NCBI GenBank assembly: GCA_010093605.1
Contig: MU004183.1
Location: forward strand, 1,240,001 to 1,304,000
Reading direction: 5' to 3'
Length of the DNA stretch: 64,000 bases
DNA from: Lophium mytilinum
Lineage: Eukaryota > Ascomycota > Dothideomycetes > Mytilinidiales > Mytilinidiaceae
The position numbers and the translations under genes were made by a program. The first letter of the stretch is position 1. Every line of letters starts with the position of its first letter. Below are positions 1 to 64,000 of this stretch, piece by piece. A model generated the notes under the pieces. The model saw only the letters and a program-made list of their open reading frames with translations, ran no database searches and was not told where the DNA came from.

Positions 1-1037
1 TGATACAGATGCTAACAATCGTAGGATCTTATCCACGTGTCCGAAGCAAAGGTTGGCAGGAGACTAGTGGACTGGTATCTCCGGAATCTGGCAAGAACCT
101 ACTAGGAACCTCCGTGCTTGTTCCCGATTTTATTACGTATTGCATGGTAAGGGATATTGCGCTACAGAGCAGGCAGTGTGACGGGGATTGGCGTTGGTGC
201 TGGCTAGCAATGGAATACACCAGAAACATGGGCGAGGCCTGCTGTCGGCCGATTGAGCCCTGGTACCATTAAGCAGGTGGTAACAAGTCTAAAGAGCCAA
301 CGAGATATCTTGTCGATTCATCCCCTTTGGCTTAGTATCATTGGATGAGATATTAACGCTCGTCGAAGTGAAATGGGAGCAGCCTTACGACACGATCAAA
401 AGCGGAAACTTGGAGAAGCGAGGGTGAATTGATTTGTTTCTTGGAAGCAAAAAAGAAGGATAAGAATCAAAGGATTGCTGCCTAAAAGTTAGACAATACC
501 CCTATCTATAGTTTATCTTCGATAAGGCCAGGCTGCTTTTCAGATGCGTGAAAATGAAGTGCTTCACGTTGATGGCGGCTAGACGAGGCGCAGGCCGTGA
601 GTGGACGAGCCTTGTTCTCACTCAACCTCCACGACAACGCAACAGGCTCCACACATGCTAGAAGGCGCTCAAACTGATACCTTGACCAGCTTCTGGCAAA
701 CAATAACAGCCACGTAACGCCGCCCTGGGTTTCCTTCTTCTGATCCCCCCGCCGATCTGCTCGACAAGCACGTCGTTTCACACCACCGGAGGTCCCTGCT
801 GTTGCTGGCGGACCAGATTCCAGATTGCGCGTCTGCCCCCCGCGAATCTGCATGTAAAGCAAGTCATCTGCAGGCCATCTGGAGCATTCCACCAAGCTCC
901 TGCCCTTACGCTCCAGTATCATCTGGGCATCTTGTCCGGGCGAGAAGAGCATTCGAGCGTGTCATCCCTACATCTAGAATACTCCCCCAACACGTTCCCT
1001 CCAGCTCACGCATTCACGATATCAAACACCTCAAGCC
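1..1037. other. Left-edge intergenic DNA
   Basis: I see no convincing gene here. Short open frames exist on both strands (87 codons at 9-272, 148 codons on the minus strand at 506-952), but none looks like a protein family and none has a clear splice structure. The last few hundred bases are probably the promoter and 5' leader of the gene starting at 1038. Confidence 0.4.
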
Positions 1038-2078
1038 ATGGCTCCTGATTTGAATTCCGTTCCCGCTTCACCGCGTCCCGCTGCAAACTCAGTCTCAGCC
1101 CCACAGCAAAGCTCGCAGCAATCCTCCGCTACAACCTCTCGACGCGCATCGCAGATATTCCCAATGAGCCCACCACCACTGCCTCTGGCGTCCCCAGGCG
1201 GCACGATCCTCGCAGCTTCACAGCATGGTCATCAGCCGTTTCCCCCTCTGAGTCCGAGTCTCACGGGGCCGTTTCCCAGCGTCGATGCCAGCGGAGTGCC
1301 GATGAGACATCCCAGGCCTCTGACCGCAGCCGAACTACATATGGAATGCGAGAAAGAGCAGGAAGCCGTCGTATGTATAGAGTCTCTCTATATGCCAATT
1401 TCTTCACACTCATATACCGCCCTTACTATGAAAACAATACTTCTTTAACCCACTTTACCCCTCGCCAACCCCTCTTCTGTATATAACACTTATTGAAATA
1501 CGCGATATCAGGTCAACCGCCTCACTCGGGAGCTATCCAACCTCAGGGCGCACTCTGCGTCCGTCGCCTCCACCGCCAGCTCTACTTCCAACAACCCAGG
1601 CCTCCTCCTTGACACCTCGGACCCCGCAACCACTCACGGTCCGACCCACCCAACAGCCTCGCGCCGCCACCGCAGCTCGTCAAGTGTCAGCCGTACCTCT
1701 GCAGGTATCCCGCTCAACGCTACGACAGTGGGGATTCCACACCAGCACCGGTATTCGGGTGCGGCACAGCAGGAGCGGGATGCGAGAAGTGCGTCGGTTG
1801 TTTCCACGCCCAGGTATGAAGAGGTGGCGCATTACAAACTTGAGCTGGACGATGCAAAGCGGGAGAATGATATGCTGCGGAGGCGTATCAGAGAGTTGGA
1901 AGGGTTGGTGAGGGAGAGGAGGGGGAGCACGAGTGGAAGTGAGGTTAGTCGGAGGGGAAGGAGCGGTGCTGGAGAACGTGTGGCCGCTGATAGAGAGGCT
2001 GCCGTCAACAATGGAGATGGGAGTGCGAACGCACCGCAGGAGGAGGAGTCGAGCACGGTCATCCTGCCATTACGGTAA
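1038..2078 (+). CDS. Hypothetical Ser/Pro-rich protein with C-terminal coiled coil
   Basis: Two exons, 1038-1370 and 1512-2078, join in frame across a 141-nt intron (GTATGT donor, ATATCAG acceptor) and give 299 residues. The first ~95 residues are rich in Ser, Pro and Gln and look disordered. A short helical stretch follows around the splice (LTAAELHMECEKEQEAV then VNRLTRELSNLR). A second, strongly charged coiled coil lies near residues 225-260 (KLELDDAKRENDMLRRRI...). The tail is acidic. I do not recognise the family. The heptad-like stretch is leucine-zipper-like but has no clear bZIP basic region before it. The splice also joins two helical segments, which supports the model. Function unknown. 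Confidence 0.65.
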
Positions 2079-2802
2079 GAAGATGCGGTTTAGGGTTGCG
2101 TTGTGGTCAACATCGGGGTGTTCTAATTGGTAGAAGATCAGACATCAACTGGTATGGTTGGTTTGCTAGAAGTGATGGGTTTCTGGCGTAGGATTCCTCT
2201 TATTCCCTTTTTCGGGTCAAAAGCCGGCCATGTGGAACTGGGTGGAAAAGCTATTGGGAATGGAATGGTGTTACGGGAACTGGCGATTAGGGCACAGCGA
2301 ACTATCAATGATCGTGCATTCGCCTGGCTATGAGGCACTTGGGCGCTGAGGTGAATTTACAGCACTACACAATACAAGATATCAGGCACATGTCTGCATG
2401 TACTTGCGTGTCACGGTCTGAAGTTTCCTAAGACATCTTCTGAACTCTGGACGAGATTTGAGTCAATCATCTTGAGCAATCTGTCAATTTGCCAGGCCTC
2501 TCCAGCTGGCAGTATACACCGGTACTTATACTTGCCTCCAGTTCCTGAAAGTGTGCGGAGGTCGATTGATTCGTAATAGTATGCAATCTTGTTCGTATCG
2601 TGCAGGATAAATGGTCCCATGATTGACCAGAGAATATCTGCCGCCAGGCAGCCATGTCGGAAGGACCACGCCAAATCCACACGATCTCCAAACGCCATCA
2701 AATGCAACAAGCCGCATGCCTCATGTCTGCCTGATTCTCGCCCTCACCCCAAACTCACCCCCCTTTCCCCGCTTCTACCCCCCTCCGTTCCCGGTTTCCA
2801 GC
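2079..2802. other. Convergent intergenic region
   Basis: This lies between two convergent genes. Three overlapping minus-strand frames at 2411-2717 are shadows with no family resemblance. I see nothing else here. Confidence 0.4.
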
Positions 2803-3373
2803 CTACTTTGCATACTGCTTCACCCACTCCTTGGCCGTCTTCTCAAACCCCTTCTTGTTGTCCTTGAACTCGCCCGCAATACTCGCCTCGATCGCGTCGT
2901 CGACGTTCGGCTCAATCAGCAGCGTGCGCACCAGATGCAGCACCGAGATGACCTTGTTCGGCGGCTTCCAGGCGTCTGGGCGCAGCATGCCCAGGCACAT
3001 GGAGCCCTTGTCGTCGTTGGAGATGTTGGGGTGGTAGATTTTGGTTTTGAAGGAGACGACCGGGGGCTTGAACGGGTATTCGTTGGGGAAGGTGAGGCGT
3101 AACTTGAAGTGGCCGCCCTGTTGTGGTGGGGTCAGTGAGCGGCGGTGGGGGTAGTTAGAAGAGGGGGATAGCGTACAGAGTACACTGATTGTTCCGGGCC
3201 GTCCATGAGGATCTCCCACTCGGTCATGTTCTGCTCGTCGAAGTTGATCTTCATGCCTGGTGGGGTGTCGTTGGAGCATTCGGTGTACTCCTACGCAGGG
3301 ATTAGTTTCTACGTCACTCGGAAAACGCGTGCGCAGAGCGTACCTTTAGGATTCGCTTCCGTGCGGCCGCCAT
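2803..3373 (-). CDS. E2 ubiquitin-conjugating enzyme (Ubc14-like)
   Basis: Three exons (3373-3344, 3290-3177, 3117-2803) give 152 residues, the usual length of a bare UBC fold. E2 enzymes carry ubiquitin as a thioester and pass it to substrates with E3 ligases. The first exon codes only ten residues (MAAARKRILK), which is common in E2 genes. The HPN motif is at residues 77-79 and the active-site cysteine is Cys89 (SMCLGML). After it comes W-K-P-P-N-K rather than the usual W-S-P-A, and the C-terminal half (LLIEPNVDDAIEASIAGEF) resembles fission yeast Ubc14 more than Ubc4/5. No C-terminal extension is present. E2 identity is nearly certain; the subfamily is from memory. Confidence 0.92.
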
Positions 3374-5084
3374 GGTGAGGATAGAGGGTGGGAGGTGTGC
3401 GAGGTGTAGGCTGAGGTAGTGAGCGAGGTGGAGGTGGTGCAGGAGATATGTAGTGACGGGCGAGGAGAAAGGGCAGCAGGCAACGTCAGACTGATATGGG
3501 AATAAGGTTCGGTTGTGAAAAGCTAGTGGCTGGCGCCTGGATAAAGATACAGTCGCCCAAAGCTCAGGCGTGTGTCAGCCTTTAGAAAGCGAGTGTGTTT
3601 CCGACGTGTTTCTGGAGTCAAGGGCTGCGTTACTGCTGAAGCGCGGGTGACTCAGACGGGCGTGCTTTTACAGCTCGTCCAGATTTAGACTGCTCGAAGG
3701 AGGCTCGCGGCCAACAATAGCACTGAAAGCGCTCTTTGTGCTGTTTACTAATACAAAACTAGTTTTTCTAGACACAAAGGGGGTGTTACGCTCATAACAC
3801 ACGAATTATCTAGCCTCTTTTGTTGCAACATCGTAGCCGTTACATTAACCTCATCCCATAAGCCTGGAGTCAGGGATTGTGGCGTTGTGGCTAATGCCCA
3901 AATATATCGTGCCCACCTTGTGCCTGGATACATGGTACTGGTACAGCTGGTAAGTAGGTAACGGGGCGACGTCCCAAAGCGCCTGGCCCCTGGCTGTCCC
4001 TCTCTTTGCTGCCATGTTGGAGTTTTATGCGGTCACGTGGCTACATTCTCACGTTTAGTCACGTGAACGGTGTACGACGACAGCTCCACCTTCGAAGGAA
4101 AACTGTAACACAACCTCTGCCAAAAGAGTGAGAGCGCCTGAAACCCTATGATCATTTACAGTCCACAGGAAACTCACCATACATACGCTGCGACGAGGAA
4201 GCCAGACTCGCAGACGTGGTCCGTGACACCGCCACGCTGCGGCTGGACTCCAGGGCTGCACCTATCCGGACGCCAGGGCAAAGAGTACGAAAGGACACCC
4301 AGTTCCACTCCAAAGTACACACTCTTGTCCTGTGTGCACAGTACAGTTGCCCAGCTCTAGCTGAGGTCTTTGGTACATCATCGAATACTGTAAGCGGCGG
4401 CTCTGGCACACCTGATAGCTCTCCAAGCCACCGCAGGGGATGTTGAGGTCAAGTATACATCTTCATTGAGTTTCCTACCACCGCGTCTCTTCCCTATCCT
4501 TTCTCGTCACGCGTCTCTGCCATGCTGCTGGATCCCGTGCAGACGTCACACGACTTGGCAGCGCTGTGTTGAGCTGGCAACCACAGCCCTGTCGAGAGTG
4601 GCATTCTCCATCTGCATGGAAGATGTTCGAATCCTGTCTTTCTTTCAGTTGCTGCGAATCAGAGTACCGTGCTCGCGCGGCCTTGCTGCCTTGCAAACAC
4701 CAGCGTCCAGTCATGGCCGTCGAATATGCATTGACGAATCAAGCCGTCTGCCAGCACAGCCCTAGATTAACGCACGGGCAGGCTGCAGGGTTGCTTCCAA
4801 AACCTTGGCAGGGCGGTCGATCTATTTAAGAGGCAGCCTCCCCCACCTCATGCGCGGTACGCCTCTCCACGACAAGTCAGAGCCAGAGCCGCCGAACCCA
4901 GCGCCTGGAATCTCGCTTCTCTCAAGTGTAGATTTCTCGCAAAGTCTCTCAGTGCCTTCTTTTCCTAGGAAAGGAACGCCTCCTGAGTTTCTTCCGGAGC
5001 TCATGCAAAACGCGTCAACAAATTAACCTTTACACTCTTTCCACAGCCCTCCGTCGCTCGTTACGATCCCTCTCTTCGTCCACC
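3374..5084. other. Long intergenic region with degenerate repeat-like DNA
   Basis: About 1.7 kb without a supportable gene. Around 3660-3700 there is a short motif (ATTTAGACTGCT) also found in the repeat relics near 15.96-16.12 kb and, in variant form, near 57.2 kb, so part of this stretch may be old mobile-element DNA. A TATA-like TCTATTTAAG lies at 4821-4830, about 260 bp before the BTB gene. Short frames on both strands between 4055 and 5026 look like chance. Confidence 0.4.
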
Positions 5085-5954
5085 ATGTTCAAACGCTCTT
5101 TTGCTCAAAAGGATCGAGCGGGCAAGATAACCAAACAAGCGAAGAGGTCGTTTCGCGATAATGCCAAACAGAAGATGATGTTTGAGAAGCTGGACAGTCC
5201 GCAGCTGGAGAGGTATGACTATTATGCCAGCCTTGGAGAACTTCTCGCTGATAGACTCTTCAGTGTCTCCCCCAACCTCACCAGCGCCATAGTCACCATC
5301 GTGATTGGCCCGGACCAGCGACTGTTCGCCGCTCACGAAGACGTACTGAGTCACTCGCCGTTCTTTGCAACGGCGCTGCGGGACCAGTTCTTTGAGAGCA
5401 ATTCTCGACGCATCACTGTTCCCGACGAAGAAGCCGAAGTATTCTCCTGTGTCCTCGAGTATCTCTACAAGGGGGATTACTATCCCCGCCTCATGCACGA
5501 CAAGAAGCGCAACACATGGATGCTCGAGGGTGCGGCCGATGAAGATCCCCACTCTAAACTAGGTGGTCGCGGGAGCGTGGAGCCGACAATCTTCCACTCC
5601 GGCCTGGGCGACGTTATCCTCCGTGACACGGCCGTGTACTGCGCGGCGGACCGCTACGGCCTCGAAGAGCTTAAACGGCTCTCCCTGCGCAAGCAAGGCC
5701 TGCAGAGCGGGATCGAGGTCGGCACCATCCTCCGCAGTGCCCGGTACGCCTACGAGAACACGCCGGACACCGACTCCCGCCTCCGCGCTCATTACCTTGC
5801 TCTAATTATCCGCAGCCGGCGGACGTTCAAGCGCAGCGGCACGATGCAGATGGAAATGGAGATGGGCGGCAAATTGTTCTTTGACCTATTCGTGGCTATG
5901 TGCAACCACATTGATGATATTGTGGATGTGACGCAAGTGCCCCATCTCTCTTAG
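5085..5954 (+). CDS. BTB/POZ-domain protein
   Basis: A single-exon frame of 289 residues. A basic N-terminus (residues 1-30) precedes a BTB/POZ core at about 65-135: a beta strand with VTIVIGPDQRLFAAHEDVL, then SPFFATALRDQFFES, then the hydrophobic VFSCVLEYLYKGDY. BTB domains dimerise and often serve as substrate adaptors for Cul3 ligases. Many filamentous fungi carry large families of small BTB proteins with no other domain, and this one fits. The rest (140-289) is helical with no recognised domain, though the stretch after a conserved ADRYGLEELKRL resembles the usual helical continuation. Substrate and role unknown. Confidence 0.88.
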   Translation: MFKRSFAQKDRAGKITKQAKRSFRDNAKQKMMFEKLDSPQLERYDYYASLGELLADRLFSVSPNLTSAIVTIVIGPDQRLFAAHEDVLSHSPFFATALRDQFFESNSRRITVPDEEAEVFSCVLEYLYKGDYYPRLMHDKKRNTWMLEGAADEDPHSKLGGRGSVEPTIFHSGLGDVILRDTAVYCAADRYGLEELKRLSLRKQGLQSGIEVGTILRSARYAYENTPDTDSRLRAHYLALIIRSRRTFKRSGTMQMEMEMGGKLFFDLFVAMCNHIDDIVDVTQVPHLS

Positions 5955-6086
5955 AACTCTGCTTCCTCTCATGCCTCATTACTGCCCGGTTTTCATCTAA
6001 ACCAATAGCTCATTGAAATGTGGTGTGTACAGAAACAGTCGCTCCCCCAAGAGCATCTAAGTCGGTTCGCATAGACCATGGTAGGT

Positions 6087-6788
6087 TCAAACCACAAAGC
6101 TCGGAGTAACCAGATTGAGGATTTCACCAACGCGCAACCCTTGCAACCAAATCGATACCCCTACCGCAAGCGAGAGAGAGCAAAAAACTCCGAGCCGGAT
6201 TGACTCCCCTCCTGTCCTTTTATTCTTTTCGATTTGAGGTTCTGGCCGACGCTTTGGTTGCAGAACATAACCCCCCTGTTTTCGGAGTCTTGTGTCATTG
6301 CTTTGCGCGCTTATCCCCACTCCCGTTCGATTGCTTCCCCTCACACCCTCGTCCTTCCCCTTACTGCTCCCCCGCATCCTTCGTGTCTCTCCAAGCTTTC
6401 TCCCGGCCCTAGACGGGTGTCTGGATGTGGCGACCGAGGGCGCGACTGGTGTGAGGAGGGGTGGGAGGGCTTGAGACAGAACGTTTGCGACGTCTTCGCA
6501 AGGCCCGCTTTCCTTTGTTTCGATGGAAGATTGGTCATTCCTGTGGAGTGCATTTCGGGGATGAGCTGGTATGAGATTGTCTCCCGCTGTCCACTCTTTG
6601 ATCGTTGCCGCGATTGCAAGTTGCTCTTGAGTGGGGTTGGCGGTTGCGTGTGGATGAGCTAGTCTTGGTACGCGTTGCTGTTGATGCCTGTTTGAGGGTG
6701 GTTGTGGATACCGCTTGGGCGGTCTGAAGGCTGCATGAGGTAGTTGAGATGAGTAATGAGAGATTCGGCCACCTCTAAAGTTGCGCAT
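6087..6788 (-). CDS. Doubtful basic ORF with a C-terminal membrane segment
   Basis: An uninterrupted frame of 233 codons, convergent with the BTB gene. Most of it is basic and polar (R, Q, P, S rich) and looks disordered. One hydrophobic segment near residues 200-217 (LGVFCSLSLAVGVSIWL) could span a membrane. No family is recognised. The opposite strand also has a 142-codon frame over the same DNA, so base composition alone may explain the length. It could be a lineage-specific tail-anchored protein or no gene at all. Confidence 0.3.
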   Translation of the reverse strand: MRNFRGGRISHYSSQLPHAAFRPPKRYPQPPSNRHQQQRVPRLAHPHATANPTQEQLAIAATIKEWTAGDNLIPAHPRNALHRNDQSSIETKESGPCEDVANVLSQALPPLLTPVAPSVATSRHPSRAGRKLGETRRMRGSSKGKDEGVRGSNRTGVGISAQSNDTRLRKQGGYVLQPKRRPEPQIEKNKRTGGESIRLGVFCSLSLAVGVSIWLQGLRVGEILNLVTPSFVV

Positions 6789-7077
6789 GCTGTCGTGACT
6801 TGTTGGCGTTGTTGCGATTGCTCATGCACTAGAGAGTTTCGTACTTGGATGGTGTTCAGGGTGAAAGGTTTGACGGTACGTTTCTTACATTTTTCTCTGA
6901 AATGACATCTATGCACATGCTAACTAACCTATGCGAATGGCCACCTATCTACATGCATCATCCCGTATACTCGTGATGAACGAGACCGTAGCCGCCAAGA
7001 ACTCCGTGTACGCCATGCGACAACACGTCTCATGAATGCGAAGTTCCTTGAAGATTATGGCGACGAGCTCCTTACTT

Positions 7078-9375
7078 TCAAGACGATGGAGCAAAGCTCT
7101 CCTCAAACCGCCTCGCAATCTCCAGCACCGAAGCATCCATACGAGAACCACCCAAAAACGTCACACTGAAAGGGAGCACACCCGCCTCCTTCGTCCCCGC
7201 CAGCTCGGCCAAGGGATATGTGCCCGCAGGCACAGCGACGCCGCAAAGATCAAGCACGTTCCCGCAATGCGTAAATTCGCCTAGTATGCTATTCTTCCTG
7301 ATAGGATCCGCGAGCACTTCGTCGATCCGCCAATGATTCGGCGCGGTCGGTACTACAAGCACGTCGGTTCCCGCAGCGCTCTGCGCGAAAACCTTCTCCG
7401 CCTGCCTCGTATACAGCGCTTTAGCTTGTAAGTCTCGGTAGGCGTCCACAGCGGAGCTGTTCCGGGCGACGACTTTGTCCATCAGCTCGACGATGACGGG
7501 GTGCAAGAGCGCGCGGTTCTTCGCGAACCAGCCATCTGGGAGCGAAGCGAGGCGCTCGCTGACAAAGGTGCCGTCGTAGAGGAGCTCCCCGCCTCTCTGG
7601 AAGGGCGTCCAGTTGATAGGGGTAAGTGTGCCGCCGAGCGACTGGAGCCGCTTCACCGTCTCGTTGAACAGGCGGCGGTGGACGTGGGAGCATATGTCTA
7701 GAGCTTCAGCTGGCGGTATGCTGAATTTGAACGACTTAGCTTGTGGGCCGATGGAGTCGACGTGGCGCTCGTAGGCAATTTCGGGCTTGGCGTAGGCATC
7801 TTCTTCGTCGTGGCCTTCGGTCAGCTGCCAGATTGTTCGTGCGTCGCTGACGTTCTTGGCGGTGATGGCTATGCAGTCGAGGGAGATACACGCGGGTGTG
7901 ACGCCGCGGAAAGATATTAGTCCGCGCGTTGGCTTGTATCCGACGACGCCATTGAAGCCTGCAGGCACGCGACCGGATCCAGCGGTGTCAGTTGCGAGGG
8001 AGAAGGAGACTAGATTGGCGCCGACGCTGACAGCATTGCCGCTGCTGGAGCCGCCACTAATGTAGTCTTTGTTGAATACGGAATGTGTGATGCCGTAGGG
8101 ACTGCGGCAGCCGGTGAGGCCGGTGGCCAACTGATCCAAATTGGTTTTGCCAATGAAGAGAGCTCCCTCTGATATTACTTTGTTGTATACGACAGCGGAA
8201 GCAGAAGGTATATGCGCTAGAGGTGGACACGCTGTGGTGGTGGGCAATCCTGCTACATCGATACTGTCTTTCACGCTGAAGGGGACACCGAATAATGGAG
8301 GTAGTGCTGATCGATCTGAGTATTTTGCTGCAAGAGCTTTTGCTGCCTCCATAACGTTTTCTTTGGATTCGAGATGTATCCATACGGCTGGATCTACTTT
8401 CTGGTACGCTTCGATCTTGTTGTAAAGCGTTTCAGCCAGGGTGACTGGTGATAGGCCTTTCTTGTACGCTTTCTGGAGGCTCGTGATTGCAAGATCACCA
8501 TCGAAGTCCGGTGGCGTCTGTGGAGGGGTAGACGCAGACGAGCCTCTAGCATCGCCGAAAGGCTCCAAGGCATCCAAAAGGGGTTGCAAGCTTGCGATGA
8601 AACCAAATAGGCCTTGGGACCAGTGGATCATGTCAAGCGTTGCACACTTGAAGTTAGTGTCGTTGTACCCACTAGTTGCTTCTTCAATGCCGCCTTAGTC
8701 TTGTCAGCAGGTAAGCTATGTGCTCGTACATGCAATAGACTTACAGCACTCGAAGCCTCGATCGTTAGCCTCTCGTATGGAGGTAGCGAAACAACACTCT
8801 GTAGTCACTCCGGACACAATCAGATGGGTGATCGCTCGAGCTTTAAGCTTGTGAAGAATGGTAGTATTCCAGAACGTCCCTTTCCCAGGCTTGTCGATGA
8901 CGACCTCGCCCGGTAATGGTCTCAATTCGTCGATTATGTCGTGTCCATACTCTCCGCGAACGAGCAGACGGCCCAACTCGCCGCGCTCGCCGATTGTGAG
9001 CTTGTGTTGGGTATTGTCTGGTGCAGCGGCTTGTCGGACGAGCTTTGATATAGTCAGTTGGCCATCGTTCAAAACAGAGAGCAGGATGCGTACTTTGGAG
9101 GAAGGGCAGTCTGATAGATCAGGAACGTGCCCTTCACGAGTATGGACAACGGTCAATCCAGCCCCCCTGGAAGCTTCGAGGAGCTTTCTTGTGGGGGCAA
9201 TGGAGGCCTGCACATCTGCTAGATTCCCTCCTTGAATTTCTCCAAACCCTTTTGCTAAGAGGAAGTCTCGCTGCATATCAATTACGAGGAGAGCTGTATG
9301 CTTCAGTGGGAAAGAGAACGCGTACGGTTTCGCGTCAATTGACACCACCGGTGAAGCATCTTTCTTTATCGTCAT
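7078..9375 (-). CDS. Bifunctional isochorismatase-type hydrolase / allophanate-hydrolase-type amidase (putative biuret-degrading fusion)
   Basis: Three exons (9375-9094, 9042-8745, 8693-7078) give 731 residues. Both introns are 51 nt with CTGAC branch sites; the first is in frame, so an unspliced reading would wrongly keep 17 residues. Residues 1 to about 232 are an isochorismatase-like cysteine hydrolase with triad Asp33 (VIDMQ), Lys145 (DKPGKG) and Cys178 (TTECC), most like biuret hydrolase and N-carbamoyl amidases. Residues about 260-731 form an amidase-signature domain with Lys335, Ser409 (GGSSSG) and Ser433 (DTAGSG). It follows allophanate hydrolase closely, including Tyr566 and Arg574 spaced eight apart as in described substrate-binding residues. 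The usual C-terminal extra domain of allophanate hydrolase is absent. Intron 2 (8744-8694) restores the isochorismatase C-terminus (ECCGIEEATSGYN...), which reads on into the amidase, so this is one gene. Inferred reaction: biuret to allophanate, then to ammonia and CO2. Confidence 0.85.
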
Positions 9376-10135
9376 ATTGGAATTATGGGGATCGGAAACG
9401 ACGAGCTCGCAAGTAGAAAGATGAAAATAGAGGGGACAACCAGCGTCCAGGAATAAGACTGCAAGGGAACAAGTTTGCAGCTGATGCGAAAGAAGACATT
9501 ATGATAGTGATAGTGCTACAACAAGCATGTCCCGCTTACACCCCGCAACGCCCCTACGCTCAGGGCCGCCGGCCTGGGCTACCGCGCCGGAGGCGACCTT
9601 CGGCGACCGGCACGAAGGCTGGCGGACCTTATCGTCAAGCTAGCTAGTACTAAAGGGGTTACAGGCTGTGGTTGGCGAGTAGCCCCCAAGCCCAGCCCGC
9701 CAGTCCGCCAGCAGCTGACTTCACCACATCCAAACACCATACTTTTAGCTTTTGCGCCTTGCACGACTGGGAACGCTAGACCCCGCGAACCCGGAGCCAC
9801 CATGATTCTGGAACAGATTGGCATGGCTTTGGGCCTCCCACCGTCTGCCATATCAAACTCTGCGTAGCTCGCCGGAGGCACGACCTTCTCCTATCTCCTC
9901 TGCAAGATACTGATCCACAGGAGCCCTCTGAGTTAGGTAGAAGGGCGCCATGGGGGGCTCTTGTCCTCTCCAGAGCTTGAATATATCTATAGGCAGGGGA
10001 CCCAGGTGATCATAACTCATCTTTCTTTTCAAATAATCAAGTCTGCTGCTTTCCAAAGACTTCTTGTTCGCTGGCCGACTTGCTCTTCTGATATCTCTTG
10101 GATCATCACCATAAGCCTCGTCGATACAATCCATC
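9376..10135. promoter_or_regulatory. Divergent promoter with GATA-type sites
   Basis: This 760-bp region separates the start of the fused hydrolase (minus) from the permease (plus). Two abutting TGATAG sites lie at 9502-9507 and 9508-9513, and a CTTATC (GATAAG on the other strand) at 9629-9634. HGATAR is the binding consensus of fungal AreA/Nit2/Gln3 nitrogen regulators, so nitrogen-catabolite control of both genes is plausible. Such short sites also occur by chance. Minus-strand frames at 9579-9881 and 9853-10164 overlap the region, but I do not believe them. Confidence 0.45.
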
Positions 10136-12332
10136 ATGTCTATCCTCTCTCCCAGCCGCCTCAAGGCGAAAGTTGGTCCTCACCTGCACCTGAGAGTGCC
10201 CTTTGAAAGTGGAAAATATGCCTCGAGGTGGTCCAATAGGGGTAAGTAATCTTTACAATGTTCGAGCATCGAGTTGTGTGCACCTGTCTGGCATTGCTTG
10301 AAGTTTCTTGATTCACTGGGAGGACTCAGAGTTCAGGTCTGCTTTGAGACATTGATGAACTCGCTGAGCCGCCTCAAGCAGTGACTGCAAGGTGTACACA
10401 GTCCGGTGACAAGTTCCAACCATCAACGGAGTGCGAAACTAATAGGCTTTATAGATCTCGACCCAATTCCTCCTGAGAAGCGGACCTGGGGGGCCATCGA
10501 CTACTGGGCATATTGGACGTCAGACATGTTGGCACCGCCCCTTGCCTCTACCGTTTCTTCGGTCATGTCGCTTGGCTTTACAGCCCGGGAGACGATTCCC
10601 ATTGTCTTCTTCGGTTTCCTGATCTGCAGTGTTGTCATCACTCTCACTGGCAAAATGGGTGCTACTTATGCTGTCCCATTCCCTGTCATTGTGCGAAGCG
10701 TTTTCGGGATGTATGGGTCATTCCCAGCCATCTGCATTCGAGGTATGACACAAAACTAGAACTTCGTGTTGCATTTGCTAATGCATACCTAGCTTTTGTG
10801 GCTTTGATGTGGACTGCAATCCTGACCGTACAGGCCGGTGCTTATTTGCAGCTCTGCCTAGAGGCCATATGGCCAAGCTTCATCCACTTTCCCAATCACC
10901 TCGCCGCTAATGCTGGAGTCACCTGTAAGCGCACCTATATACCAGCTGCTACGATACTATTTACTAATGTCAACAAAGCTGCTGGGCTCCTATGTATCTT
11001 CTTGTACTGGTTTGCGCAGACCGCCCTCGCAATCATGCCCATTGAGAAATTGAGGGTCCTGTTTTGGGTTAAGGGCGTCATTGTAAGTTCCTAGAATGCG
11101 AGGGTCCCTCCAAGCCCACTGACAAATTATAGGTCCCTCCGACGTTCCTTGCGCTTTTCCTCTGGGCGGTTATTGTGACAAAAGGTGGAGGGGAGTTAGT
11201 CACCGGGAAGATGCATATTACATCGACATATATGAACACGGCCTACTCTGCGCTTACCGGGTTGAACGTCATCATCGGACTCTTCAGCTCTATGGCTGTG
11301 AATATGCCCGATTTCGGCAGGTTCTCTAAGAACAGACTGTCTGGGTACAACCAATACTTTGCTCTGCCTATTATCGGTATGGTTGCCGCTCGGGGATATT
11401 CGCTCTACACAACTAAATTCGCTCAGGAACTCTTGGTGCTCTCACTCCCATTTTTGTCACCTCAGCAAACTCGCATCTCTGGGGAACCTTCGAATGGTAC
11501 ATGCCTGCCATCATTGCAAACTTCGACTCTCGTGCCGCGAAGTTCTTCGTGTCGTTCAGCTTCATGCTTGCAACTATCGGTAACCAGGTTGCTGCAGGTA
11601 AGGAATACCGCAATATGCTCCGAGAATTTGAACTGACAATCATAGGCACATATCCTTTCTCGAACGATATCACTGGTATGGCCCCAAAATACATCAATAT
11701 CTTCCGTGCGACCATGTTCATCTCCATCTTCTGTATTGTCTCGACGCCATGGAACATTGTCAAGAATGCGGCAGGTCTGCTAGCATTCCTCTCTGGATAC
11801 TCATGCTTGATGGGACCTCGTACGTATCACCCAACTAGTTTCATCTTTCGATACTGATCGGTCATCCTAGTTGCTGGCACTATGGTTTGCGACTACTACA
11901 TCATCAAGAAGCGGAAGCTCGACATCGACCAGCTGTACACCGGTGAGTCTGGTCAGTTTTATCTCAAAATGAACGGAGCTAACGATGAAAGACCGCGGAA
12001 TCTACTGGTATTCGCACGGATTCAACTGGCGCGCGTTTGTCGCCTTCGTGGTTGGCTTTGCGCCTCTACTTCCCGGATTCGCCAAGAGCATTAAGCCAAC
12101 CCTCAACGTCGGAGGAGCATGGAAGATCTACACTTTTGCTTGGACTTTTGGATTCTTCATTTCGATGCTAGTCCACTATGTCATCTGTACATATGTCTCG
12201 GTTCCTAAGGAGTCTATTATCGAAGAGGCGGTCTACCCGCCACAGCTTGGCGATGTCTCCCCGCCGTCCGAGTTCATGGACTCTGGTAAGGAGGACTATG
12301 TCACGGGGGAGAAGGAAGTCAGCCCCGTTTAG
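10136..12332 (+). CDS. NCS1 (Fur-type) nucleobase/ureide:cation symporter
   Basis: Nine exons (10136-10241, 10455-10742, 10793-10924, 10979-11082, 11133-11376, 11427-11597, 11646-11819, 11871-11942, 11992-12332) give 543 residues. NCS1 permeases carry uracil, allantoin, purines and related compounds across the plasma membrane with a cation. The start was placed at 10136 because the first exon, spliced over a 213-nt intron, builds the family N-terminus (KYASRWSNR then DLDPIPPEKRTWG). The body shows about twelve hydrophobic segments, the VPFPVIVRS stretch after TM2, NHLAAN, and MPDFGRF in the middle, all typical of the fungal Fur group. The C-terminal tail is polar and acidic, as in permeases controlled by endocytosis. 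Its neighbours suggest it imports the substrate of the fused hydrolase, but sequence alone does not reveal the substrate. Confidence 0.92.
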
Positions 12333-13375
12333 CGTGCAGGCGCAAACAGTTGTTTTGATGATCACGAACTTAAGTATTTATGATGATCTAAGTTGGAGTT
12401 TTGCTTTAGCGTCTAGTAATAGGGATCGAATCGATAGGGATCAATAGCAGTAAGCTCTTTCACTCTGGTGCATCTTAGGCTAGTAGCCACTCGAATTTGG
12501 CGATTGGCTTCATGGCGTCTGCTGGAAAAGGTCAAGAGCCTTGGCAGCTGGCGTCTGGCGTCTGGATGCGGGTGTGGCTTTGGAAGTCGCTAGTGTCCCG
12601 TGCCTTATCTCGAGAGCCCTCCACGCACGCTGGCTTTGCCAGAGGCCCGGTCGCCGTCGCCGAAGTGCTCAGAGCCTACGTTATCACCCTCAACCATCAT
12701 CGCAGCCCTATGCAGGCCCAGCGCCCGGGTTCTGGGGAACTCGTTAAGAGCACACGACACGCCCAGCCCTGTATATATCTGTATCTTGGAGTTTCACCAG
12801 GGGGCTACCTGGAAAGCAACACGAGAAGATCTACCAACCGGCATCATTCATCATATCATTACCAATCTGACTCCCTTTTCGCCGAAGGTTCCAGCTGATG
12901 AAGCGCTTGTCCTATTCAAGTTTAAAGGTCCCCGGAGTTTTCTGTCATTGGTGAGTACTACAAGGGTGCAACACTGAGCACGCTTATTTACATCCTGTCC
13001 TGCCGTTGATTATGAGTTTTCATGCCTCAGCATGAGCCTATGTAGAGCTAGCTGCCGCTGTGAAAAATTGGACATCGAGTTTACTAGCAGCTCGAGATGA
13101 TGGGCTTCCTTTTCGTTTGTTCTTTTGAAAAAGCGTTGAAGCATCTATGACAATGGCGAGTAGGTGTATCGGTACAGAACGTCAATTGCTTTCGTCAACT
13201 GGGTCTAGCCTACTCCATTATAACCGGCGTCGCGCTGTATCTCAGCTAGCACCCGCTCTCTTCTTTTCCACATCTCCTTCATCTATTCAACCTATCGAGC
13301 CGACTCTGAACCCCATAAAGGAGTGATGGACTTCGCTAATGATGCTCGTAGCTCCTCAGCATTCGGTATCGCGCA
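12333..13375. other. Intergenic region before the regulator gene
   Basis: About 1 kb with no believable gene. Plus-strand frames of 68-133 codons at 12497-12977 overlap one another in different frames and are not family-like. This stretch should hold the permease terminator and the promoter of the Zn2Cys6 gene. A CGATAG lies near 12429. Confidence 0.4.
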
Positions 13376-15724
13376 ATGAGTTACCGGGTGGACCAAGGAA
13401 TCTCCCCTACCGAGTCCTATTCTGGCCAGGGCGACACATCGTCTTCTAAGAATCGATCTCGCCGTCCGTGCGATTCATGTCGGCGCCGTAAGTCAAGATG
13501 TGAGTTGGTTGATGGCGCAACTCCTTGCGTTCTTTGTCGATTTCATCGTCAAGAGTGTACCTTCAAGGAGGAGCCCCAACCTAGAAAAAGGAAAGCTGCT
13601 TCCTTGAGCGAGGAGGAAACCAACAATACAAACTCTTCACGAGACTCTCTTCGCCGTCCGCCCCCGGTCTCTTCCGATAAAGCTTGGATTCCGAGGCATT
13701 CTTTCCATGACATAGCCCATAGGTCCTCGCATCCTATTCGGCAAGATCCACCTATTGACGACTATGCCAACTTGAAGGGACCCTCGCTACTCAAGAAGAC
13801 GCTGGGTTTGCAAAACCATCGGCATAGCAGGTTTATTGGCTCGACGTCCGAGTACGAACAGACCCTTCTAGAACTCGACGCGTACAACGACAAGGACGAG
13901 GTCCCAGTAGGTGCGTCTGCTCTCCGAAAGGTCAATGCCACGGACGCCTTCATCTTGAGCCCCGATGAAGGTACGAGGAATCATGAGGAAGAAATCGTTG
14001 ATTTGGATGCTATCGAGATGATAGTTGCACCGCACGGCCAGGCTTTGATCCATCTGTACTTCCGGATTGTTCACCCCAGCTTCCCCATCTTGCACAAGAA
14101 GGTCTTCCTCGAAAAGTACCAACGGACGCACCGCGAATTCTCTCCGCCGCTTCTAGCAGCTGTATATATCCTAGCTTTAAACTGGTGGTCCTACAGCAGT
14201 GACTTGGCGCTTCTGCCAAAGCCTGACGTACCTAACCTTGAGAAGTTGGCGTTCAAGACTGTGAACGATATTATTCATCGTCCAAAACTCTCCACTATTC
14301 AAGCCGGTCTGCTTTTGCTCCAAAGACCGGAAGGCGACTCTTGGGCGCTCACTAGCCAGCTTGTCGGACTCGGACAAGATCTCGGTCTTCATCTCGATTG
14401 CTCTACGTGGAGGGTACCGGCTTGGGAGCGAGGGCTGCGAAAGAGGTTGGCGTGGGCTCTATTCATGCAAGATAAATGGGGCTCTCTAGTCCATGGAAGG
14501 CCTTCTCATATAGCTACGACTGACTGGGAAGTACAGCCTCTGTCGGAGATTGATTTTCCCGAGAGCGCTGCCGATGAGGATGACGAGGACGGCAGTACCG
14601 AAGTCGAGAAGGGCCGCACGCTGTTTTGCGAGATGATCACCCTGACAGAGATTCTCGCTGTTATTCTCTCTAATTTCTACACTTTGAAAGCAGAGCAAGA
14701 TATACGGATGCACGCCCAGGATGGCGTCCGCTGGATATTAGAGAAAGCAAAGCCAAGTCAACTAGCCCTCAAAACGTGGTTTGCACAAATGCCTGCTATA
14801 CTAAAGATGGAGAATGTCGCAATGAGGAAACTGTCGTCTACAGGTAAGCCAATCATCCTTCAGCATGCTTCCTTACCAGAACTGCATTTCAGACGCTGAC
14901 CCCTATATGTAGGCTATCTCCACCTAGGCTACTACGCCGTAGAGATTACCCTCCACAGACGAATTATCCGGGCCCTGTCCTCGTTAGACGATCCCTCACT
15001 GGTCTCCATCTGTCGACATGCCGCTCGTGCACGGCTTGTGTCTGCAATGGATTTTGTACAAGGACTTCGACCCGAACATCTGCAGTCATTCTGGTATTCC
15101 GCGTCAAAGTACTGCTTCGCGCTAATCGGCTCATTCGTATCTCTACTATGGGTAACGGTGCAAGAGAAAGAAGAAGCGGAGTTCTACAAAGCGAAGCTAG
15201 AGGAGTACAGATGGACGTTGCGGCTCTCGTCGAAGAGTGCGGATTTCCTGGAGAGAGCCATCAGCATGCTAGCAATATCGACAGGCGTCCTCGTCAAAGC
15301 AATTCCGGACAGATCGAACGCAGAGTTTGCCGCTGCGAGGATTAGGAATCCTGCCAAACCTCAGGCTATTTCAGCGAGAGCACACTCTTTTCTAGATTCT
15401 AGGTCGCATACCCACTCGGCACCTATTAATGAGTACTCTGAGTCCGAGTCGTATGAGGGACAAACAACAGAGCACACTCCTGACATGGGCGAAACGCCGG
15501 AGGATTCTGCCACGAATGAAGACTTCATCCCGGATCACCTGTGGTTTGCAAATGCAGCTCAGTTGAACGATATCAGTGCGGTGTATGGAGAGAGTAATGC
15601 GACCGGAATGGATCATGATTTCATGAATATGCCGGGGATCGGACATGTTGGAGATGGATACGACTTTCAGGCCTTGCGGGGGCACGAGGGGCCTCCGGGC
15701 TCGGGCGATGTGGAACAGGGTTGA
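13376..15724 (+). CDS. Zn2Cys6 transcription factor, Dal81/TamA-like
   Basis: Two exons (13376-14843, 14913-15724) give 759 residues. The binuclear zinc cluster uses Cys32, 35, 42, 51, 54 and 61 (spacing 2-6-8-2-6) and is followed by a basic PRKRK. The PCDSCRRRKSRC and CVLCRFHRQECTF wording, plus the middle-homology region (LVGLGQDLGLHLDC, WERGLRKRLAWALFMQDKWG, HGRPSHI), resembles the TamA/Dal81/Uga35 group. Those proteins co-activate nitrogen-source genes such as GABA, urea and allantoin utilisation. An acidic Asp/Glu run lies near residues 400-415. The gene sits 1 kb downstream of the permease on the same strand, so local or pathway-specific control of the cluster is a reasonable guess. It could also be a genome-wide nitrogen co-activator that merely lies here. 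Confidence 0.9.
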
Positions 15725-17548
15725 TTCTTAAGTTGTTGTCGATATCAAAAGTGCTAATTTGGCATCTCGAGGTACATTCTACTGTTGCTTTGCAAGGGTT
15801 GTACTGTATAATCGCATCATCGAGCGTTTGGCTATTAGATTTCGGTGCAGATGATATCCGCTATTTCAATCTTCTTCTTGCAAGGCCTCATTAAAAGGTC
15901 TATGTTGACCCTAATGTCACTACAGCTGGCGACCGAGTAAGGTTACGTGTCGAGATTCTAGCAGTACAAATCAGACTGCTTCTTAGCTCACTAGCTAGAA
16001 GTTCAGACATTTGGATATACCACTGCATCAGTGCTACTTTGGAAGCTAGTTAGCACTGTCTAGGGTGCCCCCGCTAGCAAGTAGCCAACAAATCAAGAAG
16101 CAGTCTGATTTAGACTGCTTAAAACTTGACATCACGCTTAGACTTTCGAGACTCATGGGGGTTACCCCAAGCAGCATGAGTAGGGAGTTTCTTTACTTTT
16201 CCAAAAGTCTGGGAGCGGACGACGGACTGACTACATAGGAGGTGTGGATTTGGGATAGAAGGTATAATATCAGGAAACGCTGTTTCCTCCAGTAAATGGC
16301 TGTGTATCGCTCCTACATATGTAGACGCACTTCGTCTTGAAATTGAGTTCACAGCAGAGAGAAATGCGACGGTGCCCTGGTACCTAATACTGGCTCCAGA
16401 TTTCATGCTATCGTCGAAATATGCATCAAAAGGTGAAGTTGCGTTTTATGACTGCACTGGTGGAAATGACCTACAATGTAGTACGGGGCCAACGCAATTG
16501 ATGGACACGAGGGATTTCAGCAACAAATATCTGACCCATTGGCCCGCGCAGCTCGGCCAACCTGACTCTTGTTTCAGGCTTACACACAGCGTCAGACTCC
16601 TTGGCTGGGGCCCTCGGGGGGCCTGTTCGTAGATACTGTTACCTACCTTCAGCGTTGGCCGGTGAACGTGCAGTGATACCAAGGCCCTCAGCGCTTAAGC
16701 AAGAACACATATGCAATCGAGCGCGCGGACGGGACCAATGCTCGCCACAGACCTCACGACTAGTGCTGGCAGATGCTTCGGCGTCCGCAATGGCAGGCCA
16801 TGTGCACGGCGGGAAGGGTGTTGAAGGATGGCTGGTCTGCGCTGCTGCTGGCGCCACGCATTGGCACACGTCGGGCACAGGAGGGCGCCATCAGGGCCGC
16901 AGACACTGTACTGTGCCGGAGCGCAGACCGAAGATCAGGCTGGACAGTGCTGTCGCCGGCGGCGTTCGTGTTATTTGGCTGGCGGCTGGGCACAAATTGG
17001 TGGTGCCTGACGGCGGTGGGCAGCTCTCCAGTCTCCCACAACGGCTTGTGGCTTTGTCGAGGTTGAGAACCGACCTACTCCAACGCATCCCTCCTCTACC
17101 TCCGTCCTCCCAACCTCTGCTGCTGCATTTTTTGCTCGCCCACCACCGCATCCAGCGTCCAGCTGTCCTCGGCCGCCCCAGGCCTTTGCCCGCCTCTCGC
17201 CGCCCCGGCCTCCAGCATCGTCGCCCGCTCGACGTCGTCGCAGGCTCACCCCTCCGCCGCACCGCCCGCCAGACTCTCCTCCGCCCAGTGATCGTGCCCG
17301 ACCTGCGCGAGGCTCGAACATCCCGACAACTCGGCGTCCTACACGTGTCTCGCCATCGCCGTCGCGCCCACCGGCTCTAGGTGAAGCTCGATACTGGCCG
17401 TTTGCCCAGCAGCCTGCCCCCACACGACGTTGGTGCGTTCCGGCATGCGCATCTCGAATTCGTCGGCGTAACCAGCTGAACCGGCTGCGTACCCCCCGAA
17501 CAACTTGCACCGCCTCTCCACCTCTCGCACGCCTCGCCCGCTATCGCT
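15725..17548. other. Intergenic region with repeat relics and the Yak1 leader
   Basis: The left part holds the inverted-repeat element described separately. From about 16600 the DNA becomes GC-rich and is open on both strands (259 codons plus at 16601-17380, 179 codons minus at 16971-17510), with no family resemblance. I read this as the promoter and long 5' leader of the Yak1 gene rather than coding sequence. Confidence 0.45.
15960..16119. repeat. Short inverted-repeat element (MITE relic)
   Basis: Bases 15960-15984 and 16095-16119 are inverted copies, 23 of 25 matching, built around AATCAGACTGCTTCTT. The right arm is itself nearly palindromic. The next ~60 bp (to about 16178: ACTTGACATC... 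GGGGGTTACCCCAAGCAG) resemble the end of the repeat unit inside the Fot1-type MITE at 57127-57504. This is therefore a fragment of the same repeat population. No target-site duplication was found. Confidence 0.5.
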
Positions 17549-20558
<3,010 letters not shown>

Positions 20559-21642
20559 TAAGGATTATTTTGAACTTTACAATCTTGTTTCCTGACTCGC
20601 GTTCCATCAGGGCGGAATGCAAAAATTCTCACGGCGTAGAGGCTTCCGGATTTCCTCCGAGCGTCGGCCCACGCTCACCCAGACTGCATGACGGAGGCAG
20701 AGCACACCGTCGATCATATCATGTCGAGTCTACAAATGGCATCGGGACTGCCGCTTGGGGCATATACATCTCCAGGTCTAGAAGCCTAGGCAAAATAACT
20801 TAGGTCTGCAGTTCCGTTGCGTTTCACTTATACCAGCATTCTATGTTTGAGACGGTTATGGGCGCTTTAAACAGACAGCCCTTCGCACCTTACCCTGGCG
20901 TATCTCAGACTAGCGCAGCCGCCTGCGGTCAGGGTTTTTGGGTATGTCCAGATTGCGTTCAGAGAACAGTAACGGCCTCAGGATCTCGCGAAGGCTTTCG
21001 GAAACAGGGGCTGGGCGCCTGGAGGATGCACTGGAGAGCATGCCTAGCTTGTATTGTAGCTTGCATTATTATCATTTGTTCACCGCTGGAACTGAGTCAC
21101 TCGAGGCCTTGCTGAGCTCTAAGGTCCTAAAGTCTGCTTACCTAGACGGTGCGTCGGCCTTGAGAAGTGTCGTGAGAGTCGTGACTCTTGACTAGAGAAA
21201 TTGAAGAGTGCAGGTGTACTTACTCAAACGAGACTCTTAGCGAGCACAGGCGAGTGTCTTTGCTGATCGTACTAGAAGTCTGTCTGTAGTCATTTGTCAA
21301 TTCGTCTGTTGGGGGAGAGACATCAGTTTTATGCACTTGCTTGGGCGTTAATGGCCACAGCAAATCCCTTCTGAATGTATTCGGAACCTGTCGTATAAGG
21401 GAGGGTATGAGGTATTGCGGCAAGTTCGTAGATAAATCACGATGATTCACGCACAGCCTAGTCGTGCTCTTGAACTTGGTTGTAGGCGGAGGATTTGAAG
21501 TGTTCCCTGGTTCATAACGTGACTTGGCTTCCGCATCTGGTTAGACTCAACCCCCCGCCACACGCACCTGCCCACTGACTAGGAGCCGATAAATATCTAT
21601 CAAAGCCGCCCGCAGGCACCACCCACCACCAACACACCCGCC
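20559..21642. other. Intergenic region between Yak1 and eIF3c
   Basis: About 1.1 kb with only short, non-family frames. A TATA-like CGATAAATATC lies near 21587, roughly 55 bp before the eIF3c start codon, so the last part is the eIF3c promoter. I see nothing else here. Confidence 0.4.
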
Positions 21643-24366
21643 ATGTCTCGCTTTTTCACCGCTAGCGACAGCTCCAGCGAGAGCTCTTCTGAGGAAGAAC
21701 TCTACAGCGACCAGGAAGCAGCCGAGTCTGAAGAGGAATCATCCTCTGAGGACAGCGACGAGGATAGCGACGACTCGTCTAGTAGCGACGATGGAGGGAA
21801 GACCGGCGCCAACAAGTTTTTGCGCGAGGCGTCCGAAGAAGAGGACAGCTCTGACGACGAGCGGGTCAAAGTAGTGAAGAGTGCGAAGGACAAGCGGTTC
21901 GAGGAGTTGGAGGGCACAATACGGTTGATCGAGAACGCGGAAAAGATCAACGACTGGGCTGTTATTTCTGAACGCAAGTCACGCCAGGATCTATAGGTCT
22001 CCCACCTTTGCTAACTGATCCGGATAGAGTTCGAAAAGCTGAATCGCCAAGTCCCCGCCCTCATCAAGCAGAATGATGGCAAGCCCCCGAAGCTGTACAT
22101 CAAGGCGATCGCCGACCTCGAGACCGTCATGCTGGAGACTATCGAGAAGCAGAAGGTCTCGCCCAAGAAAATGAACGCGATCAACACCCGAGGCTTGAAT
22201 GCTGTCCGACAGCGTATTCGCAAGAACAATAAAGACTACGCCAAGGAGATCGATTCATTTCGCGAGAACAAAGAGGAGTTCATGCGCGAGGAGGTCGTCG
22301 AGGTCAGAGCCCCCACCAGGTCAAGGAGCACAATCCGGGAGGCTGGCGAGGCCCCTACTGGGGACGATGATGAGGGTTTCACCATGGTTGGTGCTGGTGG
22401 CAGGGCCATGCAATACACCCCCGAAAGCATTCTCAAGCACCTACGGACGATTGTCGAAGCCCGAGGCAGAAAAAACACCGACAGACTGGACCAAATCCGG
22501 ACTATGGAGAAGCTCCGCGAAGTGGCCGTCAACGACTATCAGAAGATTCGAGTGCTACTAACCCTGATTCCTACCCGGTTCGATCTTACTTCCGGAACTG
22601 GAAACCAGATGTCGCAAGAGCAATGGAAGCTGTAAGCGTCTTCAACCGTATATACTAATGGCCATACTAACTTTTCCATAGGGCCGAGAATGAATTTTCC
22701 CAGCTCCTCGAGATTCTAGAGTCCACCGAAGAGATCGTTGTGATCGAGAATGCCGAGGAATGGGAAGATGATGAAAAATTACCTCCCATCACAGAAGGAG
22801 AGATTTTCCGTATCCCCGGCAGCGTCGTTTCTTTCGTTGAGAGACTCGACGACGAGCTTACCCGGTCATTGCAACACATCGATCCTCACACTGCTGAATA
22901 CGTCGAACGACTCACGGACGAGGCTGCCCTTTACACCAGCATCGTTCGCGCGCTTGTCTACGTTGAGACGCTTAAGAAGAACGCCAAGCTCGACCAGAAC
23001 CAAGAAAGCTTGAACCGCGTTGTTTCGCGCCGCTTGGAACACGTTTACTTCAAGGTACGGATAAGCCCCTAAAAAACCCCTCCCTTTCTAACAGATTTTG
23101 TAGCCTTCCCAGGTCGTCACAATCCTTGAGTCCAACACTTGGAAAGCCATTCCCGCTTCGCTGGATTCATCCGTGACACCTCGCGCCATCTCTAACGACA
23201 CCGCATCCCTCGTCCAGACTCTTTGCACCTATCTGTTCCAGAACAGCGAGGGCATCATCCGAGCTCGTGCAATGCTGTGCCAAGTGTACTTCCTTGCTCT
23301 GCACGATCAATACTACAAAGCGCGTGATATGATGTTGATGTCCCATCTTCAGGAGACTATCAGCAACTTTGACGTCAATACCCAGATCCTCTTCAACCGC
23401 GCATTGGTCCAAGTTGGTCTTTGCGCCTTCCGGGCTGGTCTGGTTTACGAAGCACAGAACTCTCTCCAGGAGATTTGCGGTAGCAACAGGCAAAAAGAGC
23501 TTCTTGCCCAGGGTCTTCAAATGCAGCGGTACTCCCAAATATCTCCAGAACAGGAACGGTTGGAAAGGCAACGACAACTTCCCTTCCACATGCACATCAA
23601 CCTCGAGCTGCTAGAATGCGTCTACCTGACGTGCTCCATGCTTCTCGAAATCCCTCTCCTCGCACAGATTGGCTCGTCGCCCGACATCAAGAAGCGAGTC
23701 ATCAGCAAAACCTACCGCCGTCTCTTAGAGTACCATGAGCGTCAAATCTTCACCGGCCCGCCGGAAAACACCCGCGACCACGTCATGCAGGCATCCAAGG
23801 CTCTGGCTGCCGGCGAATGGAAAAAGTCGGCGGAGTTCATCAACTCGATCAAGATTTGGGAGCTGATGGCCAACTCGGAGAAGATCAAGGACATGCTGTC
23901 AGCCCAAATCCAAGAAGAAGGTCTACGAACCTATCTCTTCACTTACGCTCCATACTACGACACCCTCTCCATTTCCTCGCTAGCAGCCATGTTCGAGCTC
24001 GAGGAACGCAAGGTCTCGGCCGTCGTCAGCAAGATGATCTCTCACGAAGAGCTTGCTGCTGCCCTTGACCAAGTCAACAGCGCCATCATTTTCCGCAAGG
24101 GCGTTGAGCTGTCCAGACTGCAGAGCCTTGCTCTCAGCCTTAGCGACAAAGCCAGCGGCCTCATTGAGGCCAACGAGAAGACACTCGAGCAGCGGACACA
24201 GGGCACAGCGAACGCGTTTGAGCGTCAAGGTGGGCGTGGGCGTGGACGTGGCGGACGCGGTGGAGGTCGTGGTGGCGGACAGCAGGGAGGCGGTGGTGGA
24301 CGCGGTGGCGGGAACAGGAATCAACAATTCACTGGCGGTGCGTTGGGCAGGGCTATCCAGGCATAA
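21643..24366 (+). CDS. nip1: Eukaryotic translation initiation factor 3 subunit C (eIF3c/Nip1)
   Basis: Four exons (21643-21973, 22028-22631, 22682-23054, 23104-24366) give 856 residues, the normal size. eIF3c is a core PCI subunit of eIF3, which binds the 40S ribosome and recruits eIF1 and eIF5. Residues 1-75 are a Ser/Asp/Glu acidic run typical of Nip1. [15 protein letters not shown] and [22 protein letters not shown] are conserved family segments. The PCI module lies at roughly residues 600-780 ([26 protein letters not shown]...). The tail ends in an RGG/GGQ-rich low-complexity run. Intron 1 has a GC donor (GCAAGT) and a TAG acceptor; only this junction rebuilds the ISEQFEKLN sequence. Convergent with the retrotransposon-derived gene downstream. 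Confidence 0.95.
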
Positions 24367-24884
24367 AGGGGGTGCGGCTTTTTGGGTTTATGGGAGTTCA
24401 GCATCTGTGTTTCTTCTAATCGAGTGGATGATGCATGAGATGGATCGTCTGCTTGTGTCGTCCTGAGGGAGGGTTCATAGGGGATGGTGATGCCGAAAAT
24501 AGAAATTTGAGTTCACAATCAGTCGTGGGTCTGCATTTTGTGTGCCTTGAACTTGATGATATAAGAATTTCGTACTGATTGAGCCAAGTTTTTGGTATTA
24601 TAAACGGGTTGTACTGGACCCTTAACAGAGCTAGAAGGGTGTCATAGAATGTTTCAAGAGCTAGTCCTGCTAGTCTAGTTCCCAATCGCAGAAACGTTAC
24701 ACCGGAATCCCCTAAATATGCTGACGAGCCACCTCATACGGTGCTAAAAGAGTTACGCGAGCCCGCCGAACCACTCCCTATACTTCCGTCGCAAGGACGA
24801 AAGTTTGTCGCCGTTGGTGTCTATGAAGTTCATCGCCGTGCCGTAGTGTTGCTCGATCCAGTTTAGGGAGTGCTTATCGAGCAG
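24367..24884. other. Convergent intergenic region
   Basis: This lies between two convergent 3' ends. There are short shadow frames only, and nothing I can support. Confidence 0.4.
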
Positions 24885-25856
24885 TCAATCGACCGCATAC
24901 CCTTCCGTGTCCTCGTCGGACTCTTCATCCTCATCTTCCTCGTCTGACTCTCCATCCTCATCTGACTCATCATCCTCGTCTGACTCTTCGGACTCTTCAT
25001 CCTCATCCCCCTCGTCCTGTGAATCGTTCTCCATGAAAGCACGAACAATCTCCCTCCCTTCTTCGCGATCTTCCTCTTTATAGATGCTCAACGCATACAT
25101 CCTGAGGAACTTGAATTCGTTGCCGAAGTGAGTCTTGAGCCAGGCTTTCTCGGCGGCGTTGTATCCGGGGCTAGTCTGGGTGTTCTGGGGAGTGTTGTTC
25201 GTTGGCGGTAATGCAATAGCAAGGCCAGCTGTGTGGATGGTGCGACTCTGGTTTCGCTTGTACGCCTCCCATCGCACGAGCTCTGACTGCTCCCAGCAGA
25301 CGTTCAAGCAATAAGCGGTATTTCTTGGCTCGTCGAAGATGCTTGGTCCAACAACAGGGCCAACTGGCGGTCCGCTCAGCTTGACCTGAAAGAGTGGTTT
25401 GCTCGGGTCTAGGTCGAAGTACGCTAGGGTTTGCCCTTGGGTGTCCTTGATAGTGCCGCGAGCCGTTTCGTCCCAACTGGTAGTGATACGGAGTTTTTGG
25501 TCATCCTCTTTGGTTAGGCCGATGATGTTGCATACGGCAGACGGGATGTAGAGTACGTCGTGGAGAACGAGCTGTCCATGGGCATCGGGGCCGCTGTGGC
25601 CAGGGGCTTTCTCAGTGGGGAGGGATACGGTGCCAACGCCGAGGACTGGCATGCGAGACTGGAAGTAGATGGAGCCGGCGAACGATTTGAAGGGGCTGTA
25701 GTCAGTGAACCAGCCGCGATTCTTGCAGGCACTGAATAACGGAAGTTAGTAAGGTCTCTCCATTGCCGCTAGTTCGTTCCAGACGTACTGAACGTTGGAG
25801 CCACTGGAGAATACCCAGTCCGGGCACAGAGGCTCGGACGAGAAACTCGGTGGCAT
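24885..25856 (-). CDS. Domesticated copia-type protease-fold protein with acidic tail
   Basis: Two exons (25856-25789, 25731-24885; 57-nt intron) give 304 residues. The N-terminal ~100 residues follow the beta-barrel/protease segment of Ty1/copia Pol: PDWVFSSGSNVH at 12-23, then YSPFKSFAG, LGVGTVSLP, and the flap-like LHDVLYIPSAVCNIIG. The catalytic Asp-Ser-Gly of copia proteases is replaced by Ser17-Ser-Gly, so cleavage activity is unlikely. No integrase, reverse transcriptase or LTR lies nearby, and the frame is intact with a proper intron, so it looks like a host-adopted gene. A middle segment (AWLKTHFGNEFKFLRMYALSIYKEEDREEGREI) precedes an extreme Asp/Glu/Ser tail of about 55 residues. 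The start is uncertain; an in-frame ATG lies upstream at 25970. Function unknown. Confidence 0.7.
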
Positions 25857-26465
25857 CTTCGCTGCTCTGGATGTGGAGAATTGATGGTGGATGGTACAGT
25901 GGACCATGAGGAGGTTGCGTTGACGAGAAGGAATAGAGGTCGCGTGGACGCTACTTCTGGAAGAGACCAAACCTCTCGGTGCCAGTTACCTTCTGTAGCC
26001 TTGCGAGGGGTGAGTGACCGTTGCCTTGCCGCGTACAAACACCAAGAACAGAGGAAGTATAGTCACAGGATATAGAGGATTGAGGCGGACTGAGATACAA
26101 ATTTGAAATGAAGCTACTCTAGTACCTATCTATCATTAGCGAGTTTGATTTACGCGGAGTCACGTTCGCGGGCTAACCTTATACAAAGGATAGTAATAGA
26201 TGAAAAGATACTGACTCCGGTAACTCCAAGCGATTGTCGTACAATCAGGGGTTTCCGGAGATGCGGTAGCATTTGACCCACTTTTACTGTAACAGTAAGG
26301 CTAAAGCTAAGGGTGAAGTCTTCATAGCGCCTTATTTATAGGACCAAATTGAATGGCTGGAGGCATCTCTCACAAGTGCTTGGTACCCTGCGCCGAACAT
26401 GAAACGATAACAGCTCTGTGCTTCTAGGCTCCGTAAAGGCTCCGCTCCGGTGCTGAGCCATCTCC
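25857..26465. other. Intergenic region upstream of the copia-derived gene
   Basis: About 600 bp, AT-richer than the flanking genes. A minus-strand frame at 26332-26526 overlaps the end of the next gene and is not family-like. Nothing else is supportable. Confidence 0.35.
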
Positions 26466-26942
26466 TCAGAACCCCAATATAAGCCCCCCATGCAAATGCG
26501 CACAGTAAGTTCCCCCAAACCTCCAATAAAGCTCATCCCTTTTGTTCACTCCCTGGCCATACTGCTTGCAATTATCCTCAACCCAGTTCAGCAAATCCTC
26601 GGGAAGCGGGCCAAGCAGGAACAAGTTTGCCCACTTTTGACTCTCCGATGCGGGAAAACCGAAAGAAAGCAAGCACCTTTTGTCTATAGTGTACCTCCTC
26701 ACATAGAGTACGTGCAACGTTCGCCCGCTGTCTTGCTCTGGCGTGTCGATGATGTGTTGGAACCCTGTGTAGTAGTCGTTTGGAGGGATGCTTAAAGACC
26801 TCCATACTTTTCGCAGGCTAGCCAGGTCGAGAGTTGTCCCAGGGTCACTTTGAAAGGCGTTGGCGAACCTCAAGAACCCGACAGGCCGCACATCGGTGGA
26901 GTATGGAATTTGTCGTAAGATGCGCTGGTCGGGTTGGGTCAT
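26466..26942 (-). CDS. Orphan protein, divergent paralogue of the gene at 27674
   Basis: The frame is open from 27128 to 26466 (220 codons). I place the start at the internal ATG 26942 (158 residues, MTQPDQRIL...), because only from there does it align with the divergent neighbour. Shared landmarks in order: SLRKVW against SLRRIW, FQHIIDTPEQD against FQRVIDRPEKD, LHVLYVRRYTIDKR against LVVTHIKPFTLDSR, FLLGPLPEDLLNWVEDN against FYLLGKLSPQLEAWVKR, and ELYWRFGGTYCA against STYWALGKFYTA. I do not recognise the family. The upstream extension (27128-26943) may be coding if homologues show it. Relatedness of the pair is seen in the sequence; function is unknown. Confidence 0.6.
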   Translation of the reverse strand: MTQPDQRILRQIPYSTDVRPVGFLRFANAFQSDPGTTLDLASLRKVWRSLSIPPNDYYTGFQHIIDTPEQDSGRTLHVLYVRRYTIDKRCLLSFGFPASESQKWANLFLLGPLPEDLLNWVEDNCKQYGQGVNKRDELYWRFGGTYCAHLHGGLILGF

Positions 26943-27673
26943 GGTGGGTATGTTGTTAAGGCGTCCAGCTTCCGTTAGACGACACTGATTATGCAGCTTC
27001 TTGATAGTAGCCTTTCGGATGTTCAGAATCGCATTTGCAACCGCTCGAGCAGCCTCCTTATATCGTAATCGCCAAAGTGTACTTGTCGTCGCTTGCTCGT
27101 CTAGTTCTCTAGTAAGATAGGGCCTCAAGCTTGCTCAAACACAGAGTGGCAGATACTGACCAATTGTACGCTCCGTTCTATCACGAGGATAAGAATAAGC
27201 TCAGAGACCCGACTTCCTGGTCGGCAGACAGGGAGATGCTCTAGGCAAGGTGGTTTCCCAAAAGGCATACAAAAGTGAAGGGGTCAACCCCTGAGAGATA
27301 CTTTCCTAAGTTGGCCGACTTATGAACTCTGCACTCACACTTTCCTTTCTAACCCAACCGCCTTCTGAACTCCGCACTCACGCTTTCCCTCAAAGAATGG
27401 TCCAAACCCCTAGAACCCTCTCGTCCAATTTATCATGTAACTGTCCTTCCGATCGAAAAAGGTTTGCGGTTTGCCATAATGTCATATACCAGACCTTCCG
27501 CCGTGAGCTTGAGCTAAGTTTGCGATCTAATTTTCTTGATTGCAAGCCATCAGACACAAACCTAGCATCGCAACGTAGATATAAAGAGTAGACGGTTAGG
27601 GCCACTACTCCCAGGAGATCAATCAGAAGTGAGCGAATGAAAAGAGCTACCTGCCAGCAACGTACTGCCCGCA
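26943..27673. other. Shared upstream region of a divergent paralogous pair
   Basis: About 730 bp between the two related start codons. A near-repeat occurs at 27320-27390: GAACTCTGCACTCACACTTTCC and GAACTCCGCACTCACGCTTTCC follow each other about 46 bp apart. Otherwise I see nothing. Confidence 0.4.
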
Positions 27674-28264
27674 ATGACCCCAGCATACCCGCCAAACCCG
27701 GCAAAGAAGTGGTCATTATGCGAAGTCCTCCCAGGAAACAACCTCATACGCCCCATCCCATACAAGGAATTCGCGCAACCCTTCACCGGCACCCCCGATG
27801 CCCGCGGTCTAGTCTCTCTCCGCCGCATCTGGAAATCCGAGCTAGACATCTGTACCGAGCAGCATGCACACCTTGCAGCATTCCAGCGTGTCATAGACAG
27901 GCCTGAAAAAGACCAAGAGCGCTCCCTGGTGGTGACTCATATCAAGCCGTTTACTTTAGACAGCCGGGACTTGGTTGAGTTCAGCTGGCGGTATGCAGGG
28001 GACGGATTCACTCCTACTATCCTGGATGATAGCTACGCGTCGCCCTGGGCGGTGGAGACGGCGTGGTACAAGTTCTATCTGCTGGGAAAGCTGTCCCCAC
28101 AGCTTGAGGCGTGGGTTAAGAGGACCGTAAGGCCGCCGGAGATAGACGGTGATGTAAGGGAATCTACCTATTGGGCTCTTGGAAAGTTCTATACGGCGGA
28201 TTTGCGGAAGGGGAAGGTAGCGGCGCTTTGGTTGAGGGATTCTGAGGAACCTGATGAAGGTTGA
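27674..28264 (+). CDS. Orphan protein, divergent paralogue of the gene at 26466
   Basis: A single-exon frame of 196 residues, mostly hydrophilic, with several conserved tryptophans (FSWRYAGDGF, SPWAVETAWYKFYLLG, STYWALGKFY). It aligns along most of its length with the minus-strand neighbour. It lacks a signal peptide or membrane segment. I do not recognise the family. The head-to-head arrangement with a paralogue suggests an inverted local duplication. The ending (KGKVAALWLRDSEEPDEG) is acidic. Function unknown. Confidence 0.65.
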   Translation: MTPAYPPNPAKKWSLCEVLPGNNLIRPIPYKEFAQPFTGTPDARGLVSLRRIWKSELDICTEQHAHLAAFQRVIDRPEKDQERSLVVTHIKPFTLDSRDLVEFSWRYAGDGFTPTILDDSYASPWAVETAWYKFYLLGKLSPQLEAWVKRTVRPPEIDGDVRESTYWALGKFYTADLRKGKVAALWLRDSEEPDEG

Positions 28265-29834
28265 AAGTGTCTTCGTTAGAGAGCGTGGCCTGGGGGTTGT
28301 CAGTCATGTTCATGATATGAAGTGGTTGCAGATCTTGACGCCGCTCCCAGAGAGTGTCTAGCTTAGGATACGCATGTTGCAAGTTGCCTGGAGGGCCATA
28401 GAATATCCAGAACTGGACTGATCATGAAAGCCTTGCTGGTGAGATAGTTCTTGGAAGCTATGTTTAGGATATGCCTATGTTAAGCCTTGCTAGATTTATC
28501 CATTCAAAAATATACCCGATCCTACTCACACAATCACTCCATGGCTATAAATTCTACTAACAGGTAGGAAAATGACATACGAAATCGAAATCTAGACAAT
28601 GCCCTTTCAAAGGTGCAGCGAGTAACCAGAACCTACAAGTACATATCGAGAAGATGCGAAGCGAGTAGCTGGTTGTTCAACGAGGCCTGCCAATGGTGGT
28701 TTCCATGAGTTTTGGGCAATGCGCTTAATGGGCGACTCTTGAAATGTGGATGATCTGCTTCTGGGCAATGAACAAGAAGCGTTCCAACGATCCCAAGGGG
28801 TAGAATTGCTTGCTAACGCTCTCATCCCGACGTCACATTCATGGTCAAAATAGAATCTTACGCCAGTAATCAAAGGCCGAGGACATCTCAGTCAGCCACA
28901 GCCCTAATCATCTGCTCTCCACCCGGCCATGACTGCAGTTTCTCCTCTCCTAATGTGAAACATGGAGTATTGCCGAATGTCCTCGGCGAAGAATATATTC
29001 CGGTAGAGACGAGGCCATGTCAGATCCCTCTGAACATAAAGTGGCAGGCTCAAATCCATGCGATGCCCTACTCTAATGCCCTTTTTCAAGGGGGCATACT
29101 TTCCTGGGCTCGTGTACACTTACCTAGCACCGCTTGACGTCCTCTGGAACATTACTAAAGGTTGTAAGCTGACGTTTTAGCTAGGCTGATAGCTCTCCAG
29201 GGCGCCTTAGATGGTGTTGGAGTGCCTGACTGCCACTTGACGTTCAGGGCGCTGAAGTCAATCCCGAGATCGGCCGCTTCAGCTTCGCGTCTAGCGGAAT
29301 AGGGTGAAGCGCCGATACGATTGCAAGGGTCTGGCGTGTGAGATGCCGCGGATTACATGGTGCCGGCGTCTACCGGCCTGCCGTGCTTTTCCCTGGCGAT
29401 AGCACTCAGCAAGGTACCCTGATGGTAAGTAAATATAAAGTCCTGTCAGACTTCGCGAAGAGCGTATGGTGCACGTATCATCTTCCAAGGCTTCCTATAT
29501 TGCATACAAATCCCCAATTACCATGTGAAATCCAGCCTGATCCTATATCTAACGACCCGTCGCACGTCAACCGTCGCGAGTCATCGGAGCATCACATCAC
29601 TATCCTATCTACCCGATTCGGTCCTTCAATCGTCACCGCTTTTCTTTGTTTTGTTGAGATCCCGGCGAGCCTCTTTCAAACACAAAGAAACCGACATCTC
29701 TTCAGTCTGCTTTCACACGGCCAATACAACGGCGAATAGAACATTTTAGTCCCTGACAACATCAATTGCTTCTCAAAGAGTCTATATCGGCGAACGTTAG
29801 CATTTATCAATTTGACGCTATCAACCTCACCAAT
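28265..29834. other. Gene-free region
   Basis: About 1.6 kb. The frames here (up to 133 codons, 29338-29739) are scattered over all phases and resemble no protein family. The frame of the next gene is open back to 29766, but its likely start is 29835. I see no repeat or RNA gene. Confidence 0.4.
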
Positions 29835-30770
29835 ATGGCGATCCCAACACCCTCACCATTCCTACGTCTCCCCGCCGAAATCCGGCTCATGATCTATGAG
29901 CTGCTCATTCTCCCCCATTCTACAAAAGCGCTCGAAGACGACGACCCATACACCCTCCCCATCACCACCATCAACCCCAGCAACACCGCCGCTCCCATCG
30001 CCCCCCGCCGAACAATCTACCACACGCACCCCCCTCGCCGCGGCTTCCTCCCCATACGATCCCTCCCCACCACCTGGACCATAAAGCCGCACCCCTCAGC
30101 CGCGCACCTCCGCGAAACCCTCCCCTCCCTCCTCCCCCTCAACCGCCAGATCTACACCGAAGCCGCCACCGTCCTACACACCGCCTACACCCTCTCCTTC
30201 GGCGCCAGCATCGACGCCATCGGCCCCTTCTTCCACGACCTCAGCCCCTTCGGCAAGCGCGCCGTGCGCAAGCTCTCCCTCACCAAGCAGGCACTGCCTT
30301 TTGTCAGCAGCAGCCGCGAGGACGACTGGCGCGCCGCATGCGCCTGCTTGACCGCCCTCACAAACCCCGCCGATGCCAGCGTCGACATAGACGGGAGCCC
30401 GCCTGCCGTGCAGGAGGAGCCGCTGCTGAACCTCACCCACTTCACGCTCGCGGTCGAGACGGCAGACCAGCCCAGCTACCCCTCGGCGTGGGACCTGATT
30501 GCGCCCGCGACGGCTGCCGAGTTCGCGCAGCTGGCGCAGATGCGCCGTGAGGACTGGGCGCTGGCCCCGCAGGCGGATATGCTGTGGGCGGAGGAGGTGA
30601 GGCGGATTAGGGTCGCGCGGGGCGGCGTGGTGAGGGTGGAGAGTGTGGGCGCGCAGTGTCCGATTGTGAGGGCGCAGAATATTAGGTTTTGGGTCAAGAT
30701 TTCGAAGAGTATTGAGGGGTTTGGGGATTGGATGAGGGAGGGGATGGTGATGGAGGGGGAGGTTGTTTGA
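29835..30770 (+). CDS. 2EXR / F-box-like protein
   Basis: A single exon of 311 residues, taking the ATG at 29835. The frame is open upstream to 29766, but the family motif begins right after this start. Residues 8-25 (PFLRLPAEIRLMIYELLIL) are the hallmark of the fungal 2EXR/F-box-like domain. LLPLNRQIYTEAATVLH near 100-117 is the second conserved block, and RKLSLTK begins the next strand. Such proteins are very numerous in filamentous ascomycetes and mostly uncharacterised. An SCF adaptor role is often assumed but is not shown by the sequence. The coding part is markedly C-rich in third positions. Confidence 0.85.
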   Translation: MAIPTPSPFLRLPAEIRLMIYELLILPHSTKALEDDDPYTLPITTINPSNTAAPIAPRRTIYHTHPPRRGFLPIRSLPTTWTIKPHPSAAHLRETLPSLLPLNRQIYTEAATVLHTAYTLSFGASIDAIGPFFHDLSPFGKRAVRKLSLTKQALPFVSSSREDDWRAACACLTALTNPADASVDIDGSPPAVQEEPLLNLTHFTLAVETADQPSYPSAWDLIAPATAAEFAQLAQMRREDWALAPQADMLWAEEVRRIRVARGGVVRVESVGAQCPIVRAQNIRFWVKISKSIEGFGDWMREGMVMEGEVV

Positions 30771-31242
30771 GGGTGTGGATTGAATGCTGGAATCATGATT
30801 AATGAGATCGCATTATGTGGCATATGAATGGGGATTGGAATGTTGCATATAGAGGCGTTATTTCGCGATTTAAGATGGCATATATTTCTAGCGCATTGGA
30901 ATACTAATATTGTTCCATCGCTGCTTGAGATGCTTCGAGGCCACTCCCGCACTCTGAATAAGTCTTGAACCTATATTCTGTCTGTGATGATACCTATGAT
31001 CCCAGAACCCTCCATTACATCGAAGCACTACACTATGCGATCATACAACCTTAATCGATAAAATCGCCGTATTGACATCGAGGTACTCAGACGCTATGAC
31101 CTCACTCGAACCAAGAGAAGCCTCGAAAGTAGCCTTTACCCCTCAAACACCCCGCTCATCTCCTAGGTATTCGAGTGTCTTCCGAGATTTCTTTCGCTCT
31201 GCCTCAATGATCCAAACAAATCAAGCGTACAAGTTTGGTATT
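30771..31242. other. Convergent intergenic region
   Basis: This lies between convergent 3' ends. Only shadow frames are present, and I see no feature. Confidence 0.4.
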
Positions 31243-33752
31243 CTATAATCGACCTCGGTCATAGTCATCACCGTAAGTACGCTGCATGATCCCGCACTTC
31301 CAGCACAAATCCTCATCTAATTCCGTTGAAGAAGTCGAGGCGGACGAAACGGGTGAGCTGGGATCGTGGACCTCCTCATCATCTCGTTCGCAGAGACCGG
31401 ATTGGGCTCCAGGTGTTGATGGAGCGTTATCGGTATTCATCCCTGTTTCACTTGCTTTGAGTTCATCGAGCAGCTCTTCCCACCATGTCTCGTCTTTATC
31501 AAACGTATGGTACACAACTCTACCACACTGTGTGCACAAGTCCGGCTCTATCTCTAAAGGCTCAAAGTCGAGCTCAAAAAGCTTAGAGAGGCTGCTGGCA
31601 GTCCAGCCACGAATCACCAGAGGTGCATGCTCCAGCTCGTCGGCTACAAACTTGTCAAGGTTTAGTCCCAAATCGCGAACTATCTGCCTCCATTTAAAGA
31701 ACGACGATGATCTCCGCATAGCAAGCGAAGTCGCAGTGTCGAGCCGCTCCGAATCATCACCTCCATACGAAGAAGAAGTGAAACCAACACAGTGAGGATC
31801 CGCACCTCTCCGAAGTAGTTCTTCGATTCCAGGGACCGCAGCGTCGGGGAAGTTCTCGGCAATTTTCATGTGCATGGGCGTGTATCCGCCCTCAACGACA
31901 CTTGCATGGACCATGTTTCCGCTGAGTTCGAGGATCCGCCGTAGTAGATTGGGACTTTCAAGGCAGAATATGATAAGCCAAGCAACAAGCTATAAGGAAT
32001 GGTTTGCTTGGAGTTCGCCTAGGAGCGTGTCGAGAACCCATTCGGATACTTCTGTGGTTGTGCAAAGGCCTGTTGATGCTCGCTCGCGTTCGAGAAGCAC
32101 AAGACCCATCTTTCAGGCTTGACCTTCGTGGTCTGAGAAGTCGGAATCATCTAGGAGGAGACGGAGTGCTTCGATTCTTCGTTGCGGTGAGACCTCTATT
32201 ACGCTCGTTATCGTGGCAGCAGTGACCAAGGGAGAGCTGCATTCACGTCAGTCGTCTATAAGAAGTTGGCACAGAAGGTGGCTATTTCGTACCAATGCTC
32301 ATAATTGCCGCTTGGGAAGTCAAAGGTGAGTGCTGTTCTATCCGCTCCAGCTCGTACCAACGTCTTCATGAGAGCTAGATCACAGTTCCAGGAGGCGAAC
32401 TGCTTGCGTAAGCCGAGTTCATCTGAAATCATTATCATGTGCAGCGGAAAGGACTCACATGGAGCGGCGTCCAGCCTTTCGAATTGGTATCCCACGGAGA
32501 CGCCTGCCCATTGACCAACAAGGAGTTCACTGCCATGAGGTTTCCTTGCTTACAAAACTCGAATATCAGCGCATTGTCCGGCACAGCATGGAAAGTTCGG
32601 TAGAGAATTCTTCCAAGATGTGCCCCCTCTAGAGAGAACAACGTGAACGCCATATTTAAGGCCCCACCACATCAACCAGCGGGCTGAATAAAACGTAAAA
32701 TGTGTCTCTATCTCTAAAGCAAGACTATTGGCACCCTCATCACTGTCGTCAGTGAATGTTGGGTCGTCAATATAAAACTTGTCGGTGCTGAGGTATATTG
32801 TTCCAAACACTGATGAAGTAATAGAGGAGTAGGATCCGTGGAAGGAGTCTGTCCCCAAGCGTCTGTTTCGTCGGTTTCTTGAATCACTCTCTAGCCGCGC
32901 CGAAGCATCTTGGCCGCTTTCAACGTCTGGATGAGAGCCACTATAGCCGCTAGGTGTTGCGGTTCTACCTCGCCGCGTATCAGAGCCACCTTGGTCTTTT
33001 GGCGGCACCGGGTCTTGAACATCAAGTTTATCTGCCATACCACGCACTGCGTTATCGAGTGCTACCTGCATGCCGGAGCGGATCCAAGACTGAGGAACAC
33101 TAGCGGTAACGTGTCGCATCTCCGCTTGGAGACTCGCTATATGGCCCTGCATATCCAGAGAGTCGTGGATCTCAGTCATGACTGTGCCAGATGCTCTATG
33201 AACACTGAGGCTTGCCAATCCATCAGTCAAGGCGGTCATTGTTTGCTCGGCAATGCGATAGTGTATTTTCCTAGCCTCTATGAGTATACCAACGGCGCTT
33301 ACAGTAGGATAGCCAACGTATTAAACCTACTCGGAAAGACTGAATCGGGCCAGTATCAGTGTTGACTTTGTCTCGCTCAGAGAAAGTCTGAATTGCATAA
33401 TCTGCCTGCCTTTGAGGGAGACCTTGAAGCTATTCCAGGTGCGTACTATGCGACTGCCAGACGAGAGTCCACCCTGGACTTTTGCCATGATTGCCATCAA
33501 CGAATCTACCTGCGTCGACACACTCTGTAGGATGGATGTAATTGCCGGATCCGTTCCATGTTCCTTCTCTTTCTAATGTATCTCTTCTATGATTACCCGC
33601 AACAGACGCAACTCTTGCACAAGTTCCTTGATGTACTTCGGTGCGCCTCGTACCTTCTCCCAGAACTCGCATAAGGTGTTGATATTATCCACAAGTTGAA
33701 TAGACAGCGAAACGACAGCGAAGGCGCTAGCGACCCCGGAGAGAGCCTCCAT
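31243..33752 (-). pseudogene. Ankyrin-repeat gene with fungal STAND-type N-terminal domain, disrupted
   Basis: Read on the minus strand from ATG 33752. The first exon gives the fungal STAND N-terminal helix bundle (MEALSGVASAFAVVSLSIQL..., then the spliced STQVDSLMAIM... FRLSLSETKSTLILARFSLSE, then KIHYRIAEQTMTALTDGL). A disordered Ser/Arg linker follows, then WLMWWGLKYG, ankyrin-like units (GWTPLH / FASWNCDLALMKTLVRAGADR; GGYTPMHMKIAE ... IEELLRRGADPH), and a C-terminus with two CxxC pairs (LCTQCG, LCWKCG). Three lesions break it: a frame change near 32595-32615, an in-frame TGA at 32115-32113, and an in-frame TAG at 31992-31990. No intron of credible size removes them. Intact relatives are common in filamentous fungi, some in heterokaryon-incompatibility or NLR-like loci. 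Several exon junctions in the first 400 bp are uncertain. Confidence 0.7.
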
Positions 33753-34763
33753 AGTGGAGGCTGGCGGTACATGGAGGTACACCAGGGGCGACGAAGTTAA
33801 GACTGGGGGAGCGGCGATGTACCCCGCAGTTGGAATCCTAGTAATATTATCTCGCGTGTGTGGTTGCTTCTTCTTGGCCCCTCAAAATTACATGCAAGGC
33901 TGTGCTCTCGTCTCACTGCTTAGTTATCAGTAGGGTTTATTTGCAATCTACGTGACTTGGCGCTGGACGTTGGCATCCCAAGCAGGGAGGGTAAACGACC
34001 CGCTCTAGTCATACAGTTGTGAAGTGGCGATTATGTATGACCTCAGATAGTTGAATTGGTTGACTGGAAAGTTGAATTGCAAGGCTGGGGCTGACGTCCA
34101 AATGAGGTATAGCGCCAATATGAACATATCTTGAGTGCTTCCCACTTCGCCCAGGTCCGGTACCTCTCAGTACTTCATATAATTTACCATTGAGTCTTGA
34201 ACGCATCAAGATCAGTTGGACCCAGAATCCAGAGATATCAGTATCATAGGCTAGATTGGCAGGTTAGTATTGAAAGACTCGAAATTTGGACTCGGAAGTA
34301 CGATGTAAGCATCCGGAGGTTAGAACTCGGCGTTAATTTCTATAGCAGCTGGACTCTCGAAAGTGCTTCAGCTCGGTGAATATCTTACCAATGCTGCCGT
34401 AAAAAAACACGCTGAATCTGACCGCCCTTCTCGAAGCTCACTCGGTCAGACTGTAGATCGGACGAAGGTTCGGTAATAGCTATCCATCATTCAGAAATTC
34501 AGCTTTGCTCCCGTGTGTACTTTTCGAATCTTCTTCTTTCCTCTAGTATGATATAAGGCGGCACCAATAGAACATGCAAGAGTCAAGCGTGTGAGTGGGT
34601 CCCGTTTTGGAAACCCTTTTCCATAGTCCGCCTTGCAGTGCTGTCGATTGAAGTATGATATTCCAGATACCTTTTGAGTCTTTGGAGAACGAGGGCGCAA
34701 GTAGATAGATATCCCCTCAAACCTCTCTCCCTTCCATCCCATCAGCTGACCCGAACCGACTCC
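33753..34763. other. Gene-free region
   Basis: About 1 kb upstream of the ankyrin pseudogene and downstream of the oxygenase gene. It has only chance frames and is moderately AT-rich. I see no element ends. Confidence 0.4.
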
Positions 34764-36179
34764 TCACGAATACAACGCCGCCATCCGCATCTGCACATAA
34801 CCCCATGCCGTCACTGGCTCAAACTTCTTCGGCCTATCCTCTCCCCAACACCCCGGCAGTGCCTCAATCACCGTCTCCATATCCGCCGTTGCAAAGAACG
34901 GAATCGAGTATCTCGGCTTACAGATCTCCTCCCCTCCACCCTCCCCACTCCCTGGAACCGCAGGCGGCGCCCCAACACGATGCACCGTACTCCGCCACCG
35001 CTCATTACTCCACCTCTCCATCAGATCCCCCACATTCACCAAAACAGCCCCCTCAATCGGCGGCGCCGGCCTGAACGTCCCCGGCACCGCTGGATCCTGC
35101 ACCTCCAAACCCCCCACGGCGTCTTGGAACAAGAGAGTCAGCGTCCCGAAATCAGAGTGCGCCGCGATGCGGCTCTTGCTCTGTTCCTCCAGCAACCGCT
35201 TCGGCAGCGCGGGGTAGTGCAGCAAGCGCAGCTGGAACAGGCTCTCCATGTGCGTGGGGCTCAGCCCGGGTTCCGGGACGTCGAGCGCCAGGCTCAGCGC
35301 GTCGAGCACGAGGTGCACGAGCCCCGCGCAGTCGGTGAAGAAGCTCTCCATGAAGGCGCGGAAGCCGGGGAGCGCGGGCTCGGGCAGCCAGATGTTGGGC
35401 TGCGAGGCATCGGTCGTGTTGCCGGATTCGAAGCTCTCTTTGACGTCGGGCACGGCGCGGAGGGCGGCGATTTCGGCGTCGGAGAAGACGTGTTGCGAGA
35501 CTTTTTCGACGCCGAGACCTGAGAATCCGCGGTGGTGGGAGCCGCCTGGGGGATGAGGGGCGAGGAGTTTGGTGGCGGTTGGGAGGGCGAAGAATTTGGA
35601 GGACTGGGGGTGGTTAGAGGGGTGGGTTGGCACGCGGGGCACGAAAAAGGTGGCACACTCAACCCGCATTTGCCTCTTGTACACTTGTCTGTCGCTGTTT
35701 GGAGTGCTTCAATACATTTTTTGAAATGTAAAAGACATAGAACCTTTTAGCTTTAGGCTATCTGGAAACCGGTCGAAGCACTCCAAGCAGTGGCAGACAT
35801 GTATACACACGACCGCAAAAGATAGGTCTTGGTGAGTGTGCCACTTTTTTCATGCCCGGCGTGGTTGGTTGAGTTGGGCGTGTGGTTATGAAAGGAGGTC
35901 TTGAGGGGTAGTGGATGATTACAATATATCAAGAAACAGAAAAGAAAGTTGAGATTGAGAAAGATATGTGAGAGATGGAAGGTATTTACATACCCATTCA
36001 AAGCATTCATCTACCCTTTTCTTGTCAACCCCATGGTTCTTGAGATACACGAAGCCGACATTGCGAAATGCTTCGTCGATCTCGGAAGCTACTTCTTTTT
36101 TCTCCTCCGCAGTACCTGTGAGGAACTTCCCGAAGTCTACGACCGGAATTGGAGATGATGGTGATGCTGTTTCAGCCAT
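34764..36179 (-). CDS. 2-oxoglutarate/Fe(II) oxygenase (isopenicillin-N-synthase-like)
   Basis: Two exons, 36179-35994 and 35603-34764, give 341 residues across a 390-nt intron (GTATGT donor, CTAAC branch site, CCCCAG acceptor). The N-terminal DIOX_N part (IPVVDFGKFL..., VGFVYLKNHGV) continues directly into FFALP...LLAPHPPGGSHHRGFSGLG. The catalytic core has His211-x-Asp213 and His270 for iron, and Arg293-x-Ser295 for 2-oxoglutarate. This superfamily hydroxylates or oxidises small molecules; in fungi many members serve secondary metabolism or detoxification. The substrate cannot be read from sequence. The intron is about seven times the local norm because it carries a 233-bp MITE. Both splice signals and the branch site are intact, so the gene is probably still functional. 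Confidence 0.88.
35631..35863. mobile_element. MITE, internally deleted copy, inside the oxygenase intron
   Basis: The inverted ends are CACGCGGGGCACGAAAAAGG at the left and, on the opposite strand at the right, CACGCCGGGCATGAAAAAAG; both run on into GTGGCACACTC/A. The element is flanked by a perfect 5-bp direct repeat GTTGG at 35626-35630 and 35864-35868. An internal hairpin pairs a CTGTTTGGAGTGCTTC arm with a GAAGCACTCCAAGCAG arm. It lacks about 180 bp present in the 416-419-bp relatives at 54170 and 57744. It has no coding capacity. Confidence 0.85.
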
Positions 36180-36976
36180 GATGGAAGAGTGAGGTTGAAG
36201 CGAGTGCAGGAGAGGCGCGCTTGGCGGGGAAATAAAGCTGCGCCAATGAAACTGGAGACTGGACAACAAAAAGGCGGGGGCAAGCTTCTGAAACGTTGAG
36301 GTAGCCACAGAAAAGGGAGTTGAGGAATGTTGCTCTAGCAGAAGAGCAGTGCCTTGAAATAGTATATGTCCTGGCGAGGAACTCGCGATCTGCACAGGCT
36401 GCTTCCGCATCTGTCCTGCTTATTGTGCGCCCTCTAAATTCTGACGACGTCTCACAGATCTTCGCCTGCCGCAGTGTACTTTGTAAGCACCTCAATATTG
36501 AGAGCACACAGCAGCCGTGTCAGCAGACTTTGTGCGTGCCAAAAATCCCAACAATACGATAATATGCCTCGTAGAGCTAAGTCCAGTGCGTACAGCTTGG
36601 ATCTAATGCTAGATTAAGATTGTTTCAATGATTTATAGGTAGACGCCAGAAACTTGCATACCCTCCAGATTCATTTTTTGCGAGTGCCTTAGCAGTAGGC
36701 TTCTTGCCATACTACACTATTGTCAAGTCCACCAACGCCCAAAGAAGCCCAGGTATGACCGCCGAACAATGCCACTCCATGGTTTTCGCCTTCAGTAGAG
36801 ATATAGGGAATAATGCCAACCAAGACCGGTAATCGCCAACCGAGACGTGCGCCAGAGGCGAATGGAGCCACCGAACCATGTCAACCCGCTATGCATTTTA
36901 GGAACGCAAGAAGAAGGATCAAAGATGCGCCAATGTAAACCCGGCAGTTTCTCTCCTGTTCTCATTTTCACGTGCT
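36180..36976. other. Gene-free region
   Basis: About 800 bp between the oxygenase start and the exportin 3' end. There are short frames only. I see nothing supportable. Confidence 0.4.
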
Positions 36977-39900
36977 TCAATCCTGGCCGAACATATCTGC
37001 AATACCAGCCAGTCCGGGCGAGGTGCCGCGGACAATGGTGGGTGTCGGATCAACCGTCATGTATTCCTCTTTGATTGTCGATTTTCGCGGCTTTGGTCGC
37101 TCAATCCTGCCTTGCTCTTGGATGCTCATGCCGCGAACGCTGGAGAGTAGATCTAGCACGATCGAGCGTTGGAGCGCTGTGTTTTGATTGGCTCCACGTA
37201 GCTGGCTGAGTTTCCGGTCTACTCGATACGTCTTGTCAGGCATTCCTGGTAACGACATGATGATGGATCTAGGGATGTCTTCGTCAAGAAGGATGATAGC
37301 CGCGATGAGAAGAGCGAGCTCCTTCTGGCAGTCGACGAAGTATGGCTCGTGGAGGGAGGTGATCGCAGCTTGGAGAATGTCGATGCAATAGAATTCTCTG
37401 ATCTGAGACTTCTCTCTGAACCAGGGGATCAATGATCGTAGTACCCGTACCACCAGAGTGACGCAGCGAGTGTCACGGACATGGATAGTGTTCTTGCAGA
37501 ACAAGAAGATCGGCTCCAGAACTTCGGGAGTAGCCATAATGAATTCCGACATGCTTTGGGACTTCGTTTTCTGGCCCTCTCTGGTAGGAGAGTCTATGAG
37601 CGTTAGTTAGAAACACATCACGAAACGGGCAACTTGACTTACCAGGTCGCTGGAAATTCATCAATGATGAGACCAGTGTGACAGCCGAATACGTAAGCTG
37701 GCGTAAGATGCTTTCCGTCTTCATCTCATCACTGAGATTGTCGTTCTGGCCCGACTCACTGATCACCTTGTTGATTGCATCCCATTCGGTAGTGACTTTG
37801 CGGTCAAGCTCCCTAAAAAGACCTGCGACCATTGGTGGCAAGAAGTGCGCCCTCAAATGTCCCGGACATCCTTCGATCAGCTGTGTTGATACGCTCAACA
37901 ACACCGAGAGATGGTGTGCTGATAGAGCATGAGCATTACCGAATAGCGATTGGCTGAGGGGTACCGGTAGATCTGGAATTCCGTAGAAGAAGTCGCGAAA
38001 GCGTGTGAGGGAGTAGAGGATATAGTACGAGCTTTCTCGGATTTGGCGGACGGTCCCCCTTACGGTAGACGCGAAGCCTTCGAAGGTAGATTTCGAACCA
38101 CTTACCCGAGCAAAGAAATCATCTCTGCTCTCTGTAGAGATGCCCGCCTGCCAAAAGCGATCCGTAAGAACCTTCTTGATAACGAACTGGAATTCTTCTG
38201 GTAAGTGTGCCCAATTCTCGATGTTATTGAAGGCTTGAGCGTGGCTTGATCATGTCAGTGGAGACTTGGACAGGGGAGACAAGGTGTTTACCTAATGAGC
38301 TGGAGGAGGTTGGGCAAAATGGATGGTATGGCTTCAGACCACAAGACAAGTGCTGTCTCATAATTCGGCGAGCCATCTCGTAGTTTTTCGGTTGATGCAG
38401 CTAACAGGGTCTTGGTAAGGCGTAGAGGGAGGTGCTGTATTCAAATTAATATCGTGTAATCTGGCCATGAATTGTGGGGGTTACCTGAGATCGTTCGAGG
38501 ATGCTGGCTTGCATCGCCTGACCTTCACCATCGAGTGATTGAGCCGACCAATCCTGGACTCGCTGGAAACTGTGAGCCGAGAAAAAGTCGGGCAACTGAC
38601 TCATTCCAAGCATTTCGCAAAACGAGCCAAAGGACGACAAAGACTGCGAAAACTCGTCGTTCTGCCAAGCTTCTTTGACTGTCCCTAACATTTGCCGCAA
38701 GCGAGCCTCACGTGTCTCCTGATCAATGATGGTACACCGATGTCTATCTGAGTCAGCGTAATACTATAGCTCGATTGAGAAGTTTGCACTCACACGATGA
38801 TGAATAGGAATCCAGAGAATGCCATTCGCTGTCGATCATCGTCTGTTTGTGCGGACAATATGCTGTTGATCTTGCGCTCCAATTCGTCGTACACGCCCTG
38901 TAAGGTTTAGTAAAACAACGTTTCGTACCAGTGTTATGAAAATAAACTCACCATGAACTCGTCGGCAAACATCATGGCAAGCTTGGACATTTCTTGACTG
39001 CATGTTCGCTCGAGGTCTTTGACCGCATCTGAGTAAGTAGGCGTGGCGGGATTATCTGGAAGGTGGGAGTTGAGTATGTACTCTAACAGACTTAGCGCAA
39101 AGGCAGAGCTCTCCGGCAGAGCTTTCGTAGAGAATGTGACCAGAAGCTGGACAACCTTTCTTGCAATCTCAGGATCCTACGCCATGTTAGCTATAGTCGT
39201 ATAATACAAAACGACAGAAGTACCTCGAATCTGCTATTCATCAGTTGCCTACACCATTGCTCGATAGCGTCTTGCATGGCGTTCCGGTCGTGGTCCTATG
39301 AGAAGATTAGAGCTTGTGCCCAACAGGGAAGGAGACTAGCATACGTCTTTTTGTGGATCTGACCCTTGTGTGGATAGCCATTTGAGATACCCTCGAAGGG
39401 CGGCATTGATCACCGTTACTTGTGCGTCGACGCGAAGAACCGGGGTGGAATGCTTGTGAAAGTACTGGGCTGATACATGTTAGCTGCAGATGTCTTGGAA
39501 AGTAACGCAACATTCGGCGAACCTTGAAAGGGCGGGTTTCCGTTGTACAGATTTTGGAACAGGGTATCAGCCTGCCCAAAAATGTGTTGCATTGCTTCGA
39601 TAGGAGTCCTCCGCACGGTGACCTCAACCACATCCTCGCAATATCGGCGATAATTACCAAGGAACGCGTGCCGCTCCGGGAAAGTGTCAATGTCTTCGTT
39701 AAGGAATAGCAGGGTAACATCATCTGAGTCCTCTGGCAAGGCCTCGTAGCGAACCAGCCGAGAGCAGCAGGTCTCTAGAAGGCCGCCGATCATCTGGTTC
39801 ACAACCTCAGACTCTCTGACTATGCGCGATCTCAAAAGTTTGGTCCAACAGTGCAGTACAGGAATGGAAACCACTAAGCTGGGGTTGCGGAGCATATCAA

Positions 39901-41176
39901 AAAACAAATTGAGCATCCCAGGGATATCACTGCCTTCGGGAATGAGCTGCGGTTTCTGTTCTATAAAGCTCCCTAGACTAGCAGCAAGCTTATCTGGTCA
40001 GCATCATTATCGTCCCCAGCTGTCGGAGAGGACGTACCTCAGCGAGTTTCTTGCAAAGTGAGTATTTCTGCTCATTGATGTCGTGAACATCCATGTCTGC
40101 TAGCGTCCAACTGTACACTTCCCGGAAGAGAGCAACGGTCCCGGGAGTGAACATGGGGCAGACGATGTCAACGAAAGCCTTGTCATCTTGAAGATGCGGT
40201 CTGCAAGAGATGGCATACAGCACTTCCACAGCGGCCTACGTATCATGTTAGTGTCTGATGACAGGGCTTCAAGTATGGGGCTCGTCACCTGTTGAATGGC
40301 GACCACGGGCACCGCAAGTGCTTTACACACGTGCTCGATGATTTGCGTCGCAGCGATTCCAGGTAGCATGACCCATGCTACAGCTGCTCTGAGGGTGTTC
40401 AGCGTCTTAACGGCGCAGGTAGTGATGCGTTCGTTGTTCTGGAAGTCGTTGGCCAAACACCAACTCAGGAGATCACATAGTCTCTTCAGCCATCCATCTT
40501 CACCAAATTTGACATTTAGATTGGTGTCCCGGTCAGGCAAGTGCTGCGCGAGCACGGCAGCCGGAAGGAATATATCGACGCACGCCCTGCCCAGATCCTT
40601 TCCTCGCAGGCCAGCGGTTGGATCTTCACGGGTGAAGATTTCTTCCGACAGCGTTTCGAGCACATAGAGCACCACCGCCTGGTGGTGGAGCGACGACTGC
40701 CACAGTCCCACAAGCCGCTCGTCCATGTCCATCCACTCGGCGCCCCAGGAGCGCTTCGCTACCTCTGTCCACAGCTGAGCGACCTTGTTCCGCAGATAGA
40801 CTGGGTCTTCTTCGGAGATAGCCTGCGCGAGTTGGATCACGTAGTCTCGCAACGCATCGCCCTGCTCAATGGAGTAGTCTTCCCAGCCATACTTTATCGA
40901 ATATTCGAGCATAGAGAGGCCATAGTGGCGGAGGGCGGGCGGTTGGGCCCTGTCGATCGCCAGCGTAAAGCCATGGGAGGGCGCCTCGGGCAGTTTCTTT
41001 GCCTGTTCGAGGTAGGCAGACGCTTTCTTGCGGGTGTCGTTGGAGGAGCGAGAGTCGTAGATAGCTTCCAGCGCCTGCAGGACCTGGGACAGATCATGCT
41101 GAGGCTCGCTCTGGGCGGCGCCACCACCGTTGGTGACGGGTTGCGGGGATGTTCTAGGACCGATGGAGTCCATCAT
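36977..41176 (-). CDS. msn5: Exportin-5/Msn5-type karyopherin
   Basis: A large minus-strand gene with about ten introns. Exon 1 is 41176-40289 (296 codons). Later introns are recognisable near 40.24-40.29, 39.99-40.04, 39.5, 39.3, 39.2, 38.9, 38.77, 38.45, 38.27 and 37.6 kb. The last exon ends at 36977. The product is about 1250 residues. The N-terminus (LSQVLQALEAIYDSRSSNDTRKKASAYLEQ...) is the importin-beta/exportin N-terminal repeat, followed by the XPO1-like stretch LYVLETLSEEIFTRED. Helical repeats continue to a polar tail. Msn5/exportin-5 carries phosphorylated proteins, and in animals small RNAs, out of the nucleus with RanGTP. Two ATGs are adjacent (41176 and 41173). I did not verify every junction. 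Confidence 0.87.
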
Positions 41177-41700
41177 GGCTTCGGTGAGGGCAGCCAGAGG
41201 GTTTGTGTCTAGTCGGGCTGTCAGCGGGCTGGAGATGCAGAGTCCATGGGGTCAGTTCAGCGCAGTACCTAAGATTCGGATTCAGTGGTCAGGCCGCGTC
41301 CGGTGAGGACGGTGAAGGTAAGGACGCAAGTAGCGGGACGCATGTCCTTAAACAAAGCACGGTGTGGCAGCGTACACACGTGCAAAGAGTCATCTGAAGT
41401 GAGGTGAGTGGTGCAAAGGATTCACATCGACGTGGCCAGGCAGGCGGACGCAGGCAGACGATGGAGCCCCGGCGGCGCGTTCCAGAGTTGGAATTATTCT
41501 TAGAGGCGCACGGGGTCCAACACCGCAAGAGAAGCCTGACGTGAGGTTGATTTGTATCTACAATCTTCTGATATGTCCCCGCGTGAAGTTCTCCAGGACT
41601 CCCGTATGCGCCAATATCCATACAGGGCCGCCAAACAAACGCGTAGACGCCGACAGCGTGACTATCGAACCACCAAAGCCCCCCCATACCCTTGCAAAAT
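41177..41700. other. Intergenic region upstream of the exportin
   Basis: About 520 bp that should hold the exportin promoter and the 3' end of the GH5 gene transcript. No gene seen. Confidence 0.4.
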
Positions 41701-44173
41701 CTACATCACCATACACCCCTTGAACGTCTCCAAATAGTAGCCCTCCTCTGCGCCCGCTGCGCTGCTTTGCCGCCGCGAACCCTTGATTTTTATCGTCTGA
41801 TCCCCCTCCGCATGCCACCACCGCAGTATTTGAAGTAGCGCCCCATTTTCATCCTCGGTGCTAATCGTCCATTTTCCCCCGCTGACCTCCACGTTCGTGT
41901 CGTTGGGCGGAAAGTGGAAGTCGGGGAGGAACACCACCGTTGGTGCGTCTTCTTTTGTGGAGCTCGGTGCGGAGAGAGTCATGGAGAACGTGCAGTTTCG
42001 GAGATCGAATCCATATCGCGAGATATCCCCGTGCACGGTTATCGGAGTGGGCCTCACATATGCCTCTGCGGCGCGGAAGCTCTGCGAATCAGCGTCACTG
42101 GATTGCTCTCGAGCGCCTTGCAGGGTCATGTCTTCCGCCGAGAGGGTTTGCTTGAGGTTCGCAGGGGATACAGTCAGGGTTTCGGAGGACTGTGCTTGCG
42201 AATATGCGGGAGAGGTGGTGTCGAACGATGCACGAGAGTCGCTTGAAGGCTTTTGTATAGGAGGTAGTGTCCGATCGTTAGTAGAGAAGATCGAGAGGTC
42301 TTCGCCGTTCCATAGATCTCCCCATTCGTGGCTGTTCTGGTTCGGCTTAGCGAGCATCACCTGGTTGAGTCCGGGGGGTACTTACCGTGGCTACGTATGT
42401 CCAGAGTGCGAATCCGTTAGCTCTACTCTCCTCGAGGGCGAAGTGGTTTGCATCCATAGCTGCGATCTGGCTACTATAGTCGCCTGTCTTGTATGCATAC
42501 TTGTCATCCATGTCATAGGGGATGCCGATCTCAGTGAAGACACATGGATGGACGCCCATGTACTCGGTACCTTCCTCGCGAATCGCAGCAAGCTGGTGCG
42601 CAAGGCAGTTCCGGATCGCAGTCTCCCCGAATTTGATAGCAAATGCTGGAGTCAGATACTTGCCTCTTAGTACACCAAACACATCAACGTTCCAGACGCG
42701 ATTCCTGCGAAATTAATCAGAATCCTGAATATGTAGAACCGACTGGACCTACCATTTCTTTGTTAATAGCGTGATGCCGTCGTAATAATGTGGCGAGAAA
42801 ATCATGTTTGGATCGTCATCTTGTGTCCCCTTGATAGATGGTGGTATTTCTAAAACGGGCGGCTGGAAGAACATGAGAGAGTCAGGGAAGACAGACTTGA
42901 CCATCGCGCTATATTTTCGGTAGTGTTGCATGTAGTAATGGTTTGTGAAGTACTCGTAGTCGATTTTGTCACCATTTTGGGGGTTATTGCCAAAATAGTT
43001 CTTTTTCAGGATTGTATCCGTAGCTGGGTCCCAGACACCATGCTGGGCCCATATGCACTCTCCAAGCTTCCATCCCGGGTCACGTTTCCAGCCATAGCGA
43101 GAGTCGTCGTAGTCTGCGGGAAGCCAAGCCGAACGTCCTTTGGGGTCGATCAAAAGGGAGCCAGACTTGTAAGGCCCCATGCCACCGAAGTCCCATGTGT
43201 TTATCTCGCAAGCTCTACCGGATCCGGTAAGAATTGCCTGCCAAGCCGTTGGCGATGTGCCCTTTTGCAGCTTCTGCTCGGGTGGAATGACAGTCACATC
43301 CTGGTAGCTTATCAAGCCTCTGTTGGGCTCGTTGAGACTCTCCCAGCCAACAATGGGGTCGTATTCCAGGTCTCCGGCCTCGTGGATTCGTGTTGCGAGG
43401 TGCTTGCATGCTGCGACGTAATGGTCTGTCAGGTAGTCCTGGATATTCTTCCCGTCGATGATTGCTTTTGGCGCAAAGTCTCGGCCTCCGAAGAACAGCG
43501 TGAACATGACCTGACAAGCAAGTCGAGTATAGTTGGTTGCCCATATCATCTTGGGATATTCGGCCGGTTTGGGATAGGTATTGTGGACCAGAGCAGCCTC
43601 AGTGACATCGAACGCGCGCGGATCCAGCCCGCACGCATACAACGTCCACATGGGCGCTCCTGATCCGCCTGAAAATCTCGACCACTAGCAAATGTCAGAG
43701 AAAAGGTCGTGTATCACTCGAGTAAGCCACATACAACATCCTGATGAGGGTCCATGAAGACAAAGAATCCATAGCGTTTTGCGACACGAAGCACCGCAAT
43801 CGTGTGCTGTATCCAGTCTTCATCATATCGACCCGGGCCTGCCGCCTCTATAGCTTCCCATGTGAAGACGTATCGTATCGTGTTGTATCCCCATCGCCTC
43901 AATCGGGCGAAGTGGACGTTGGCTGAGTCTACTGTGAAAGGCCGGTCGATGAAGGAGACATTGTCTCCATCGAAGAACTGATCCGGCACATGCGACGGGA
44001 GGTTCGGCTTGGAAGGAAGCTTCGCGTCTGCTGCTGCGTTGATACCATGGCTTCAAATGCAGTACATATGTTAGCGGGCTTCACCGAGACGGGGTGGGGA
44101 CGTACAGGATAACCTCGCGATTATCAGCATCACGGAATGTGCGGCCGTCGATGCGGAGTCGAAGAGGCGCCAT
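41701..44173 (-). CDS. GH5 (subfamily 12-like) steryl-beta-glucosidase / glucosylceramidase
   Basis: Five exons (44173-44106, 44050-43735, 43684-42753, 42704-42386, 42336-41701) give 756 residues. I used the acceptor at 42337 because it gives ATNSHEWGDLWNGEDLSI; an in-frame acceptor 24 bp earlier (42361) would add eight residues. The (beta/alpha)8 core opens with LHGINAAADAK and RRWGYNTIRYVFTWEAIE. The acid/base is Glu247 (WESLNEP) and the nucleophile Glu497 (VFTEIG). The arrangement matches fungal GH5_12 enzymes such as cryptococcal Sgl1/EGCrP2, which remove glucose from ergosteryl glucoside. The C-terminal ~200 residues form a beta-rich domain (CTFSMTLSAP..., TVVFLPDFHFP) as in that group. 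No signal peptide is seen, consistent with an intracellular or vacuolar enzyme. Substrate preference between sterol glucoside and glucosylceramide is open. Confidence 0.88.
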
Positions 44174-44565
44174 GAGCGAGTCTAGAGAGGAGGGTAGACG
44201 TGGATGGCGCCTCAAGGGACAGTCTGTTTATACCAGGTATGGGGGACAGGCGGACCATGGATACAAGCAAGTCAGATAGCAGCGGAAGAGGGTCATTTAA
44301 TCGTCCATGCGCGTCATCCCCACAGTTCAGTTCGCATGGGGTCCTGGTCGGGTCGACGCATCGGATCGAAATGTGGCCTAAATCAAGGTGGCTTGGCTAT
44401 TGGTTCAGCCTCATAAAGAGATGCCAGAGTGGCCATTCAGGGCTCCATCGCTCTTGCATCCTTTCACTCTATATTTAATGTCGCCGGCAGAGGCCAGCTT
44501 TCTCCTCGCTCCTTAACCCATTTCTTCCTTTCGGGCTCATTTTCTTCCTCCTACACGTTGCCACC
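44174..44565. promoter_or_regulatory. Divergent promoter, GH5 enzyme and ER co-chaperone
   Basis: 392 bp between two head-to-head start codons. A TATATTTAATG lies at about 44470-44480, some 90 bp before the co-chaperone start. A pyrimidine-rich leader (CCTTTCGGGCTCATTTTCTTCCTCC-like) precedes the ATG. I could not identify an unfolded-protein-response element with confidence. Confidence 0.45.
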
Positions 44566-46181
44566 ATGATCTTGCCGCTCTCATCGCTCGCGCTCGGAGC
44601 TATCCTGCTCTCCTCGCCCCTCGTTGCCGCCCTCTCGCCCTCAGACATCCCCGCAGACACTCCCGTGGCCCAACTCCTCAAGAGCGCGACCGCGAATCTT
44701 GCCGCTGGAAACGCCCAAGATGCGCTCGTCTACTTCGATAAGGCTGTCACGCGCGACCCGAGAAACTACCTCACCCTTTTCAAGCGCGGCGCCGCATACC
44801 TCTCGTTAGGGAAGAACCAACAAGCTCAACATGACTTTGACAAAGTGCTGGAGCTGAAGCCGGGCTTCGAAGGTGCCCTGGTTCAGCGCGCAAAGATAAA
44901 GAGCCGAAGTGGAAACTGGGCTGCTGCGAGAAAGGACTATGAAGCTGCTGGCAAGCTTGGAGGCGAGGAGATCGCGACTTTGGAGGAGGCACAAGCGGCT
45001 GCTCTACTAGCTGTAGAGGCTGCAGAGCGTGGAGACTGGGAAGCGTGTGTTGCGCAGGCTGGTGTTGCCATTATAGTTGCTGGAACAGCATCCGATCTTC
45101 GACGACTGAGGTCGAGGTGTCGATTCGAGCGAGGTGAGGTCATGGAGGGCGTCAGCGACTTGCAGCACCTACTGCAGATCAACTCCGGGAGCACTGAGCC
45201 TTATTTGAAGATTTCCACTATGACTTTCTACGCATTGGGCGAGACTGAAAAGGGCCTACAAGAGATTCGGAAATGTTTCCAGTCGGACCCCGACTCCAAG
45301 GCTTGCATGAAGGTCATGAAGCGTGAGAAGGCTATCGAGAAGCAATTGAAGAAACTGAGGCAATTTATGGAAAGACGACAGTTCGTCAGCGCCACCAAAC
45401 TACTAGTGCCGAGCGGAGAGGATACTGGGCTCCTTGCAGATGTCAAGGAAGACATCAATTCTTACAAGGATCAAGACATCATTCACAAGAGCTCTCCAGA
45501 CGGACTGTATACTACGCTAGTAGAAATGACCTGCGAAGCATACGTGGAGGTAAATTGATGCGAGCCCCTTGGAAACTACGATGGCTGATGGTTCTTTAGA
45601 CGAACAACAACAAAAAAGCACAGCTATATTGCGTTGAAGCCTTGTCGCTGAGCCCGACTTCATTATTTGGACTGCTTTCTCAGGCACGAAAGCAGCTCGA
45701 TGCTGATGACTTCGAGGGCGCTATCCGTACCCTGAACGAGGCCAAAGAACACCATCAATCGAACGGCAAGGTCCAGGAGCAACTCCAGAAGGCTCACCTA
45801 GAGCTGAAGAAGTCAAAGCAGAAGGACTACTACAAGGTTCTTGGCGTTCCTCGAGATGCGGATGACCGAACGATCAAGCGTGCCTGGCGTGATCTCACGA
45901 AGAAGTTCCATCCCGACAAGGCTCCGGCGCACGGTATAGCCCCAGAAGAAGCGCAAATGAAGATGGCAGCCATCAACGAGGCCTATGAGATTCTGAGTGA
46001 TCCCGAGCTCAAGGCCAGGTTCGATAACGGAGACGATCCCAACAACCCAGAGCAGCAGCAAGGTCACCCATTCCACGGCTCGCCATTCGGCCAAGGCGGG
46101 CAGCAATTCATGTTTCGGCAAGGCGGCGGTGGATTCAAGTTTCAGCAGGGGGGCGGGTTCAACTTTCCAGGAGGGTTTTGA
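44566..46181 (+). CDS. ER-lumenal TPR/J-domain co-chaperone (DNAJC3/P58-IPK-like)
   Basis: Two exons (44566-45549, 45600-46181) give 521 residues. A signal peptide covers about residues 1-22 (LPLSSLALGAILLSSPLVAA). TPR repeats run from about 36 to 390 (AAGNAQDALVYFDKAVTRDPRN..., LSLGKNQQAQHDFDKVLELKP). The J domain runs from about 404 to 470, with HPD at 432-434 (KKFHPDKAP). The C-terminus is Gly/Phe/Gln rich. This order matches DNAJC3 (P58-IPK), which binds unfolded proteins in the ER lumen and hands them to BiP/Kar2. No HDEL-type retention signal is visible; the animal protein also lacks a classical one. Divergently transcribed from the GH5 gene. Confidence 0.93.
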
Positions 46182-46576
46182 GGCACATTTCTATTCATTA
46201 TCGGCGTTAGACAGGGGCATCAGTGCGGACCTGGAGGCATTCTGGCGTAATTATATCCGCATTCAATTGCTAGCGGCGACACATGAGCACTGGTGTGTCG
46301 TCTGTACTCTAGGTTCGGATGTCTCTCTGGCCAACATTCGAGTTATTAAAGCATTCACTCTGATATGTACAGCGTGCGACAGTGCGCGAAACAATTGTGA
46401 CATCCCTATCAACTCACTTCGTGACCTCATGTGACCCAAGCGCGCGACTCGCTTGAAGATGTTGCGGCTTCGAAACTCTTATGGGCTCCATCATCCACCC
46501 CACCTGCTCCCAGCGCTGTCAAGTGCCCGGCGCAACCCCAGGACAATGCAGCTGCTGTCTGTACGGCGACCTCAGC
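46182..46576. other. Short intergenic region
   Basis: 395 bp between two same-strand genes. The frame of the next gene is open back to 46481, but that extension (Cys-rich, not family-like) is probably the 5' leader. Nothing else seen. Confidence 0.4.
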
Positions 46577-48208
46577 ATGGCCTTTGAGGGCGTGTCGTAC
46601 AACCTTGAGAATGAGCAGCAGTTCTGGGATGGTGGGCGCTGCTTCAACCCCGCGCATGCCCGTGCTAATCCTCCGCAGAGCTCGATGAGATTGTTTCCAC
46701 GCGCTGCAGCGACCACGAGAGAATAGACGATGCCCTACGCTCGTATCTCAGCTTCACTACCGAATTCAGAGGTACTATACTTCGCGAAGCCTAGCCGATA
46801 TTGGGGACAATGTTGATTTTGGGCAGCCGAGTACCTCTCCACCGAAGACGACATCACCAAGTGCAGTCGCCGTCTCATAGACGGCGACCTCTTTGCGAAC
46901 CACACAGACTATGTTCGACGGCAAATTGTGTATTGCATACTGCAGGTTAGACTCCATGCCCTTTACATCAATTCGAGGCGAGGCTGATCTTGAAACAGGA
47001 GGACGATAACCCAACTCTCCATTTGGTCGCAACATTCCTACTAGTGGATGGCAGCAATCACGATGCCACCTTCGAGATGATGCAAGCTGAGGGCGCCTTC
47101 TCGCGCATAGTGGAGCTCGTACAACGCCCGGAAGTTGAAGCGGATATGGCTCTGCACCAGCTTCTCTTAAAGCTTTTGTACGAGATGTCACGAATACAGA
47201 AGTTGAGCTGGGATGATCTGGGTGGGTTTCCCTAATGCACTTCTGACTGTTAAATGTGGTCGTATACGGCTCGTGCTGACAACAGGAATAGTGGCTGTAG
47301 ATGATGCCTTCGTTCTGCGTCTCTTTCAAATTATAGAAGGGGCTTCATACGACGTCGACGACCCTTATCACTACCCCGTAATTCGCGTTCTGGTACGTAC
47401 TTCGTGTATAGCGATACATGTTCCTCATTAATGTAACCCCTAGCTGGTTCTGAACGAGCAATACATGATTGCATCTACATCTTCGGTCACCATTTCTCCA
47501 CCACCAAGAGTAACCAACCGCGTAATAAAGGCCCTCTCCACCCACGGCTTAAGCTACAAGACCTTCGGAGAAAATATCATCCTCCTCTTAAACCGCGAGT
47601 CCGAGCTGTCCCTTCAGCTGCTAATCCTCAAGCTCCTCTTTCTCATATTCCAATCATCATCCACGGCCGAGTACTTTTATACCAACGACCTCCACGTGTT
47701 AATAGACGTCATTCTGCGCAACCTGCTAGACCTCCCCTACGACGAGCCCCGCGCAGAGTCCTTACGCCACACCTACCTTCGCGTCCTCCATCCACTACTA
47801 GCAAACAGTCAAGTCAGCCGGCCGCCTCACTACAAACGTACCGACATCCTCCGCCTCCTCCACATGCTAGCGACAAGCGGCACCCACTTCGCCCCCATCG
47901 ACGACACGACCCTCCGCCTCGTGAAGCGCTGCATCACCGTCCCCTGGCTCCAAGAAACCAGCACCCCCTCCCGCTCGAATTCCTACTCAGACGCCGAAGG
48001 CGGCGCGAGCGCCCCCGTGACCCCGCTCTCCGGATCCCAGGAAAACAACGCCATCGGCGAGGGCCAGCGGGAGCTCGCGAGACGCATGCTCGGCATGAGC
48101 GTGAAGGCCGGAAACGAGAGCGCGACTAGCGTTATTGAGGTAGCTGCGCATACGGCGAGGCCCGGGATCCAAACGCCTAGTAAAGTGCGGGATGCGCAGG
48201 ATGCCTAG
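46577..48208 (+). CDS. ldb17: Ldb17/SPIN90-type actin regulator
   Basis: Six exons (46577-46631, 46679-46771, 46827-46945, 46999-47221, 47292-47392, 47444-48208) give 451 residues. Ldb17 (Dip1 in fission yeast, SPIN90 in animals) activates Arp2/3 without a mother filament and works at endocytic actin patches. The leucine-rich domain is spread over exons 2-6: [78 protein letters not shown], and [31 protein letters not shown]. The C-terminal ~100 residues are polar and disordered. The start was chosen at [17 protein letters not shown], which leads straight into the conserved block. Confidence 0.9.
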
Positions 48209-49062
48209 TTTTGAGATTTCGCAACGACTTGAAGACACTGCACAAGGTCGGCATTATTGGCAGCATGACTGAGGCGTGTTATGTTGAGCTAGAGAGAGTG
48301 TGTGAGTGCATCGTGGGCGGCGTTTATCGATTACGTGGAGCGTTCTGCTGTCTGGGGTCTCGTCGGGAGTCTTTCGTGCTTTGGCATTTGATAGCTTCGA
48401 TAATTAACCCTTTTAGAGTATCGGCCGTGGGCTGTCGTGGGCTGAAGCGCTTCAACTTGAATGCCCTAAGGATCATGCGGATAGAAATTGGAATGGGGTA
48501 CTGTAATTAGACTAGCGGTTAACATTTTTAAATTTGGTACGAACTTGACCTGGTTCACATGCAGGATGTGATAGATAAAAGGTTAGAGCAGAGCCTTGAT
48601 CTATATAATAGGCTGCCGTCGGACGCGTCGTCCTATCCTGCTAGGGGGTCACTTCAATGCATGCCTTACTATGCACGACAAATCTACAGAGTACATATAT
48701 TCACGCCTATCTCTTCTTTGATCCGGTTTCTCCGAGCATTCATGTCTCAACGATAGCGGCACAAAGTATCAAATAACCAAGACTTCGATTCGTCTGCTCC
48801 ATATTCTACAGCATTCGGTAGAGTTGTACTATATATGTACGAGCTCGGTTGTAAAATAAAATCAAAGTCCGCCATCCAGATTGGTGTGGGCATCAAAGTC
48901 ACCAATATAATCCAGACTCCAGTCCAGTCCCCTCCATTGGTATCATGTTCTTTCCGTGAACCCCAAGAAAACATCGTTTGAAACGTAACGCCGGAGAAAG
49001 TCAGTTCATGCCCAACACCGCCAGATGCTCATGCAATGCAGATAAAATGACACCAGTCGACT
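48209..49062. other. Convergent intergenic region
   Basis: About 850 bp, AT-rich around 48400-48900, with chance frames only. It should contain the two 3' UTRs. I see no repeat or RNA gene. Confidence 0.4.
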
Positions 49063-50484
49063 CTACTCCTCGACTTCTCCTTCTTCGCTGACGTCGTCCT
49101 CTTCCTTCTGTGGAATGGCAATTGCTGTGGTCGAGTCCTTGGATTCGGGCTTGGAAGCGCCATTTGCCTCCGGCTGGACTCCATTCTTGCTTGCTTCAGG
49201 CTTCGATGCCACTCCGTTCTGAGCTGGTCCAGATTGCGAAGTCGACCCATTCTGGACAGGCGCAGGCTTCGGTGCCTCTCCGTTCTGGGGTTTCGACTCT
49301 CCGGGCTTCGAATTCCTACGCGAGGATATCCCGTTGGTGATTCCGTTTTCGGGCCCATCCTCTCTCCTCTTCTTTGTACTCTGCTCGCTTGCGCTGCGCT
49401 CCATGCCCACACCGTCGTCGCGCTTCCGCTTGAGGCTCTGGTCGCTAGCACTCCTCTCCATGCCTACAGAGCTAGCAGCTGGGCTGATCGGCGTCTGTGA
49501 TGGTCTTAGCCTAGTGATCGCGTAGAGAGGATCTTCGTCCTCAGGGGTACGAAGACCTACGTAGATACTATGGCCACCAACATCCTTGTCCGGCACATGC
49601 TCGTAGTTCTCTGCCATGTGGTTGCATGCGCGCCGGATATCCTTCAAGTTCACATACTGAATCTCCCACCATGGCTTGCCGTCCTCGTCGGGGAAAGCGA
49701 TGTTGCACATCTTTGCGCCTGCGAAGAGTGCTGCGGCGGCAATGGTTCGTGAGCTGAAGAGGAGGCAAAGTGATGTCAAAGCACTGTCGTTGAGGAAGGC
49801 CCAGGCGGCGTCACGTAGTCTCTTGTCGTGCTGGACACCAAGGTACACCAGCATATCGTACATGAGCTTGTGCGTTGGCTCGAGGGATAGGTCGAAGCAG
49901 AGGGTCTCAAGAAGGACGTCTTCGTTGTAAAGGATGGTGTCGCGCCACTTCCAATAATCCTTAGTCTGCTCATCGACAATGGCATTGGGGTTCTTCGTCG
50001 CGACTCGGACGCAGGCGACGATCAACTCCTTCATCTTGCGGCAGTTCTCCTCAACTTTTGTGGCCAGGAATAAGGAGGTCGCGGCAACTTGCTGGTAGAT
50101 GTGAGCATAGTTCTCGCGCGAAAGATGGCCGAGATCGCTTACATAGTGATGCATCGGCTTGAAGTTCTCCGCAGGCTTCGCCACGAGGGTCTGGCGCATG
50201 AGAAATCGATTGAAGAAGACACAGGCGGTCGAGAGGGTCATCTGAGGGAGCTTCAACAGTATGCCGATCTGCAGGATGAAGTTGGCTCCTTTCTTGCGGT
50301 TCCCTTTCTCCAATTCCAACGGCATGCCATCGATGATGGATGGTGTTCGGAGCAGCTCATCTTCAGTAAAGATCCACTGCTTCTCAGCTTCGGTGACGAC
50401 TGGATTGGGAGGTTTCGGTCGCTCTCGCACCGCAGCGCGCCGGCTTGGGTGAGGGGCTGATGAAGGCATCGCGAGTTTGGACAT
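49063..50484 (-). CDS. Cyclin K/T-type transcriptional cyclin
   Basis: A single exon of 473 residues. Two cyclin folds lie at about 60-270: the first holds MTLSTACVFFNRFLMRQTL and AATSLFLATKVEENCRKMKELI, the second CFDLSLEPTHKLMYDMLVYLGV and RTIAAAALFAGAKM. Cyclins of the K/T/L group partner Cdk9- or Cdk12-type kinases that phosphorylate the RNA polymerase II tail; fission yeast Pch1 is the closest characterised idea. Residues about 345-385 repeat VGMERSAS(D/E)QS(L/T)K(R/K)(K/R)R(D/E)DG twice in tandem. The remaining tail is a low-complexity Lys/Pro/Asn/Gly/Ser run ending in acidic residues. The exact subfamily (K, T or L) is not settled. Confidence 0.9.
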   Translation of the reverse strand: MSKLAMPSSAPHPSRRAAVRERPKPPNPVVTEAEKQWIFTEDELLRTPSIIDGMPLELEKGNRKKGANFILQIGILLKLPQMTLSTACVFFNRFLMRQTLVAKPAENFKPMHHYVSDLGHLSRENYAHIYQQVAATSLFLATKVEENCRKMKELIVACVRVATKNPNAIVDEQTKDYWKWRDTILYNEDVLLETLCFDLSLEPTHKLMYDMLVYLGVQHDKRLRDAAWAFLNDSALTSLCLLFSSRTIAAAALFAGAKMCNIAFPDEDGKPWWEIQYVNLKDIRRACNHMAENYEHVPDKDVGGHSIYVGLRTPEDEDPLYAITRLRPSQTPISPAASSVGMERSASDQSLKRKRDDGVGMERSASEQSTKKRREDGPENGITNGISSRRNSKPGESKPQNGEAPKPAPVQNGSTSQSGPAQNGVASKPEASKNGVQPEANGASKPESKDSTTAIAIPQKEEDDVSEEGEVEE

Positions 50485-50808
50485 GAAGCGTCAAGGAGCG
50501 GAAGGAGGGTTACGACAATAGCGACGGCTGTCGAGGTTGGGGCGGTGGTCGAGTCTTGGACATGAGTAGAGGAGAGGAGGTGGAGGCGGCGAAGGAGTGT
50601 GAGAAGACGCTGGAGCGTCTATTATAGAGGTGCTTCCTATTGATGGACCAGAACAATAGCAGGCGGCGTCACAACCTTAAGCCTCGCAAACGCGCGGGCG
50701 CTTGGACCAACGCAATGCCAAGCTGGGCCATAAATCGACCTCACCAGCTATCACCGCGAAGGTCCTTCTGAATATCAAACGTCTCATCAAATTGGTAACG
50801 TCTTCAGA
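50485..50808. promoter_or_regulatory. Divergent promoter, cyclin and EMC10-like gene
   Basis: 324 bp between head-to-head start codons, GC-rich on the cyclin side. No clear TATA box or known factor site was recognised. Confidence 0.4.
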
Positions 50809-51419
50809 ATGCGGCTTTTGAACCTCCTCCTGCTCCCGGCTGCTCTCGCCTCCACAATAACGATATACACCAATCCTCTCCACCGAGACTCCGCCGCTAC
50901 AATTCCATCGCCAACCCCACTGGCAACAATCTCCTACGACCCGTCCACAGCATCAGCATCCCTCGCATCCTACCACCCTCCTACGGGCGCATATACACCG
51001 TCCCATCTGTTCCGCATCGGGCTCTTCGACCCAGCCACCAAGGAATGGAAGGGCGTCGTAACGTCCTCCGCTAGCTTTGCGGATGAGTACTTGAAGAAGT
51101 TCATCCTACACGTCGATGAGCGGGGAGAAGTGTACCACGTTGGATTCGGTACGGCAGGGAAGACTGCAGGGAGCGATGAGGTCGAGATTGAAGTGTCACC
51201 GAGGGCAAAGGGGCCGCAGCCAAGTCTAAATAAGCCGATAGTATTGAATGCGGAGGGAAAGCTGGAGGGGAAGGAGCCAGAGAAGACTTTTCTGCAAAAG
51301 TGAGTAGTTTTGTTCCCTCGAAAGCTCAGGACGATGCTAATGTGTGTTTAAACAGGTATTGGTGGGCATTGCTCCTGTTCTTAGCGGTGCAGCTTCTGGT
51401 AGGTGGAGGGAAGGAATGA
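50809..51419 (+). CDS. EMC10-like ER membrane protein complex subunit
   Basis: Two exons (50809-51299, 51356-51419) give 184 residues. A signal peptide covers about 1-15 (RLLNLLLLPAALAS). A beta-rich lumenal domain follows (ISYDPSTASASLASY, FRIGLFDPATKEWKGVVTSSASF, EVYHVGFGT, then SPRAKGPQPSLNKPIVLN). The last exon encodes one membrane helix (YWWALLLFLAVQLLVGG) and a very short tail. This is the layout of EMC10, an accessory subunit of the complex that inserts membrane proteins into the ER. The small second exon is needed to obtain the membrane anchor. Reading exon 1 alone would miss it. Confidence 0.75.
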
Positions 51420-51798
51420 GTGTAGAACCGGAGCCATGCATAGCTTTCCGTAATAGTTGACGAATGAGATATCCAGTCCTAGCGTCCACCATTCGCTTGC
51501 CACTGCTTGGATTGCATTGATATTGTTTTAGAGCTCTAACATGCATAGTCTTGAAGAGTCAGTAAGTTCCCTAAGCCACCTCAGACAGCAGGTCATAGGT
51601 GCACAAAGGTGAAGTCCATCAATCTATCATTCAAAGATTACGTTTTCAATCCAACGCCCCCTGACCCGTCAACTCATGTATACAGCGATCCACCCATCAT
51701 GTCCCGAAACGCCCTCAATGCTGAGAGGAGGAATACATATTTTACAAAAGAAGAAGTCGTACGTGCAATGAGACGCGTGAATCGTCAGTGGTGGCGCC
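51420..51798. other. Convergent intergenic region
   Basis: About 380 bp between convergent 3' ends. Nothing seen except a plus-strand frame (51609-52040) that is antisense to the neighbouring kinase exons. Confidence 0.4.
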
Positions 51799-54012
51799 TT
51801 AGAAATTCGGCGACAGCCAGTCGTACTTCACACATCTCTCGACCTAAGAAACTCGCGTTAGTCAGAGGTAACGTATGCGGTGAATGCTCTCGGCAACTTA
51901 CGCTTTCGATGGAAGCCTGGAGGAAGCTACGTGCTTCTAGGCCTGCCCAAACCTTGAGCATAGAGAAGTCTCCGCCACGGATCATAGAAGAGCCACTCTG
52001 GGCGCCGAGTTTTCGAAGGATGGGTAGAGCACTGGAATAAGATATTAGATCAGGTACCCAGGCTACTCACGAGATATTCAGGGAGGCTTACCCTGCAAAG
52101 AGATCCAGGTCGGGTTCGAGGCTTCTCCCGATGCCTTCCAAGAGCAAAATGCTCAACACAACATTGACAAAATCGCCCTCAAGTCTAACGTGGTGCGATC
52201 TAACCATAGAAAGAACTTCATTCAAGATGTCACCAATCTTGATATTTCCCAGAGCGAAAGTTCGGCTCTTCACACCGAGCACGAGATGTTGCATCCGCAG
52301 TGCGAAAACTTCTGCATCGATGACCGCATCTGGTTGCCTACAACGCTCTACCATCAAATGGCCAGCTTTGTAACCATCGAACTCTGCAATCGATTTGAAG
52401 AGGTCGAGGAAATTGGCGCGATTCTTGGCATTGAGTTCTGTAACAAGTCCAGTATCAATGAATATGAGTTGGGGCCTGTACCCTTCGCGGTCGATCTGTT
52501 TAAGTTGAGCTGTCCACTCTTCCGGCTTCTTGCTGTACGGTCGAAGTCTCTCCAACACTTCTTCTGTGACATCCGGAGACTCTTGTGGGAGGGTATTTTG
52601 TTTTCGACTGAATGTTGGAACGTCGAGCTTTTCTGGCTTGTAGAATCTTACCATGATGTTACCTGGGTGGAGGTCGGCGTGAATGAAGTTGTCAATCAGC
52701 AGCATGTGCAGGAATGCATCGAGGCCCTCGTCGGCGAGGTCTTTCTGGAAGACACCACCTCCGTTCTGGAGGAAGTCTTCAAGCGGAATGCCTTGCGCGA
52801 ACTCTTCAATTAGCACCTCGCGTGTTGTGTAATCGGTGTACGGATAGGGAAACCATGCGGTGCCGCGGTTCTTGAAATGTTTCCGGAAGATAGACAAATT
52901 GGCAGACTCAATTCGCAAATCCAATTGGAGCCTCATCATCTCTCCGAACTGCTCCACTTCATCCGGGAATGAAAACCACTCCATGGTAGGGATCGCGTTG
53001 ATCAGTGCAGCAAAGAATGCCATGATCCGTATGTCTCTCTGAACAATCCTGTCCACCTTAGGGTGTAGAACCTTGACTGCGACATACGTGGAAGGAACTC
53101 GCTGCGGCATGCTTTTCAATGTCACATCCACATTCTTCCTGAATCGTTGCCGAAGATTCGGAGGCTCGTCTTCAAGATCCGTGTCACCCGGCGCAGCAAG
53201 ATCAGTCTTTAGCTTCGCTTTGTATACTTGAGCGATTGCGCCGACTCCAAGAGGTGCCTCTTGGAACTCTTCGAAGATGTCTTCGAATGCCCGTCCATCG
53301 AACGCCCTCTCGACTATTTTCTTCGTTTTAGAAAGGGGATGTGCTGGTGCATTCGAGTGCATAGATGACATGGTTCGACACATCTCCGTGGGGAATACGT
53401 CAGATCTTGAGGCTGCCCATTGACCAAGCTACGCAGATACCGTCAGCGGGTGTTTGCAAGGGTTTGATGCAGTATCACCTTAATGAAAGCGGCACCGGCT
53501 CGCTCCATTGATCTTGTCAAGAATCCGTACCACCAAAGGGTACCGCTTCTCTCGTTGTCTCGGCCAGGTTGACGCGCTCCAATCCATATGGCTGGCACTG
53601 TGACTAGCACAGGCACGAATATAAAGACCAGATGAAGAAACCTTAGACCAGTACATATTGGCTCGATAATGTACAGCTCCAAGAAGAAATATACCCCTCG
53701 CCGCACCTTCTTTGAGCCTTTCAAAGCTTTAGGGACATGTTCGGCCAATTCCTTCCGCGATGCCTCCAGCATAGCCGCCTCGTGAGTTTTATCCCCATTT
53801 TGTGTATCCTCTTCACTGATAGCGACAAAGGCGAGGGGGCTGAGCGCAGCAAGGTGTATGGGTCTCCCAGTAATTCGAGGAGGAGCGCTGAAGTACTTGC
53901 GGCCGAAGTTGCGCGCCGAGGGGAAGGGACGGGAGTGACGCGGGGCGAATTGAGCGGATTGGCGGATGCCTTGTCGAAGACATTGTCGGCCAAAGAGGAA
54001 GGCCGTCCGCAT
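51799..54012 (-). CDS. Mitochondrial ABC1/ADCK-family (UbiB-like) atypical kinase
   Basis: Four exons (54012-53479, 53428-52092, 52031-51902, 51843-51799) give 681 residues. The N-terminus is Arg-rich with an amphipathic look (MRTAFLFGRQCLRQGIRQ...), as in mitochondrial presequences. A hydrophobic segment (LVFIFVPVLVTVPAIWIG) lies near 128-145. Family motifs follow: AGAAFIKLGQWAASRSDVFP (KxGQ), APLGVGAIAQVYKA (Ala-rich loop), YVAVKVLHP, IHADLHPGNIMV (catalytic) and FIDTGLV (the DFG position reads DTG). This resembles ADCK2-type proteins linked to coenzyme Q and lipid metabolism in mitochondria. The last exon is only 15 codons (VERCVKYDWLSPNF) but restores the conserved C-terminus. Ending the gene at the first stop (52088) would be wrong. 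Confidence 0.92.
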
Positions 54013-54715
54013 AGTATGCTACCGGTGGAGGTTTGTGTATAAGTTCATTGGGGTTTATGGGGCAAGTTATGGCAAAATGGTCAAGTTGAGCCAGATGGAA
54101 CGCCGCTCGGCATGAACGTCATATCGCTATCACAAGCCAACTGCTTCCGTCTAGCTCCATCTACAACACCACGCTAGGCATGAAGAAAGTGGCACACTGC
54201 AACAGTTCAACGCTGTCTGAGGTGGCTCGAAGAGCTATTACGCTTTCCAAAGCTGTCATTTTATGAGTAGTAATAGTGGACTAGAGGACCTCCAACGGTG
54301 CTAAACAAGTACAGAAGTGATGTATACTTCACAGATTTATAGACTACTAGTTTCTAATGCTACTTATCTTTCACGTGCTCTTGCTTTATATTTCTGTTCT
54401 ATCTAGTAGACGCAGTAGGCACTTAGGTCTGCCACTGCTTGGAGTACTTCAACAAGCCTTTAGATAGCTCAAAGCTAAGAGTTCTTATCTTGTTTATATT
54501 TTAAAAATGCGTTAAAGCACCGCATGCAGCGACGGACAGGGGTACAAAAGGCAGAATAGAGTGCCATTTTTTTATGCCTCGCGTGAACACCACGACCTCC
54601 GCCATGCACGCATCACGACATTTTCAGACCTTCAAGATGCCGAAATACAGACTAGTATGACGAGATAACAATATCTACAGCACAACAATGCGCCATAGTC
54701 GATCTAACGGCCGCC
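54013..54715. other. Intergenic region occupied largely by a MITE
   Basis: About 700 bp, more than half of which is the MITE at 54170-54585. The remaining ~130 bp on each side show nothing else. Confidence 0.5.
54170..54585. mobile_element. MITE, 416 bp, full-length copy
   Basis: The ends are CACGCTAGGCATGAAGAAAG at the left and, on the opposite strand at the right, CACGCGAGGCATAAAAAAAT, followed by GGCACAC/GGCACTC. A perfect 5-bp direct repeat AACAC flanks it (54165-54169 and 54586-54590). It is AT-rich and non-coding. Its interior matches the copy at 57744-58162 in inverted orientation over the whole length, at roughly three-quarters identity by eye. Confidence 0.85.
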
Positions 54716-56598
54716 CTATGCCGTGATGAAACCAGCGAACCCGTTGTCCAAAGACTCACGACACTCCTTGTTGTACAACGGAATACCTCCCGCATAGTTC
54801 AGCTGCTCTCGGGGCTTCCCAGGAATATTCGCCCCCATGTACCATGATGAGGTTCCAGGGAAGAGCGTTTTGTCAGAGAGCTCCGTAACGTTCTTCCTCC
54901 AGCTCTCCTCAGCCTCCTTCGTCGCGTCAATGTATGTAATGCCCTCCTTTCGGAGCTTGGCCATAGCATCGACTATCCAGTCACCCTGGCATTCAACACA
55001 GCTTGGTCCATTGCTGAACGCGGTAGGGCCCTGCGCGCCATATAGGAAGAACATATTCCTGTTACCGTTAGTGATCAAGATTGAACAAAGGGTATTCCGA
55101 CGTGCTTACGGGAAACCATTGCATGTCATGCCTAGGTAGGACCATGTTCCGTTCTTCCATTTCTCGCCGAGGTCGATCCCATCCACATCCTTCAAGCCCA
55201 TACCCTTCATACCTCCTGTTACACTATCGAAGCCAGTAGCCAGAGCGATTACGTCGAACTCCCGAAGCTTGCCATCTACTGTCTTGATACCTGTTTCGGT
55301 AATCTCCGTGATAGGCGTCTTGTTAACGTCGACCACGTCGTTCTCCGGCTTGTCAAGTTGCTCGTAGTAGTTCTGCTCCAACGACGGTCTCTTCGTGCCC
55401 CAGGCGTGAGGTGCGGTCAATGGAGCAAGGATATCGCGCTTGCGTGGGTCTTGGATCCGAGCTCTTGTCTTCTTCACCCAGAATTTGTAGGCCTGGTCAT
55501 TGGCTTCCTTATCGAATAGCAAGTCATCGTAGTTTGCCAGCCAGAATTCGAACCCGCCAGCCTCCCAGAGCTTTTCGTAGAACTTCTCTCTCTCCTCAGG
55601 CGTGTCGTCGAAGGTTTTCCGCTTCACGAAATCATACTGGAAGCCTGCGAAAGTCGTCATGCGGTTCGCGTAGACCTCGGGATAGTTTGGGTCCTTCCTT
55701 CTAGCTTCTTGTTCTGCCGCGTTTAAGCTGCCCTGTCGCATCGGCAGGGCTAGGTTCGGTGTTCGCTGAAAAACTGTGACCGATCCTGCAGTCTTCGAGG
55801 TTTCCTGTGCAAGTTGCACGCCAGTCGAGCCGGTACCTATAACAGCAACACGTTTGCCCTTAACATCAACTCCTTGCTCCGGCCAGAATGACGAATGATG
55901 CATCTCGCCCTTGTAAGAATCGAGGCCTTTCCAGTCCGGGAAATGTCGCTTAGCTGCGAAGCCTGTTGCTAACAGAAGGTATTTCGAGCGTGCGGTACGG
56001 CCGTCTTCTGTTTTCACGATCCACCTGCTGGAGGTTTTGTCGAATTTCGCCTCTACTACCCTCGTCTCAAAAGCGGTATCCTTCTTAATATCGAGCACCT
56101 TTTCGACGTGGACGAAGTATTCTCGCAGTTCTTCGTACCCCGGGTATTTCACAGACCAGTTCCAATCCTATCCAGAGTTAGTGCTTGAGTATAATGATCA
56201 GTTGCTTTCTTACCTTCCAGACTTTCTCGATCGAGTATTCATAAATCGGGACCATGGTGTCAACCTACAAATATATTAATTAAAATGAGTGAGCAATATA
56301 AAATTATAGAATACCCTAGCGCCTGGGTAGCAGTTCCAGTGCCAGATTCCGCCGAGTTCCTACTTGAAGCATCAGACCTACGTCACTAAGACCAAGTCAC
56401 AGCAGTATTCAGACTGACCTTGCCAGCCTCATAGATCTTGCACTTGAAGCCCAACTCCCGAAGCTTGTGCATCAAATAGATGCCTCCGAACCCAGCACCC
56501 ACAATCAACACCTCAGTCTCCAGCTCTTTCGCATAGCTGTCATTATCGGAATGCGCATTCTCGTTCGTAGCACCGATGTCTGTGCGCATATGAACCAT
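54716..56598 (-). CDS. Baeyer-Villiger-type flavin monooxygenase
   Basis: Six exons: exon 1 56598-56419, two short exons around 56.2-56.36 kb, then a large one ending near 55.12 kb, and the last from about 55.06 to 54716. Length is about 600 residues. The FAD Rossmann motif GAGFGG lies at 34-39. LGGIWHWNCYPGARVD is rebuilt only by splicing. The BVMO fingerprint reads YKGEMHHSSFWP (Y/F-x-G-xxx-H-xxx-W). The NADPH motif GTGSTG follows, and ALATGFD closes the FAD domain. These enzymes use NADPH and O2 to turn ketones into esters or lactones, commonly in steroid or cyclic-ketone breakdown or secondary metabolism. ATG 56598 was taken as start; the frame is open upstream to 56733. It is isolated from other pathway genes and bracketed by MITEs. 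Confidence 0.88.
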
Positions 56599-57126
56599 AT
56601 TGAACAGTTCAGTTCCTTGATACGGAACACTCAATCGCAACAGTCTCGTCAAGGTTCGACAAGGGAGGGAGGAACAGCCACAATATAACAATCCCTGGTG
56701 CGGGATATCTCGGTATTTGGGGTAGCACAGCACTCACACAACACCTTGCCCATCGTGTACCCCTCAGTATATATATACTTCCCCCCTCTAAAGCCGTCCA
56801 GGTCCGCATTCGGCCTTCCTGCCCATGTTCCCGAGCCCACATCGTCCCACCTTGCGCACATTCCCCCAGAGCAGCCGCTCACGTGGTGCCCTGTAGATCT
56901 ACCGTGAACCAAAACCCTTGCGTGATGCGTGTAGCTCCATGCACACTCAATTCCTGGGCTCCACCCGCCGCTGGACCGTCTCCAGTCCCTTCCATTCGCC
57001 CTTAAGCCATCCATGATTCATCATGCCGAACTGCTCGAGGAATACAGCCATGGGTCCAATCATGCGTGCCAAAAGTCGCGAGTTCCAACAGGCAGTGGAG
57101 GATTAGCGCCGGGAATACGTCGACTA

Positions 57127-57504
57127 CAGTCCTAGGCCACAAGTCTGGGCACACGGATTCATTACAACTCTGCTCCAACTTATCCACTCAATACCACTGT
57201 GAGGGGTAGCCTGGTTGCTGAGCAGGCAATTAGTCAAAAGGCAGTCTAATCTATACTGCTCGAATCTCGACATCGATAGTACTGTGCCATAAGTCCGGAC
57301 ACCTAAAACTATTTCTGCCTTGCTCCAACTTTGCTTACTTAATACTACTGTTTGGGGTACCCTGGTTGCTGCACATCTAATTGATCAAGAGAGACTCTAA
57401 CATGAACTGCTTGAAGCTTGACATCGCCCTCAGGTCCTGGAAACCCTGTGGGGGTACCCCAAGCAGTGGCGTACCAGTGTGCCCAGACTTCTGGCCTGTC
57501 ACTG
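57127..57504. mobile_element. Fot1/pogo-like (Tc1/mariner superfamily) MITE with internal duplication
   Basis: TA dinucleotides flank the element at 57125-57126 and 57505-57506. The ends begin CAGT and are inverted copies over about 28 bp, with a few mismatches (shared core AAGTCTGGGCACAC). CAGT ends with a TA target site are characteristic of Fot1/pogo-type elements. A unit of about 150 bp is repeated in tandem inside: GCCACAAGTCTGGGCAC near 57136 recurs as GCCATAAGTCCGGACAC near 57286, followed in both by CTCCAACTT and CCTGGTTGCTG. There is no transposase. Confidence 0.8.
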
Positions 57505-57743
57505 TAAGCCACCCGAGATACTTCCCGAACGCCTTCGCCGCGGGTGGTTTCTTAGATTGCCGCCGCCGAGGTGCAGAGGCGTGAAGGAGACGTCATGGAT
57601 GAATGGGGTTGGGTGCGGGGTTGGCTGTGGGGTTGGTTTGCGGGGAAAGGGTGTCGTGGGGGAAGGTGTTGTGCATGAGGGGGTTGGTTTTGGGAAGGTT
57701 TGCCGATCGCAAGAGGATGGTTCGTTGCCTGCATCTACCGCAT

Positions 57744-58162
57744 CTCGCTAGGCATGAAAAAGGTGGCACACCCAGCAAGCACGCTGTCTTGTGCGGTCGG
57801 GTGTACACCTGTCTGCCACTGCTTGGAGTACTTCAATGCATTTTTAAAAATTAAAAACTCTCAGCTTTGGGCTATAAGGAAACATGTTAAGGCACTCCAA
57901 GCAGTGGTAGACCGGAGCACTTACTGTAACTACTACGTAGAATAGCCGTAAGAGAGTGTTGTAGGTAACTAGTAGTAGATATTATGTCTATAAATCTGTA
58001 AGATATTTCTAATACTTCTATGCCTGTTTAGTACCGTTAGAGGTCCTCCAGCATGCTATTACTACTCATGAAAAAACAGCTTTGGCAAACCTGATAGCTC
58101 TTCGAACCACCTCAGACAGTGTTGAACTGCTGTAGTGTGCCACTTTTTTCATGCCTAGCGTG
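57744..58162. mobile_element. MITE, 419 bp, full-length copy
   Basis: The ends are CTCGCTAGGCATGAAAAAGG at the left and, on the opposite strand at the right, CACGCTAGGCATGAAAAAAG, both continuing TGGCACAC. Flanks CGCAT (57739-57743) and CGCGT (58163-58167) are a 5-bp duplication with one mismatch. The element lies inverted relative to the copy at 54170-54585 and shares its left part (GTCTGCCACTGCTTGGAGTACTTCAA...) with the short copy at 35631-35863. Confidence 0.82.
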
Positions 58163-58688
58163 CGCGTCTAGAAGAGTAACCGTGATGTGCGGAAGGGATT
58201 GCGGATTTACTTCCGTGTGATCGTTTAAAAATTCGTGAAGTGTGGAAGAGGGGAGGCGGTTGGTCACAATGGCTTCACGCATGATTCAGGGAGCATAGGT
58301 TATCTGAAGAGGGTTCATTGATTCTTTTTAGTAGTACCTTTGTGAGCTTCGTGCATGGACCGTTCTGATTGTTCTCCAATGATCAGCCTGATTACCGTAA
58401 GAGTGTTGAACAGTTGTCTCGAAGGAGGCGAACGCCTTGAAGACATCCCCCAGTTCGTCACCAGTAAAGTAAAAGAGAAGAGAAACAAAGAAGTAAGGCA
58501 AAGGAACTAGCTCCAATACCACAAGCAAACCCCAGTCGTAGCCACAAACTTATCGAGAATCGTGTCATGTGAAGGAAACAAGAGGACTGTCGAAACCCAG
58601 CAAACACTGTGAGAGAACTCTTTCTGTGCCATGGGGTAGGTGGTGTACACTCGACTTCTCGCTCCAACACGAGTAGAGACACGCGAAC

Positions 58689-60519
58689 TTAGCCACTCCG
58701 GGTGCTTGGTCCAGCCTTGTCCTGGGCCGCGGCGTCCTTCTTGATGTTGTCGACCTCGCGCACGGCAAGCTGGTGGATCAGGTTCGTCTTGTTGGCAGAA
58801 GTGTTCAGGCCCTTGAGGGCGCTCATGCGCTTCAGCTCCGCGAGGGTGAGCTTCTGATCCATGGCCTTGAGACGCTCCACGAATTCAGCCTTAGATCTGC
58901 CTTCCTTGGACAACGACTTAGCAGCGCACAAGGCCTTGAGCTGTTGGAGGGACAAAGCAGCGCGAGGGTCCGGAGTCGCAGGAGTGATGGTGTCCAAGGT
59001 CTTGATAGAGAGGAGAGTAGCGCTCGATCGGCCCTTGGGATCCGACCCAGCTAGCTTCTTGTGCTCGGCTTTCTCATCTCGCTTCTTCCTAATCTCGTCG
59101 GCCTTCTTGAATCCGTGGAGTTTCTTCTCCGCCTTCTCTTGTTCCCGACGAGCCTTGTACTCCGCATTCAGTTGGCGCTTGCGAGCGGCCTCTGCAGCCT
59201 TCTCCGCGTGAACGAGCTTAGCCGCCTCCGCAGTCAGACGCTCGGCTGCGTCCTTTTCGGCCTTCTCCTTCTTGGCTAACTCGCGGGCTTTTTCACGGGA
59301 CTCCTGGTAAGCCTGCAGCTCTTCGCGACGCTTCTGTGGGTTGTCGTCGAGTTCAATTGGGATGGAAGCAGTGCCGTTCACGAGTCCAATGTAGCGTTCC
59401 TTACAGGCCTTCGAGGAGAAGATAGCCTCCGGGCTGAGTTTGTGCATGTAGTCCGAGACCTTGTCGAAACGCTTCAGACGAAGACGCTTGATCGTATCCT
59501 CAATTTCGGCATCTGCGAGGTCTTTAGCCTTCATAAGGAGGATGTCCTGTGCACAATTTAGTCTCCGAGTGCTACGATACATAGTGGGAAAAGCACTTAC
59601 GTCCTCATACTGCCACTCCTTGTAGCCTTCCAGCAACATATCATCCACGCGCTTAGCTTGAGCGAACCGAATACGCTGGAAGCGAGTGTTGATGGTCTTC
59701 CGGTTGTACTGGATGCGGCCCTCTGAACGCAGACGGTCCGAGACCTGGCCGTCGCTGTATCCCTGTTCTTTCATGGAGACAATAAGCTCATCGTCAGAGT
59801 CAAGCTCTGCCGTGACCTTCTTCGCATAGGCCAGCAAGCCGCCGGACACCTTGATTTTTCGGACGTTGGGATTGTTTACGATGTTGGGACGCAGTCCCAT
59901 GGCAGCAGACGGGATCTCAGGCTCGGCAGGGTCCTCCAGGAGGAACCAGGATGAACTATCGCTGTTCTGGTTGACTGCACCTTTGCGAGCAATTTTGCTA
60001 GTCCGATGATGCTGCGCAACTGCCATATCGAAATTGTCTTCCAGCTCTGGATGGTCATCTTCGCTGCTAGACTCGTCGGATTCGTCGGGGCCCACGATGA
60101 GGCCGGCCTCCATGTCTTCCTGGTCTAACTCGCCGACGTCTGCCATGGCGTTGAAGTCTTCGAGCTTGGAGAGATCAAAGTCATCCTCTTCGATAGCCGT
60201 GAAGTCCTCCAGCTTGGAGAGATCGAAGCCTATGTCGCTGCCGTTTGACTCGTAGCCCGCCATGTCATTGTCACTCAGCTGGTCATCGGCACTCATGTAG
60301 GGATCTACTTTTAGTGTTAGTAAACAGTCGATAGACCGAGGACAGGGTGACCTGACTTGACAACTCCGAGGACAACATAGCGATATCACTGGAGCCAGAT
60401 GCTTCATGCTCGTCGTTCGGGTTGTCGAAAACATTGGCGCTCTGAGTGTTCACACCATTGGAGGCGACCAGCTCGTGGGGAGGGCCGCTTCCAGTGTTGT
60501 GGACGGTGGGGTCAGACAT
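58689..60519 (-). CDS. Conserved fungal nuclear-type protein with SAP-like C-terminus
   Basis: Three exons (60519-60357, 60304-59601, 59546-58689; introns 52 and 54 nt) give 574 residues. Residues 1-150 are acidic and contain the duplicated phrase FDLSKLEDF twice. A globular region at about 190-345 follows (DDELIVSMKEQGYSDGQVSDRLRSEGRIQYNRKTI..., then DILLMKAKDLADAEIEDTIKRLR... ACKERYIGLVNG). Its spaced aromatics recall a Myb/SANT-like fold and a fungal domain of unknown function I remember as DUF7626. A long Lys/Glu/Ala coiled coil spans about 360-450. Near the C-terminus two SAP-like helical pairs occur (LSLQQLKALCAAKSLSKEGRSK and LTLAELKRMSALKGLNTSANK), suggesting DNA or chromatin binding. 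The role is unknown. Confidence 0.78.
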
Positions 60520-63500
60520 GTTTGCGAGTGTCTGGTGGTGCTGAGTCCAGTCCGTGGAGTCAGAGGCGCGTCTAAAGAACAGTCAGAGCGAGCTCTAAAT
60601 GCGAGCGCAGGCGCGGGCAACGAGCGTAGCTATGGCGACGGTAGCGAGGTCGTTGGTGGAAGGAAAGGGCAGTTTAAATAAGCCCTGACACGTCTTCGGC
60701 AAATGACCTCACCAAGAATCAGGCAGACGTCGAACGTGGAGATGGAGTGCCGTGAAAATCACCTCACTTGCTTGTACTGGCTGCTAGATCGGAGTCGGAC
60801 TTGACTTACCTTTGGGGATGTTCGGGGATGCTTCGATATATCCAGGTCTCTCGCAAAGACTTAAGTTAGTAGGCGAGATGGATTAGAAAATCTGTCGAGG
60901 GTCCCTCGATGGGTGGAATGTATTTCCAAAAGATGGAGGCTGACGAATGAGTTGAAGTGGAAAGGGAGTGTGTTGACCTCTGAGCTTGCGAGGGAGCTTC
61001 GAATGGTCAAGATAGCTCCCGAAGATATAAGCTGATCCTAGTGGGTTAGAGTGGAAAGTGTACAGGTTGGCCCTCGAGCTTTTGAAGGAGCCTAGACTTA
61101 TATAGAACGCTCCCAAAGGATACAAAAAGATCGGGAGTGAGTAGAAGTAGATAGTGAGGAGAGTGCACCGAGATTGTTCACTTTGAACTCTTCGAGGGAG
61201 CTTCGAATTATGCAGAGTAGACTCAAGGGCAGAGCTCGACGAGAACGATTCAGGATATCTAGTGCCCGTAATGTTGTTTCAATATCACTTCGTCCAGGTT
61301 TAAGAGATGTGCCCAACTCAGCTAAAGTCACGGAGAGCCTCGATCTTAGGACGTAGCTTCTAAGGACGGAGACTAAGGAACCCAACTTAGAGCAGAAACT
61401 CTCTATGTGAACAGTATTGAAGATAGAAATAGTCGATGCAGGTACCGAGCCATGGCCAACCGCGATGGTGTTTCTCTCTTGTAAGAACTCTGGCCTAATG
61501 AACGGAGGAATCTCGAGAGCCGAATGACACGAACAGTGACTCGAAGAAAGTTAGATCCAAATACAAAAAGAATCCCGAGAGATATGTAAAGAAACGTTGC
61601 TCACTGACTATATGTAAAATCAGATATGCGATCAGAGACTTCATCCTAAATAGCATTTCTATGTTACGAGCACCTGCTTCTCTTTCTCTTTCTTTTTTTG
61701 AGCAGCAAAGCAGCCCCCCCAATGGAAATCTCGGCCTACATCGTTGATGAAAAGGGGCTCGTGACTCGAAGCTTCAACATATAATAACTCCATCTCCAGA
61801 TTCGTGCACCGTCATCCATCGAGGTTACCGAGACGCCAAGAGAAGTAAAGCAACAGCTCAACCCTAAAGGCATTGACGAAGGGCATCAGCTCTAAGTGAC
61901 CAAGACCATCTTTCAAAAGCAGGGCATAAATTTAAGGCCCTTGAGGAGATGGCATGCGGACGCAACAAGGAGAGTAGCGCATAGACAGCGGAAAAACAGC
62001 GGTAGAGCACACACACTCTCACCGCAAAAAAAGCAAGAATTACCTTCCATTGCAAAGTCTCACCCTACACAACCATGGAGCATCTTGACAGAACCCTAAG
62101 ACTAGTAACGGAGGTCAGTAGCAGAGCAGTCCACCCCGAAGTCAAGAAAAAGGCGGACCAAGCCCGCTAACCCCTCTCGATTCCCTCCCCAAAACCCCAC
62201 CCAATCACAAGCCCCCCATTTCACCCCCAGCCAACCAACCAACCACCCACTGCACCCCAATCCCAATCCCACCTTCCCCTTCCCTCCAAACAATCCTCCC
62301 AAATTCTCTAGCCTCCCACCGCAACCCACCCAATCCCCAAATTCCCTCACAGAAAAAACCCCGAAACCCCCGACTCCCGCCGATCGGTAACGGGCCCCGA
62401 AACGTGAAACACGCCGCACCCAGCGCCCCCAGACCGCTAATCTCCCCCAAACCCACGCGCACACTCATCAGCAGCCACCATTTCTGACAAGCCAAGAAGG
62501 CCCAAGAGTCCCCGCGGAACTTGGCCCTCGTACGGGTTTTCAGCTGAGGAGGATTAAAGTGATTTGCAAAACTTTCCTAAACCCCCCAAAACTCGTTAGG
62601 AACCGTGTTTTCAAGATGCAGGTTCGAAACCCCCCGGTGAATCTATCGGGTGCAGATGGTGTCAGGACCCGAGTTTCTTCGCTCGTGCCGTCTTAGCTTC
62701 GGTTTCTAGAAGCTACGAAGGAGGATCGGGGGTTTGAGAGGGGTGCGATCTAGACTGTGTAGTCTGCATAAGGCATCGCTAGTCTACCGAACTTTGGACG
62801 AGAAAATTTCTGTGTCTGTGTGCCGAGGGAAAATCGAGACGCGGTGGGGTGTTTGACATGTTAGTTTTGAGTATCAATTCTGTAGGAGGCGCGATGGTAA
62901 AGAAGCGATCGTGTCAGAATGGATGATTGGGAGTACTTCGTAGGCAAAGTCGCGCAGAAGAAAAGACTGGCTGATTAGGGATATCATGTAACGCTACTTG
63001 GCGGCTGTGAAGCGACGACAATGTTTATCCTTACTACGACTGGAGTACTCGAAACAGTCGGTTACGTGAGAGGACTGAGTGACGTAGAGAGTTTCGATGA
63101 ATTATCGCGAGGCAAGCACCACCAGCATCATATTCAGGGAAGCTTCTATTTTGAACTTTGCCGTCAATTACGAGCGACTATAAACCTATGTAAACAGAAA
63201 GGTATGCCCGCTTTTGCTTACACTGCTTGAGTCGAGTGTCCGAATAAAGACAACTAACTACAGTGATGCGACGAGGGTGATGGTGTGGGGTTGTGATGAT
63301 ACGGAGAGCCGGAATGAGAGAGCGGACGGACAGAACGTAGCAGTCCACTACAGACAGGATATGTCCGAGAAGAGAGATAGAGACAGAAGAAAATGAGTGA
63401 CAAAGACAGCTCCGTATAATCCCGCGCCCACATGAAGGATCCTCTTTAGCCCGATAACCCCATTCGCCTATAGACTATACAAACCGGATCAGTCATGAAG

Positions 63501-63835
63501 GAGAAAGTATCACTAAAACAAACATCTCGAAGCCAGCAAATCTATCCACGAAATATAGCTCTACAAAGGGGAGCAGAAGAGTATGGGGAGATTTGGCGAA
63601 CAGCTAGAAGCGTCCCGTAACTCTCGTCAAACATGACTGCACCCAAGATAACTCAAGGAAAAGATCCAATGCCAGGACATGATACAGGGGAGGTGGAGGA
63701 GAGGGACACGAGGATAGTGTCATCGATCGTTCGCGGGGATGAGTTGCAATCGTCGCTAGAATCCGGAGGAACAAAGGCGCTTCAGCAAGTGATAATGGCA
63801 GGACAGGAGAAAATCGTTATCGTCAAGTTGCCGCG
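60520..63835. other. Gene-poor region with degenerate tandem repeat and polypyrimidine tract
   Basis: About 3.3 kb without a believable gene. It contains a degenerate tandem repeat (about 60885-61220) and a strongly C-rich plus strand from about 62160 to 62460 with runs such as CCAACCAACCAACCACCC. The frames of 96 and 120 codons found opposite that tract are Gly/Trp/Arg-rich artefacts of composition. No transposase, rRNA or telomeric TTAGGG array was seen. Confidence 0.45.
60885..61220. repeat. Degenerate tandem repeat of ~100 bp units
   Basis: Phrases recur about every 95-110 bp: GCGAGGGAGCTTCGAATGGTC, then TTGAAGGAGCCTAGACTTAT, then TCGAGGGAGCTTCGAATTAT. The stretches after them also resemble each other (CTCCCGAAGATAT / CTCCCAAAGGATAC; AGTGGAAAGTGTA / AGTGGAAAGGGAG). 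Three or four decayed copies can be followed. Boundaries are approximate. Confidence 0.45.
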
Positions 63836-64000
63836 CTAGTGTCCATCTGGATTTGTGACCTACAAGTGTGTTAGACAGGGTCCAGGTAACTAAGGTTGAA
63901 GGTGTGAACATACCTTCAATATCCGCCGCGAGTAGTCTTGGTTGTCCGCGATGCTGCCATCGCTCTGCCTCCTCATCATGACCTCGGGGTCGAGTCTTGA
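63836..64000 (-). CDS. 3' end of a gene running off the right edge (partial)
   Basis: Two exons are visible: 64000-63914 and 63859-63836, separated by a 54-nt intron (GTATGTTC donor, CTTGTAG acceptor). The readable C-terminus is SRLDPEVMMRRQSDGSIADN..., then SRRILK joined to VTNPDGH and a TAG stop. The fragment is too short to assign, but the clean splice signals and protein-like composition make a real gene likely. The 5' part lies beyond 64000. Confidence 0.55.

Follow-up and report, generated by a model that had tools for sequence, protein, structure and literature searches.

We analyzed a window of 64,000 nucleotides from contig MU004183.1 of Lophium mytilinum. One of its minus-strand genes (9375-7078; three exons comprising 731 codons and a stop; Table 1) encodes an isochorismatase-like hydrolase (IHL) domain and, fused to it, an amidase domain of the allophanate-hydrolase (AH) type. 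Both introns carry a CTGAC branch-like box that ends 9-10 nt ahead of the 3' end. Splicing of intron 2 is required: reading through it hits in-frame stops, so that the open frame closes at 8716, and the alignment with the bacterial hydrolase TrtA is gap-free over the junction (FECC/GIEEA vs. YECLVIEDA). Splicing of intron 1 is likely, with less certainty than for intron 2, and it may be optional; retention adds only 17 residues.

Exon 3 belongs to an uninterrupted open frame of 538 codons (8694-7078), which begins within the IHL domain (residue 194/195) and runs through the linker and the amidase. Since this exon alone holds the IHL C-terminus, the linker and the complete AH domain, the joining of the two domains is independent of any splice. 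A Pfam scan of the 731-residue protein detected Isochorismatase (residues 27-209; 115.2 bits) and Amidase (residues 287-717; 243 bits), each far over its cut-off of 27 bits, and no further domain at an E-value of 0.001. The original prediction of a genuine single-gene fusion whose frame crosses the 51-nt intron 8744-8694 is thus borne out, and the eight residues it had named (D33, K145, C178, K335, S409, S433, Y566, and R574) are all where it placed them.

Table 1. Features of the fusion gene and its divergent neighbors (positions in the window).
Feature	Position	Strand	Description
Exon 1	9094..9375	-	N-terminal portion of the IHL domain (residues 1-94), including catalytic Asp33 (9279-9277); aligned to TrtA
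Intron 1	9043..9093	-	51 nt, GT...AG, CTGAC box; in frame, stop-free
Exon 2	8745..9042	-	Residues 95-194, with codon 194 divided between exons 2 and 3; Lys145 (8892-8890), Lys148, Glu176, nucleophile Cys178 at 8793-8791
Intron 2	8694..8744	-	51 nt, GT...AG, CTGAC box; in-frame stops inside
Exon 3	7078..8693	-	Final 42 IHL residues, linker, entire AH amidase domain, stop codon; AlphaFold model
Ser219-Gln220	8614..8619	-	Ser219 aligned with substrate-binding Gln202 of TrtA (Gln215 of BiuH)
Inter-domain linker	8509..8565	-	Residues 237-255, Ser/Pro/Thr-rich; AlphaFold pLDDT <50 over fusion residues 236-255 (model 43-62)
AH-type amidase domain	7090..8499	-	Residues 259-728; without AH_C domain
AH-domain key residues	Lys335 8271-8269, Ser409 8049-8047, Ser433 7977-7975, Tyr566 7578-7576, Arg574 7554-7552	-	
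NCS1 nucleobase/allantoin-type permease exons	10385..12332	+	Divergent neighbor; PF02133 and TIGR00800 in 4/4 open frames scanned, TIGR00800 matches under its full-length cut-off
Zn(II)2Cys6 transcription factor, possible regulator	13352..14899	+	Next gene found after the permease; Zn_clus and Fungal_trans

A permease and a Zn2Cys6 regulator beside an enzyme gene are a common make-up of a fungal catabolic cluster. The intergenic stretch contains four GATA motifs, where equally sized windows average 2.6 (90th percentile, 5), and is therefore not enriched in them. Downstream of the fusion gene lies an open frame with a BTB/POZ domain (4932-5954, plus strand), a minus-strand open frame at 24885-25745 has a Pol_BBD retroelement domain, and scanning viral contigs with the fusion gave no match to any pattern.

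Kinship and residues of the IHL domain

The IHL domain was compared with 82 prokaryotic loci, corresponding to the best 80 of at least 573 confirmed relatives plus two plasmid loci. These provided 122 rows of a 125-row alignment, the other three being PDB chains; only matches of at least 540 nt had been admitted to it. Among solved structures, the closest by sequence match is TrtA (6XIX; 205.7 bits), followed by RhdBiuH (173.1), BiuH (168.8), and RutB (82). This last score, together with 89.4 bits for the TIGR03614 model against a cut-off of 377.95, led us to reject an identity as RutB (ureidoacrylate hydrolase). The NCBIfam BiuH equivalog NF050097 reached 215.3 bits, under its cut-off of 370, and profiles built for this purpose scored 281.7 (from 76 TrtA-type rows), 258.6 (7 His-type rows), and 212.4 (42 BiuH-type rows).

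The position equivalent to TrtA residue 160 divides the 125 rows into Glu (76), Asp (42, BiuH-type), and His (7) classes, and the fungal domain belongs to the Glu class (Glu176). The His class comprises L107, L043, L044, L054, L068, L070, and L086, five of the seven being Bacillota. Unlike BiuH, the fungal domain matches the TrtA marks Phe35, Glu160, and Tyr187 (F44, E176, and Y203). Two further TrtA residues tied to specificity in the TrtA paper, Asn41 and Gln202 (PMC7948467), align with Gly50 and Ser219, a register on which MAFFT and HMM profile alignments agree. The Asn41 column holds Asn in 83/83 non-BiuH rows and Tyr in 42/42 BiuH-type rows, and the Gln202 column holds Gln in all 125 counted rows; in the fungal protein, Gly50 is followed by Asn51 and Ser219 by Gln220. 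It is possible that a one-residue bulge or register shift in the fold places Gln220 in position. Outside the counted rows, the IHL beside AtzF on a Rhizobium plasmid (L110, 6676-7362) has, by eye, Phe at the Gln202 position, which is thus not kept in every relative. In that locus (6676-7960) a shorter IHL relative, in which the catalytic Cys is missing by eye, stands between the Phe-type IHL and AtzF; the two IHL proteins possibly form a heterodimer.

All residues of catalysis and of the ureide-binding core are kept (D33, F38, E81, K145, K148, T174, and C178), and among them are the counterparts of the Asp-Lys-Cys triad (D33, K145, and C178) and of Lys145 (K148) described for BiuH (BiuH numbering; PMC5806882). 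In contrast, the BiuH signature Tyr47, Tyr53, Asp173, Thr, Gln215, and Val218, present in 42/42 BiuH-type rows, reads Phe44, Gly50, Glu176, Tyr203, Ser219, and Leu222. Given these substitutions, the NF050097 score and TrtA as the closest solved relative, the label "biuret-hydrolase-like" that the domain had initially received is not supported in that specific form. In our IHL trees the fungal domain did not fall within the BiuH clade but on that side of a 98/88 branch which holds TrtA; its own branch was long, at 1.4-1.8 changes per column, and an AU test did not reject a clade of the fungal domain with BiuH (p-AU 0.07, the fungal branch being long). Judged by its sequence, the IHL domain appears to resemble TrtA more than BiuH, yet it departs from both. 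Since Ser219 aligns with the substrate-binding Gln and Gly50 with Asn41/Tyr53, the specificity of neither enzyme can be assumed.

The AH amidase domain, its host genome and bacterial counterparts

The amidase triad (K335, S409, and S433) is present, as is the Tyr/Arg pair (Y566/R574, in LLYDGTFVSERL), and none of the five columns varies in either of two alignments, of 23 and of 21 rows. By family analogy, Ser433 would be the nucleophile, acting with cis-Ser409 and Lys335. AH models (PRK08186, 455.1 bits; TIGR02713, 426 bits) scored above other amidase models (gatA, 189.8; PRK06102, 163.9; AtzE, 148), and structure comparison retrieved AtzF (4CP8) and the Granulibacter AH (4GYR) as best matches; with the Tyr/Arg pair, this upholds the earlier assignment as an allophanate-hydrolase-like amidase. 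The score for TIGR02713, a full-length AH equivalog, is short of its cut-off of 511. The AH_C domain (PF21986) had no match in the fusion protein or in the L. mytilinum genome (2/14 control genomes matched, and 2/2 control AH proteins score).

We searched the genome (43.2 Mb in 24 contigs, the assembly being possibly incomplete) exon by exon in six frames. Apart from the fusion, no AH-like amidase (fusion, 428.7 bits; next match, 133.8) and no close BiuH/TrtA homologue (next match, 39.2 bits) was found. The urea-carboxylase domain PF02682 had no match in this genome and was matched in 6/14 control genomes. Of the urea carboxylase model TIGR02712, model positions 447-1056 were left uncovered by all 17 genome matches, which therefore correspond to biotin-carboxylase and biotin-attachment parts. 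A urease was found. The cyanuric acid hydrolase domain PF09663 had no match in this genome, nor in any control genome, so this result is no evidence of its absence. A urea amidolyase (DUR1,2)-type function was rejected in view of the missing urea-carboxylase match. As neither a urea amidolyase nor a carboxylase route was seen feeding the AH domain, the fused IHL is the sole candidate source of allophanate found, and the proposal of a route independent of urea amidolyase agrees with this search. The guanidine route requires a carboxylase of the urea-carboxylase family; with PF02682 not found, a guanidine/guanylurea route is unlikely.

In 29 of the 82 prokaryotic loci, AH is matched with 150 bits or more, and none of these 29 AH-bearing loci encodes IHL and AH in one reading frame. 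The two genes lie on the same strand within 225 bp of each other in 10/82 loci, seven of them actinobacterial with AH ahead of IHL (L028, L036, L047, L056, L083, L088, and L090) and three from Burkholderiales with IHL ahead of AH, the order of the fungal fusion (L059, L087, and L104). The bacterial AH ends no more than 23 residues past the amidase end in 11 of the 29 AH-bearing loci, extends for 122-205 residues in 17, and meets a contig end in one; AH_C was missing in all six of the 11 C-domain-less proteins that were checked with Pfam. The original prediction had regarded loss of the C-terminal domain as unusual, which neither these 11 loci nor AtzF supports, since AtzF cut at residue 467 is reported to be as active as the whole protein in assays with biuret (PMC3944691).

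A single IHL within the fetched DNA, whose flanks are limited, occurs in 9/11 C-domain-less loci vs. 3/17 extended loci. BiuH was searched for in 13 chosen genomes, several of them draft assemblies: the 11 with a C-domain-less AH locus, together with those of L066 and L087. A single IHL of this kind at an E-value of 1e-20, of the TrtA type, is present in eight of these 11 C-domain-less genomes, and no BiuH was found in them; BiuH is also present in the other three (L047, L027, and L033) and in L066 and L087. Among the 17 extended loci this search covered the genome of L087 alone, and we claim no contrast at the genome level. In the AH tree, the deep part of which is poorly resolved, the fungal AH falls outside the actinobacterial AH clade (100/99). 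We therefore rejected its descent from the C-domain-less actinobacterial proteins, and the loss of the C-domain looks independent in the fungus, as far as this deep tree allows.

The published pathway consists of TrtA, BiuH, and AtzF, with operons that hold all three (PMC7948467), and a decarboxylase, TrtB, takes part in some triuret pathways (PMC12625717). A lone TrtA-type IHL with an AH fits this scheme only if the IHL makes allophanate or the AH takes biuret, and the fungal fusion poses the same riddle.

Other bacterial neighborhoods also drew our attention. In three of four actinobacterial loci examined, a GntR/FCD regulator lies directly upstream of the AH-IHL pair (L028, 5706-6386; L083, 5749-6432; and L088, 5207-6505); upstream of the L090 pair, the fourth, two frames were scanned, one corresponding to a FAD-dependent hydroxylase and the other to no family. 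In a Peptoclostridium replicon (L107, 7986-15147) and an Escherichia coli plasmid (L111, 6980-12538), TrtA-like cysteine hydrolases adjoin DUF2877, FdrA, DUF1116, and carbamate kinase genes, a type of gene set named AllFGH-AllK (PMC12625717), along with xanthine or cytosine permeases. Perhaps ATP-yielding carbamoyl transfer from a ureide replaces AtzF hydrolysis in these two loci.

Proposed function and alternative readings

With moderate confidence, we propose from these sequence features that the fusion is a bifunctional enzyme that converts a ureide, most likely biuret, to ammonia and so scavenges nitrogen; the adjacent NCS1 permease and Zn2Cys6 regulator may be linked to it. What the sequence shows directly is that one open frame encodes both domains, that their catalytic sets are complete, and that the genome search found no other source of allophanate. 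Cys178, with Asp33 and Lys145, would attack a terminal amide of a biuret-type ureide (perhaps triuret too); ammonia would leave, and hydrolysis of the thioester would release allophanate, following the cysteine mechanism proposed for BiuH (PMC5806882) and TrtA (PMC7948467). Left alone, allophanate decays to urea (PMC6219798), and the tethered AH domain could deaminate it ahead of that decay; such channelling is a presumed advantage of tethering that would not be essential, because the genome has a urease. The leftover N-carboxycarbamate would fall apart by itself into ammonia and CO2, so that the C-domain would be unneeded. Biuret is favored as the simplest direct precursor of allophanate; any triuret would pass through carboxybiuret to biuret, to be taken by the same IHL or by the AH domain.

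It is possible, though we hold this reading, which partly overlaps with our main proposal, to be more doubtful, that the protein is a two-step eukaryotic ureide enzyme with an undescribed specificity, whose IHL, having moved or lost both choice residues, would accept another ureide, or triuret as well as biuret, and would hand allophanate to the tethered AH. If so, those actinobacterial loci in which a TrtA-type IHL stands alone with a C-domain-less AH, in genomes where no BiuH was found, would represent a separate pathway of the same kind.

We regard as unlikely the narrower option of a new specificity for a different ureide, such as an N-carbamoyl compound of purine or pyrimidine breakdown, that would still yield allophanate or a similar carbamate. 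The changes at both specificity positions, the long branch and the adjoining nucleobase/allantoin-type permease are consistent with it, as is the capacity of the family to switch substrates, the guanylurea hydrolases (GuuH) being IHLs as well (PMC9800807). The residues of the ureide-binding core (Asp33, Phe38, Glu81, Lys145, Lys148, and Thr174) are, however, intact. To our knowledge, besides biuret few metabolites give allophanate by deamination, which also counts against such a substrate.

That the IHL is a true triuret hydrolase, producing biuret via carboxybiuret and leaving a later step or biuret hydrolysis to the AH, seems to us quite unlikely. The best solved match, the higher score of the TrtA-type profile over the BiuH-type one, and the agreement of Phe44, Glu176, and Tyr203 with TrtA and not BiuH all point that way, and the assay of AtzF467 with biuret suggests that an AH could take this compound (PMC3944691); but TrtA Asn41 and Gln202 are not found at their aligned positions, and no second close BiuH homologue was found in the genome, whereas the operons described have TrtA, BiuH, and AtzF (PMC7948467). 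Very improbable is an inactive IHL that serves as scaffold or regulator while the AH works alone, since substitution of the Gln position by Ser219 is offset by retention of the triad, Lys148, Glu81, and the cis-peptide Thr, and the genome search gave no allophanate source apart from the IHL. We give hardly any credence to two genes being read as one through a gene-model or assembly artefact, in view of the single frame that spans the IHL C-terminus as well as the AH domain, the GT...AG introns with their branch box, and the fungal neighbors (the Zn2Cys6 regulator and eIF3c).

Both parts have precedents in fungi: stand-alone AH amidases are known, and trtA is present in some fungi according to the TrtA paper, which cites Robinson 2018 and a thesis (PMC7948467). 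For the fused architecture, no report of an IHL-AH fusion was among the matches listed in searches of open-licence PMC papers. A bifunctional biuret-type enzyme, in which domain joining probably lets one protein turn a urea-like compound into ammonia, would explain why AH is kept in a fungus with urease and without detectable urea carboxylase; the parts of the 2011 survey that describe stand-alone amidases give no explanation for them (PMC3073912). It would also be a candidate eukaryotic path for nitrogen from biuret and triuret, both impurities of urea fertiliser; triuret has also been proposed to arise from urate oxidation (PMC7948467).

Comparison with known systems

TrtA of Herbaspirillum sp. 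BH-1 (PDB 6XIX/6XJE) shares 49% identity with the fungal IHL, along with the triad and the Phe35, Glu160, and Tyr187 equivalents. The fungal domain differs from it in Gln202 to Ser219, Asn41 to Gly50, and Ile205 to Leu222, in a one-residue insertion ahead of the last helix, and in its fusion to AH; the hallmark of TrtA is triuret hydrolysis, with approximately 10^4-fold less activity on biuret. BiuH of Rhizobium leguminosarum 3841 (PDB 6AZO) shares 43% identity, the triad, and the Lys145 equivalent, whereas equivalents of Tyr47, Tyr53, Asp173, Gln215, and Val218 are missing and the NF050097 score is under its cut-off.

On the amidase side, AtzF of Pseudomonas sp. ADP (4CP8) and the Granulibacter AH (4GYR) have in common with the fungal protein the Ser-cisSer-Lys triad, the Tyr/Arg motif LLYxGxxVxERL, and the whole amidase domain, but the fungal protein is without AH_C and carries an N-terminal IHL. 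DUR1,2 (Kluyveromyces lactis, 5I8I; 245.4 bits) likewise carries an AH amidase within a larger fungal fusion, its partner being a urea carboxylase instead of an IHL and its AH having N and C domains (PMC5770610). From Dothideomycetes, AH-type amidases that are not part of urea amidolyase are also known, which Strope et al. (2011) call stand-alone in a text where the word "isochorismatase" is absent; for Mycosphaerella graminicola, Table 2 of that survey gives one AH-type amidase and no urea carboxylase (PMC3073912).

Finally, the seven actinobacterial pairs of AH and TrtA-type IHL consist of the same two parts, and their AH stops at the amidase end in 7/7 cases, with BiuH not found in 6/7 genomes. 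They differ from the fungal fusion in being two genes, AH then IHL, in keeping Gln202, and in forming a separate AH clade. This recurrent bacterial combination of a lone TrtA-type hydrolase with a C-domain-less AH is unaccounted for by the TrtA-BiuH-AtzF pathway.
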